DNA from: Sphingomonadales bacterium
GTDB lineage: Bacteria > Pseudomonadota > Alphaproteobacteria > SMXS01
Direction: 5' to 3'
Length of the DNA: 52,597 bases
Assembly (NCBI GenBank): GCA_022844405.1
Contig: JALHLV010000025.1
Location: 1-52,597 of the forward strand
The notes beneath the pieces are model-generated. The model saw only the letters and a list, made by a program, of their open reading frames with translations. It made no database searches and had not been told where the DNA came from. The first letter of the stretch is position 1; each line of letters opens with the position of its first letter. The translations under genes were made by a program, and so were the position numbers. Positions 1 to 52,597 of this stretch are shown in pieces.

Positions 1-157
1 CGCCGCCGCGCGCGGCCGGGCCCGGCTCGACGCCGCCGAGCGGATCGCCGACCTGGTGCTCGAGCTGGCCAACCAGCGGCGGGACAGCCGCGCCGGGGAA
101 ACCGCCGCCGATCCGGCCGCCCCCAACAGCCTGTCGCGCGAATGGAGGGCGGCGTGA
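1..157 (+). CDS. murG: MurG C-terminus (partial, cut by window edge)
   Basis: The reading frame that starts at base 2 is open and ends at TGA 155-157. It encodes about 51 residues with a helix typical of the MurG C-terminus ([12 protein letters not shown]) followed by a polar tail. MurG is the membrane-associated GlcNAc transferase that converts lipid I to lipid II. The fragment itself is too short to prove the family; the call rests on the helix and on the position just before murC, which is the standard alphaproteobacterial order. The stop codon overlaps the probable murC start, so the two genes are probably translationally coupled. Confidence 0.75.
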
Positions 158-1566
158 GGAAGCCGCTTCCGTTCGATATCGGCACCATCCATTTCGTCGG
201 CATCGGCGGCATCGGCATGAGTGGCATCGCCGAGGTGATGCGCAACCTGGGGTACAGCGTGCGGGGCTCGGACCTGTCCGAGAACGCTAACGTCAGGCGG
301 CTGCGCGGCCTCGGCATCCACATCGCCATCGGTCACGCCACGGAGAATATCGCCGACGCCAGCGTGGTGGTGATCTCCAGCGCCGTGAAGCGCGACAATC
401 CGGAAGTAGTCGCCGCCCGCGAGAACCTGATCCCGGTGGTGCGCCGCGCCGAGATGCTGGCCGAGCTGATGCGCCTGAAATGGTGCATCTCCATCGCCGG
501 CACCCACGGCAAGACCACGACCACGTCGATGATCGCCGCCGTGCTCGACGCCGCCGCGCTCGATCCGACGGTGATCAACGGCGGCATCATCAACGCCTAC
601 GGCACCAATGCGCGCCTGGGCGAGGGCGACTGGATGGTGGTCGAGGCCGACGAGTCCGACGGCACCTTCGTCAAGCTGCCGGCCATGCTCGCCGTCGTCA
701 CCAACATCGACCCCGAACACATGGAGCATTACGGCACGTTCGATGCGCTGCGCGACGCGTTCAAGCAGTTCGTCGAGCGCACGCCGTTCTACGGCAGCGC
801 CATCCTGTGCATCGACCATCCCGAGGTGCAGACCCTGGTCAGCCGCATCTCCGACCGGAGGGTCGTCACCTACGGCATGAGCGCCCAGGCCGACGTGCGG
901 GCGCGCAACGTGTCCTATTCGGAGGGCGTCGCGCACTTCGACGTGGAGATCGCCGACCGCAAGAAGGGCGAGACCCGGCGGATCGACGGCCTCAGCCTGC
1001 CCATGCCGGGGCGGCACAATGTGGTCAATTCGCTGGCCGCCGTCTCGGCCGCCATGATCCTGGGCCTGCCCGACGACGCGGTGCGCGGCGCGTTCTCCAA
1101 CTTCGCCGGCGTCGGGCGACGCTTCACCAAGGTGGGCGAGGTGGGCGGCTATACCATCATCGACGATTACGGCCACCATCCGGTGGAGATCGCCGCCGTG
1201 CTCGCCGCCGCGCGCGAGGCCTATCGCGGCCGGGTGATCGCCATTGTCCAGCCGCACCGCTACACCCGCCTGCAGAGCCTGTTCGAGGGCTTCTCGACCT
1301 GCTTCAACGACGCCGACGCGGTGGTGATCACCGACGTCTATCCGGCCGGCGAAGCACCGATCCCCGGCATCGGCGGCAGGGAGCTGGCCGACGGCATCCG
1401 GGCGCGCGGCCACCGCGACGTGCGCCACATCCCGGGCGACGCCGAACTGGCCGAGACCGTCGCGTCGCTGGCCGCGCCCGGCGACGTGGTCGTCTGCATG
1501 GGCGCCGGCAGCATCTCGGCATGGGCCAACGCCCTGCCGAAGCGGCTGGAAGGAGGGGCGGCATGA
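154..1566 (+). CDS. murC: UDP-N-acetylmuramate--L-alanine ligase MurC
   Basis: MurC is the cytoplasmic ATP-dependent ligase that adds L-alanine to UDP-MurNAc, the first step of the stem peptide. The N-terminal nucleotide-sugar motif GIGGIGMSG and the Mur ligase P-loop GTHGKTTTT (about residue 120) are both visible, followed by EADESDGTF and the C-terminal [10 protein letters not shown] segment. Length is about 470 residues, normal for the family. An ATG exists at 142, but no ribosome binding site precedes it. GTG 154 has GGAGG at 144-148 five bases upstream and overlaps the murG stop as GTGA, so 154 is preferred. The 3' end overlaps murB as ATGA. Confidence 0.96.
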
Positions 1567-2507
1567 TGGCGGCAGCCCTGAAGCGCGACCGCCTGATCGA
1601 CCGTCTGCCCCGTGTGCGCGGCACCTACGAAGAAGGCGTGCCGCTCGCCAACCTGACCTGGTTCCGGGTCGGCGGCCCGGCCGAAGTGCTGTTCCGCCCC
1701 GCCGACGAGGACGATCTGGCGGCGTTCCTCGCGGGCCGTCCGGCCGACGTGCCCCTCACCGTGATCGGCGTCGGCTCGAACCTGCTGGTGCGCGAGGGCG
1801 GCGTCCCCGGCGTCGTCATCCGCCTCAGCCGTGCCTTCGCCAGGGTCAGCGTCTCGGGCACCAAGGTGACCGCCGGCGCCTCGACCCCCGACGTCAACGT
1901 GGCGCTGGCCGCCCGCGACGCCGGCCTTGCCGGCCTGGAGTTCCTGCGCGGCGTCCCCGGCACCATCGGCGGCGCGGTGAAGATGAACGCCGGCGCCTAT
2001 GGCAGCGAACTGGCCGCCGTGCTCACCGAGGCGGTCGCCTATGCGCCCGACGGCGAATGCCATGTGCTGACCGCCTTCGATCTCGCGTTCAGCTATCGCC
2101 ACAGCGCGCTGCCCGACGACTGGATCGTCACCTCGGCGACCCTGCGCGGCACGCCTGACGATCCGGCCGCCATCGGCCGCCGCATGGAGGACATCTCCGA
2201 CCGGCGCGACGCCACCCAGCCTAAGTCGCGCACCGGCGGCAGCACCTTCAAGAACCCGCCGGGCCAGAAGGCCTGGCAGCTCATCGACGCTGCGGGTTGC
2301 CGGGGATTGCGCGTCGGCGGCGCGCAGATGTCCGAGCTGCACTGCAACTTCATCATCAACACCGGCGATGCCACCGCCCGCGATATCGAGACGCTGGGCG
2401 AGGACGTGCGCCGCCGGGTGCTGGAGAATTCCGGCGTCAGCCTGGAGTGGGAGATCGAGCGGATCGGCCAAGCGTCCGGGACGCCGCTGGCGGGAGGCGG
2501 CTCATGA
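1563..2507 (+). CDS. murB: UDP-N-acetylenolpyruvoylglucosamine reductase MurB
   Basis: MurB is the FAD- and NADPH-dependent reductase that makes UDP-MurNAc in the cytoplasm. The 314-residue product shows the FAD-binding segment with [12 protein letters not shown], the [24 protein letters not shown] stretch in shorter pieces ([19 protein letters not shown]), the active-site serine motif GGSTFKNP and a closing Glu region (LEWEIERIG). Two adjacent ATG codons (1563 and 1566) are possible starts; 1563 overlaps the murC stop as ATGA. The gene ends in another ATGA overlap with ddl. A very long open frame extends upstream to base 480, but there it is only the shadow of murC. Confidence 0.96.
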
Positions 2508-3424
2508 AGCCTCATGTGGCGGTGATCAAGGGCGGCTGGTCGGCCGAGCGCGAGGTGTCGCTGGTGTCGGGCGGCGCGGCGGCCAGGGCGCTCGCCGCGC
2601 GCGGCTACAAGGTGACCGAGATCGATGCCGGACACGACCTTGCGCACAAGCTGGCCGAGGTCAGGCCCGACGTGGCGTTCAACGCGCTGCATGGCCGCTG
2701 GGGCGAGGATGGCTGCGTCCAGGGCATCCTGGAGGTGATGGAAATTCCCTACACCCATTCCGGCGTCATGGCCTCGGCCGTCGCCATGAACAAGCCCATG
2801 GCAAAGCGAGTCTGCGCCGCCGCCGGCGTGCCGGTGGCCGAGGACAAGGTCGTCGCCTCCTGGGAGCTGTTCGAGGCCGACCCGCTGCCGCGCCCCTTCG
2901 TGGTCAAGCCGCTGGACGAGGGATCGAGCGTCGGCGTCGTCATCATGAAGCCGGGCGACAATACCTTCACGCCCGACATGGACGGTCCTTGGCGCCAGAA
3001 CGCGCAGGTGATGGTCGAACGCTACATCGCCGGCCGTGAGTTGACCTGCAGCGTGATCGGCGACAGGGCGACCAGGGGCGTCACCGAGCTGCGCCCCAAG
3101 CGCGGCTTCTACGACTACGAGGCCAAGTACAGCGACGGCGTGACCGAGCACCTCATTCCCGCGCCGGTGCCGCCCGCGGTCTATGAGCAGGTGCGCGAAC
3201 TGGCGCTCGCCGCCCATCAGGCGCTGGGCTGCCGCGGCGTCAGCCGGGCCGACTTTCGCTACGACGATACCGAGGGCGGCACCGGCGAACTGATCCTGCT
3301 GGAGGTGAACACCCAGCCCGGCATGACGCCGCTGTCGCTGGTGCCCGAGATGGCCGCCTACGAAGGCATCTCGTTCGAGGATCTCGTGGTCTGGATGGTG
3401 GAGGACGCCTCATGTCGTCGCTGA
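2504..3424 (+). CDS. ddl: D-alanine--D-alanine ligase Ddl
   Basis: Ddl joins two D-alanines, using ATP, for the pentapeptide. The 306-residue ATP-grasp protein begins [20 protein letters not shown], carries the EGSSVGV phosphate-binding loop, ELTCSVIGD and the metal-binding EVNTQPGMT segment near the end. The start ATG overlaps the murB stop (ATGA at 2504). The 3' end overlaps ftsQ by 13 bases, so the wall and division genes form one transcription unit. An open frame extends upstream of 2504, but that part has murB codon structure in another frame. Confidence 0.96.
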   Translation: MKPHVAVIKGGWSAEREVSLVSGGAAARALAARGYKVTEIDAGHDLAHKLAEVRPDVAFNALHGRWGEDGCVQGILEVMEIPYTHSGVMASAVAMNKPMAKRVCAAAGVPVAEDKVVASWELFEADPLPRPFVVKPLDEGSSVGVVIMKPGDNTFTPDMDGPWRQNAQVMVERYIAGRELTCSVIGDRATRGVTELRPKRGFYDYEAKYSDGVTEHLIPAPVPPAVYEQVRELALAAHQALGCRGVSRADFRYDDTEGGTGELILLEVNTQPGMTPLSLVPEMAAYEGISFEDLVVWMVEDASCRR

Positions 3425-4371
3425 ACCCCGGACGCATCATGCCCGGCAGCCGGGACAAGGCCATGCCCGGGCGCGGCGAGAAGCCCAAGCGCGGCGCGCG
3501 GTCCCAGATGACCGGCCGTGAGGCGCAGGCCGCCTCGTTCATCAACCGCCGCCGCGTCCAGCGCATGCGGCGCATCGGCATGATCGCCGGCGGTAGCGTC
3601 GCCGTCGTCGCCAGCCTGTGGATGTGGGCGTCGGGCACCTTCGCGGCGATGGCCGAGGCCGCGCCGACCATGGTCCCCAGCATCTCCGACCTGTCGGGCC
3701 TGACGGTCAACCGGATCGACGTCTCGGGCATCGAGAGTCTGGAGCCGGAAGAGATCATCATCGCCTCGGGTGTCGAGGACGGCCAGAAGATCGGCGACAT
3801 CGACCTCGACGTGGTGCGCGAGCGGGTGGAGTCGGTGGGCTGGGTGCGGACCGCGCGGGTCTCGCGCATCCTGCCCGGCACCATCCAGATCGCCGTGTCC
3901 GAGCGGGTGCCCTACGCGTTCTGGCAGCAGAAGCGCAAGCTGCGCCTGATCGACCGCGAGGGCGTCGAGATCACCCAGAAGGACCTGGTCCATTTCGCCA
4001 AGCTGCCGCTGGTGGTTGGCGAAGGAGCGCCGAAGCACGCGAAGGCCCTGTTCGACGTCATGGAAAGCGAGCCGGCCCTGGCCTCGCGGGTCAAGGCGGC
4101 AGTGCGTGTCGGCGACCGGCGCTGGGATCTGCACTTCGACAACGGCTCCATCGTCAGGTTGCCGGAGAACGGCGCGGACGCGGCGTGGCATCGGCTCGCC
4201 ACCATGGAGAAGGCCGAGGGAATTCTGGAGCGCGACATCGTCTCTGTCGATATGCGGCTTGGGGACCGGACAACAGTTCGCATGACGCCCGAGGCGGCGC
4301 AGGCGAAGCGGGACGCGGAAGCCGCGGCAGCCAAGGCGGCCAAGGCACTCAGGGACAACAGCAAAGGCTAG
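3412..4371 (+). CDS. ftsQ: cell division protein FtsQ
   Basis: FtsQ (DivIB) is the single-pass inner-membrane scaffold that links FtsB/FtsL to the divisome. The 319-residue product has a basic cytoplasmic tail of about 55 residues, one membrane segment at about 57-78, then a POTRA domain starting near residue 98 (LTVNRIDVSGIESLEPEEI) and the FtsQ domain with the motif RILPGTIQIAVSERVPYAFW. An Ala/Lys/Arg/Glu-rich stretch closes the protein. It overlaps ddl by 13 bases and is followed 14 bases later by ftsA. Confidence 0.94.
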   Translation: MSSLNPGRIMPGSRDKAMPGRGEKPKRGARSQMTGREAQAASFINRRRVQRMRRIGMIAGGSVAVVASLWMWASGTFAAMAEAAPTMVPSISDLSGLTVNRIDVSGIESLEPEEIIIASGVEDGQKIGDIDLDVVRERVESVGWVRTARVSRILPGTIQIAVSERVPYAFWQQKRKLRLIDREGVEITQKDLVHFAKLPLVVGEGAPKHAKALFDVMESEPALASRVKAAVRVGDRRWDLHFDNGSIVRLPENGADAAWHRLATMEKAEGILERDIVSVDMRLGDRTTVRMTPEAAQAKRDAEAAAAKAAKALRDNSKG

Positions 4372-4385
4372 AGGAGGCACAACGG

Positions 4386-5639
4386 ATGTCGTCGGGTAAA
4401 GGTGGGTTGGTCGCGGCGCTCGACATCGGGTCGACGAAGATCTGTTGCTTCATCGCCCGCGTGGACGATGAAGGCGGCATCAGGGTCGAGGGTATCGGCC
4501 ACCAGGTCTCCGAGGGCATGCGCTGTGGCGCGGTCGTCGACATCGAGGCGGTCGAATCCTCGGTCCGCGCCGCCGCGGACGCGGCCGAACGCATGTCGGG
4601 CGAAACCATCCGGCGGGCATTCGTCAATGTTTCCAGCGGCTTCCCCAACTCGGAAGCGATCCACGTGGAAGTGAAGATTGCCGGCCACCAGGTGGGCGAG
4701 AACGACATTCGCCACGCCCTCGACGAAGCGCGCCGCAAGGCCGAGCTGCTCGAGCGCGAGGTGCTCCATACCATTCCGGTTACCTACGCCATCGACGGCT
4801 CGCGCGGCATCCGCGACCCGCGCGGCATGTACGGCGACCGCCTCGGCGTCGACATCCATGTGGTCACCGCCGCCAGCGGCCCGCTGCGCAACCTGCAGCT
4901 CTGCATGGAGCGCGGCCACCTGGGCATCGCCGGCCTGTGCGTGTCGCCTTACGCCTCGGGCCTGTCCTGCCTGGTCGAGGACGAGCGCCAGATGGGCGTC
5001 ACCGTCATCGACATGGGTGGCGGCACCACCACCATCGCCGTCTTCATGGAGGACGCGCTGGTCTACACCGACGTGGTGCCGATCGGCGGCCAGCACATCA
5101 CCAACGACATCGCCCGCGGCCTGCTGACGCCGATCTCGGACGCCGAACGCCTGAAGACGCTGCACGGCAGCGCGCTGCGCGGCTCGTCCGACGACCGCGA
5201 GACGATCAACATCTCGCAGATGGGCGAGGCCGAGCGCGACCATACCCAGAGCGTGCCGCGCTCTATGCTGACCGGCATCATCCAGCCCCGCGTCGAGGAG
5301 ATCTTCGAGGCGGTGCACGAGCGGCTGATCTCGTCGGGCTTCGACCAGGTCGCCGGCAAGCGCGTCGTCCTCACCGGCGGCGGCAGCCAGCTCCAGGGCG
5401 CGCGCGAACTCGCCACCCGCATTCTCGATAAACAGGTCCGCCTGGGCCGTCCGCTGCGTGTGGACGGGCTTGCCGAGGCAACCGTCGGACCCGCTTTTGC
5501 CACCTGTGCAGGTTTGTTGGCCTACGCGGCACAGGGGTTTGTCCGGAAGGGCACGATGACCACGACCACCATGCTGGCTCCGCAGGAGTCCAGAAGCACC
5601 ATGGCCCGCGTAAGCCAATGGATTCGCGAGAACTTCTAA
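4386..5639 (+). CDS. ftsA: cell division protein FtsA
   Basis: FtsA is the actin-like ATPase that tethers FtsZ to the membrane. The 417-residue protein opens with the phosphate-1 motif [14 protein letters not shown], contains the FtsA-specific 1C (SHS2) region, the phosphate-2 motif [14 protein letters not shown] near residue 208 and the adenosine motif [12 protein letters not shown]. The last residues (VSQWIRENF) form the expected amphipathic membrane-targeting helix. ATG 4386 is preceded by GAGGAGG about seven bases upstream. It sits 14 bases after ftsQ and 31 bases before ftsZ. Confidence 0.96.
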
Positions 5640-5670
5640 CCGGGCATCCCCCAGCCCAAGGAGACCGAAA

Positions 5671-7308
5671 ATGCCAATCTCTCTCAGCACGCCGGCGATC
5701 ACGGAACTCAAGCCCAAGATCCTCGTCGTCGGTGTCGGCGGCGCCGGCGGCAATGCCGTCAACAACATGATCCGCTCGAAGCTGGAAGGCGTCGAGTTCG
5801 TCGTCGCCAACACCGACGCCCAGGCGCTCGGCAACTCGGAGTGCCAGCGGCGCATCCAGCTCGGCGTGCAGATCACGCAGGGACTGGGCGCGGGCGCCCG
5901 TCCCGACATCGGCGCCGCCGCCGCGCAGGAAGCCATCGATCATTTGCGGGAGCCGCTGGCCGGCGCCCACATGGCCTTTATTACGGCCGGCATGGGGGGT
6001 GGCACCGGTACTGGTGCCGCCCCCGTCATTGCCAGGATGGCGCGTGAACAAGGCATCCTGACCATCGGCGTCGTCACCAAGCCGTTCCAGTTCGAAGGCG
6101 GCCGTCGCATGACGATCGCCGAAGAGGGCATCGAGGAACTGCAGAAATATGTCGATACCCTGATCATCATCCCGAACCAGAACCTGTTCCGCCTGGCGAA
6201 CGAGAAGACCACCTTCGCCGACGCCTTCAACATGGCGGACAACGTGCTGCACTCGGGCGTGCGCGGCATCACCGACCTGATGGTCATGCCCGGCCTGATC
6301 AATCTCGACTTCGCCGACGTCCGCACGGTGATGATGGAGATGGGCAAGGCGATGATGGGCACCGGCGAGGCCGAGGGCGACACCCGCGCCATCGAGGCCG
6401 CCGAGGCCGCCATCAACAACCCGCTGCTTGACGAGGTGTCGATGAAGGGCGCCCACGGCGTGCTCATCAACATCACCGGCGGCATGGACCTGACCCTGTT
6501 CGAGGTCGACGAGGCGGCCAACCGCATCCGCAGCGAAGTGGATCCGGACGCCAACATCATCGTCGGCTCGACCTTCAACGAAGCCATGAACGGCAGGATG
6601 CGCGTGTCGGTGTTCGCCACCGGCATCGAGGCCGAGAACGCCGCCCGCGCCTCGAGCACCACCGTCATGTCGTTCCCCAGCATCCCGGCCCAGCCGCGGA
6701 CCGTGGGTGGCTACAATGGCGGCGGCGCCACCGCCGTCAACCTGCGCGCGCCTGACCGGATCTCCCCCGCGGCCATGCCGGCCATGATGCCGGCAGCGCC
6801 GCTGGTCGCGCCGATGGCCGCCGAGCCGGCGCCGGCCGCCCAGGTCGAGGAGGTCGAGGAACTGCTGATGCTCGACGCCGCCGACATGGTCGCCGACGAG
6901 ACCGCCCCGCCGTCTGCGCCGGCCCTGCCGGACATGGCCGCCGCCATCGCCGAGCCGGTTCGTCCGTCTTCCCGCAACGCCGACGCGTTCTTCGCGCCGC
7001 CGAAGCCGATGGAGCCGGAACGGACCACTGCCAGCGAGCCCCGCCTCAACATGCGTCCCGATCCCTTCGCCGAAGCGGCCATGGCCAATGGGGCGGCGCC
7101 CGCGCCGTCCAAGCCCAGCCTGTTCGAGCGGATGACCGGCCGCGGCAAGAAGCCGGAACCCGCCGCCGATCGCGGCGGGCCGCGCATCACCCGTGACGAA
7201 GCCCCGATGACCTTGCGCAACGCCGGGTCGCGGAGCGATGGGGCGGGCGGCTCGGGTCCCGAGGACCAGATCGACATCCCGGCGTTCCTGCGCCGGCAGG
7301 CGAACTGA
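5671..7308 (+). CDS. ftsZ: cell division protein FtsZ
   Basis: FtsZ is the tubulin-like GTPase that forms the division ring. The 545-residue product has the N-terminal [13 protein letters not shown] segment, the tubulin signature GGGTGTG at about residues 109-115 and the T7 synergy region NIIVGSTFN. The conserved core ends near residue 320; a Pro/Ala-rich, probably disordered linker of about 200 residues follows, and the last residues ([14 protein letters not shown]) are the C-terminal peptide that binds FtsA. The long linker is typical of Alphaproteobacteria. AAGGAG at about 5659 is the ribosome binding site. This is the last gene of the dcw block here. Confidence 0.97.
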
Positions 7309-7361
7309 GAAACGGCGGAAACCTGTTCCGGGCAAACAAGGACGAGCGGACATCGGATGGC

Positions 7362-7391
7362 TTGCTTATCTCCTTCTAGGCTCCTTAGAAT
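7362..7391 (+). promoter_or_regulatory. candidate sigma-70-type promoter for bamD
   Basis: TTGCTT (7362-7367) and TAGAAT (7386-7391) are separated by 18 bases in the 180-base gap between ftsZ and bamD. This would give bamD its own promoter where lpxC is usually found in related genomes. The boxes are seen; activity is inferred. Confidence 0.4.
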
Positions 7392-7525
7392 GCGCGTCTT
7401 CGCGGATTTTGACGGGGTCGGGTGTTCGTGGTAAGCAGCCCTCCGGCGTCGGTAAGCCAAAGACGTCCTTGTGAGCCTGGAAAGGTGCTTGTGTGACCGT
7501 TGATCGCGTTCGACTAGGATCCCTG

Positions 7526-8377
7526 ATGCCCCTGTCGGTCTCCCGGGGGCTGAAATCCGCCAGGCTCAAGATTGCCGTGGCCGCCGTCGTGCTTACGGCG
7601 GCCCTCGGCGCCTGCGGCGGTGACAAGATCGAATACGCCGACGCTGATGTGGGCACCCTCTACAACAAGGCCCAGGAGTTCATGGCGGCGGGCCAGTACC
7701 GGTTCGCCGCCGTGATGTTCGACGAGGTCGAACGCCAGCATCCCTATTCGGTATGGGCGCGCCGGGCGACCCTGATGTCGGCCTATAACCATTATCTGTC
7801 GAACGACTACGATTCGGCGATTCTCGCCGCCCAGCGCTTCCTGGCGCTGCACCCCGGCAACCGGGACGCGCCCTACGCCTACTATCTGGTCGCCATTTCC
7901 TATTACGAGCAGATCTCGGACGTGGGCCGCGACCAGAAGGCCACCCAGCAGGCGCTCGACGCGCTGAACGAGGTGATCCGCCGCTTTCCCGGCAGCGACT
8001 ATGCCGAGGACGCGCGCCTGAAGGTCGAGCTGACGATGGACCATCTCGCCGGCAAGGAGATGACCATCGGCCGGTTCTACATGAGACAGACCGAGTACAT
8101 CGCCGGCATCGCCCGATTCCGCAAGGTGGTGAAGGATTTCCAGACCACCAGCCAGGTGCCCGAGGCGCTGCACCGCCTGGTCGAATGCTATCTTGCCGTC
8201 GGCCTGAACCTGGAAGCGCAGAAGGCGACCGCCGTCCTCGGCTATAATTACCCCGACAACAAGTGGTTCCAGTACAGTTACGACCTGCTGGAGGGCAAGG
8301 GCCTGGAACCCGTCGACCTGCCCGAGGACAGAGGACCGGATGGCGGCGCGGGCAATTTCTTCGAATGGCTGTTCTGA
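7526..8377 (+). CDS. bamD: outer membrane assembly lipoprotein BamD
   Basis: BamD (ComL/YfiO) is the TPR-like lipoprotein of the Bam complex that inserts beta-barrel proteins into the outer membrane. The product has a positively charged start, a hydrophobic stretch and a lipobox ending LGAC, so lipidation is expected at that Cys (about residue 30 from this start). Paired-helix repeats follow (LYNKAQEFMAAGQYRFAAVM, ALHPGNRDAPYAYYLVAI). Two starts are possible: GTG 7493 with AAAGG seven bases upstream, or ATG 7526 with AGGA; the latter gives a lipoprotein signal of normal length and is preferred. It lies before recN, as in many relatives. Confidence 0.9.
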   Translation: MPLSVSRGLKSARLKIAVAAVVLTAALGACGGDKIEYADADVGTLYNKAQEFMAAGQYRFAAVMFDEVERQHPYSVWARRATLMSAYNHYLSNDYDSAILAAQRFLALHPGNRDAPYAYYLVAISYYEQISDVGRDQKATQQALDALNEVIRRFPGSDYAEDARLKVELTMDHLAGKEMTIGRFYMRQTEYIAGIARFRKVVKDFQTTSQVPEALHRLVECYLAVGLNLEAQKATAVLGYNYPDNKWFQYSYDLLEGKGLEPVDLPEDRGPDGGAGNFFEWLF

Positions 8378-8416
8378 GCCGCTTCTGATCGCCTTGGGTC
8401 AGATTCGGGGCGGCGC

Positions 8417-12171
<3,755 letters not shown>

Positions 12172-12244
12172 GGGCTCGGTGGCACAGACCTCTATCGTTG
12201 TTGCCGCTGGAGAGGTGATCCACAAGCCGATATGGCCCAAGGGT

Positions 12245-12619
12245 TCACGCCGCGGCCGGGTTCAGACACCATTTCGACCGCTGGGTGAAGAGATAGAGGC
12301 ACAGCACGGCGAAGGCACCATGGACAACAACATCGGCGAATAGCGTGTTTGCAATCGCCAGCGCGACGGCAATGGCCAGGTGGAAACTGAAAAGGATGCC
12401 CACTACGGCGCCAGCGGCCGCGAAACTGTCTCGATAGGACCATGCCCAGAAAATGGCGCTGCCCACGGCGAGCGCCACGAACCCATAATTCCGGGCCCAC
12501 AACATCGCGCTGGCATTTCCGGTATCGACAAGGATTTCCGGCATCGTGAACAGGACAAACGCGCCGACGCATTCGATCAGCAAATTGGCAATGAGAATAG
12601 CAGAATACAATTTCTTCAT
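12245..12619 (-). CDS. small four-helix membrane protein, unknown function
   Basis: This 124-residue protein begins MKKLYSAILIANLLIECVGA and has about four hydrophobic helices with short loops, ending in a polar QRSKWCLNPAAA tail. It resembles small integral membrane proteins of the DUF4345 type in general layout, but I do not recognise a firm family. It converges with ligA and stands alone upstream, with 82 bases to prmA. A longer frame to 12659 exists in another phase but lacks this clear membrane pattern. Confidence 0.65.
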   Translation of the reverse strand: MKKLYSAILIANLLIECVGAFVLFTMPEILVDTGNASAMLWARNYGFVALAVGSAIFWAWSYRDSFAAAGAVVGILFSFHLAIAVALAIANTLFADVVVHGAFAVLCLYLFTQRSKWCLNPAAA

Positions 12620-12701
12620 GCCGCGAAGCCCTCAATAATGAGAAGTGCCTTTTTACCATGCGTGCTCGGAATAAACCATCCGGCTTCGCCCATGGCAGTC
12701 G

Positions 12702-13601
12702 CTAACAAGACTCCGCTTTTCCCAGCACCAGTGTCACCCATTCCCCAACCGGGAACCGTCGCAGCAGGCGCATGCCACGGTGCCGGTAGGCGGCGAACAC
12801 GCCCGCTTCCTGCTGCCTGAGGAAACCCGAGAGCACCAGAACGCCACCGGGCTCCAGCGCATTGGTTAAGTCTCCGGCCAGGTTGACCAGAGGCCTGGCG
12901 AGGATGTTGGCGGTGATCAGGTCGAAGGGGCCGCGCTCGCGGATCGCGGGATGGTGCACGCCGACGGCGGTCACCACGTCCATGCGGCCGCCGACGCCGT
13001 TATCGCGGGCATTGGCGATGGCGACCTTCACCGCTTCGGGGTCGATGTCGCTGGCCAGCACCCGGCACGGCCAGGCCTTCGCCATGGCCATGGCGAGGAT
13101 GCCGCTGCCCGAGCCCACGTCGAGCGGGTTGCGGGCGGCGCCGGTGCGGGCGAGCGCGTCGATGGCGCGCAGGCAGCCGGCGGTGGTCTCGTGCTGGCCG
13201 GTGCCGAAGGCCATGCCGGCATCGATCAGGATGGCGTAGCGGTCGAGCGCCGGTTTCGGATGATGGCTGCCATAGACGTAGAAGCGCCCGGCGCTCACCG
13301 GCTGGTGGTGTTTGAGCGACTCGGCCACCCAGTCGACCGGCTCCAGCTCGGAGACTTTCACCTTGACGCTGTCGGCGCCGTGCTCGGCGAGCGCCTTGTT
13401 GAGGCGGCGGCTGAGTAGCGAGGCGCTGACCGGCTCGTCGACGACCACGGCGACGCCCCAGCGCTGATCGCCGGTGATCTCGAAGCTCATCACGACCGGC
13501 GGATCATCCTCGTCCCCCAGCGTGCCGAAGACATCCTCGACGATGGGCACGACCGATTTCGGCACCTCGACATGCACCTGCCACGAGATGTTCTCGGTCA
13601 C
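12702..13601 (-). CDS. prmA: ribosomal protein L11 methyltransferase PrmA
   Basis: PrmA methylates ribosomal protein L11 with S-adenosylmethionine in the cytoplasm. The 299-residue product has an N-terminal L11-binding region, the motif DAGMAFGTGQHETT, the Rossmann SAM-binding loop LDVGSGSGILAMAMAK at about residues 160-170, and the catalytic-region motif TANILARPL. Its start overlaps the stop of the upstream helicase gene by four bases (13598-13601), so the two are probably co-transcribed; the functional link between them is not obvious. Confidence 0.93.
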   Translation of the reverse strand: MTENISWQVHVEVPKSVVPIVEDVFGTLGDEDDPPVVMSFEITGDQRWGVAVVVDEPVSASLLSRRLNKALAEHGADSVKVKVSELEPVDWVAESLKHHQPVSAGRFYVYGSHHPKPALDRYAILIDAGMAFGTGQHETTAGCLRAIDALARTGAARNPLDVGSGSGILAMAMAKAWPCRVLASDIDPEAVKVAIANARDNGVGGRMDVVTAVGVHHPAIRERGPFDLITANILARPLVNLAGDLTNALEPGGVLVLSGFLRQQEAGVFAAYRHRGMRLLRRFPVGEWVTLVLGKAESC

Positions 13602-15931
13602 TTGGCAGGCTCCACGAAGGAATCGAGTACCCGCTTGGTACCGGCCTTCTCGAACTCGATCTCCAGCTTGTTGCCTTCCACGTCGATGATGCTGCCGTAA
13701 CCGAATTTCTGGTGGAACACCCGTTCGCCGACGGCGAAGTGCGACGGCGCCGTCTGGCTGACCATGATCTTGTCGGCCCTGGCGATGATGGTCGGCTGCG
13801 CCCGCTGTGCCGCGGCCCGCCGCTCGCCCAGCGACCGGTAGTCGCCACTGGAAAAGCCGCCGCCGGATTCATTGGAACGTGGCACGCCGCCGCCATAGGC
13901 GTTGTAGCTCTGGTAGTCGAACCGGTTGCCTTGGTAGAGGCCGGGTGCGGCATCGCGCTCCACATGGCTTTCGGGCAACTCCTCGATGAACCGCGACGGG
14001 AGCGACGACTGGTACTGGTTGTAGATGCGCCGGTTGGCCGCGGCGCTGATGAAGGCGCGTTCGCGGGCGCGGGTGATGCCCACATAGGCCAGGCGCCGTT
14101 CCTCCTCCAGCCCGGCATTGCCGCTTTCGTCCAGCGTCCGCTGGCTGGGGAACAGGCCTTCCTCCCAGCCGGGCAGGAACACGGCGCGGAACTCCAGGCC
14201 CTTGGCGCTGTGCAGGGTCATGACGTTGACCTTGTCGTCGTCGGCCATCTCGTCGACGCTGGTCGCCAGCGACACGTGCTCCAGGTAGCCGCCCAGGTTC
14301 TCGAACGGCTCCATGGCGCGGACCAGCTCCTGCAAATTGTCGAGCCGCCCGGGCGCCTCGATGGAGCGGTCGAGCTGCCACATCTCGGTGTAGCCGGACT
14401 CGTCCAGGATCATCTCGGCCAGCTCCACATGCGGGATGCTGCCCAGCAGTTTGCGCCAGCGGGAGAAATTCTCGACCAGGCCGCGCAGCGCGGCGCGGGT
14501 CTTGGGGCGCTGGTCCTCGCTTTCGGCCAGCATGCCGGCGGCGGCGATCAGCGGCACGCCCTGCGCCCGCTGGATGTCGTGCATGGCGCGGATCGTCACG
14601 TCGCCCAGGCCGCGCTTGGGCACGTTGACGATGCGCTCGAACGCCAGGTCGTCGTCGGGCTGCTGCACCACACGCAGATAGGCGAGGGCGTCACGGATTT
14701 CCTGCCGCTCGTAGAACTTCAGGCCGCCCAGCACCCGGTACGGGACGCCGATGGTCATGAAGCGTTCCTCGAATTCGCGGGTCTGGAAGCCGGCGCGCAC
14801 CAGCACGGCCATGTGGTTGTAGTGCATGCCCTTGCGGTGCAGGTCCTCGATGGTGTCGCCGACGACGCGGGCTTCCTCCTCGCTGTCCCACACGCCGGTG
14901 ACCTTGATCTTCTCGCCGGCGGTGACCTCGGTCCACAGCGTCTTGCCCAAGCGGCCGGCATTGGCGGCGATCAGGCCGGAGGCCGCGCCCAGGATGTGCG
15001 GCGTCGACCGGTAGTTCTGCTCCAGCCGGATGATCGTCGCGCCGGGAAAATCCTTCTCGAAGCGCAGGATGTTGCCGACCTCGGCGCCGCGCCAGCCATA
15101 GATGCTCTGGTCGTCGTCGCCGACGCAGCAGATGTTGTGGTGCTTCTGCGCCAGCAGCCGCAGCCACAGATACTGGCCCACATTGGTGTCCTGGTATTCG
15201 TCGACCAGCAGGTACTTGAAGCGGCGGTGGTACTCGGCCAGCACGTCGGGGTGCTGGGTGAAGATGGTCAGATTGTGCAGCAGCAGGTCGCCGAAATCGC
15301 AGGCGTTCAGAGTCTTCAGCCGCTCCTGGTAGGCGCGGTACAAAAGGCCGCCCTTGCCGTCGAACGAGTAGATATCCTCGTTGGGGATCTTGTCCGGTAC
15401 CAGGCCGCGGTTCTTCCAGCCGTCGACCAGGCTGGCGAAGACGCGGGCGGGCCAGCGTTTGTCGTCGATGTTCTCGGCCTGGAGGAGCTGCTTGATCAGC
15501 CGGATCTGGTCGTCGGTATCGAGGATGGTGAAGTTGGAGCGCAGCCCGACCAGTTCCGCGTGCCGGCGCAGGATGCGCGCGGCGACCGCGTGGAACGTGC
15601 CCAGCCACGGCATGCCCTCGACCGCCTGGCCGATCAGTTCGGCGACCCGGTGCTGCATCTCGCGCGCGGCCTTGTTGGTGAAAGTCACCGCCAGCACCTG
15701 GCTGGGCCAGGCCTTGCCGGTGTTGATGATGTAGGCGAGCCGCGCGGTGAGCGCCCTGGTCTTGCCGGTGCCCGCACCCGCCAGCACCAGCACCGGACCG
15801 TCGAGCGTGGTGACCGCCCGCCGCTGCGGCTCGTTCAGGCCGCGCAGATAGGGCGGCTCCGCGCCGAATCCGGGGCGGTTCGCGGGTCCCGGATCGGCCG
15901 GGAAATCGTCGAGATCGAAGGGGTCTGACAT
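13598..15931 (-). CDS. ATP-dependent DNA helicase UvrD/PcrA family
   Basis: A superfamily 1A 3'-5' helicase used in nucleotide-excision and mismatch repair. The 777-residue protein starts with a 30-residue acidic lead, then the Q motif (LNEPQRRAV), Walker A LVLAGAGTGKTRAL near residue 50, motif II VDEYQDTN, motif III GDDDQSIYGWRGA, motif IV (LEQNYRST) and motif VI (YVGITRARERAFI). The C-terminal tail carries the conserved UvrD/PcrA small domain (FHQKFGYGSIIDVEGNKLEI). A TATAAA box on the minus strand (15942-15947) would place transcription start almost at the ATG. Confidence 0.94.
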   Translation of the reverse strand: MSDPFDLDDFPADPGPANRPGFGAEPPYLRGLNEPQRRAVTTLDGPVLVLAGAGTGKTRALTARLAYIINTGKAWPSQVLAVTFTNKAAREMQHRVAELIGQAVEGMPWLGTFHAVAARILRRHAELVGLRSNFTILDTDDQIRLIKQLLQAENIDDKRWPARVFASLVDGWKNRGLVPDKIPNEDIYSFDGKGGLLYRAYQERLKTLNACDFGDLLLHNLTIFTQHPDVLAEYHRRFKYLLVDEYQDTNVGQYLWLRLLAQKHHNICCVGDDDQSIYGWRGAEVGNILRFEKDFPGATIIRLEQNYRSTPHILGAASGLIAANAGRLGKTLWTEVTAGEKIKVTGVWDSEEEARVVGDTIEDLHRKGMHYNHMAVLVRAGFQTREFEERFMTIGVPYRVLGGLKFYERQEIRDALAYLRVVQQPDDDLAFERIVNVPKRGLGDVTIRAMHDIQRAQGVPLIAAAGMLAESEDQRPKTRAALRGLVENFSRWRKLLGSIPHVELAEMILDESGYTEMWQLDRSIEAPGRLDNLQELVRAMEPFENLGGYLEHVSLATSVDEMADDDKVNVMTLHSAKGLEFRAVFLPGWEEGLFPSQRTLDESGNAGLEEERRLAYVGITRARERAFISAAANRRIYNQYQSSLPSRFIEELPESHVERDAAPGLYQGNRFDYQSYNAYGGGVPRSNESGGGFSSGDYRSLGERRAAAQRAQPTIIARADKIMVSQTAPSHFAVGERVFHQKFGYGSIIDVEGNKLEIEFEKAGTKRVLDSFVEPAK

Positions 15932-16050
15932 GATCTCAGGGTTTATAGCACGGCCCTTCGGCGGGTCAGCAGTTTTCGGGCGGACGCGGGAGCCTACATA
16001 TAAGGCGTGGGTGCCATGTTCGATGGCCAGGTCAACGGAGAACAGAGACC

Positions 16051-17904
16051 GTGTTGAAGCGTGTCCTGATCGGAATCACCGTCGTGTGGGGCGTCGTCGC
16101 CATCGGTCTCATGGTGGTGCCGCGCGTGGCCCGCACCGTCGACTACAAGGCGCTGCTGATCGAGCAGATCGAGGCCCGAACGGGCCGGGAGGCGTTCATC
16201 GACGGCGACGTGACGCTGCACACGTTCCCGGCCGAACTGCGGGCGGAAGGCGTGCGGGTCGCCAACATCCAAGGCGCCGCGTCGGCCGACTTCATCAAGG
16301 CGCCCCTTGCGGTGTTCAAGGTCGACCGGGGGTCGCTGATAACGCGCAAGCTGCGGGTAACGGGTATCGTGCTCACCGAGCCGAAAATATACCTGGACAC
16401 GCTGGCCGACGGCCGAAAGAGCTGGACGCTCTCGCCTGTCAGGAATCCGGGCAAGGAGCGCAAGATCCTGGTCGATGCGGTCCAGGCGAAGAATGCGACC
16501 ATCGTCTACCGCGACGGCGACGCCGTGATCATGCTCACCGGCGACCTGGCCTATGACGGCAGCGGCGCCCGGCCCAGGATCGACGCCAACCTGAAGGGCG
16601 GCAAGATCGACCTGGATCCGTTCCTCGGTCCGCGCGACAGCGGCCCGGACCGGGTGCGGGACGGCGGCAAGCGCTGGTCGGAAAAGCCCCTTGGCTTCGG
16701 CGCCCTGCGCGGCGCCGACGGCAGGGTCATTCTCCAGGCCGACGAGGTCCGCTATCGCCGCTACCTGTTCGCCGGGCCGTCGCTCGACGCCACGCTGGAC
16801 GGCGGCCGCCTGCGGATCGAGAAGGCGAGCGCCGGGCTGTTCGGCGGCGCGGCCACGATGACGGGCATGGTGGACGCGCGGGACGTGCCGGCGCTGAAGC
16901 TCGAGGTGATGTTGTCCAAGGCGTCCGTCGACAAGGCGCTGAGCGACTGGGCCGATACACCCTTCGCCAGCGGCGAATTCGGTCTGACCGCCAGCATGTC
17001 GGCTACGGGCAACAGCCAGTACGCCATGGTGCGCGGCCTGTCGGGGACCGCGCTGATCGAGGCGAAGGACGGCGTCGTCCGCGGCTTCGACGCGCCCCGG
17101 CTCAATGGCGATCTGGCGCAACTGACCCGCTACAGCGACTTCATCGACCTGGCGGACGCCGCGCTGGGCGGCGGCCAGACCCGGTACTCGAAGATCTCCG
17201 GCGGCGTGGCGATCAAGGATGGCGTCGCCCGGTTCCAGGGGGTCAACGCCAGCCTGGATAAGTCGAGGGCGACGGTGACCGGCAGCGTCGACCTGCCGCG
17301 CTGGACCGTGGACATGGACGTGTCGCTGAGCCTAACCGGCGCGGCGCATGCGGGGACGCCGCCGGTCGGCCTGAGCCTCGCCGGCCCGCTCGACTCGCCG
17401 CGGCAGAAGACGCGGCTCACCGCCATGGGCAAGTTCGTTGGCAAGAAACTGGTGAACACGGTGGTCCGCGACGTCCTGGGCGACGACGAGCCGCGCTTCG
17501 ACGACGCGGCGCCGGGCGAGCGGCGCGAGAAGACCAAACGGGTGGTGAAGCGGCTGATCGACAAGCTGGAGAAGCGGCGCGGTCGCGACCGGCGTGAGCC
17601 CGAGCAGGCCTACCGCACGCAGCGGGACGTACCGCCGGCGTCCCGCTACCGGCCGGAAAGCGACCCGCGTGACCGGGACTACGGCTCAGGCGGCGGCTAT
17701 CCGCCGGAAGACGATTACCCGCCGGACGGCGGCTATCCGCAGGATCGCGGCTATCCGGACGAGCGCGCTCCGCCGGGCCAGGGCTATGAGGAGGATTATC
17801 CGCCCGATCAGGACTATTCCGCCGGGCGCGACTATGGGCCTCCGGGCTATCCGCCGGACGGCTACTACGGACCCGATCCGCGCTATCGCGACGAGCGATA
17901 TTGA
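16051..17904 (+). CDS. AsmA family protein with Tyr/Pro/Asp-rich tail
   Basis: AsmA-family proteins are anchored in the inner membrane and reach into the periplasm; relatives act in lipid transport and outer-membrane homeostasis. The 617-residue protein begins with one membrane helix (RVLIGITVVWGVVAIGLMVV), then the AsmA N-terminal domain (IEARTGREAFIDGDVTLHTF) and a C-terminal AsmA-like region (VARFQGVNASLDKSRATVTG). From about residue 520 a tail of about 95 residues is dominated by Tyr, Pro, Asp and Gly in repeats of the YPPD/GYP type, an addition I do not know in standard AsmA. The start is GTG with GGAG upstream. It is divergent from the helicase gene. Confidence 0.82.
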   Translation: MLKRVLIGITVVWGVVAIGLMVVPRVARTVDYKALLIEQIEARTGREAFIDGDVTLHTFPAELRAEGVRVANIQGAASADFIKAPLAVFKVDRGSLITRKLRVTGIVLTEPKIYLDTLADGRKSWTLSPVRNPGKERKILVDAVQAKNATIVYRDGDAVIMLTGDLAYDGSGARPRIDANLKGGKIDLDPFLGPRDSGPDRVRDGGKRWSEKPLGFGALRGADGRVILQADEVRYRRYLFAGPSLDATLDGGRLRIEKASAGLFGGAATMTGMVDARDVPALKLEVMLSKASVDKALSDWADTPFASGEFGLTASMSATGNSQYAMVRGLSGTALIEAKDGVVRGFDAPRLNGDLAQLTRYSDFIDLADAALGGGQTRYSKISGGVAIKDGVARFQGVNASLDKSRATVTGSVDLPRWTVDMDVSLSLTGAAHAGTPPVGLSLAGPLDSPRQKTRLTAMGKFVGKKLVNTVVRDVLGDDEPRFDDAAPGERREKTKRVVKRLIDKLEKRRGRDRREPEQAYRTQRDVPPASRYRPESDPRDRDYGSGGGYPPEDDYPPDGGYPQDRGYPDERAPPGQGYEEDYPPDQDYSAGRDYGPPGYPPDGYYGPDPRYRDERY

Positions 17905-17935
17905 TTGGCCGAGGTTCCGCCCCCGAACGGCGCGG

Positions 17936-18156
17936 TCAGGCCGCCTTGCGCGCTTCGGCGCGGAGCCGCTCGACCAGCCAGGTACGGATGGCGCTCGACA
18001 GGTTGGCGGCGCGGCCTTCGTCGATCGATGTGACGAGACCGCCGATGCTCTTGCCTTCGGCTTCGGCCGCTTCCGTCAGCAGCGTCCAGAACACGGGCTC
18101 CAGCGACACGCTGGTGCGATGCCCCGCGATGGTGATGGAACGTTTGACTGGTCCGC

Positions 18157-18160
<4 letters not shown>
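17936..18160 (-). CDS. ribbon-helix-helix domain protein
   Basis: A 74-residue protein with the pattern of the small RHH_4-type DNA-binding family ([20 protein letters not shown], then two amphipathic helices, [13 protein letters not shown] and [15 protein letters not shown]). Such proteins usually bind operators as dimers. It overlaps the end of fumC by four bases and so is probably co-transcribed with it. Regulation of the fumarase genes is possible but not shown by the sequence. Confidence 0.8.
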
Positions 18161-19557
<1,397 letters not shown>

Positions 19558-19595
19558 CGTCTCTCCTTCCGCATGGGCCGGAGCGGCGCCCTGCG

Positions 19596-21206
<1,611 letters not shown>

Positions 21207-21329
21207 CGGCGTTCTCGGCTCGTATTCGGGGCGGCCATGCGCCGGCGATCTGGTCCGCTGGCACGGTCTCACGGCCGGCGCTGTTCTATCCGGCTGTCAT
21301 CATCCGCCGACTCGGGGCGGCGGCGCGGA

Positions 21330-21818
21330 TTATTGTTTGCGGAAGATATCGAGGGCAATCACGTTGTTGCCGCCGTCTGCCGCTGGCTCGGCGTCGGCGG
21401 TCTTGGCGCCGGTGACGGCACGCGGCCTGGCCTTGCCGTCGACCACCTCGCGGAACTGCAGCGCGAACTGCACGCTGGGGTCGAGGAAGCCGACGAGGGC
21501 GTCGAACGGAATGACCAGCTTTTCCCGCTTGCCGTTGAAGCTCAGCTTCACCGAGAACAGCCCGTCCTCGACCTCCAGGTCCCAGAACTGGTTCTGCAGG
21601 ACGATGGTCATGTCCTTCGGATGCAGCGCGCGCAGATAGCCTGGCATCGTCACGCCGGGATGGGTGGTGCTGAACGCCAGATAGAAATGGTGGTTGCCGA
21701 GCAGGCCGCGTTTCGCCGTATCGGCCAGCAGGCCGCGGACGACGCCGACCAGCGCCGTGCGGATCAGCGCGTCATAGTCGATGGCGCCGCCATCGGAGGT
21801 CTTTTGCCCGGAAGTCAT
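21330..21818 (-). CDS. sspB: ClpXP adaptor SspB (alphaproteobacterial type)
   Basis: SspB binds ssrA-tagged proteins and hands them to the ClpXP protease. The 162-residue protein shows the substrate-binding fold region (HFYLAFSTTHPGVTMPGYLR, FNGKREKLVIPFDALVGFLD), a variable acidic/Ala linker and a conserved tail ending IALDIFRKQ that fits the ClpX-binding motif of the alpha-type adaptor. It is oriented towards the fumarase genes with a 123-base gap and lies about 1.9 kb from the tmRNA gene that would make its substrates. Confidence 0.85.
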   Translation of the reverse strand: MTSGQKTSDGGAIDYDALIRTALVGVVRGLLADTAKRGLLGNHHFYLAFSTTHPGVTMPGYLRALHPKDMTIVLQNQFWDLEVEDGLFSVKLSFNGKREKLVIPFDALVGFLDPSVQFALQFREVVDGKARPRAVTGAKTADAEPAADGGNNVIALDIFRKQ

Positions 21819-21899
21819 GCCCTAGAGACTAAGCCCGCGCAGGCAAGAGTCAATCGCGCGTGGACCGGGCGGCGTCAAATAGGCGCGCTTCCGGACAGC

Positions 21900-21950
21900 T
21901 TGACATTCGTTGCGAGCCGCATAACATATGAACAGGTATTCAACTGTATA
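21900..21950 (+). promoter_or_regulatory. promoter and SmtB/ArsR-type operator of the metal-efflux operon
   Basis: TTGACA (21900-21905) and TAACAT (21922-21927) form a good promoter with a 16-base spacer. Overlapping and following the -10 box is the imperfect inverted repeat TGAA-N6-TTCA (21929-21942), within ATATGAACAGGTATTCA. This matches the known 12-2-12 operators of SmtB, ZiaR and CzrA, whose core is TGAACA-N2-TATTCA. A repressor bound there would block RNA polymerase until metal is present. The GTG start of the repressor gene follows at 21959. Confidence 0.75.
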
Positions 21951-21958
21951 GGTTTCGC

Positions 21959-22273
21959 GTGCCCGACGACCTGATCCCGCAAGTGGCCGATACGTTTAAG
22001 CTGATGGGCGATCCGTCGCGCCTCGCCATCCTGATGCTTTGCCTGCATGGCCCAGTGCCAGTGGGCGAGATCGCGGGCAAGCTGTCGCTGTCGCCGTCGC
22101 TGGTCAGCCATCATCTGCGGCTGCTGCGCGCGGCGCGGCTGGTGCGGGCCGAACGACGCGGCAAGCAGGTGTTCTACGAGGCCGAGGACCATCACATCCG
22201 CTGCGTCGTCGCCGACATGATGGAGCACGCGGCCGAGGAAGCCGGCATCGGCATCGGCAGGAGCGCGGCATGA
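21959..22273 (+). CDS. SmtB/CzrA-like ArsR-family metal sensor repressor
   Basis: A 104-residue winged-helix repressor. The recognition helix lies in LSLSPSLVSHHLRLLRAARL. In the last helix Asp77, His79, His90 and Glu93 have the D-x-H-x10-H-x2-E spacing of the alpha-5 zinc site of SmtB (D104, H106, H117, E120), so zinc or a similar metal is the likely signal. The alpha-3 Cys motif of cadmium/arsenic sensors is absent; a lone Cys is in LMLCLHG. The start is GTG. The stop overlaps the transporter start as ATGA. The operator just upstream suggests autoregulation. Confidence 0.88.
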   Translation: MPDDLIPQVADTFKLMGDPSRLAILMLCLHGPVPVGEIAGKLSLSPSLVSHHLRLLRAARLVRAERRGKQVFYEAEDHHIRCVVADMMEHAAEEAGIGIGRSAA

Positions 22274-22929
22274 GCGCGGGATGCTGCAGCGGCAACGATG
22301 ACCACGGCCATGGCCACGATCACGCCCGCGACCTGGACGGGGTGTACCGCAACGTGCTGTGGACCGTGTTCGGCATCAACGTTGTCATGTTCTGCGTCGA
22401 GGCGGTGGCGGGCGCCATCGCCGGGTCCGTGTCGCTGCAGGCCGACGCGCTCGACTTCCTGGCCGACGCGGCCAACTACCTGATCGCCCTGTTCGTGCTC
22501 GGCAAGGCCATCACCTGGCGCGCCGGCGCGGCGCTGCTGAAGGGCGGCGCCATGGCCGTGTTCGGCATCTGGGTGCTGGGATACTCCGCGTACATGGCCG
22601 CGACCGGCGGCCTTCCGGAAGCGCCGGTGATGGGCATCGTCGGCACGCTGGCGCTGGTGGCGAATGTTGGCGCGGCCATGCTGCTCTACAAATATCGGGG
22701 CGGCGATTCCAACAGGCAATCCGTCTGGCTGTGCAGCCGCAACGACGCCATCGCCAACGTGGCCGTGATCGGCGCGGCCGGTCTCGTTCACCTGACCCAG
22801 AGCCACTGGCCCGACCTCGCCGTCGGCGTCCTGATGGCCACCCTGGCCCTGCACAGCGCCGGACAGATCATCCGCCAGGCGACGGGTGAACTGCGGCAGC
22901 AGCGGATGCACGCCAGCCCAGCGGAATAG
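22270..22929 (+). CDS. short CDF-like cation efflux transporter
   Basis: A 219-residue inner-membrane protein with a His-rich N-terminus (CCSGNDDHGHGHDH), then about six membrane helices. The TM2 site DALDFLADA aligns with the cation diffusion facilitator motif as D-x3-D, as in zinc exporters. The TM5 site reads CSRND, so the usual His of H-x3-D is a Cys here. There is no cytoplasmic C-terminal domain, which most CDF proteins have. Coupling to the zinc-type repressor suggests efflux of zinc or a related metal. The substrate is inferred. Confidence 0.8.
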   Translation: MSAGCCSGNDDHGHGHDHARDLDGVYRNVLWTVFGINVVMFCVEAVAGAIAGSVSLQADALDFLADAANYLIALFVLGKAITWRAGAALLKGGAMAVFGIWVLGYSAYMAATGGLPEAPVMGIVGTLALVANVGAAMLLYKYRGGDSNRQSVWLCSRNDAIANVAVIGAAGLVHLTQSHWPDLAVGVLMATLALHSAGQIIRQATGELRQQRMHASPAE

Positions 22930-22930
22930 G

Positions 22931-23338
22931 CTATGCTTTGTTCGGAGGTGGTGGCGCTACCCAGGGCTCAAGGTCGTCCAGCGTGACGTTGAGTACGGCG
23001 GCTATACGCCTTCGGGCGTCCAGCGATCCTTCCTGCTTGCCGGTTTCAATCTCGGAAAGATATGCGTTGGAGAGCCCCGTCGCCGCAGCGACACCTGTTT
23101 GGGATAGGCCGCGGTGGCGGCGGTAAACACGGATCGGATTGGCGCCCGCCATCAACTTTTCCACAACGTCCATTGGCCAGGTCTCTTCCGGTGCTCCACT
23201 GTTCCATGCGGCCACGATGACGGCGTCTTCGGCGTCCTCCGCATCCTCGACGAGCTTGTCGAAAACCTCTTCCGGCAGAATCACCATCCGTTCGCCACCG
23301 GGCGTTACGAAGCGGATTTCAGGTTCCTTGATTCCCAT
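22931..23338 (-). CDS. XRE-family antitoxin (RelE partner)
   Basis: A 135-residue protein whose C-terminal half is a helix-turn-helix domain (YRRHRGLSQTGVAAATGLSN, AYLSEIETGKQEGSLDARRR) and whose N-terminal half (MGIKEPEIRFVTPGGERMVI, VFDKLVEDAEDAEDAVIVAA) is acidic and probably neutralises the toxin. It ends with APPPPNKA. It starts 26 bases after the RelE-like toxin, preceded by GGAGG. The toxin-first order is the higBA-like arrangement. The open frame extends far upstream through the toxin and tmRNA genes, but ATG 23338 is the sensible start. Confidence 0.85.
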   Translation of the reverse strand: MGIKEPEIRFVTPGGERMVILPEEVFDKLVEDAEDAEDAVIVAAWNSGAPEETWPMDVVEKLMAGANPIRVYRRHRGLSQTGVAAATGLSNAYLSEIETGKQEGSLDARRRIAAVLNVTLDDLEPWVAPPPPNKA

Positions 23339-23364
23339 AACGTCTGTTTCCTCCGCAAAGGCGG

Positions 23365-23625
23365 TCAGCGATATGCCTCTCGCCGGTGGCGGACGGCGAG
23401 AATGATCGACACGGTTCGGCCGTGGATTTCGTTCTGAACGAAAATAACCCGCCAGTCCGCGATTCGCAACCTGTAGCCGCCACCATTGAGTGTCTTGAGA
23501 TTGTTGGCCTGCGCAGCGGGATTGCGGTGAAACTCTTTCACCTTGAGGCATATTCGCTTCTGCGAGGCACGATCCAGCTTGCGGAACTCCCGCTTTGCCT
23601 GGGTTGAAAATCTGATCCCAATCAT
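23365..23625 (-). CDS. RelE/ParE-family toxin
   Basis: An 86-residue basic protein starting MIGIRFSTQAKREFRKLDRA, with the typical RelE order of helix pair, YRLRIADWRVIFVQ strands and a C-terminal VRHRREAYR with His and Arg, which fits mRNA-cleaving RelE toxins (HRREAYR). GTG 23640 is an alternative start five codons upstream. It is paired with the XRE antitoxin gene downstream and lies just after the tmRNA gene on the same strand. Confidence 0.85.
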   Translation of the reverse strand: MIGIRFSTQAKREFRKLDRASQKRICLKVKEFHRNPAAQANNLKTLNGGGYRLRIADWRVIFVQNEIHGRTVSIILAVRHRREAYR

Positions 23626-23664
23626 TGCCAATTTTAGCACTCAACGAAATTTCAGTCTCAAATT

Positions 23665-23960
23665 CAAGTGGCGGGGCTTCTGTTGCCCGGTGCCCCGCCG
23701 AACCGCGCTTAAGCATGCTTATTAGGCAGCTACTGCGAATGCCTCATTATCGTTGGCATTTGTACAATCGGCCCGATAACGGCGGGTACCATACCGAGCA
23801 AAAAACTTGTCTTTACCACGCACGTCGATCCTGTTTCGCCCCCATGAACCCGTCCCCGAGGGGAGGAGTGATGGTGGAGGCGCCGGGTACCGCCCCCGGG
23901 TCCGTAACGCTTATTCCACAAGCCGTTTATCGCCATAGTCGGGTTGCCCCGACACGCCCT
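23665..23960 (-). ncRNA. ssrA: circularly permuted two-piece tmRNA
   Basis: tmRNA rescues stalled ribosomes and adds a degradation tag. On the minus strand the acceptor piece comes first: a GTCGGG-GCAA-CCCGAC hairpin (23938-23953), a T-arm-like stem CCGGG/CCCGG, then CGCCTCC followed by ACCA, with encoded CCA at 23874-23872. After a spacer of 28 bases the coding piece starts at 23843 with GGGGGCG and AGGATCGACG. GGGGGCG pairs with CGCCTCC over 7 bp and gives the G3-U70 wobble of alanine tRNA. The tag frame 23757-23722 encodes ANDNEAFAVAA then TAA TAA. A GC-rich stem (23670-23699) lies near the 3' end. Outer ends are estimates. The T-loop (GGCGGTA) departs from the tRNA consensus. Confidence 0.93.
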
Positions 23961-23990
23961 ATATAGGCGCTCCGCTCGGATTTTTAAAGG
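23960..23990 (-). promoter_or_regulatory. candidate tmRNA promoter
   Basis: On the minus strand a TATATA box lies at about 23960-23965, just before the acceptor piece, and TTTAAA lies 17 bases upstream at about 23983-23988. The -35 match is weak; the -10 position relative to the RNA fits. Confidence 0.35.
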
Positions 23991-24030
23991 GCGGCGCGCA
24001 TCCCGCTGGGACGGCCAAATCCGAATCGGC

Positions 24031-24036
24031 TATACT
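24031..24036 (+). promoter_or_regulatory. candidate -10 box for thyA-folA
   Basis: TATACT stands 31 bases before the thyA GTG start, in a gap otherwise occupied by the divergent tmRNA promoter. No good -35 box is visible at the expected distance, so the call is tentative. Confidence 0.35.
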
Positions 24037-24067
24037 CTTCGTCCACCATTTGCGGCCGGAGCGGCGG

Positions 24068-24862
24068 GTGAAACAATATCTTGATCTGATGCGCCATGTC
24101 CGCGACCACGGGGTCATCAAGACCGACCGTACGGGCACCGGCACGAAGAGCATCTTCGGCCACCAGATGCGCTTCGACCTGTCGGAAGGCTTCCCGCTCA
24201 CCACGACCAAGAAGCTGCATCTGAAGTCCATCGTGCACGAGTTGCTGTGGTTCCTGTCGGGCGACACCAACATACGCTACCTGAAGCAGAACGGCGTCAG
24301 CATCTGGGACGACTGGGCCGACGGGAACGGTGATCTGGGCCCGGTCTACGGCCATCAATGGCGCAGCTGGCCGACGCCCGACGGCAGGCACATCGACCAG
24401 ATCGCCAACGTGATCGAACAGATCAAGGTCAAGCCGGACAGCCGCCGCCATATCGTCAGCGCCTGGAATGTAGCCGACGTGGACGAGATGGCGCTGCCAC
24501 CCTGCCACTGCCTGTTCCAGTTCTATGTCGCCGGCGGCAAGCTGTCGTGCCAGCTCTACCAGCGCAGCGCCGATATCTTCCTGGGGGTGCCGTTCAACAT
24601 CGCCTCCTACGCGCTGCTGACCGAGATGGTGGCGCAGGTCTGCCGGCTGAAGCCGGGCGAATTCATCCACACCTTCGGCGACGCGCACCTCTACCTGAAC
24701 CACCTGGAGCAGGCCGACAAACAGCTGAAGCGCGAGCAGCTTCCCTTGCCGACCCTGAAGCTCAATCCGGCGGTCACCGACCTGTTCGCGTTCACCTACG
24801 ACGACATCGCCTTCGAGAACTACCAGGCGCACGGCCACATCGCCGCGCCGGTCGCCGTATGA
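24068..24862 (+). CDS. thyA: thymidylate synthase ThyA
   Basis: ThyA methylates dUMP to dTMP with methylene-tetrahydrofolate. The 264-residue product starts [20 protein letters not shown] and carries the catalytic Cys in [13 protein letters not shown], and the dUMP-binding [20 protein letters not shown] region. The start is GTG 24068, which gives the canonical N-terminus; a TTG at 24050 in frame is unlikely. The stop overlaps folA as ATGA, so the enzyme that oxidises the folate and the one that re-reduces it are coupled. Confidence 0.97.
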
Positions 24863-25356
24863 CCCTCTCGCTGGTGGTCGCGATGGCGGCGAACCGGGTG
24901 ATCGGCCATGCGGGAGGCATGCCGTGGCGGCTCCCCGGCGAACAGAAATACTTCAAGGCCGTCACCATGGGAAAACCCATGATCATGGGCCGCAAGACCT
25001 ATGAATCGATCGGCCGTCCGCTGCCGGGCCGGGCCAACATCGTGGTGACCCGCACCGGCGAGGTGAACGGCGAGGGCATCACGGTGACCCGCGATTTTCA
25101 CGACGCGGTGAAGCTGGCCCGCGCCATCGCGGCCGGCAACGAGACCGACGAGATCATGGTGATCGGCGGCGGCGACATCTACGCGCAGGCATTGCCGCTG
25201 GCCGACCGCATCTACCTCACCGAAATCCACGCCGACTTCGACGGCGACACGGTCTTTCCGGTGCTCGGCGACCGGTGGCGCGAGGTCTCGCGCACACCGG
25301 GAACACCGCCGGAAGGCGGCCCGGCCTATGATTTCGTGGTGCTGGAACGGGGTTGA
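24859..25356 (+). CDS. folA: dihydrofolate reductase
   Basis: DHFR regenerates tetrahydrofolate with NADPH after the ThyA reaction. The 165-residue product begins [20 protein letters not shown] and has [36 protein letters not shown] and the NADPH-binding [20 protein letters not shown]. The length matches bacterial type I enzymes. Its ATG overlaps the thyA stop. A perfect hairpin lies about 27 bases after the stop. Confidence 0.96.
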
Positions 25357-25382
25357 GGCGTACCTGCCTCTGACACAAACCA

Positions 25383-25412
25383 TTGTCATCCCGACTTTCG
25401 TCGGGATGACAA
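25383..25412. repeat. perfect palindromic hairpin between convergent genes
   Basis: TTGTCATCCCGAC (25383-25395), loop TTTC, and GTCGGGATGACAA (25400-25412) form 13 perfect pairs. It lies between folA and the convergent mrp gene. There is no T-run, so it is a weak intrinsic terminator at best; the TCATCCCGA core is a common interspersed palindrome of alphaproteobacterial genomes. It may end transcription in both directions. Confidence 0.8.
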
Positions 25413-25437
25413 GGATAATGGTTCGAAAGCTAACGGG

Positions 25438-26529
25438 TCAGGTGAACGAGATGCTCGGCCCGCGCCGCGCTCCGGCGCCGATCTTGGCCGCGACCTTGCT
25501 GGCGATCTCCATGTAGGCTTTCGCGTGCGGGCCGGTCGGGTCCTTGACCACGATGGGCGTGCCGGCGTCCGAGGTTTCGCGGATCGCCATGTGCAGCGGG
25601 ATCTCGCCGAGGAAATCGACGCCCAGCCTGGCGGCTTCGTCGCGGGCGCCGCCGTGGCCGAAGATGTGGGATTCGTGGCCGCAGTTCGGGCAGATGAATG
25701 TGCTCATGTTCTCGATGATGCCGAGCGTCGGCACCTTCACCTTCTCGAACATGGCGAGGCCGCGGCGCGCGTCGAGCAGCGCCAGGTCCTGCGGCGTCGA
25801 GACGATCACCGCGCCGGTCAGCGGCACCCGTTGCGCGATCGTGAGCTGGGCGTCGCCGGTGCCCGGCGGCAGGTCGAGGACCAGCACGTCGAGTTCGCCC
25901 CAGGCCACGTCGCCCAGCATCTGGCTGATGGCGCTGACCACCATGGGGCCGCGCCAGATCATCGCCGTCTGCTCGTCAACCATGAAGCCCATGGACATGC
26001 ATTTCAGGCCGTAATTCTCCATCGGCAGCAGTACCTTGCCCTCGGTCCTGGGCCGGCCGGTCAGGCCCATGAGCCGCGGCACGGACGGGCCGTAGATGTC
26101 GGTGTCGAGCAGACCCACCTCGAGGCCCAGCGCCTTCAGCGCCAGCGCCAGGTTCACGGCGGTGGTCGACTTGCCGACGCCGCCCTTGCCGCTCGCCACC
26201 GCGACGATGGCCTTGACCTTGCCGATGCCCTCGCCCTTTTGCGGGGCGTCGAGCGGCGCGGGCTTCTGGCGGTCCTCGCCGCGCTCGGCGGTCAGCACGG
26301 CGGTGACGCCGGCCACACCGGGAAGGGCGGCGACGGCCTTTTCCGCGGCCTGGCGCAGCGGCTCCTGCTCGGGGCCTTCGCCCGGCCGGACGGCGAGCGC
26401 GAAGCGCACGCGGCCGTCCTGGACATGCACGCCCTGGACGCGACCGTCGCTGACGATGTCCCGGCCGCTGGCCGGGTCGACGACGCCGGACAGCGCCTTG
26501 ATGATCTCGGATTCCGTGACGTTGGGCAT
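25438..26529 (-). CDS. Mrp/ApbC iron-sulfur carrier P-loop ATPase
   Basis: A cytoplasmic ATPase of the Mrp/NBP35 family that carries [4Fe-4S] clusters to target enzymes. The 363-residue protein has an N-terminal DUF59-type domain (VTESEIIKALSGVVDPASGR), the deviant Walker A VASGKGGVGKSTTAVNLA, and a CxxC motif (FICPNCGHE) that binds the bridging cluster. The C-terminal part has GRPRTEGK, MGFMVDEQTAMIWRGPMV and LDLPPGTGDAQLT. It stands alone, convergent with folA and divergent from hflK. Confidence 0.92.
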   Translation of the reverse strand: MPNVTESEIIKALSGVVDPASGRDIVSDGRVQGVHVQDGRVRFALAVRPGEGPEQEPLRQAAEKAVAALPGVAGVTAVLTAERGEDRQKPAPLDAPQKGEGIGKVKAIVAVASGKGGVGKSTTAVNLALALKALGLEVGLLDTDIYGPSVPRLMGLTGRPRTEGKVLLPMENYGLKCMSMGFMVDEQTAMIWRGPMVVSAISQMLGDVAWGELDVLVLDLPPGTGDAQLTIAQRVPLTGAVIVSTPQDLALLDARRGLAMFEKVKVPTLGIIENMSTFICPNCGHESHIFGHGGARDEAARLGVDFLGEIPLHMAIRETSDAGTPIVVKDPTGPHAKAYMEIASKVAAKIGAGARRGPSISFT

Positions 26530-26576
26530 GCGTGGGCTCTCCGGAAGGCCGCTTGATATAGAACGTTACGAGGAAG

Positions 26577-26605
26577 TTGATAAGAGGTTCTGGTCTACCG
26601 ATACT
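26577..26605 (+). promoter_or_regulatory. candidate promoter for hflK-hflC-degP
   Basis: TTGATA (26577-26582) and GATACT (26600-26605) have a 17-base spacer in the gap upstream of hflK. No convincing heat-shock sigma-32 promoter was found, though these genes are often stress-induced. Activity is inferred. Confidence 0.4.
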
Positions 26606-26680
26606 CCCTTCCTATATAGAGGGTCATCAAGCGCCCCCGGATTGTGCGGGGCCAACCACCTGACGGAGGACGATCCGCCG

Positions 26681-27790
26681 ATGCCTTGGCAGAACAATCC
26701 CGGTGGCGGCGGCGGCAACAGGGGTCCCTGGGGCCAGGGACCGCGCCCGACTGGACCGACCCCCCCAAATCTCGACGAGCTCCTGCGCCGCGGCCAGGAC
26801 CGGATGAAGAGCATCTTTCCCGCCGGCGGCGGCGGGTTCGGCGGCAGGCGCGGCATCCTGATCGGCCTGGGTGTGCTGTTCGCCATCTGGATCATAAACG
26901 GAGCGTTCGTGGTCAAACCGGGCGAGCAGGGCACCGTGCTGGTCTTCGGCGCCTGGGACGGGGTGCCGAAGGGCGAAGGCTGGCATTGGGCGCCGCCCGC
27001 GCCGATCGGCGAGGTGATCAAGCTGCGGGTGCAGGAGGTCCGGCGGCTGGAGATCGGCTTCACCACGCCCGACAACGCACAGGGCGCGGTCGCCGAAACC
27101 AACCGGCCCACCGAGAGCCTGATGCTGACGGGCGACGAGAACATCATCGACGTGGATTTCGAGGTATTCTGGCGCATCGACAACGCCGGCAAGTACTTGT
27201 TCAACATCCAGGACCAGGTCGACACGGTAAAGGCCGTGGGTGAAAGCGCCATGCGCGAGATCATCGGCCGGCGCCCGCTGGAATCGGCGCTGACCAAGGG
27301 CCGGCTCGAGGTCGAGCAGGAAACCCTGGAGCTGATGCAGCGGACGCTGAATTCCTATGACGCGGGCGTGCTGATCACCGATGTGAAGCTGCGCAAGGCG
27401 GACACGCCCGCCGAAGTCATCGACGACTTCCGCGACGTGCAGGCGGCCGGCGCCGACCGTGAAGCCAGGATCAACGAGGCGCAGAAGTACCGCGCCGAGA
27501 TCATCCCGGAAGCGCGCGGCCAGGCGGCCCAAATCGTCCAGCAGGCCGAGGCGTACAAAGCCGAGGTGGTCGCCCGGTCCCAGGGCGAGGCGGCGCGGTT
27601 CTCCTCGGTCTACGAGCAGTACAGACAGTCCGCCGACGTGACCAAGAAGCGCATGTACATCGAGACCATGGAGCAGGTGCTGCGCAACGTGAACAAGATC
27701 ATCATCGACAACAAGGGCGGTGTGGTGCCGTATCTGCCGCTGCCCGAGGTGCAGAAGCGGCAGACGCCGCAGTCGGGGACTCCGCAATGA
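26681..27790 (+). CDS. hflK: FtsH protease modulator HflK
   Basis: HflK is a membrane SPFH-domain protein that with HflC forms a complex around FtsH. The 369-residue protein has a Gly/Pro-rich N-terminus (NNPGGGGGNRGPWGQGPRP), one membrane helix (GILIGLGVLFAIWIING), the SPFH domain (VVKPGEQGTVLVFGAW) and a long charged helix (QAAQIVQQAEAYKAEVVARS). ATG 26681 follows GGAGGA at 26665-26670. An open frame extends upstream to 26096 in the antisense of mrp and is not coding. The stop overlaps hflC as ATGA. Confidence 0.95.
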   Translation: MPWQNNPGGGGGNRGPWGQGPRPTGPTPPNLDELLRRGQDRMKSIFPAGGGGFGGRRGILIGLGVLFAIWIINGAFVVKPGEQGTVLVFGAWDGVPKGEGWHWAPPAPIGEVIKLRVQEVRRLEIGFTTPDNAQGAVAETNRPTESLMLTGDENIIDVDFEVFWRIDNAGKYLFNIQDQVDTVKAVGESAMREIIGRRPLESALTKGRLEVEQETLELMQRTLNSYDAGVLITDVKLRKADTPAEVIDDFRDVQAAGADREARINEAQKYRAEIIPEARGQAAQIVQQAEAYKAEVVARSQGEAARFSSVYEQYRQSADVTKKRMYIETMEQVLRNVNKIIIDNKGGVVPYLPLPEVQKRQTPQSGTPQ

Positions 27791-28662
27791 ACAGGAAATG
27801 GGCCGTTCCCGCCATCGTCGCCGCAGGCGTCGCGATCTTCTTGCTGTTCACGTCGGTCTACACCGTCAGCGTCACCCAGCAGGTCATCGTACTGCGGCTG
27901 TCCAGCTTCGATCGCACGGTGCAGGAGCCGGGCCTGCACCTGAAGCTGCCGCTGTTCGAGGATGTGATCTACATGGACAAGCGTATCCTCGCGCTCGATC
28001 TGCCGCCCCAGGAGGTGATCGCCTCCGACGAGAAGCGTCTGGTGGTCGATGCCATGGTGCGCTTTCAGATCGAGGACCCACTCCAGTTCTACAAGACCGT
28101 CCAGGGCGATGAGAGCACCGCTCGTGCCCGTATCACCACCACCACGGTCTCGAACCTGCGGCGCGTGCTCGGCAGCGAGGCGTTCAACACCCTGCTGACC
28201 GGCCAGCGCAGCAAGCTGATGAACCAGATCCGCGACTTGGTCGGCGAGGATGCCAAGCGTCTTGGCGTGAAGATCGTCGATGTGCGGCTCAAGCGCGCCG
28301 ACCTGCCGCCCGAGATCAGCGCGGCGATCTACACCCGCATGCAGAAGGAATACAACCAGCAGGCCGCCGGCCGCCGCGCCAGCGGTCTCGAGGAGGCCCA
28401 GCGCATGCGCGCCGACGCCGACCGCGAGAAGGCCGTCATCCTGGCCGAAGCCAACAAACAGTCGCAGATCCTGCGCGGCGAGGGCGACGGCGAGGCGGTG
28501 AAGACCTTCGCGGAGTCGTTCGGCAAGGACGTGAACTTCTTCGAGTTCTACCGCTCCATGCAGGCCTACCGCGACACCATCGGCAAGGAAGATACGGTGA
28601 TCCTTTCGCCCGACAGCGAGTTCTTCAAGTACTTCCGCGACATCAATTCGGGCGGCCGCTAG
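27787..28662 (+). CDS. hflC: FtsH protease modulator HflC
   Basis: HflC is the partner of HflK in the membrane complex that restrains FtsH proteolysis. The 291-residue protein has an N-terminal membrane anchor (AIVAAGVAIFLLFTSVYTVS), the SPFH region (QQVIVLRLSSFDRTVQEPGL) and a charged helical region (YNQQAAGRRASGLEEAQRMR), ending in the HflC-type DSEFFKYFRDINSGGR. It overlaps hflK by four bases and is followed by the small DUF2065 gene 11 bases later. Confidence 0.95.
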   Translation: MNRKWAVPAIVAAGVAIFLLFTSVYTVSVTQQVIVLRLSSFDRTVQEPGLHLKLPLFEDVIYMDKRILALDLPPQEVIASDEKRLVVDAMVRFQIEDPLQFYKTVQGDESTARARITTTTVSNLRRVLGSEAFNTLLTGQRSKLMNQIRDLVGEDAKRLGVKIVDVRLKRADLPPEISAAIYTRMQKEYNQQAAGRRASGLEEAQRMRADADREKAVILAEANKQSQILRGEGDGEAVKTFAESFGKDVNFFEFYRSMQAYRDTIGKEDTVILSPDSEFFKYFRDINSGGR

Positions 28663-28673
28663 CGCCGCGCTCG

Positions 28674-28862
28674 ATGTTGCAGGACCTGTGGGTAGCGTTC
28701 GGTCTGGTGCTGGTATTGGAGGGCATCCTCTACGCGCTGGCGCCGGGCGCCATGCGCCGGATGCTCGACACGGTGCTGCGCCAGCCCGAGCAGACCATCC
28801 GGATGACCGGCCTCGCCGCCGCCGTCGCCGGGCTGGTTGTGGTGCTGCTGGCGCGAGGGTAA
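28674..28862 (+). CDS. DUF2065 small membrane protein
   Basis: A 62-residue protein with two membrane helices (DLWVAFGLVLVLEGILYALA and AAAVAGLVVVLLARG) separated by a basic turn (PGAMRRMLDTVLRQPEQTIR). This is the DUF2065 family pattern, regularly found beside hflK-hflC and degP. Its role is unknown; the position suggests a part in membrane protein quality control. Confidence 0.85.
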   Translation: MLQDLWVAFGLVLVLEGILYALAPGAMRRMLDTVLRQPEQTIRMTGLAAAVAGLVVVLLARG

Positions 28863-29028
28863 GGTGCGTGCCGATGCGATCCCCACATCCTGGCCGCGCG
28901 GTTTCTTGAAAGCGGCGGCCTTGGCCCTTAACTTCTCCCATGCCCCAGACTGGCGGGCGCAGCGCGGCGAAGGCCAATAGCCGTTGAGGGGTCCCCTCTC
29001 GCCAGGTCCACTGATAAGGAGCGGCTTC

Positions 29029-30573
29029 GTGAGCCCAACAGACCATATGCCGGAAGCCCGTTTGTTCCGGAACATCAGCGTACTCAAGGGAGTCCAGGCG
29101 GTCGCCGTGGCCGCGTTGCTGGCTGCGGCGTCGATCGCCGCGCCGGCCGCGGCAAAGCCGGTACCCGACGGCTTCGCCGACCTGGTCGAGAAGGTGATGC
29201 CGTCGGTGGTGAACATCTCGACCACCCAGGAAGTGGGCGGCACCGACGCCACGGCCGGTGACGAGGAGAGCGAACAGCAGCTGCCGCCCGGCATTCCAGA
29301 CTTCTTCCGCGACTTCTTCGAGAACCGCAAGATTCCGCCGCAGGAAGCCCATGCCATGGGCTCGGGCTTCATCATCGACCCGGCCGGCCTGGTCATCACC
29401 AACAACCATGTGGTCGACAACGCCGACAAGGTGGTGGTGATCCTCAACGACGGCACCGAGCTCGACGCCGAGGTGCTGGGCCGCGACCGCCGCACCGACA
29501 TCGCCGTGCTCAGGGTCAAGCCGACCAAGCCGCTGCAGGCGGTGCAGTTCGGCGACTCCGACACCCTACGGGTAGGCGAATGGGTCATCGCGGTGGGTAA
29601 CCCTTACGGCCTTGGCGGCACCGTCACCTCGGGCATCGTCTCGGCCATCGACCGCGACATCAATGCCGGCCCCTATGACGATTTCATCCAGACCGACGCG
29701 GCCATCAACCAGGGCAACTCGGGCGGCCCGCTGTTCGACATGGACGGCAAGGTGATCGGCGTCAACAGCGTCATCTACTCGCGGACCGGCGGCAATGTGG
29801 GCATCGGCTTCTCGATCCCGTCCCAGCTGGTGCAGCGGGTGGTGGAAGATCTGCGCAAGCACGGCCAGGTGCAGCGCGGCTGGCTCGGCGTCGGCATCCA
29901 GCCGGTCGACCAGGCCATCGCCGACAGCATCGGCCTGAAGACGCCCAAGGGCGCCATGGTGACCAACGTGGTCGAGGGCGACCCGGCCGACAAGGCCGGC
30001 GTCAAGAGCGGCGACGTGATCGTCGAGTTCGACGGCAAGGACATTGCCGACACCCGCGCCCTGCTGCGCGCGGTGGCCGACGCGTCCGCGGGCCGCAAGG
30101 CGCCGCTGGTGGTCTGGCGCGACGGGGCGAAGAAGACGCTCTACGTCCAGGTGGGCCAGATGAAGCCCGACGACGAGGCGCCCGCCGCCGAGGCAACCGG
30201 CGCCAAGAAGAAGGAGCCCGCGCCCGTGGTCACCGGAACGGTCGAGGCGCTCGGCCTGACCATGGCGGCGATCAACGACGAGACCCGCAAGCAGATGCAG
30301 CTTCCGGACAAGGCGACCGGCGTGGTGATCACCAAGGTCGACCGGATGAGCGAGGCGGCGCAGAAGGAGATCAAGCGCGGCGACATCATCGCCCGCATCG
30401 GCGACAAGGAGATCAGGTCTCCCGCCGAGGCAAAGGCGGCGATCGACGCCGAGAAGAAGTCCGGCCGCGCCACCATCCTGCTGCGTATCCGCCGCGGCGA
30501 CAACTTCCTGTTCGTCGCCCTCAAAGCGAACCCGGAGAAGAAGATCGAGAAGAAGAAGCCGGCCGGCGAATAG
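29029..30573 (+). CDS. periplasmic serine protease DegP/Do (HtrA)
   Basis: DegP-type proteases degrade or refold damaged periplasmic proteins. The 514-residue product has a signal peptide (VAVAALLAAASIAAPAAAKP), then the trypsin-like domain with His in ITNNHVVDNAD, Asp in DRRTDIAVLRV and Ser in NQGNSGGPLFDMDG, then two PDZ domains (RGWLGVGIQPVDQAIADSIG and the region after GTVEALGLTM). GTG 29029 has AAGGAG seven bases upstream and is preferred over ATG 29047 and over the upstream TTG at 28984. A strong terminator follows. Confidence 0.94.
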   Translation: MSPTDHMPEARLFRNISVLKGVQAVAVAALLAAASIAAPAAAKPVPDGFADLVEKVMPSVVNISTTQEVGGTDATAGDEESEQQLPPGIPDFFRDFFENRKIPPQEAHAMGSGFIIDPAGLVITNNHVVDNADKVVVILNDGTELDAEVLGRDRRTDIAVLRVKPTKPLQAVQFGDSDTLRVGEWVIAVGNPYGLGGTVTSGIVSAIDRDINAGPYDDFIQTDAAINQGNSGGPLFDMDGKVIGVNSVIYSRTGGNVGIGFSIPSQLVQRVVEDLRKHGQVQRGWLGVGIQPVDQAIADSIGLKTPKGAMVTNVVEGDPADKAGVKSGDVIVEFDGKDIADTRALLRAVADASAGRKAPLVVWRDGAKKTLYVQVGQMKPDDEAPAAEATGAKKKEPAPVVTGTVEALGLTMAAINDETRKQMQLPDKATGVVITKVDRMSEAAQKEIKRGDIIARIGDKEIRSPAEAKAAIDAEKKSGRATILLRIRRGDNFLFVALKANPEKKIEKKKPAGE

Positions 30574-30594
30574 ACCCGGCATCGGCAAGGATCG

Positions 30595-30624
30595 AGGGCG
30601 GCCCGACGACGGGCCGCCCTTTTT
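30595..30624 (+). terminator. intrinsic terminator after degP
   Basis: Arms AGGGCGGCCCG (30595-30605) and CGGGCCGCCCT (30610-30620) with loop ACGA pair perfectly over 11 bp and run into TTTT. It ends the hflK-hflC-DUF2065-degP unit 22 bases after the degP stop. Confidence 0.9.
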
Positions 30625-30666
30625 CGTTCGGTCCATCCGGGTTTCGCCGACGAGCCGCTTTCGCGG

Positions 30667-30780
30667 CCACCCTCATCCGGCGCTTCGCGCCACCTTCTCC
30701 CCGGCGGGGAGAAGGGATTTTCCATGCCGTTGCTCCGGCCAAACCCCTCGCCCCAACGGGGAGAGGTTAGGGTGAGGGGG
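30667..30780. repeat. interspersed REP-like palindromic repeat
   Basis: The segment begins CCACCCTCATCCGG and ends TTAGGGTGAGGGGG, so the ends are partly inverted. Inside are two palindromes, CCTTCTCCCC/GGGGAGAAGG and CCCCTCGCCCC/GGGGAGAGG. The pattern is a known type of intergenic repeat in proteobacteria. It fills most of the gap between degP and the convergent subtilase gene and holds no gene. Confidence 0.7.
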
Positions 30781-30835
30781 ACCGCGAAGCGGTTCCTTGG
30801 ATGATCTGGTTGAGCAGCGTACCCGTCCGCTTCCT

Positions 30836-33196
30836 CTAGAACCTCACATCCGCCTGCAGCATCAGCAGCAAGGCGTCCGCCGCGGTGGCGACGTGATTGG
30901 GGTGCATGCGGTAGATCAGGTTGGTCTGCACGCTGAGCGGGCCGCCGTTCCAGAAGCCGTGGCTCAGCTCCACGTCGATCTCGCGGCCGGTCGGCGCCAG
31001 GTTCAGGGTGCGGCGGTCGTAAATGATGCTGTCGTTGATGAAGTCGCGGCCGGTGGCCACGTCGAGCGTGGCGCGGCCGCTTTCGACCCGCAGCGGCTGG
31101 GAGATGGCGAAGCCCAGCACATGCCCGTCGAGCGGCGTCCGCCAGACCGCGCCGACGCTGTAGGACGAGGTCTCGATCCCCGACCAGGAATGCAGCAGGG
31201 CGCTGCCGTGCTCGGACACGCCGGTCCAGCCCCGGCTGGCGTTGGCGACCAGCGTCAGATCGCCTAGCCGATAGGCCGCGCTGAGGGTGACGAAGCGGGT
31301 GGTGGCGCCCTCGATGCCGTCGAACGCGCCGGTGGCGACGGTGTCGAGCATGCTGCCGCGCTCGTGGAGCGCGCCGAGCTGGGCGCCCAGCACGACGCTG
31401 TCGCCGACGGCGCGGTTGACCTGGACGGCGGCGAATGCGCGGCCGACCGGCTCGGCGCCCTCGAACGGCTCGAACCGCGCCGAGCCTGCGGCGAAGCCGA
31501 TGGTGGTGCGGCGGTCGAACTGGTGCAGCAGCGCCACGCCGGTGCCGTCCTGGGCGAAGCGCATATAGGCGCCGCCGGCGTCGACCGAGCGCAGGATGCC
31601 GGTCTCCGGCGCGGCGTCGAAGGTGTTGGCGAAGGCCGCGCCGTGGGTCACGCCCACCGATGTATCCGCACTCAGCGCATGGACGAAGCTGAACGACAGG
31701 TTCTCGAAGCCGCGGTCCTGCGCCAGGTTCGGGAACAAGGCCTGCTCGTCGAGCGCGCCCCATTCGTCGGTGAACGACATCTGGAACGCGCCGATCCCCG
31801 GCACGAAGCCGCTGGTACCCCGGCGATAGACGCTGCTCCGGGCGAACGAGGCCAGGTCGAACCGGCTGTCGGACACCTGGACGAAGCTGCCGGTCAGATC
31901 GGCCACATAGGTCCGGTCGTATTTGTCGGTGACGATGCCGGACCGCAGCAGCGACGCGGCGGCCTGGTCGCCGACCACGGCGTCGCCGAAGGCCGTGCCC
32001 ATCAACACGGTGCTGCCGCTCGCTGAAACGCTGCCGCCGAAGGTGGGCACCGACAATGCTCCCTGCGGCGCCAGCGCGGCCGCCAGGTCCACGAGGCCCC
32101 GGCCGTAGATCGCATCGACGCCAGCGAGGCCCAGGTCGTCGGCGGTCTCGAGCAGGATCTGGACCACCTGGGCGCCGCTCAAGTTGGGGAACTTGTCGAG
32201 CAGCAGCGCGGCGGCGCCCGCCACCATGGGAGCCGAGAACGACGTGCCGCTGACGATGGTGGTCGTACTGCCCGTGTCGGTGGTGCGCACGTTGACGCCG
32301 GGCGCGAGCAGGAACACGTCCTGCGTCGTGCCGGCCCGGTCGCTGAACGACGCGATCCCGTCGCCGATGGTGCTGGCGCCGGCGATGATGCCCAGGCCTT
32401 TCGCATCCGCGCTGGCGGCGAACTGGCTCGATGCGTCCGGCAGGGAACTGCCGTCGTTGCCGGCGGCGAACACCATGATCACCCCGGCGTCGGCGGCGCG
32501 CCGCAAGGCTGCCAGCAGAGAGCCGGCCGGCGGGCTGTCGCCGGCCTGCGAGAAGTTGATGACCCTGGCGCCGCTGTCGACCGCGTAGTTGATCGCGGCG
32601 GCCAGATTGATGCTGTTGAAGTTGCAGCTTGGGTTACAGCTTCCGGGCGTGTCGGCGCGCACCATCAGCAGCGTGGCGTCGAACGCCACGCCGTGGATGC
32701 CGACGCCGTTCTTCTCGGCGGCGATCAGCCCGGACACTTCGGTGCCATGCATGGATTCGGGCGAGAGGAGATTCCGGCTGGCGACAATGTCCTTGCTCAG
32801 CGGCGACAGGTTGGCGTCGAACTCGGGATGAGTGGGGTCGATGCCGCTGTCCACGACACCGACGACGATGCCGCCGCCGTCCAGGCCGTCATCATAGGCG
32901 GCAAGCGCATTGATGCTGCCCAGACCGTAGTTGAGCCGGTACTCGCTGGTGTCGAACGGGCTGGTCGGCGTCGGGGTGGGCGCCGGAGTCGGAGTCGGAG
33001 TCGGGGTGGGCGTCGGTGCCGGTGTCGGTGTCGGGGTCGGCGCGGGTGTCGGCGTTGGCGCCGGGGTAGGCGTCGGCGTGGGTACAGGTGTGGGCGTCGG
33101 TGGGTTGGTCACGGGGCCGCTGCCACCGCCGCAGGCCACCAGGCCGGCGACCACGGGCGCCATCAACCCCAAGCGGAACTTGCGGAATTCGATCAC
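30836..33196 (-). CDS. lipoprotein subtilisin-like autotransporter (S8 peptidase)
   Basis: A predicted surface serine protease of 786 residues. From GTG 33196 the N-terminus is a lipoprotein signal with lipobox LVAC and Cys22. A Pro/Thr/Ala linker of about 50 residues (30-80) follows, then the S8 domain with Asp116 (VVDSGID), His150 (MHGTEVSG) and Ser319 (GTSFSAPM). The C-terminal half (from about residue 480) has beta-strand patterns of an outer-membrane barrel and ends in Phe (QADVRF). Neisserial NalP and Bordetella SphB1 share this combination of lipidated S8 passenger and barrel. A GAGGGGG site precedes the GTG; the open frame to 33295 is not needed. Confidence 0.82.
32960..33110. repeat. 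Pro-Thr codon repeat encoding the passenger linker
   Basis: A tract of tandem short repeats (mainly GTCGG and GGCGTCGG units on the plus strand) encodes the PTPTPAPT-type linker of the subtilase lipoprotein. It is coding and in frame. Slippage could change linker length between strains. Confidence 0.8.
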
Positions 33197-33312
33197 GACA
33201 GCCGCCCCCTCGCGACCAGGAAAATACTCAGGCCATCGTCCCCGAAGGCCCTGCGCTTTGCAATGGCGCCGATGGCGGATAGTGTTGCCGGACACGGAAA
33301 AAGGGGGAAGTC

Positions 33313-33771
33313 ATGGCCAAACCGAAATCGAAGGCGCCGGCACTGGCGTCGAAACAGGTTCTCACGCTGGAGATCGCCAGGCTGATGGCGGAAGGGGCCG
33401 AGGCGTTCGCCGCGTCGAAGGGCATGCCGCCGCTGGGCATCGCCATCGTCGACGACGGCGGCAACCTGGTGCTGTTCCACCGCCAGACCGGCATGGTCGA
33501 GGGCGGCGCCCGCTATGCGCGGCTCAAGGCGCAGACCGCCGGCCTGCTCGGCAGCTCGACACGGTTCATCGGTAATCTGGACTACGGCGACCCGGCGCGG
33601 CCGCTGGGCATCGGCGAGGTCGAGCATTTCACCATCACGCCCGGCGGCTTCCCGATCCGCTCCAAATCCGGCCAGCTTCTCGGCGGCATCGGCGTCTCCG
33701 GCGCCGCCGCCGAGGACGACGAAGCCGCAGCCCAGGCCGGCATCGCGGCGGTGAAGAAATATCTGGGGTAA
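33313..33771 (+). CDS. GlcG/HbpS family protein
   Basis: A 152-residue protein of the GlcG/HbpS fold ([60 protein letters not shown]). Some relatives bind heme or small ligands, and others are encoded beside glycolate genes; the role here is unknown. There is no signal peptide. It is divergent from the subtilase gene with a gap of 116 bases and is followed after two bases by the LysE-like gene, so the two are probably co-transcribed. Confidence 0.82.
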
Positions 33772-33773
33772 CG

Positions 33774-34391
33774 GTGGTGCCGCTCGAACTTTATCTGGGG
33801 TTCGTCGCGGCCACGGTGATCCTGATGCTGATCCCGGGGCCGAACGTGGCGCTGATCGTTGCCAACAGCGTTGCGCACGGGCCGCGCTATGGCTTACTGA
33901 CGGTCGCGGGCACCGCGTCGGCCATGGTCGTGCAACTCGCGTTGACCGCGCTGGGCATGACCGCTGCCATGGCGGTGCTCGCAGGCTGGTTCGAGTGGCT
34001 GCGTTGGCTGGGCGTAGCGTATCTGGTCTATCTGGGCGTCAAGACCTGGCGCGCCCAGCCGGCCAATCTCGCGGCGTTCGCGCCGCAACCGCGTGCCTGG
34101 CGGGCGATCTATCTGCGCGGCTTCCTGGTATCGCTGACCAACCCGAAAACCTTGCTGTTCTATGGTGCGTTCCTGCCGCAATTTGTCGTGCCTTATGCTG
34201 ATCCGGTGATGCAGATGATGCTGCTGTCGGCCACATTCCTGGTCAGCGCGGTTCTTCTCGACGGCGGCTGGGCGTTGCTCGCGGGACGGCTACGGCCGGT
34301 CCTCGCGGTTCACGGCAAGCTGCGCAATCGGATCTCCGGCGGGTTCCTGTTTGGCGCGGGACTGGGACTGGCGCTCGCCCGCAAACCATAG
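33774..34391 (+). CDS. LysE/RhtB family amino acid exporter
   Basis: A 205-residue membrane protein with about six helices. The first helix ends with the LysE signature IPGPNVALIVANSVAHGPRY, and the central region has the LVSLTNPKTLLFYGAFLPQF motif of RhtB-type exporters. Substrates are usually amino acids or derivatives; none can be assigned here. Two adjacent GTG codons (33774 and 33777) can serve as start. Confidence 0.9.
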   Translation: MVPLELYLGFVAATVILMLIPGPNVALIVANSVAHGPRYGLLTVAGTASAMVVQLALTALGMTAAMAVLAGWFEWLRWLGVAYLVYLGVKTWRAQPANLAAFAPQPRAWRAIYLRGFLVSLTNPKTLLFYGAFLPQFVVPYADPVMQMMLLSATFLVSAVLLDGGWALLAGRLRPVLAVHGKLRNRISGGFLFGAGLGLALARKP

Positions 34392-34398
34392 TGAGAGC

Positions 34399-35031
34399 CT
34401 ACGCGATGCTTCGCCAGCAGACCGGAACGTCTTCGAGCTCGGTGGAGGCACTCAAATGCGCGGGCGTGACGAGGGACTCCTCAAGCAGAACGCGCTTCGT
34501 GGCCAGCACATAGGCGATAGCATAGAGTTGCGAGCAGACCACGGGCGCCGTCCTGTGTATCGAACTCAATCGGAAGTATGGCTTCAAATAGGCGACGACA
34601 CTCGCGGCCTTGATGAAGCTGTATCGCTTTTTCAGTTGCACCAAGGTTTCGATGCAGAGGCGAAAACGCTGCCGGTCGTCCAAATTGAGTGGCCGGCGCA
34701 CACGAAGAATTCGTGTTCCCACATAGTGATCGATGCGGTGATAAACGACACCGCGAAACGGGATGGCTTCGCAAATGTGGCCGTCGCCGATATAGACCGC
34801 GATGTGCGTCCAACGGGCGTGTTCAGCGGCATAGGTTTGTTGCTGTGCCCGGCTGATAAAGTCGGCGACCCAATTCGGAGACGACATCCGAAGAAGGATG
34901 ATGTCGCCCGGAAGCCAGTCCTCAACGTTTGGAAATCGCCCGAACTTGCGCGTGCTTATCGGGCTGGGCCGCGTGAGAGGAACTGTTCCGGTGGTATTCT
35001 TGTCCGACGGATCAAGCTCCTGCTGAGCCAT
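34399..35031 (-). CDS. YiiX-like permuted papain-fold protein
   Basis: A 210-residue protein with the order seen in circularly permuted papain-like amidases (YiiX/YaeF, NlpC/P60 relatives): WLPGDIILLR near residue 40, catalytic His76 in WTHIAVYIGDGHICEA, and Cys166 in VVCSQLYAIAYV. No signal peptide is obvious, so it may act in the cytoplasm or be exported another way. Its codon use is visibly less GC-rich than that of its neighbours, as is that of the small ORF upstream, which suggests acquisition. AAGGG lies 8 bases before ATG 35031. Confidence 0.65.
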   Translation of the reverse strand: MAQQELDPSDKNTTGTVPLTRPSPISTRKFGRFPNVEDWLPGDIILLRMSSPNWVADFISRAQQQTYAAEHARWTHIAVYIGDGHICEAIPFRGVVYHRIDHYVGTRILRVRRPLNLDDRQRFRLCIETLVQLKKRYSFIKAASVVAYLKPYFRLSSIHRTAPVVCSQLYAIAYVLATKRVLLEESLVTPAHLSASTELEDVPVCWRSIA

Positions 35032-35085
35032 TCAATAACCCTTAACTATCGGCAGCGCTGCTCATCGGCATGGAGCGTAGATGTT

Positions 35086-35307
35086 CTACGCCGCGCTTTC
35101 TACTTTTAGAACTTCACCGTCGTCGCCGATCTCAATCAACACCTGCCCACCGATCCGGACATCCATTTCCTTTATGGTTTCGCCCCGGTAGCCACGAATC
35201 TTGTCGAACGTGAACCCCACCCACTGATGATCCGTATTGGCTTCCGCCATTCCGACACCCGAGGAGTCCAGAACCTTGACGGTGGCCATTTTCTTTGTGG
35301 CGGGCAT
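35086..35307 (-). CDS. small protein of unknown function
   Basis: A 73-residue acidic protein (MPATKKMATVKVLDSSGVGM, FTFDKIRGYRGETIKEMDVR, LIEIGDDGEVLKVESAA), probably beta-rich. ATG 35289 (MATVKV) is an alternative start. I do not recognise the family. It lies upstream of the YiiX-like gene on the same strand with a 54-base gap and shares its lower GC, so the two may form a unit. Codon use looks like a real gene. Confidence 0.5.
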   Translation of the reverse strand: MPATKKMATVKVLDSSGVGMAEANTDHQWVGFTFDKIRGYRGETIKEMDVRIGGQVLIEIGDDGEVLKVESAA

Positions 35308-35376
35308 ATGCGGTCCATTCGATGAGACAGGCCAGAAGATAAGCCGAAGCGGGCCATTTTTCCACTGTTGGATTGC

Positions 35377-36225
35377 TCAGTGATCCAGCAGCCGCAACGG
35401 GCTGCGGCCTTCGACGAAGCCCATCGCCGCACCCACCACCCACCAGCCGGCGAGGCGCTGTAGCACGCGGGGCATCTCGCGGACCACCTCGCGGGGCACC
35501 GCCAGATACTGGTTCTCCTGCTGGCGCAGCCAGGCGCGGCAATAGAGGATGATCACGCCGCGGCGGATGCTGTCGGCGCTCACATTGGCGCCGCCGCCGT
35601 GCCACAGCGCGCCGGTCCACAGCATCACCGATCCCGCCTCCATCTCGACATTGATCGCCTTCGCCGCCGGTTGCGATTGTGCCGCCGGCACGTGCGATCC
35701 GGGGATCACCAGCGTGCCGCCGTTTTCGGCGGTGAAGCCATCGAGCGCCCAGATGGTCGACACCGACAGCGGCCCGTGCGGATCGGGCAGATTATAGAAG
35801 CCGTCGTCGCGGTGCAGCGTCTGCGCCGGCTGGCCGGGATGGAGCGTCGCCGCTGTCAGGCTGGAAAGCTGGATCTGGTCCTCCATATGCGCCTCGCAGA
35901 TGGCGACCACGTCCGGGTGCGCCGCCAGCGGCCAGACCGACCGGGTCTTGCCCAGCAGGCCGTAGGGACGCTGCGTCTTCTCGCCCAGGAAGGCGCTGCG
36001 GGCAAAGCCGGTGCCGCCGTTGACGTCGTCGAGCCCGGCGCGGATCGCCTCGAGCTGGGCAGGCGACAGCGCGTCGCGGATGATCACGTAGCCCTGCTCG
36101 GCCAGTTGGCGGATCTGCGGCGCCAGCCGCTCGCGGTCCTCGGGCGTGGAGATGCGGTCGCCGTATTCGGCCTCCTGGACCGCCTTGCCGAACGGGTCGC
36201 GCCCGTAGTCGCCGTCAGCGCGCAC
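35377..36225 (-). CDS. phytanoyl-CoA dioxygenase (PhyH) family protein
   Basis: A non-haem Fe(II)/2-oxoglutarate oxygenase of 282 residues. The iron ligands are in TLHRDDGFYN (H-x-D), with a distal His in LWTGALWHGGGANV; the RRGVIILYCRAW segment fits the 2-oxoglutarate Arg. The substrate is unknown. The start GTG 36225 lies inside the end of the EthD gene, 11 bases before its stop, so the two are coupled. The open frame up to 36309 is the shadow of that gene. It forms the minus-strand arm of a module facing a Rieske oxygenase. Confidence 0.85.
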   Translation of the reverse strand: MRADGDYGRDPFGKAVQEAEYGDRISTPEDRERLAPQIRQLAEQGYVIIRDALSPAQLEAIRAGLDDVNGGTGFARSAFLGEKTQRPYGLLGKTRSVWPLAAHPDVVAICEAHMEDQIQLSSLTAATLHPGQPAQTLHRDDGFYNLPDPHGPLSVSTIWALDGFTAENGGTLVIPGSHVPAAQSQPAAKAINVEMEAGSVMLWTGALWHGGGANVSADSIRRGVIILYCRAWLRQQENQYLAVPREVVREMPRVLQRLAGWWVVGAAMGFVEGRSPLRLLDH

Positions 36226-36610
36226 CTTGGACTTCCTCCCGGCTGATGACCTCGTGCTCCTCGTTGTACCAGAGCGGCGAGTTGGGCAGGTCGATGAAGG
36301 TCCGTTCATCGCGCAGCAGCAGGGCGCCTGCCTTTTGCGCCAGCGGATCCCTGGCGACGGCCATCAGCTCCTCGCGCGAGTCCCAGTAGAGCTCGGCGAT
36401 GCCGTCATAGGGCTCGGGCGCACCGCGCGCGGCCCGCAGGCCGGCGGCCAGCGCCGGCTCGCCCAGCGCGTGCGTCTGCACGTAGCGCTTCACCCTGATG
36501 TCCTTCATCACGCTGCGCACCAGCGGGCCATGATGGTTCAGCCAGTAGTCGTGGAACTGCTCGTGCGTCAGGTGCGGCAGCCGTCGCAGACAGAAGGTCA
36601 GCTTAATCAT
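36215..36610 (-). CDS. EthD-domain (dimeric alpha-beta barrel) protein
   Basis: A 131-residue protein starting MIKLTFCLRRLPHLTHEQFH, with the EthD/ABM-type core (DYWLNHHGPLVRSVMKDIRV, YDGIAELYWDSREELMAVAR). Such proteins accompany oxidative degradation pathways, EthD with a cytochrome P450 in ether cleavage; the role here is unknown. ATG 36610 is preferred over the upstream ATG at 36649. The gene starts 57 bases from the divergent Rieske gene and overlaps the PhyH gene downstream. Confidence 0.82.
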   Translation of the reverse strand: MIKLTFCLRRLPHLTHEQFHDYWLNHHGPLVRSVMKDIRVKRYVQTHALGEPALAAGLRAARGAPEPYDGIAELYWDSREELMAVARDPLAQKAGALLLRDERTFIDLPNSPLWYNEEHEVISREEVQGAR

Positions 36611-36623
36611 GTTGAATCTTTCC

Positions 36624-36656
36624 CCCCGTTTTTTATGCTGCACAAGCATAGCGGGG
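36624..36656. promoter_or_regulatory. candidate operator palindrome in divergent promoter
   Basis: TATGCT (36634-36639), GCACA, AGCATA (36645-36650) form a perfect inverted repeat with a 5-base centre, flanked by CCCCG/CGGGG arms at about 36624-36628 and 36652-36656. It sits in a 56-base gap between the divergent EthD and Rieske genes, where a regulator could control both. The regulator is not in the window. Confidence 0.45.
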
Positions 36657-36666
36657 AGACATCGAG

Positions 36667-38010
36667 ATGGCTACGAAGGCGGCGGCTGTCGTGGGGTTCA
36701 CACCGCCCTTCGATCCGGCGAAACCCTTGCCCGACCTGGGCGCCGACCGGATATCCGGCGAACGCTTCCATTCCCGCGAATGGATGGACCTGGAATGGAC
36801 CCGCATGTGGCGCCGGGTCTGGAACATGGCGTGCCGCGAGAGCGACCTGCCCGATCCGGGCGATACCTTCACCTACACGCTCGGCAAGGAAAGCTTTGTC
36901 TTCGTGCGCGGCCACGACCGGCGCATCCGCGGCTTCTACAACGTCTGCCAGCACCGCGGGAACCAGCTGATGCTGAACGGCGAGGGCTGCGGTCATGTGG
37001 ATAGCTTCCACTGCGGTTATCACGGCTGGCAGTGGAACATCGAGGGCGTGTTGCAGCACATCCCCGACGTCGAGACCTATCCCCAGTTCAGGGACGGCGT
37101 GCCGGCCTCGGCGCTGGGCATGGAGCCGGTCGAGGTCGACATCTGGGCGGGCTGGGTGTTCTTCCGCATGGACCCCGGCGGCGAGTCGCTGCTCGAGTTC
37201 CTCGATCCGCTGCCCCGCCATCTCGACACCTATCAGATCGGCAAGTGGGACATCGTCGATTACAAGACCTTCGAGTGGCCGTGCAACTGGAAGGCCGCCT
37301 GCGACGCGTTCAACGAGAGCTACCATTTCCAGTCGCTGCATCCGCAGATGATGCAGTGGTCGAACGGCATCGCCATCGTCGAGCTGCTGGGCATCCACAG
37401 CCGCATGGTCAATGAATACGGCACCGCCGATCCGCGCTATCACGACCAGGAAAAGCCCGGCCCCGAGCTGCGCGCCTATATGGGCATGCGCGGCATGGTG
37501 CCGGAGCCGGACTGGACGCCGAAGGATGTCCGGCTGGAGATCCAGCGGCAGAAGCGGGCGGCGCAGGACGTGGTGGCCCATCTGCCCTACCGCGACATGC
37601 GCGACGACCAGCTTTCCGACGTCTACCACTACACGTTCTTCCCCAACGTCTCGTGGAACGTCACCTCGGAATCGATCACCGGCTTCCGCTACCGGCCGCA
37701 TCCGACCGACCCGAACGTGTGCTACTACGACCTGTTCCTCATGGGCCACCTGCCGCCGGACGCGCCCAAGCCCGACTACACCCACCGGGTGATCCCGAAG
37801 GACAAGCTGCCGCGCTCCTACCGCGACGTGCTCGACATGGACCTCAATCCGATCATCTCCAAGGTGCTGGAGCAGGACGGCGCCAACCTCGGCGCGGTGC
37901 AGCAGGGCCTCAGCTCCGACGGCTTCAAGGGCATGGTGCTGTGCGACCAGGAACTGCGGGTGCGGCTGTTTCACAACGTGGTGGCCGACTACGTCGAAGG
38001 CCGCCGCTGA
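36667..38010 (+). CDS. Rieske ring-hydroxylating oxygenase alpha subunit
   Basis: An aromatic-ring-hydroxylating dioxygenase large subunit of 447 residues. The Rieske cluster ligands are Cys94-x-His96 and Cys116-x2-His119. The mononuclear iron site is shown by NESYHFQSLH with His220 and His225. The substrate is not evident; no beta subunit or reductase is encoded beside it, so electron transfer must come from elsewhere. It is divergent from the PhyH/EthD pair and its stop shares one base with the ATG of the hydratase gene, showing coupling. Confidence 0.9.
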   Translation: MATKAAAVVGFTPPFDPAKPLPDLGADRISGERFHSREWMDLEWTRMWRRVWNMACRESDLPDPGDTFTYTLGKESFVFVRGHDRRIRGFYNVCQHRGNQLMLNGEGCGHVDSFHCGYHGWQWNIEGVLQHIPDVETYPQFRDGVPASALGMEPVEVDIWAGWVFFRMDPGGESLLEFLDPLPRHLDTYQIGKWDIVDYKTFEWPCNWKAACDAFNESYHFQSLHPQMMQWSNGIAIVELLGIHSRMVNEYGTADPRYHDQEKPGPELRAYMGMRGMVPEPDWTPKDVRLEIQRQKRAAQDVVAHLPYRDMRDDQLSDVYHYTFFPNVSWNVTSESITGFRYRPHPTDPNVCYYDLFLMGHLPPDAPKPDYTHRVIPKDKLPRSYRDVLDMDLNPIISKVLEQDGANLGAVQQGLSSDGFKGMVLCDQELRVRLFHNVVADYVEGRR

Positions 38011-38819
38011 TGGGCGTGGTCACGCTGGAGCGGCCGGCCGACGGGGTCGCGCTGGTCACCATGACCAATCCCGCCATCAACAACCATCTCTCATGGGCCG
38101 GCGTCCACGAGCTGTGGCAGGCGCTGATCGAGGCGCGCGAGGGCGGCGCGCGGGTGACCGTGCTGGCGTCGGGCGTACCCGGCCACTGGCTGGAGCACGC
38201 CTGGCTGCGCGACATGATCAACATGTTCCAGCGCAGGGAGGTTTCGGGGCCGGGCGACGGCTGGTTCGGCTGCCTCGACGAGCTGTCGAAAGCGCCCGTC
38301 GTCTCGATCGCCGCCATCTCGGGCGACACCTCGGGCGGCGGCTGCGAACTCGGCTGGGCCTGCGACCTGCGCGTCGCCGAGGAGCAGGTGTGCTTCAGCC
38401 AGCCCGAGGTGCGCATCGGCGTCGGCACCGGCATCGGCGGCACCAGCCGCCTCGTCCGCCTGATCGGCCGCACGGTGACGGCCGAGATGGTGCTGGACGG
38501 CGGCCCGGTCAGCGCGCGACGCATCTACGAACTCGGCGGCATCAACAAGGTCGTGCCTCAGGGCACGGCCGTCGAGGCCGCGCTGACCTGGGCGAAGCGC
38601 ATGGCCGGCCACCCGCCCGAGGCGCTGGCCGGCATGAAGCGCATGCTCGCCCAAGCGGAAGAGAACCCGCTGACCGAGGCCATCATGAACGACCAGAAGA
38701 TCTTCCAGGAAATCTCTCGTAAGCCCGTCGCCATCGCGAAGATGGAAGAGGTGCAGGCGAAGTTCGACGCCGGCGCGGGGATCAGGGAGACGTATTGGCC
38801 GGATGAGATCGAGCCGTAA
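38010..38819 (+). CDS. enoyl-CoA hydratase/isomerase family protein
   Basis: A crotonase-superfamily protein of 269 residues. The oxyanion-hole region is AAISGDTSGGGCELGWACDL, followed by SQPEVRIGVGTGIGGTSRLV, where Glu residues in the two usual catalytic positions (GGGCEL and QPEV) are present. The C-terminal helical domain has ALAGMKRMLAQAEENPLTEA. Its coupling to the Rieske gene suggests a CoA-thioester step after ring or side-chain oxidation. The 3' end of this gene is repeated 677 bases downstream. Confidence 0.88.
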   Translation: MGVVTLERPADGVALVTMTNPAINNHLSWAGVHELWQALIEAREGGARVTVLASGVPGHWLEHAWLRDMINMFQRREVSGPGDGWFGCLDELSKAPVVSIAAISGDTSGGGCELGWACDLRVAEEQVCFSQPEVRIGVGTGIGGTSRLVRLIGRTVTAEMVLDGGPVSARRIYELGGINKVVPQGTAVEAALTWAKRMAGHPPEALAGMKRMLAQAEENPLTEAIMNDQKIFQEISRKPVAIAKMEEVQAKFDAGAGIRETYWPDEIEP

Positions 38820-38820
38820 G
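38769..38820 (+). repeat. direct repeat copy A (hydratase 3' end)
   Basis: The last 52 bases of the hydratase gene, from GCCGGCGCGGGG to GAGCCGTAAG, are found again at 39446-39497 with five mismatches. Here they encode AGAGIRETYWPDEIEP and the stop. Confidence 0.85.
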
Positions 38821-38881
38821 AAGTTTGGTTCTTCACGAAATAGACGGGCATTGGGTGTCGATGCAGATCACTCTCGTATCC

Positions 38882-38950
38882 GTGTCCCTGAGCCTGTCGA
38901 AGGGCCCTGCACGGACGCTGATGCAGGCCCTTCGACAGGCTCAGGGACAC
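38882..38950. repeat. REP-like long palindrome
   Basis: Two perfect 25-base arms, 38882-38906 and 38926-38950, contain the core CCTGAGCCTGTCGAAGG and its complement, separated by 19 bases. This core is a widespread interspersed palindrome of high-GC proteobacteria. It lies just after the hydratase gene and before the toxin remnant. It could act as a terminator or mRNA stabiliser, or as a non-autonomous mobile repeat. Confidence 0.85.
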
Positions 38951-39042
38951 GGAGGAGATTACGTCCTGCCCAAAGGAGTTTGGAGAGCAACCACGCCGAT
39001 GAGACACCCCGCTTTTCCGCGATGAACCAAGAGTTTAAGTAA

Positions 39043-39117
39043 GGTTACCGAGCTCGAAAGACGCCGAAGGCCGATCTCGATAGGGCCCGCAAGCGCAAGA
39101 AGGAGATCGAACGATGA
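39043..39117 (+). pseudogene. C-terminal remnant of HigB/Gp49-like toxin
   Basis: After the in-frame stop TAA 39040-39042 the frame reads GYRARKTPKADLDRARKRKK and then EIER before TGA 39115-39117. This fits the conserved C-terminus of HigB/Gp49 toxins, which has a KKTxKTP core then a Lys/Arg-rich helix. The rest of the toxin is missing: no matching codons are seen upstream, where a REP-like palindrome lies. The stop overlaps the antitoxin start as ATGA, as in intact higBA pairs. The fragment is short, so the call is moderate. Confidence 0.55.
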
Positions 39118-39428
39118 GCAAAGCGAAATCGGCGGCGGAACGCCCGTCCGCACGCGGGCGCATCGGATCGAGCTTTGATGCGCTCCTGAAGGAGACCGGC
39201 GATTACGAAGCGGTGAAGGCGACCGCCCTGAAACGGGTCCTGGCTTGGCAGATTGTCCAGGAGATGAATGCGCAGGGTGTCACCAAGACCGAACTCGCGG
39301 CGCGCATGGAAACCTCCCGGAGCCAGCTTGACCGACTGCTCGATCCCACCAATGACGAAGCGATGCTCTCGACGCTCGCGCACGCTGCCGAGGCGCTCGG
39401 GCGCGAGATCAAGCTGGAGCTCGCGTGA
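39114..39428 (+). CDS. HigA-type XRE antitoxin (apparently orphan)
   Basis: A 104-residue protein with a basic N-terminus and a helix-turn-helix domain (VTKTELAARMETSRSQLDRL, LDPTNDEAMLSTLAHAAEAL) followed by GREIKLELA. This is the layout of HigA antitoxins of the HTH_37 type, which bind Gp49-like toxins. Its toxin partner appears to survive only as a C-terminal fragment overlapping the start, so this may be an orphan antitoxin or repressor. Confidence 0.82.
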   Translation: MSKAKSAAERPSARGRIGSSFDALLKETGDYEAVKATALKRVLAWQIVQEMNAQGVTKTELAARMETSRSQLDRLLDPTNDEAMLSTLAHAAEALGREIKLELA

Positions 39429-39445
39429 CGTGAGCGAGGACGAAA

Positions 39446-39497
39446 GCCGGCGCGGGGATCAGGGAGAGGTATTGGCTGGACGAGGGCGAGCCGTAAG
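39446..39497 (+). repeat. direct repeat copy B (diverged hydratase 3' end)
   Basis: This copy matches 38769-38820 at 47 of 52 bases. In the matching frame it would encode AGAGIRERYWLDEGEP and the stop, so it could be the tail of a lost hydratase paralogue. The toxin remnant, antitoxin and REP-like palindrome lie between the two copies. Confidence 0.85.
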
Positions 39498-39566
39498 CGC
39501 GTATGCCATCAATGTCATCCAATCAGTCAGGGTCGTCGATTAAATTCATTGTCGCCATAATTCCGA

Positions 39567-40421
39567 TCACTCGACTCCAGCCGGGGTCAGTGGCTGGGTC
39601 GACAGGCACCAGTTTTTGCCGTTGTACCAGGATGAACGGTCTGGGGCGTGTCCCGCGATGCGTCGAATGGTTTGAACCGCATCCATATCACCACGCTGGA
39701 ACGATAGCTTAAGACTGGTCTCCAGCGCTGGATCTTGTGCCCCGACACAAGGCACGAACATGGCTCGCGATATAAACTTGGCGCTCAAGCCAAGATCTGT
39801 GTTCGTGACGAGAAGCATGCCTCCCCAATCCCACCCCGCGGTCAACGGAAAAATCAGCCTTCCATTCGGCTTGAGGGAATAAATCCAGGCGTCTGGAGGT
39901 TCGGTGGCCCCAGCGCTCACATATATGACATCGCAGGGGGGAAGGGGCGCTTCCGCTCCCGACCTGCACGCTACGAAAACATTCTTCCGACTTTCGAGAT
40001 TACTGAGTGCTTCCTTGGCGAGTAAGGGCTCTATCTCCAAAGCGTAGACGACACCGGTAGGTCCAACGAGCTCGGCCAATATCGCGGTGTAGTAGCCAGA
40101 GCCACACCCGATGTGGAGTACGTGGTCGCCCGGCATTGGCGCAACGGCCGCCATACAGCGCGCATGGAGGCTGGGTTCCCCGTTATTGATCAGTTTTTCA
40201 GGCACCAGGCCGATGACCACGTCGTCGTACAGGAGAGTAGGGTCTATCGAATTGGTATTGGAATAGCCGTTGTCGGTCAGGAACTTCCATGGGCCAGGAC
40301 CTACGAAGCGTTCCCGTTCAACCGAAGAGAATGCCCTTGCGACCCTGGAGTCATCAATGCCGGCCTTTGCCGTTATCATTTCCGCGTAACGCCGCCTGAC
40401 GTTGTTCATATCGGCGCTCAC
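39567..40421 (-). CDS. divergent protein-L-isoaspartate methyltransferase-like protein
   Basis: A 284-residue SAM-dependent methyltransferase of the PCMT type. The SAM loop is VLHIGCGSGYYTAILAEL and the next strand VYALEIEPLLAKEALSNL. The canonical PCMT motif GQTIS before the SAM domain is replaced by NNGEPSLHARCM, and the N-terminal GYSNTNSIDPTLLYDD part is unusual, so the substrate may not be isoaspartate. The C-terminal part (FQRGDMDAVQTIRRIAGHAP) is unlike standard PIMT. GTG 40421 follows AGGGAG by six bases; ATG 40427 would be too close to it. It is 31 bases after the TPR gene. Confidence 0.7.
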   Translation of the reverse strand: MSADMNNVRRRYAEMITAKAGIDDSRVARAFSSVERERFVGPGPWKFLTDNGYSNTNSIDPTLLYDDVVIGLVPEKLINNGEPSLHARCMAAVAPMPGDHVLHIGCGSGYYTAILAELVGPTGVVYALEIEPLLAKEALSNLESRKNVFVACRSGAEAPLPPCDVIYVSAGATEPPDAWIYSLKPNGRLIFPLTAGWDWGGMLLVTNTDLGLSAKFISRAMFVPCVGAQDPALETSLKLSFQRGDMDAVQTIRRIAGHAPDRSSWYNGKNWCLSTQPLTPAGVE

Positions 40422-40452
40422 CGGCATCTCCCTGGATCGCGGCAACAGCTTA

Positions 40453-43059
40453 TCAATTCCTGGTGGCCGGCTTTCCCGTCACCGGTGCAGTCTCGAACGG
40501 GTACTGGAACGGCCGCTCGGCCAGCTCTTTCTCGCTGAGCGCGCACGTGGCCTGATAGGCAAGCGGCTTGATGCGGCCGATCCGATTAACTGCCTCCAAG
40601 GCCTTCGGGTCCGACTTCAGACGTTCCAGAAAGGCTTCGATTCTCCTGTCGAACTCGGTACGGGCGGGAATACCTGTGACTTTGTTGAGACTCATGAGCA
40701 GATAGCGCCCACGTTCCGGGTCTTCCGCGGCTTCGCCGATGATTGCCAACAAGCGGTCGTAGGATCGCAGCATCCCGAGGGGTTCCAAGGCCGCGACAAG
40801 ATTGTCGCGCCAATGCGTCTCCAGATAGTCGAGCGCCTCGGTGCGTCCTTTGGCGTCGTCCAACCCATCGAACGCGAATGCCCTGATGCGATGCGCGATC
40901 ACCTTGCCGAATGGCGTGATTCCACGCTGCAACGCCAGATCGCTCAGGATTACCGCCTTTGCGTATTGTCCAGTCGCCACCAGCAGATCCGCGTAGTCCA
41001 GGAGTAGTTCGGTAGTCTGGAGCCCCGGAAGCCTGATAAGACCTTCGTCATAGATTTTTGCCGCTCCGTCCAGGTCACCTTGGTCGATCTGCAGGTCCCC
41101 CACCAACATATAGGCGTCATTGCCCGCACCGTGCCATTCCTCGTATCGGGGCGCCGTTTTCAGCAGGCGCAGAGCTTCGTCCAGTGCTTGTCGGCGGCAG
41201 CCCAGCATTCTCAGATGCGCAATCGCGTTGACCGTTTCGGCCAGCGACTCCGGGGCGGCCGCGTGCTGCCTATAGAACAGTTCGAAGCTTTTTCGGTCGG
41301 AAGTCAGTGGGTCGAACGTTGCCTTGAATTCCGCATTGTTCCACAGGGCTCGGAATTCGCCATCGACCGTGGCGAGTGAGTTATGGGTCGACTTGATGCG
41401 CATCAGCGTGGCGAGAGCCTTGGCCGTCTCGCCCCGGTGCATCTGCTCCCGGGCCGCCAGGTAACTGAAGATGTCCTGCTTGGTCGGAGGGGGCTTGAAG
41501 ATGTCGAGCAGCTCGATCGCAAGCGGCCAGGTCGGCTCGCGCTGCAGCGAGAAAACGATTCCGGGGACGACGTGAATGATCTGCGGATCGTCCGACCCAT
41601 GCAGCCTGATAAAGTCGATCGCAAGGCGAGCAGCTTCGTCGCGCCGGCGCAGATAGTGCAGGGCGCTAATCCGCAGGGTTTGGTCATATGCCGTCATCTC
41701 GCCTTGCGAAATCAACTCATTGGCCACGCCGAGCGCTTCTCCGTGACGGTCGCTTTGGAGAAACGCCATGCCCCGAAGGCGCAATGCACTTGGCTCGTTC
41801 GGCATGATCTCCAGCATGCGCGTGGTTAGCGCGAGAGCTTCGACCGATTTACCTTGGTCCATCAGGCAGACAGCGTGATCTCCCAGCGCGGCAGCGGAGT
41901 TCTGCAACTTTGCGGGCAGTTTCTCGAGGTAGGCCGCGCCTTGATCGCAGTCCCCGCGCCGGAGCGCTGCGATGGCCTTGAAGACGAACAACTCGGAATT
42001 TTCGGGCGTCAGTTGCAGCAGCTCGTCCGCAGTCTTCTCCGCGCCTTCGACATCGTTGCGCAGGAATTTTTCGTGCAGTTCATAGCCCAATGCGGTCACC
42101 CGTCCTGCATCCGGCTTCAGGGTGATGCGGGCCTGCCGCAGGACATCGGCGGCCCGCAACGGATTCTTGACCGCATAGGCCTGGAAGTCCTGCTGTGCGC
42201 CGGCGTTGTCGCCCAGCCGCTGCTTCAGGCTGGCGCGCCACAGCAGCAGGTCGGGCTCCGGACTGCCCAGCGTAATGGCCTTGTCGAGGTCGGCGATGGC
42301 CGGCGCGCTCTCTTGGCGCGCCATCAGAATATAGGCGCGCAACAGGTAGCCTTGCGGATTTGCCGGCAGCAGCGCGACGGCCCGTGTCAGGTCGGCCATC
42401 GCCTCATCGGTCTCGCCCTGGGCGATCAGGAGCTGTGCCCTGATCAGCAGCAGTTCGCCCGCGCGGTCGGATTGCCGGATCAGGTCGCCGAGCATTGACA
42501 TGCCCTCGTCGCTACTGCCCGACCCGATCAGCAGCAGCGACTTGTTCATCATCGCGGGCGGATATCCAGGGGCCATGGCCAGCGCCCGGTCCGTATCGGC
42601 GATGGCGCCTAGCAGATCGTTCATCCTGGCACGGGCCCAACCCCGCTGCAGCAGGGCGTCGAGCATGCCGGGCTCCAGTGACAGCGCGCGGTTGAACTCC
42701 ACGATGGCGTCGAACTGCCTGTTATCGATCTGCAGCAGCACGCCGCGGATGAAATACAGCGAGGGCGACAGCGGGCGCCGGATGATCTGCTCGTCGAGTT
42801 CCCTGAGCGCAGCCGGCGACTTGCCCTCGGCCTGCAGTTTGATGAGGCGCTGGAGCAGCGCGTCGTCGTCGCTGCCGGCCAGACCGTCGCCGGGCAGCTG
42901 GTTCATGCACTGCTCGATGGGGTAGGCGTCCAGCGGGTCGAGCGTGCTGCAGAACGAGCGTTGCTCGGGCAGATCTGGCGTCATGGCGTAGGTAGCTGGC
43001 GCGGCAGCCAGCATCACAAGCATCGACAATCGGCGAACAAACAGATCAATGAATCGCAT
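40453..43059 (-). CDS. secreted TPR-repeat protein (copy 2)
   Basis: An 868-residue protein with a signal peptide (LFVRRLSMLVMLAAAPATYA) and many TPR-like helix pairs (RPLSPSLYFIRGVLLQIDNR, QFDAIVEFNRALSLEPGMLD). It ends with the motif CALSEKELAERPFQYPFETA, shared with the neighbouring copy. The expected site is the periplasm; function unknown. ATG 43059 gives the signal peptide; the open frame to 43143 is not used. Its DNA is less GC-rich than that of copy 1. It lies 64 bases after copy 1 and 31 bases before the methyltransferase gene. Confidence 0.8.
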   Translation of the reverse strand: MRFIDLFVRRLSMLVMLAAAPATYAMTPDLPEQRSFCSTLDPLDAYPIEQCMNQLPGDGLAGSDDDALLQRLIKLQAEGKSPAALRELDEQIIRRPLSPSLYFIRGVLLQIDNRQFDAIVEFNRALSLEPGMLDALLQRGWARARMNDLLGAIADTDRALAMAPGYPPAMMNKSLLLIGSGSSDEGMSMLGDLIRQSDRAGELLLIRAQLLIAQGETDEAMADLTRAVALLPANPQGYLLRAYILMARQESAPAIADLDKAITLGSPEPDLLLWRASLKQRLGDNAGAQQDFQAYAVKNPLRAADVLRQARITLKPDAGRVTALGYELHEKFLRNDVEGAEKTADELLQLTPENSELFVFKAIAALRRGDCDQGAAYLEKLPAKLQNSAAALGDHAVCLMDQGKSVEALALTTRMLEIMPNEPSALRLRGMAFLQSDRHGEALGVANELISQGEMTAYDQTLRISALHYLRRRDEAARLAIDFIRLHGSDDPQIIHVVPGIVFSLQREPTWPLAIELLDIFKPPPTKQDIFSYLAAREQMHRGETAKALATLMRIKSTHNSLATVDGEFRALWNNAEFKATFDPLTSDRKSFELFYRQHAAAPESLAETVNAIAHLRMLGCRRQALDEALRLLKTAPRYEEWHGAGNDAYMLVGDLQIDQGDLDGAAKIYDEGLIRLPGLQTTELLLDYADLLVATGQYAKAVILSDLALQRGITPFGKVIAHRIRAFAFDGLDDAKGRTEALDYLETHWRDNLVAALEPLGMLRSYDRLLAIIGEAAEDPERGRYLLMSLNKVTGIPARTEFDRRIEAFLERLKSDPKALEAVNRIGRIKPLAYQATCALSEKELAERPFQYPFETAPVTGKPATRN

Positions 43060-43123
43060 GCGCTTTCCCCAAACGCCGTCACGAGCTTGCCCCGAAATCG
43101 TGAGGCCGACAATGCCTGCGATA

Positions 43124-45715
43124 TCAGGGAGTCGAGGCCGCATCCCCCGTCACCGCCCCATTCTCGAACGGGTACAGGAACGGCCGCTCGGCCAGTTCCT
43201 GCCTGGTCAGCGGGCAGGTCCTGCTTTCGGGCAAAGTCAGGATGCGGCCCGTCGGTTTCAGCGCCGCGAGGACGCGCGGGTCGGTGCGGAGGCGGTCGAG
43301 CATCGCCAGTTCGCGGCGCTCGATGTCGGACGTCGCGGGTGTGCGCGGCCGCACGTGCAGGCTGTCCAGCAGCGCGCGGCCGTCGCCGGGGGCGCGCAGA
43401 GTCTCCACCAGCGCAACCGCCCGGTCGAAGCCGCGCAGCAGGCCGACGGCCATGACCGCGGCGATCGGATTGCCGGCGGCATGGGCCTGCGCATAGTCGA
43501 GCGAGGCGTCACGCTCCTTGCGCCGGCCCGCCGCGTCATGGGCGAGGGCACGGATGTAGTGGGCCATGACGATGGCGTAATCGTAGGACGGACTGATCGC
43601 CTCGGCCCGCGCCACGCGCTCAATCGCCGCGTCGTAATCGCCGTTCCCCAGCATCACGAACGCCGCGTTGAGCATCAGCGGCAGGGTGTAGGGGTTGTCC
43701 GGCCCCAGCCGGGCGATGCCGTCGTTCCAGACGGCGAGCGCCGCGCCGGCGTCGCCGCGCTTGAGCGCCTCGTTGGCGATGGTCTCGAACACGGGCACGC
43801 CGAACTGGTCCTGGTCCGCATAGCGCGGCAGCGATAGGGTCATGCGCCGGGCGGCGCTGGCGGCCTCGCCGCCGCAGCCCATCTGCTGCAGCACGCTCAT
43901 GGCGTAGACCGCCGCGAACAGGTCTTCCGGGTTGCGCGTGTGGTTTTCCCACGCGGCCTCGAACGACTTCCGGTACAAGGCCGTGCCGTCGAGCGGCTGC
44001 CGCAGGACGGCTGCGTCCCACAGCGGCGCATAGACGGCGTCGCTGCTCGCCGCGAGCAGCACGTCATGGGCGCCGATCCGGTTCACCAGCGCCTCGGCCT
44101 CCTGCGTCCTGCCGGCATGCACCAGCGACCGGGCCTTCAGGAACAGCTCGAAATCCTCGCCCTGGGACGGCGGCGTGGCGACCGCCAGCAGGTCGTCGGC
44201 CAGCGTCCAGGTGTCGCCGGACTGCAGCCGCCAGACCATATCTGCCACGGCGCGCAGCAGGGTGTCGTCGGCCGGCTTCTTCTCGCGCAGATAGGGCAGT
44301 GCCGTCTCGCCGGCCTCGGCGGTGCGGTCGAGGAAGTAGAGGCTGAGGATCTGCATCTGCCACGCCCAGTCGCCATATTCCTCCGACGCGCGCAGCGTGC
44401 CGAAATCCGGCAGCGCGCCGGCGAGGTTGCCGGCCTCGTAGCGGAAGGTGGCGCGGGTCTGCAGGTACATATCGTCGTCGGGCGAGAGACTGACCGCGTT
44501 CTCGATGGCGGCGAGCGCCGTGTCGCGGTCGCCGCTGCCCCACAGCACCTTGGCGCGGATGTACTGGCTCTCGGCGGTCTTGCCGATGCTGGATTCGAGC
44601 TCGTCCAGGTCGGCCAGCGCCAGCGCGCGGTCGCCCAGCGCCTGCGAGGCGTAGGCGCGCACCATCAGCACCGCCGGGCGCGCCCAGGGCGTGGTCGCCA
44701 GCACCTGCTCGGCGATGGCGCGGGCGCCCCTGGCGTCGCCCTTCTCGATCTTGATCACCGCCAGCATCAGCCGGGGCAGGGGATCGCCTGGGCCGTCGCC
44801 AAATAGCGACGGCAGCTCGGCCTGCATCGCCGGATCGGCGCCGGGATGCTGCCGGTGCAGCGCCGCCAGGTCGGCGATGGCGCCTTCCGCGTCGCCTTTC
44901 GCGGCCTTCGCGCGGCTGCGCAGCACGATCAGGAACGGATCCTGCCCGCCCAGCGACAGCGCCTTGTCCACGTCGGTCAGCGCGCCGTCCATGTCGCGGC
45001 GGTCGAGCCGGATGCGCGCCCGCACCGCATAGACCGACGGATCGTCGGGCGCCGCTTCCGCGGCCTTCTCGGCGTCGGCCGCGGCCACGTCGAGCCGTGC
45101 CAGATCGGCCAGCGCCGTCGCCTTGACCAGCCGCAGCCAGACGAAATCGGGCGCCAGCGATGCGGCGTCGTCGAGCAGCGTCAGCCCCTCGCTCTCCCTG
45201 CCGGCGCGCAGCAGGATCAGGCCCTTGTAGGCCAGCGCCGCCGGGTTCTCGCCGACGATGGCGAGCGCGGCGTCGATGTCCGCCAGGCCCTGCGCCGTGT
45301 CGCCCAGCCCCGCGCGCACCAGGCCGCGATGGGCCAGCGCCACCGTGTTCTGCGGATCGAGCGCGACGGCCTTGTCGAACGCCGCGATTGCGTCGGCGTC
45401 CCGGTGCAGGCGCATCAGCGCATAGCCGCGCATGAACGCCACGTCGCCGTTGAACGGCTGCCTGGCGGCCAGGGCGTCGATGGCCACCAGCGTCATGGCG
45501 TAGTCATAGGCCTGGAACGCGGTGCTGACCGCCATCCACTCGCGGACGCCGTCCTCGGGCTCCTTCGGTGTCTTTTGCGCGCACTCAATCCCCGACGGCA
45601 GGCCGCAGTCGGGCCGGATCGGGTCGATCTTCCGGTCGGGCGGCGCGGCGGCGAATGCCGGGGCGCTGGCCAGCAGCAGGACCAAGAGCCATGCACGCAG
45701 AATGCCTGTCCTCAT
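43124..45715 (-). CDS. secreted TPR-repeat protein (copy 1)
   Basis: An 863-residue protein with a signal peptide (ILRAWLLVLLLASAPAFAAA) followed by the Cys-containing PDCGLPSGIECAQK. TPR-like repeats fill the rest (NGDVAFMRGYALMRLHRDAD, AIAAFDKAVALDPQNTVALA). The C-terminus has CPLTRQELAERPFLYPFENG, matching copy 2. It starts at ATG 45715, overlapping the oxidoreductase stop as ATGA. The open frame up to 46171 is the antisense of no gene but lies inside the oxidoreductase in another frame. Paralogy with copy 2 is clear from the shared layout and end motif. Function unknown. Confidence 0.82.
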   Translation of the reverse strand: MRTGILRAWLLVLLLASAPAFAAAPPDRKIDPIRPDCGLPSGIECAQKTPKEPEDGVREWMAVSTAFQAYDYAMTLVAIDALAARQPFNGDVAFMRGYALMRLHRDADAIAAFDKAVALDPQNTVALAHRGLVRAGLGDTAQGLADIDAALAIVGENPAALAYKGLILLRAGRESEGLTLLDDAASLAPDFVWLRLVKATALADLARLDVAAADAEKAAEAAPDDPSVYAVRARIRLDRRDMDGALTDVDKALSLGGQDPFLIVLRSRAKAAKGDAEGAIADLAALHRQHPGADPAMQAELPSLFGDGPGDPLPRLMLAVIKIEKGDARGARAIAEQVLATTPWARPAVLMVRAYASQALGDRALALADLDELESSIGKTAESQYIRAKVLWGSGDRDTALAAIENAVSLSPDDDMYLQTRATFRYEAGNLAGALPDFGTLRASEEYGDWAWQMQILSLYFLDRTAEAGETALPYLREKKPADDTLLRAVADMVWRLQSGDTWTLADDLLAVATPPSQGEDFELFLKARSLVHAGRTQEAEALVNRIGAHDVLLAASSDAVYAPLWDAAVLRQPLDGTALYRKSFEAAWENHTRNPEDLFAAVYAMSVLQQMGCGGEAASAARRMTLSLPRYADQDQFGVPVFETIANEALKRGDAGAALAVWNDGIARLGPDNPYTLPLMLNAAFVMLGNGDYDAAIERVARAEAISPSYDYAIVMAHYIRALAHDAAGRRKERDASLDYAQAHAAGNPIAAVMAVGLLRGFDRAVALVETLRAPGDGRALLDSLHVRPRTPATSDIERRELAMLDRLRTDPRVLAALKPTGRILTLPESRTCPLTRQELAERPFLYPFENGAVTGDAASTP

Positions 45716-46722
45716 TCGAGGCTGACCATCAGCTTGCCCTTGTTCGAGCCGTCGAACAGCGCGCGGAAAATCGCCGGCATGCGGGTGAAATCGGTGCGGA
45801 TGTCCTCGCGGGCGTCGATCTTGCCCGCCCGGTACCAGTCCTCGAGCTGGACCAGCGCATCGTCGATCCGGTCGGCGAAGTCGGGCAGCAGGAAGCCCTC
45901 GATGAAGGCCCGCTTGACCAGCAGGTTCCACAGATTGCGCGGGCCGGGGCGCGGCTCGGTGTCGTTGTATTCGGCGATGGAGCCGTTCATGACGATGCGG
46001 GCGCGCATGTTGATGTTGTCGAGCACGGCCTCGAGCATGGGGCCGCCGACATTGTCGTAATAGATGTCGATGCCTTCCGGGCACGCCTGTCTGACCGCGG
46101 CCGACAGGTCGCCGGCGGTGCGGTAGTTCAGCGTGGCGTCGAAGCCCAGCACGTCCTCCAGGTAGCGGCACTTCTCGTCGCTGCCGGCCGAGCCGACCAC
46201 GTGGCAGCCATAGATTCTGCCGATCTGGCCGGCCAGCGTGCCCATGTTGCCGGCGGCGCCGGAGATGAACAGGGTCTCGCCGGCCTTCGGCTTGCCGATG
46301 TCGCGCAGCGCGATCAGCGCGCTGCAGCCCATGCCGCCCAGCAGGCTGTTGTATTTGGCCAGCGGGATCGTGTTATCGGCCGGCAGCTTGCGGAACACGA
46401 AGCCGGCGCCGAGCAGCGAATACTCCGACCACGAGCCGATGGCGTAGAGCCGGTCGCCGACCGGGTAATCCGGGTTGCGCGAGCTGATCACCTCGCCGAT
46501 GACGCCGGCGCTCACGGCTGCGCCCAGCGGAATCGGCGGGAAGTAGTTGCCGCCCTTGTCCATCCAGCCGCGCTGCGCCGGATCGACCGACAGGACCAGG
46601 TTGCGGGTGACGAATTCACCGTCGCCGGGTTCCGGCACCGGGCTTTCGATCAGCTCGAAGTCGGCGTCGGCGGGCACGCCCGTGGGGCGACGCTTCAGGA
46701 TCCACTGGCGATTGGTGGTCAA
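45712..46722 (-). CDS. CurA-like NADP-dependent oxidoreductase (MDR family)
   Basis: A zinc-free medium-chain reductase of 336 residues. It has LSVDPAQRGWMDKGGNYFPP near residue 45 and the NADPH loop FISGAAGNMGTLAGQIG, then the DIYYDNVGGPMLEAVLDNIN and MRARIVMNGSIAEYNDTEPR segments that resemble CurA/leukotriene B4 dehydrogenase proteins. TTG 46722 with GGAGG seven bases upstream gives the usual N-terminus (TNRQWILKRRPTG); the open frame to 46821 is longer than the family. It is the first gene of the TPR operon and faces ppk2 away. Confidence 0.85.
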   Translation of the reverse strand: MTTNRQWILKRRPTGVPADADFELIESPVPEPGDGEFVTRNLVLSVDPAQRGWMDKGGNYFPPIPLGAAVSAGVIGEVISSRNPDYPVGDRLYAIGSWSEYSLLGAGFVFRKLPADNTIPLAKYNSLLGGMGCSALIALRDIGKPKAGETLFISGAAGNMGTLAGQIGRIYGCHVVGSAGSDEKCRYLEDVLGFDATLNYRTAGDLSAAVRQACPEGIDIYYDNVGGPMLEAVLDNINMRARIVMNGSIAEYNDTEPRPGPRNLWNLLVKRAFIEGFLLPDFADRIDDALVQLEDWYRAGKIDAREDIRTDFTRMPAIFRALFDGSNKGKLMVSLE

Positions 46723-46819
46723 GGGTGGCCTCCGCCGGATTGTTGCCCGTGCAGGTTTCTGTGACATACTGCGCGCAGCCGACCATACCACCATCCGGCG
46801 GGACAAGGGCAGCAAGCGC

Positions 46820-47611
46820 ATGAAAAAGGCGGATCAGGAGCAGGCGCCGATCATCGACGACGCCGAGTACAAGGAGCGCCTGCTGCAGCTCCAGATCGAA
46901 CTGGTCAAGATGCAACGGCACAACATCGCCAACGACCGCAAGGTGCTGGTGATCTTCGAGGGCCGGGACGCGGCGGGCAAGGACGGCACCATCAAGCGCG
47001 TCGTCGAGCATATGAGCCCGCGCGAGACGCGGGTCGTGGCGCTCAGCAAGCCGACCGATCGGGAAAAGACCGCCTGGTATTTCCAGCGCTGGGTGGAGCA
47101 TCTGCCCATGGCCGACGAGTTCGTGGTGCTCAACCGCAGCTGGTACAACCGCGCCGGCGTCGAGCGGGTGATGGGCTTCTGCGCCGACGACGAGCTCAGG
47201 GAGTTCTACGAGACCGTCGGCTTCTTCGAGCAGATGCTGATCCGCTCGGGTCTCGTGCTGTTCAAGTACTATCTCGACATCTCGAAGGACGAACAGAAGA
47301 AACGCCTCAAGGAACGCCGGCGGGATCCGCTGACCCAGTGGAAGGTCAGTCCCATCGACGCATCCGCGACCAAGCTGTGGAAGCAGTACAGCGCGGCGCG
47401 CAACGACATGTTGGCGCATACCCACAATCCGGCCGCGCCGTGGACCATCGTCAAGGCGGACCACAAGAAGACGGCGCGGATCAACCTGATCTCGGACATG
47501 CTGTCGAGGCTCGACTACGAGGGCAAGAAGGAGAAACTGATCCGGTGCAATCCATCCATCGTGTTCACCTATGATCCTTCCTATGTGGAGAATGGGCTGA
47601 TCGCGCCCTGA
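46820..47611 (+). CDS. ppk2: polyphosphate kinase 2
   Basis: PPK2 phosphorylates nucleoside diphosphates with polyphosphate. The 263-residue protein has Walker A GRDAAGKDGTIK, the motif NRSWYNRAGVERVMGFC, and the lid/Walker B part VLFKYYLDISKDEQKKRLKE, with the length and layout of single-domain class I enzymes. ATG 46820 begins MKKADQEQAPIIDDAEYKER. It is followed two bases later by the CYTH-CHAD gene, which suggests a polyphosphate unit. It is divergent from the CurA-like gene. Confidence 0.92.
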   Translation: MKKADQEQAPIIDDAEYKERLLQLQIELVKMQRHNIANDRKVLVIFEGRDAAGKDGTIKRVVEHMSPRETRVVALSKPTDREKTAWYFQRWVEHLPMADEFVVLNRSWYNRAGVERVMGFCADDELREFYETVGFFEQMLIRSGLVLFKYYLDISKDEQKKRLKERRRDPLTQWKVSPIDASATKLWKQYSAARNDMLAHTHNPAAPWTIVKADHKKTARINLISDMLSRLDYEGKKEKLIRCNPSIVFTYDPSYVENGLIAP

Positions 47612-47613
47612 CC

Positions 47614-49113
47614 ATGGAGATCGAGCTCAAGCTGACGGTCTATCCGGGCGACGTGCCCGCCATATTGCGGGCGGTGGGCGACGTGGCGTCGGTCGTCCAG
47701 CCGCCGGCCGTGAGGCGGCTGGAGAGCCGCTATTACGACACGACCTGCCGCAAGCTGAAGTCGAGCGGCATGACCCTGCGCGTGCGCCGGGTCGGGCAAC
47801 GGTTCATCCAGACGGTCAAGACCGAGGGCGACGGCCTGTTCGCCCGCGGCGAGTGGGAAAAGCCGGTGGCGTCCTTCGCGCCGGAACTGGACGGCCACGC
47901 CGACGGCCTGCGCGAAGCGTTCGTCACCGATATCGAGCGCAACAGGCTGGTGGCCTGCTTCCCGGCCTGGCGCGCAGATCCAAGCCGTATCGAACTGGCC
48001 ATCGACACCGGCGTGATCCGCGCCGGCGGGCGCGAACTGCCGGTCAACGAGGTCGAGCTCGAGCTGATCGACGGCGCCGCTGCCGACCTGTTCGACCTGG
48101 GCGCGCGGCTCGCCGAGCTGGTGCCGCTGCGGCTTTCGATCGACGCCAAGTCGGCGCGCGGCTACCGGCTGGCCGAGGATACGCCGCCGCCTTCGGTCAA
48201 GGCCGAGCGGCTGGAGTTCCCCGACGACATCACGCTGGAAGACGGCATGCGCGAAAGCCTGCGGGCCTGCATCCGGCAGTGGCTGGCCAACCAGGCCTCG
48301 GCATTCGACGGCCGCGATCCGGAGGGCGTGCACCAGATGCGTGTGGCGCTGCGCCGGCTGCGCTCGGCGATCAACTTCTTCCGGGATTTCATTCCGGATC
48401 CACCGCTGGAAGAGTTCCGCGACCAGTCGAAATGGGCGGCGGGTAGCCTGGGTCCGGCGCGGGACTGGGACGTGTTCCTGCTGGAAACCCTGCCGCCGGT
48501 GATGGAGCTTTGGCCCGAACACCGCGGCCTGCGGGCTTTGCACGACGGCGCCCGGCGGATGCGGGACGAGGGATACACCGAGGCGCGGGTGGCCATGAGC
48601 TCGCCCGCCTATACCGTGTTCGCCCTGCGCCTGGCCGGATGGGTCGAGCGCCGTGGCTGGCGGTCGGGACTGTCCGAGGAAGCCATGAAGGCCGTGAAAC
48701 GGCCCATGACCGAGCATGCCGGCGGCCTGCTGGACCGGCTGTACCACCAGGCGCTGGACGCGGGCGCCGACTTCGAAAGCCTCGACGCCGAGGCCAAGCA
48801 CAAGCTGCGCATCGCGCTGAAGAAGCTGCGCTACGCGGGCGAGTTCTTCCGCGGCCTCTATCCGCGCAAGGATGTGAAGAAGTTCCGCGACGCGCTCACC
48901 GACATGCTCGACCTGCTCGGCAAGCTCAATGACCTGACCGTGGCCCAGGGCCTGTGCGGCAAGCTGATGGAAGCGGCCGACGACGATGAGGCGCCGGCGT
49001 CGGGCACCGCAACGCTGGTGACGTTCCACGAGCAGCGCGGCCACGTATCGGACAAGGCGCTGTCGAAGGCCTGGGCCGACCTGCGCGGCGCCGATCCGTT
49101 CTGGCGGGATTAG
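47614..49113 (+). CDS. CYTH-CHAD domain protein (inorganic triphosphatase-like)
   Basis: A 499-residue protein. The N-terminal CYTH domain starts MEIELKLTV with the E-x-E-x-K motif and continues with RRLESRYYDTTCRKLKSSGM; such domains hydrolyse inorganic triphosphate. From about residue 200 a CHAD domain follows (PEGVHQMRVALRRLRSAINF and KHKLRIALKKLRYAGEFFRG), a Lys/Arg/His-rich helical fold known to bind polyphosphate. It begins two bases after ppk2, so polyphosphate use and clearance are probably co-regulated. The two hairpins after the stop form a bidirectional end. Confidence 0.92.
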   Translation: MEIELKLTVYPGDVPAILRAVGDVASVVQPPAVRRLESRYYDTTCRKLKSSGMTLRVRRVGQRFIQTVKTEGDGLFARGEWEKPVASFAPELDGHADGLREAFVTDIERNRLVACFPAWRADPSRIELAIDTGVIRAGGRELPVNEVELELIDGAAADLFDLGARLAELVPLRLSIDAKSARGYRLAEDTPPPSVKAERLEFPDDITLEDGMRESLRACIRQWLANQASAFDGRDPEGVHQMRVALRRLRSAINFFRDFIPDPPLEEFRDQSKWAAGSLGPARDWDVFLLETLPPVMELWPEHRGLRALHDGARRMRDEGYTEARVAMSSPAYTVFALRLAGWVERRGWRSGLSEEAMKAVKRPMTEHAGGLLDRLYHQALDAGADFESLDAEAKHKLRIALKKLRYAGEFFRGLYPRKDVKKFRDALTDMLDLLGKLNDLTVAQGLCGKLMEAADDDEAPASGTATLVTFHEQRGHVSDKALSKAWADLRGADPFWRD

Positions 49114-49116
49114 AGC

Positions 49117-49155
49117 GCTTTCAGCCAAGGCGGAATCGCCTTGGCGTCCGAAAGC
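49117..49155. terminator. hairpin after CYTH-CHAD gene
   Basis: CCAAGGCG (49125-49132) and CGCCTTGG (49137-49144) form a stem with loop GAAT, and GCTTTC/GAAAGC (49117-49122, 49150-49155) can extend it with short internal bulges. It lies just after the stop of the CYTH-CHAD gene. No T-run follows. Confidence 0.5.
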
Positions 49156-49169
49156 CGCGGCGACGAATG

Positions 49170-49203
49170 CTAGAGTGGTTCAGCGTCAGCTGAACCACTC
49201 TAG
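49170..49203. terminator. perfect hairpin over the end of the MgtC-like gene
   Basis: Arms CTAGAGTGGTTCAGC (49170-49184) and its complement (49189-49203) have a GTCA loop and 15 perfect pairs. The right arm contains the stop codon of the minus-strand gene at 49200-49202, so the gene end lies inside the palindrome. It may end transcription in both directions or be a mobile repeat. The core is common in alphaproteobacterial intergenic regions. Confidence 0.6.
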
Positions 49204-50456
49204 CGGGCGAACCAGAACACGAGGCCGCTGGCAATCATCGAGGCGAGGAAGCCCGCGCCGACCCGTGCCGCCATGCCAAGGCTGCCGATCCACAGGATGA
49301 TGCCGAGCTTGGCGACCACGTTGACGTAGACGGCGGCCATGACCGCCAGCACGCCCACGGCCGGATCCAGCCCGGCGGTCACCATCTGCGCCGCCGTCAG
49401 CGTCGGCGCGTCCACGTCGGTCAGCCCGGCCAGGGCCGAAACCGCCAGCAGCCCCGAATTGCCCAGCCAGTCGCGCACTCCCGCCGAGGCGACCATCACC
49501 ACCGCCAGCAGGACTCCGAAGCGCAGCGGCACCTTGAGATCGAAAGGCTCGACCATCTCCCGCGCCGTCTCTTCGGTCCGGATCGGCGTGCGCGGCCAGA
49601 TCGCCGCGAGCACGACGAGGCTCGCCGCGGTCATGGCGCCGAGCGGCAGCGCCAGCCGCCAGGCGAGCGTCGGCGAGAACACCGCGCAGGTGCCCAGCAC
49701 GCGCAGATACATCACGGTGGAACCCGCCAGCGCCGCGGCGGCCGACACCGGCTCCATGGCCTTGGCGCCCCGCGACAGCTTTGACATGGCCACCGCGATG
49801 GCGGTCGAGGAGGTCATGCCTCCGAGGAAGCCGGTCACCATCATCCCGCGCTTGGGCCCGACCCATTTGACCGCCAGGTAACCGCCGAACGACATGGCGC
49901 TGATCAGCACCACCATCAGCCAGATGGTATAGGGGTTGAGCGCGTTCCATGGGCCGAATCCCCGGTTCGGCAGCACCGGCAGGATGACCAGCGACATCAC
50001 CAGCAGCCGGAACGCCGCCAGCATCTCCTTGCGCTCGAGGGTCTCCAGCCAGTGGTGCAGCGACGGCTTCAGGCCCAGCAGCACCGTGACCACCACAGCG
50101 CTCGCCACCGCGACCTGATGCTCACCGAATCCCGCGATCACGCCCAGTGCGAAGGTCAGCACCAGGGCGATTTCGGTGGTGATGCTCCGGTCCGCGGACT
50201 GCCGCCGGCTGACGATCAGCGACATGACCACCAGTCCGCCCGCCACCAGCGCGATCGCCGCCAGCGCGGCTACGCCGTAATTCCGCGACAGAATGGCGGC
50301 CACGCCGCCCAGCAGGCCGAACAGCGAGAAGGTGCGCAGGCCCGCGACGCGCCCGCCCTCGGGCCGGTCGCGTTGCGACCAGCCGCGCTCGACGCCGATC
50401 ATGGCGCCGATGCCCAGCGCGATGGCGAGGTCGAGGAGAGGCTTGGCGTCGGTCAT
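49200..50456 (-). CDS. MgtC/SapB family and DUF4010 membrane protein
   Basis: A 418-residue inner-membrane protein. The N-terminal MgtC-like domain begins IALGIGAMIGVERGWSQRDR and contains VAGLRTFSLFGLLGGVAAIL; after about five helices comes a DUF4010 region (FGGYLAVKWVGPKRGMMVTG, FLGGMTSSTAIAVAMSKLSR), for about eleven helices in all. MgtC proteins act in magnesium limitation and membrane energetics, but the role of this longer form is not settled. The stop codon lies inside a perfect hairpin. Confidence 0.87.
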   Translation of the reverse strand: MTDAKPLLDLAIALGIGAMIGVERGWSQRDRPEGGRVAGLRTFSLFGLLGGVAAILSRNYGVAALAAIALVAGGLVVMSLIVSRRQSADRSITTEIALVLTFALGVIAGFGEHQVAVASAVVVTVLLGLKPSLHHWLETLERKEMLAAFRLLVMSLVILPVLPNRGFGPWNALNPYTIWLMVVLISAMSFGGYLAVKWVGPKRGMMVTGFLGGMTSSTAIAVAMSKLSRGAKAMEPVSAAAALAGSTVMYLRVLGTCAVFSPTLAWRLALPLGAMTAASLVVLAAIWPRTPIRTEETAREMVEPFDLKVPLRFGVLLAVVMVASAGVRDWLGNSGLLAVSALAGLTDVDAPTLTAAQMVTAGLDPAVGVLAVMAAVYVNVVAKLGIILWIGSLGMAARVGAGFLASMIASGLVFWFAR

Positions 50457-50530
50457 CGTCGGGGCACCGGACTGTGAGGCTGGGCGACATGGTACGCCAG
50501 GGGCGGCGCGATATCACGATACGTCCCAGT

Positions 50531-50558
50531 TTGCGCGGCCAGTTGAACACACTATAAG
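50531..50558 (+). promoter_or_regulatory. candidate promoter for the acyl-CoA dehydrogenase gene
   Basis: TTGCGC (50531-50536) and TATAAG (50553-50558) with a 16-base spacer lie about 44 bases before the ATG in the 146-base divergent gap. Activity is inferred. Confidence 0.4.
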
Positions 50559-50602
50559 CGTCCCCGACCAACCCAGCCGAAACGAGAAACCGGGAAGACG
50601 CC

Positions 50603-51757
50603 ATGATCCGCGACCAGGAAATCTTCAGCCAGCTGCGCGACACCATCCGCCGCTTCGTCAATGAGCGCCTGATCCCGGCCGAGGACAGGGTGGTCGAGGA
50701 CAACGCCGTGCCGGCGGAAATCCTGCGGGAGATGCGCGAGATGGGCCTCTATGGCATGACCGTGCCGGAGGACTATGGCGGGCTGGGCCTGACCACCGAG
50801 GAAGAGGCCTACATCATCATGGAGCTGGGCCGTGCGTCGCCGGCCTTCCGCTCGAAGATCGGCACCAACAACGGTATCGGCTCGCAGGGCATCGTCATCG
50901 ACGGCACGCCCGAGCAGAAGGCGCGGTTCCTGCCCAAGGTGGCGTCGGGCGAATATGTCGCGTCCTTCGCGCTCACCGAGCCGGACGCCGGCTCCGACGC
51001 GGCGAGCATCCGCACCACGGCGATCCTCGACGGCAACGAGTACGTGGTGAACGGCACCAAGCGCTATATCACCAATGCCGCCGATGCGTCGATCTTCACC
51101 CTGATGGCACGGACCGACCCGTCGAACAAGGGCGCCGGCGGCGTCTCGGCGTTCATCGTCGAGAAGGACAGCCCCGGCCTCACCGTCGGCAAACCCAACA
51201 GGAAGATGGGCCAGGCCGGCGCCAACGTGTACGACGTGATCTTCGAGGATTGCCGCGTGCCGGCCGCCAATCTGATCGGCGGCGTTCCCGGCCAGGGCTT
51301 CAAGACCGCCATGAAGACGCTGGACCGCGGACGCCTGCACATCTCGGCGCTGTGTGTGGGCGTGTCGCAGCGGCTGGTGGAAGAATCGGTGCGCTATGCC
51401 ATCGACCGCAAGCAGTTCGGCCAGGCCATCGCCGAGTTCCAGCTGGTCCAGGCCATGCTGGCCGACAGCCGCACCGAATCCTACGCCGCCCAGTGCATGG
51501 TGCTCGATGCCGCCCGCAACTACGACGCCGGCAACCGCAACGTCGGCGACATCGCCGCCTGCAAGTATTTCGCCTCGGAGATGGTGGGCCGCGTCGCCGA
51601 CCGCGCGGTGCAGATCCACGGCGGCGCGGGCTACATGTCCGAATACGCCGTCGAGCGCTTCTACCGCGACGTGCGCATCTTCCGCATCTACGAGGGCACC
51701 TCGCAGATCCAGCAACTGCTGATCGCGCGCAATTTGATCAAGGAGTTCCGCGGGTAA
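50603..51757 (+). CDS. acyl-CoA dehydrogenase
   Basis: A flavin-dependent dehydrogenase of 384 residues that introduces the alpha-beta double bond into acyl-CoA. The FAD/substrate motif is FALTEPDAGSDAASIRTTAI, and the C-terminal domain has QIHGGAGYMSEYAVERFYRD and RIYEGTSQIQQLLIARN, where the Glu in IYEGTSQ is the usual catalytic base. The acyl chain specificity cannot be told. It is monocistronic here. Confidence 0.92.
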   Translation: MIRDQEIFSQLRDTIRRFVNERLIPAEDRVVEDNAVPAEILREMREMGLYGMTVPEDYGGLGLTTEEEAYIIMELGRASPAFRSKIGTNNGIGSQGIVIDGTPEQKARFLPKVASGEYVASFALTEPDAGSDAASIRTTAILDGNEYVVNGTKRYITNAADASIFTLMARTDPSNKGAGGVSAFIVEKDSPGLTVGKPNRKMGQAGANVYDVIFEDCRVPAANLIGGVPGQGFKTAMKTLDRGRLHISALCVGVSQRLVEESVRYAIDRKQFGQAIAEFQLVQAMLADSRTESYAAQCMVLDAARNYDAGNRNVGDIAACKYFASEMVGRVADRAVQIHGGAGYMSEYAVERFYRDVRIFRIYEGTSQIQQLLIARNLIKEFRG

Positions 51758-51800
51758 AGAACGGCTTTAACCGCCACTGGCGACGATCAGGCGGCGTGAT

Positions 51801-52136
51801 CTATTGGCCTATCGTGAGCCGAACCGGCTTGCCGGCCCTGCTCAACATCTCGACAAGCGCGTCGATGGTGAACTTCGTGGTCTTCTTGTTGACCACATCG
51901 GACACTCGGGGACGTGACACCATCAATATCTGGGCAGCGTCGGCCTGCTTCAGGTGATGCTGTTCGATCCAGTCGGCCAACTCGCCCATCAGTTGCTCCT
52001 TGAGCAGGCGGATATCCCTGATCTGCTTGTCAGACGCCGCCCGGAGGCGCTCTGCTTCATCGGGCGCGAATCCCAGTTCGCGAAACAGGTTTGCACCGGG
52101 TTTCGTCACGTGGCGGATTCTGGTGTCAATTGTCAT
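51801..52136 (-). CDS. HigA-type antitoxin (XRE)
   Basis: A 111-residue protein with an N-terminal charged region (TIDTRIRHVTKPGANLFREL) and a C-terminal helix-turn-helix (LKQADAAQILMVSRPRVSDV, VNKKTTKFTIDALVEMLSRA), as in HigA2-type antitoxins. ATG 52136 is chosen over ATG 52154, which lies deeper inside the toxin gene. It overlaps the toxin by 11 bases, so the pair is coupled. Confidence 0.85.
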   Translation of the reverse strand: MTIDTRIRHVTKPGANLFRELGFAPDEAERLRAASDKQIRDIRLLKEQLMGELADWIEQHHLKQADAAQILMVSRPRVSDVVNKKTTKFTIDALVEMLSRAGKPVRLTIGQ

Positions 52137-52476
52137 TGTCGTCTCTCCGTGCACCGATCACGGCGCAATAGCGCGTTTTCGCGATATCCTTGTCACGCCG
52201 GCTTGTCGCCTGGGTCTTTTTCTGGAAGCAATGCAGGACATACACGGCTTCCTCGAACTTCGTCACATACATGATCCGGAAAGCGCCGTCGTTCTCCTTG
52301 ATGCGAATTTCCCGCGTGCCTGCGCCGACGTCGTTGAACGGCTTCCAATCGTCGGGCTCGACGCCTGCCTGAACCTTTCCCAATTGGAAGCCAGCTTGTC
52401 GCCGTGCGTCATCGGGGAAACCCAAGAGATCGTCATATGACGATCCCACCCAGAGGATCTGCTTCTCGTCTTCCAT
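52126..52476 (-). CDS. HigB/Gp49-like toxin
   Basis: A 116-residue RelE-superfamily toxin of the Gp49/HigB type. It begins MEDEKQILWVGSSYDDLLGF and carries TREIRIKENDGAFRIMYVTK and the typical C-terminal segment HCFQKKTQATSRRDKDIAKT, comparable to the remnant at 39043. ATG 52476 is preferred; the open frame upstream to 52566 is unlikely coding. It overlaps the HigA gene by 11 bases. Confidence 0.85.
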   Translation of the reverse strand: MEDEKQILWVGSSYDDLLGFPDDARRQAGFQLGKVQAGVEPDDWKPFNDVGAGTREIRIKENDGAFRIMYVTKFEEAVYVLHCFQKKTQATSRRDKDIAKTRYCAVIGARRDDNDN

Positions 52477-52597
52477 GACTAGCCCGGATTTCTCACCCCG
52501 CCGATGATTGTTGAGTTGAGGTTGTCGAGGGTTGTGCGGGTTGGCGGATGGGCACGACAAGACCACCGGCGAGATTGCCGCTGGTTTTTGTGAGTTG
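52477..52597. other. window-edge sequence, no gene identified
   Basis: No convincing gene or start was found. On the minus strand the segment GGGGTGAGAAATCCGGGCTA resembles ends of some insertion sequences (IS1380-like ends come to mind), but no transposase is visible and the window ends here. Treat as unassigned. Confidence 0.3.

Follow-up and report, generated by a model that had tools for sequence, protein, structure and literature searches.

Four genes on the minus strand are closely packed in a stretch of 52,597 nucleotides from a Sphingomonadales bacterium, hereafter the window, which is the entire contig of a 3.78 Mb genome (G000). They encode a CurA-like reductase, two TPR proteins (TPR1 and TPR2) and a PCMT-like methyltransferase. 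The initial annotation treated them as one operon of a form for which it knew no described system. The question raised by this locus is whether the four genes belong to a single system or are neighbours with separate histories.

Organization of the locus

The coordinates, strand and spacings first reported for the four genes were exact, with -4 bases between the CurA-like gene and TPR1, 64 between TPR1 and TPR2 and 31 between TPR2 and the methyltransferase gene (Table 1). The word "giant", applied there to TPR proteins of 863-868 residues, was overstated. A promoter scan of positions 39400-47000 gave 0 sigma-70-like sites, and 7 terminator-like sites were located in the same interval compared with 4.1 expected.

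Table 1. Positions of the features discussed in the text (window coordinates unless a locus is named)
Feature	Position	Strand	Remarks
Rieske oxygenase gene	36667-38010		Pfam Rieske; precedes enoyl-CoA hydratase
Enoyl-CoA hydratase gene	38010..38819	(+)	Pfam ECH_1; conserved downstream border
PCMT-like methyltransferase, NNG-x-P subfamily	39567..40421	(-)	GTG start
TPR2	40453..43059	(-)	868 aa; fast-evolving tandem paralogue
TPR2 C-terminal motif, residues 839-856 CALSEKELAERPFQYPFE	40492..40545	(-)	Invariant columns; position computed from residue numbers
TPR1	43124..45715	(-)	863 aa; exported TPR superhelix protein (predicted), genus-conserved
TPR1 C-terminal motif, residues 834-851 CPLTRQELAERPFLYPFE	43163..43216	(-)	Position computed from residue numbers
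CurA-like reductase	45712..46722	(-)	TTG start
PPK2 gene	46820..47611	(+)	Pfam PPK2; conserved divergent neighbour, fixed upstream border
CYTH-CHAD gene	47614-49113		Pfam CYTH, CHAD; after PPK2
FkbM-type methyltransferase	L027 9018-9731; L045 8972-9727	(-)	Directly downstream of TPR1 (G006) or CurA (G002)

The locus lies between stable borders. Genes for PhyH, a protein that we take to be EthD-like, Rieske oxygenase and enoyl-CoA hydratase form one side, and those for PPK2, CYTH-CHAD, DUF4010 and acyl-CoA dehydrogenase form the other. The order PPK2/CYTH-CHAD was kept in G001-G005, the contig of G006 ending short of that border, and the order Rieske/enoyl-CoA hydratase was kept in G001, G002, G004, G005 and G006, the contig of G003 ending before it; in G004 the locus is split by contig ends. 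Between these borders, gene content varies among members of the genus. The acyl-CoA dehydrogenase (window 50603-51757, plus strand) was 95-98% identical in the five congeners covering that stretch, compared with roughly 57-92% for other genes of the locus, and thus appears unusually constrained.

Distribution of the four genes in the genus

The comparison covered seven genomes of the genus (G000-G006, G000 being the window genome) among ten of the order; seven genomes are few, and some are incomplete (G004 78%, G006 84%). TPR1 was present in six of the seven and absent from G002. A CurA-like ortholog was detected in four (G000, G002, G005 and G006, in the last broken over two contigs), a TPR2-type copy in two (G000 and G004, in the latter as two fragments at contig ends), and the PCMT-like methyltransferase in G000 only. 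All four genes occurred together in 1/7 genomes, the window genome, and a four-gene system is therefore unsupported. The proposed operon is thus not linked as a whole in relatives, the outcome that the initial annotation itself had named as refuting it. The gene order was conserved for one pair: CurA and TPR1 were tight neighbours in 3/3 genomes encoding both, with gaps of -4, 13 and 12 bases (the first ATG being used as the start in G005 and G006).

The place downstream of these genes is occupied differently in different members. FkbM-type methyltransferase genes, 55% identical to each other, were located there in G002 and G006 (2/10 genomes of the family). G005 carries genes for a Gp49-like toxin and an HTH antitoxin; in G003 the gene encodes a Phenol_MetA_deg protein, and the ORF in G001 has no Pfam match. 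Some methyltransferase, FkbM-type or PCMT-like, is therefore encoded in the locus in three of the seven genomes, which might point to a genuine functional slot.

The window also contains an orphan HTH antitoxin-like gene (39114-39428, plus strand), 86% identical to the antitoxin of the intact Gp49/HTH pair in G005 (L026 6493-7151). Of the toxin, the search upstream of the orphan gene recovered no more than 19 residues that match its end. In PADLOC, the HTH gene and the G005 toxin were marginal matches.

A new anti-phage system was considered and rejected, since CurA, TPR1 and TPR2 had no PADLOC match. Against the Mad2 model (492 positions), the PCMT-like methyltransferase gave a match of 115 residues (E 9.1e-17), read as the methyltransferase domain that they share. 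An aspartimide/RiPP system was also rejected: the methyltransferase scored 81.2 against a cut-off of 320 (TIGR04364) and 60.5 against 380 (TIGR04188), no paper joined three or more of the four terms sought, and the search for precursor genes covered the ORF list. For a CurA/TPR/PCMT operon, too, no paper joined three or more of the four terms sought.

The CurA-like reductase

The first gene encodes a CurA-like, NADPH-dependent double-bond reductase of the MDR superfamily. Pfam ADH_N_2 (111.7 bits) and ADH_zinc_N (61.9 bits) were both over cut-off. The protein shares the same domains over its full length with CurA/2-alkenal reductases (PDB 4b7c, E 4.6e-86), but differs from the CurA curcumin reductase in scoring 293.8 bits with the NCBIfam CurA model (NF058644), below the cut-off of 440. 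The orthologs in G002, G005 and G006 were 80-87% identical, and G001, G003 and G004 had a paralogue at 48-49% as their best match. With 22 of its 26 candidates scored, the window genome encodes at least 12 CurA-like homologues at E<=1e-60. Across the seven genus members, 5 to 15 CurA-like reductases were counted in each, with up to 22 candidates scored. The reductase would be cytoplasmic; its gene frequently sits just before TPR1, with no functional link apparent.

A methyltransferase without GQTIS

The methyltransferase was over cut-off with Pfam PCMT (PF01135; 88.6 bits, cut-off 20.3) and under cut-off with the NCBIfam PCMT equivalogs (91.9 against 188 and 73.4 against 159.05). The GQTIS motif is a hallmark of canonical PCMT (protein-L-isoaspartate O-methyltransferase). 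Its reported absence from the window protein was confirmed, NNGEPS standing in its place, but the protein is no isolated oddity. It lacks GQTIS because it belongs to a subfamily, labelled NNG-x-P in this analysis, in which that pattern was found in 9 of 11 rows including P0004; two rows from G051 vary. The window genome itself encodes two stronger PCMT matches, one with GQTIS (L076) and one without (L077).

Among 96 relatives the PCMT-like methyltransferase was detected in four at E<=1e-15, and in none of the six other genus members. The GC3 of the gene is 0.64 compared with 0.88-0.93 for most neighbours, which suggests recent arrival. A tblastn search against plasmids matched 424 records, which may include ordinary PCMTs; 99 of them cover at least 80% of the query. 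Rhizobium accounted for 199 of the 424 records and Sinorhizobium for 114, and among the best 25 matches, 19 were from Rhizobium, Neorhizobium or Agrobacterium. The NNG-x-P methyltransferases of rhizobial and burkholderial plasmids resemble the window protein at 34-47% identity, mostly over full length. Their surroundings differ: the four annotated plasmid neighbourhoods list no TPR gene, in PLSDB gene tables that are incomplete, and contain VgrG (type VI), tra/trb genes, ribokinase, MsrA and ABC transporter genes, and CoA transferases, respectively, with no common neighbour evident among the four. The remaining two of six neighbourhoods were annotated with nothing but one predicted resistance gene. 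The methyltransferase is probably a mobile orphan that was recently acquired.

These data bear on the idea of a working modification system, in which the methyltransferase would modify Asp or isoAsp in the TPR proteins and the reductase would supply or detoxify a small molecule. The tight packing of the four genes on one strand is consistent with it, as is the presence, in the three genomes mentioned, of a methyltransferase beside CurA, TPR1 or TPR2, though of differing families. The restriction of the PCMT-like gene to one of the seven genomes, its foreign composition and the plasmid neighbourhoods listing no TPR gene all argue against it. Moreover, the methyltransferase has no signal sequence as judged by eye and the TPR proteins look exported, so that they would meet only before export. 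We consider such a modification system very unlikely.

Two probably exported TPR paralogues

An alignment of TPR1 with TPR2 spans about 790 residues (32% identity, E 4e-101), which makes them true paralogues. Both N-termini carry a hydrophobic, export-like segment by eye, ending in AFA in TPR1, and the sizes first given were exact. Several Pfam models (TPR_2, TPR_16, TPR_14, TPR_19 and others) were over cut-off in both proteins, and PrsT (TIGR02917) reached 82.9 and 92.3 bits, under its cut-off of 312.2. As first supposed, no described family among the curated ones covers the pair, only generic TPR models and matches below cut-off.

AF2 models, built on seven-row alignments, had a mean pLDDT of 80.2 (TPR1) and 79.6 (TPR2) and are nearly all helix, forming helical solenoids. 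The TPR1 model, with which the fold searches were run, matched the TPR domain of OGT with a VIA Z of 21.3 (rmsd 8.3 over 241 residues), a comparison resting on TPR1 residues 47-297. Fold and profile matches were generic TPR scaffolds, namely OGT, Tom70, designed TPRs and LbcA, and a distinctive non-TPR fold was rejected on the fold lists of this model. The first cysteine of each protein is residue 37, beyond the signal-like segment, and no lipobox is visible by eye. An extra cysteine pair of TPR2, C371/C398, was found in 2/2 TPR2-type copies and 0/6 TPR1-type copies.

Distribution and inheritance of the TPR proteins

TPR1 orthologs were 50-88% identical in five of the six other genus members. 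The three remaining genomes of the order, which belong to the same family, had none at E<=1e-15, and the six matches at E<=1e-20 among 96 relatives were all within the genus. The family profile was run on 385 class genomes, an even sample of a larger group with at most two candidates scored each, and matched five of them at E<=1e-30; three of these belong to the genus and two matched through their C-terminal half alone. In the family of G342, 1/10 genomes matched the profile. In the order of G370, 5/15 did: G370, G396 and G399 through the C-terminal half, G086 and G406 through generic N-terminal repeats alone. The C-terminal-half relatives (L051, L052, L059 and L060), from other alphaproteobacterial families, are like TPR1 along about 410 C-terminal residues up to a GRI motif (E 4.7e-40 to 7.3e-32). 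They are unlike it in that only this half of the profile is matched and in having neither the tail motif nor Cys614. A related-locus search with TPR2 alone found no relative, and against plasmids TPR2 gave partial generic TPR matches, with 0/32 records covering 80%.

TPR1 is under purifying selection, with dN/dS of 0.20-0.32 for the whole protein in ten pairs without G006 and 0.58-0.68 in five pairs with G006. Between G000 and G006, TPR1 was 50% identical, while PhyH, Rieske and enoyl-CoA hydratase were 80-84%, the CurA piece 87% and the subtilase 68% identical; TPR1 therefore changes faster than its neighbours.

A tree built from the C-terminal parts placed the second copies of G000 and G004 together (support 96/95), with both branches long and flagged as unsure by the program. 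Identity between these copies was 34% in the C-terminal and 28% in the N-terminal piece, compared with 84% for the TPR1 copies of the same two genomes. The N-terminal fragment of the G004 second copy was 30-35% identical to TPR1 proteins and 28% to TPR2, which counts against a shared origin of the second copies. GC3 was 0.92 in TPR1 and CurA, 0.77 in TPR2, and 0.80 and 0.85 in the pieces of the G004 second copy. The results fit an old duplication and, for TPR2, loss and fast change; alternatively, G000 and G004 may have gained their copies separately.

The C-terminal motif

The end motif reported for both TPR proteins is present in both and was recognisable in 8/8 family C-termini, which exceeds a chance resemblance. 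Its exact wording fits four of the eight by eye (both window proteins and the TPR1 of G001 and of G004). Invariant positions in the eight, in TPR1 numbering, are T833, C834, L836, E840, L841, P845, P849 and E851. The tail and Cys614 occurred together in all eight and were both missing from 4/4 C-terminal relatives, which come from other families and whose alignment stops just before the tail. The comparison left out L061, L062 and L063 (G086 and G406, generic N-terminal TPR only) and the N-terminal fragment of the G004 second copy. Cys614 and the tail cysteine look like disulphide partners on this sequence pattern, which spans two relative groups and may reflect a single event. The AF2 pLDDT of the tail was 84 in both blocks of TPR1 (831-840 and 841-850) and 81, 93 and 75 in the blocks of TPR2.

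The motif had been suggested to be an interaction or sorting signal. As a conserved trait it stands, but its role in sorting is weakened by the predicted order and by the co-occurrence with Cys614. A sorting or secretion signal sending both proteins to dedicated machinery would agree with the C-terminal position of the motif, its conservation throughout the family and its absence from the four relatives. Furthermore, a scan for the tail pattern in an 84,980-species genome collection returned 18 stretches, of which five encode TPR relatives, all of this genus, and 13 encode none; the latter may be chance or other proteins, so that unrelated tail-bearing proteins are conceivable. The dN/dS of the tail (21 codons) was 0.17-0.92 over 15 pairs and above the whole-protein value in 8/15, hence not low, and the motif is not visibly more constrained than TPR1 as a whole. 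However, the tail is predicted to be ordered, is not hydrophobic, is followed by no basic stretch (by eye), and its cysteine occurs only with the internal one. A sorting signal is thus improbable, and a disulphide-held clasp appears likelier because the tail is predicted to be ordered and its cysteine occurs only with Cys614.

A proposed exported scaffold with unrelated neighbours

We favour, with a probability of roughly 60%, the reading that the locus is not one four-gene machine but an exported, genus-restricted TPR1 scaffold, a fast-changing TPR2 duplicate, and unrelated CurA-like and mobile methyltransferase neighbours. For TPR1, the analysis established a family with a signal-like N-terminus, a predicted TPR fold, purifying selection and a conserved tail. 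After export by Sec, TPR1 would adopt a long TPR superhelix, either periplasmic or extracellular, and could act there as a passive protein-binding scaffold or adaptor; a scaffold or adaptor in the envelope is its best-supported function. Its four conserved cysteines may pair into an N-terminal disulphide (C37-C45) and a second one pinning the tail C834 onto the helices around C614, which would make the end motif a structural clasp. TPR2 would be an old tandem duplicate, kept in some members only, which evolves far more quickly and may have another binding partner, and the methyltransferase a recent, mobile arrival.

A more elaborate scheme would make TPR1 and TPR2 a genus-specific, disulphide-clasped exported pair, with TPR1 constant, TPR2 a fast-changing recognition partner, and a methyltransferase slot of unrelated families modifying scaffold or ligand before export. 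We regard it as the most improbable of the readings considered here.

With the scaffold reading, a candidate four-gene system resting on one genome is removed. It leaves one modest testable idea, that what resembles a C-terminal sorting signal caps a TPR solenoid and is held there by a disulphide, and a methyltransferase subfamily without GQTIS for which no NCBIfam model reaches cut-off and which recurs on rhizobial plasmids.

Comparison with known systems

Among the closest known counterparts is LbcA (PA4667) of Pseudomonas aeruginosa, a TPR lipoprotein of the outer membrane with 11 TPRs and 29 helices, which activates the protease CtpA (PMC8764530). Could TPR1 likewise be the adaptor of a periplasmic protease, as LbcA is with CtpA or NlpI with Prc? 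LbcA is among the PDB profile matches of TPR1 (E 1.1e-13 over about 150 residues), the genes of two proteases, a trypsin-PDZ (DegP-like) one and a subtilase, lie 7-15 kb from the TPR locus, and exported TPR adaptors of such a kind are known (PMC8764530). Nevertheless, the LbcA match covers generic TPR repeats only, the protease genes are not adjacent, and no lipobox is visible in TPR1. A protease adaptor is therefore doubtful, slightly more so than a sorting role of the tail.

As a putative exported scaffold, TPR1 is like LbcA in being a large, all-helical TPR spiral that is exported. It is unlike LbcA in that neither it nor TPR2 has a lipobox cysteine directly after the signal (by eye), in the larger number of helices in its model, and in its cysteine-bearing tail.
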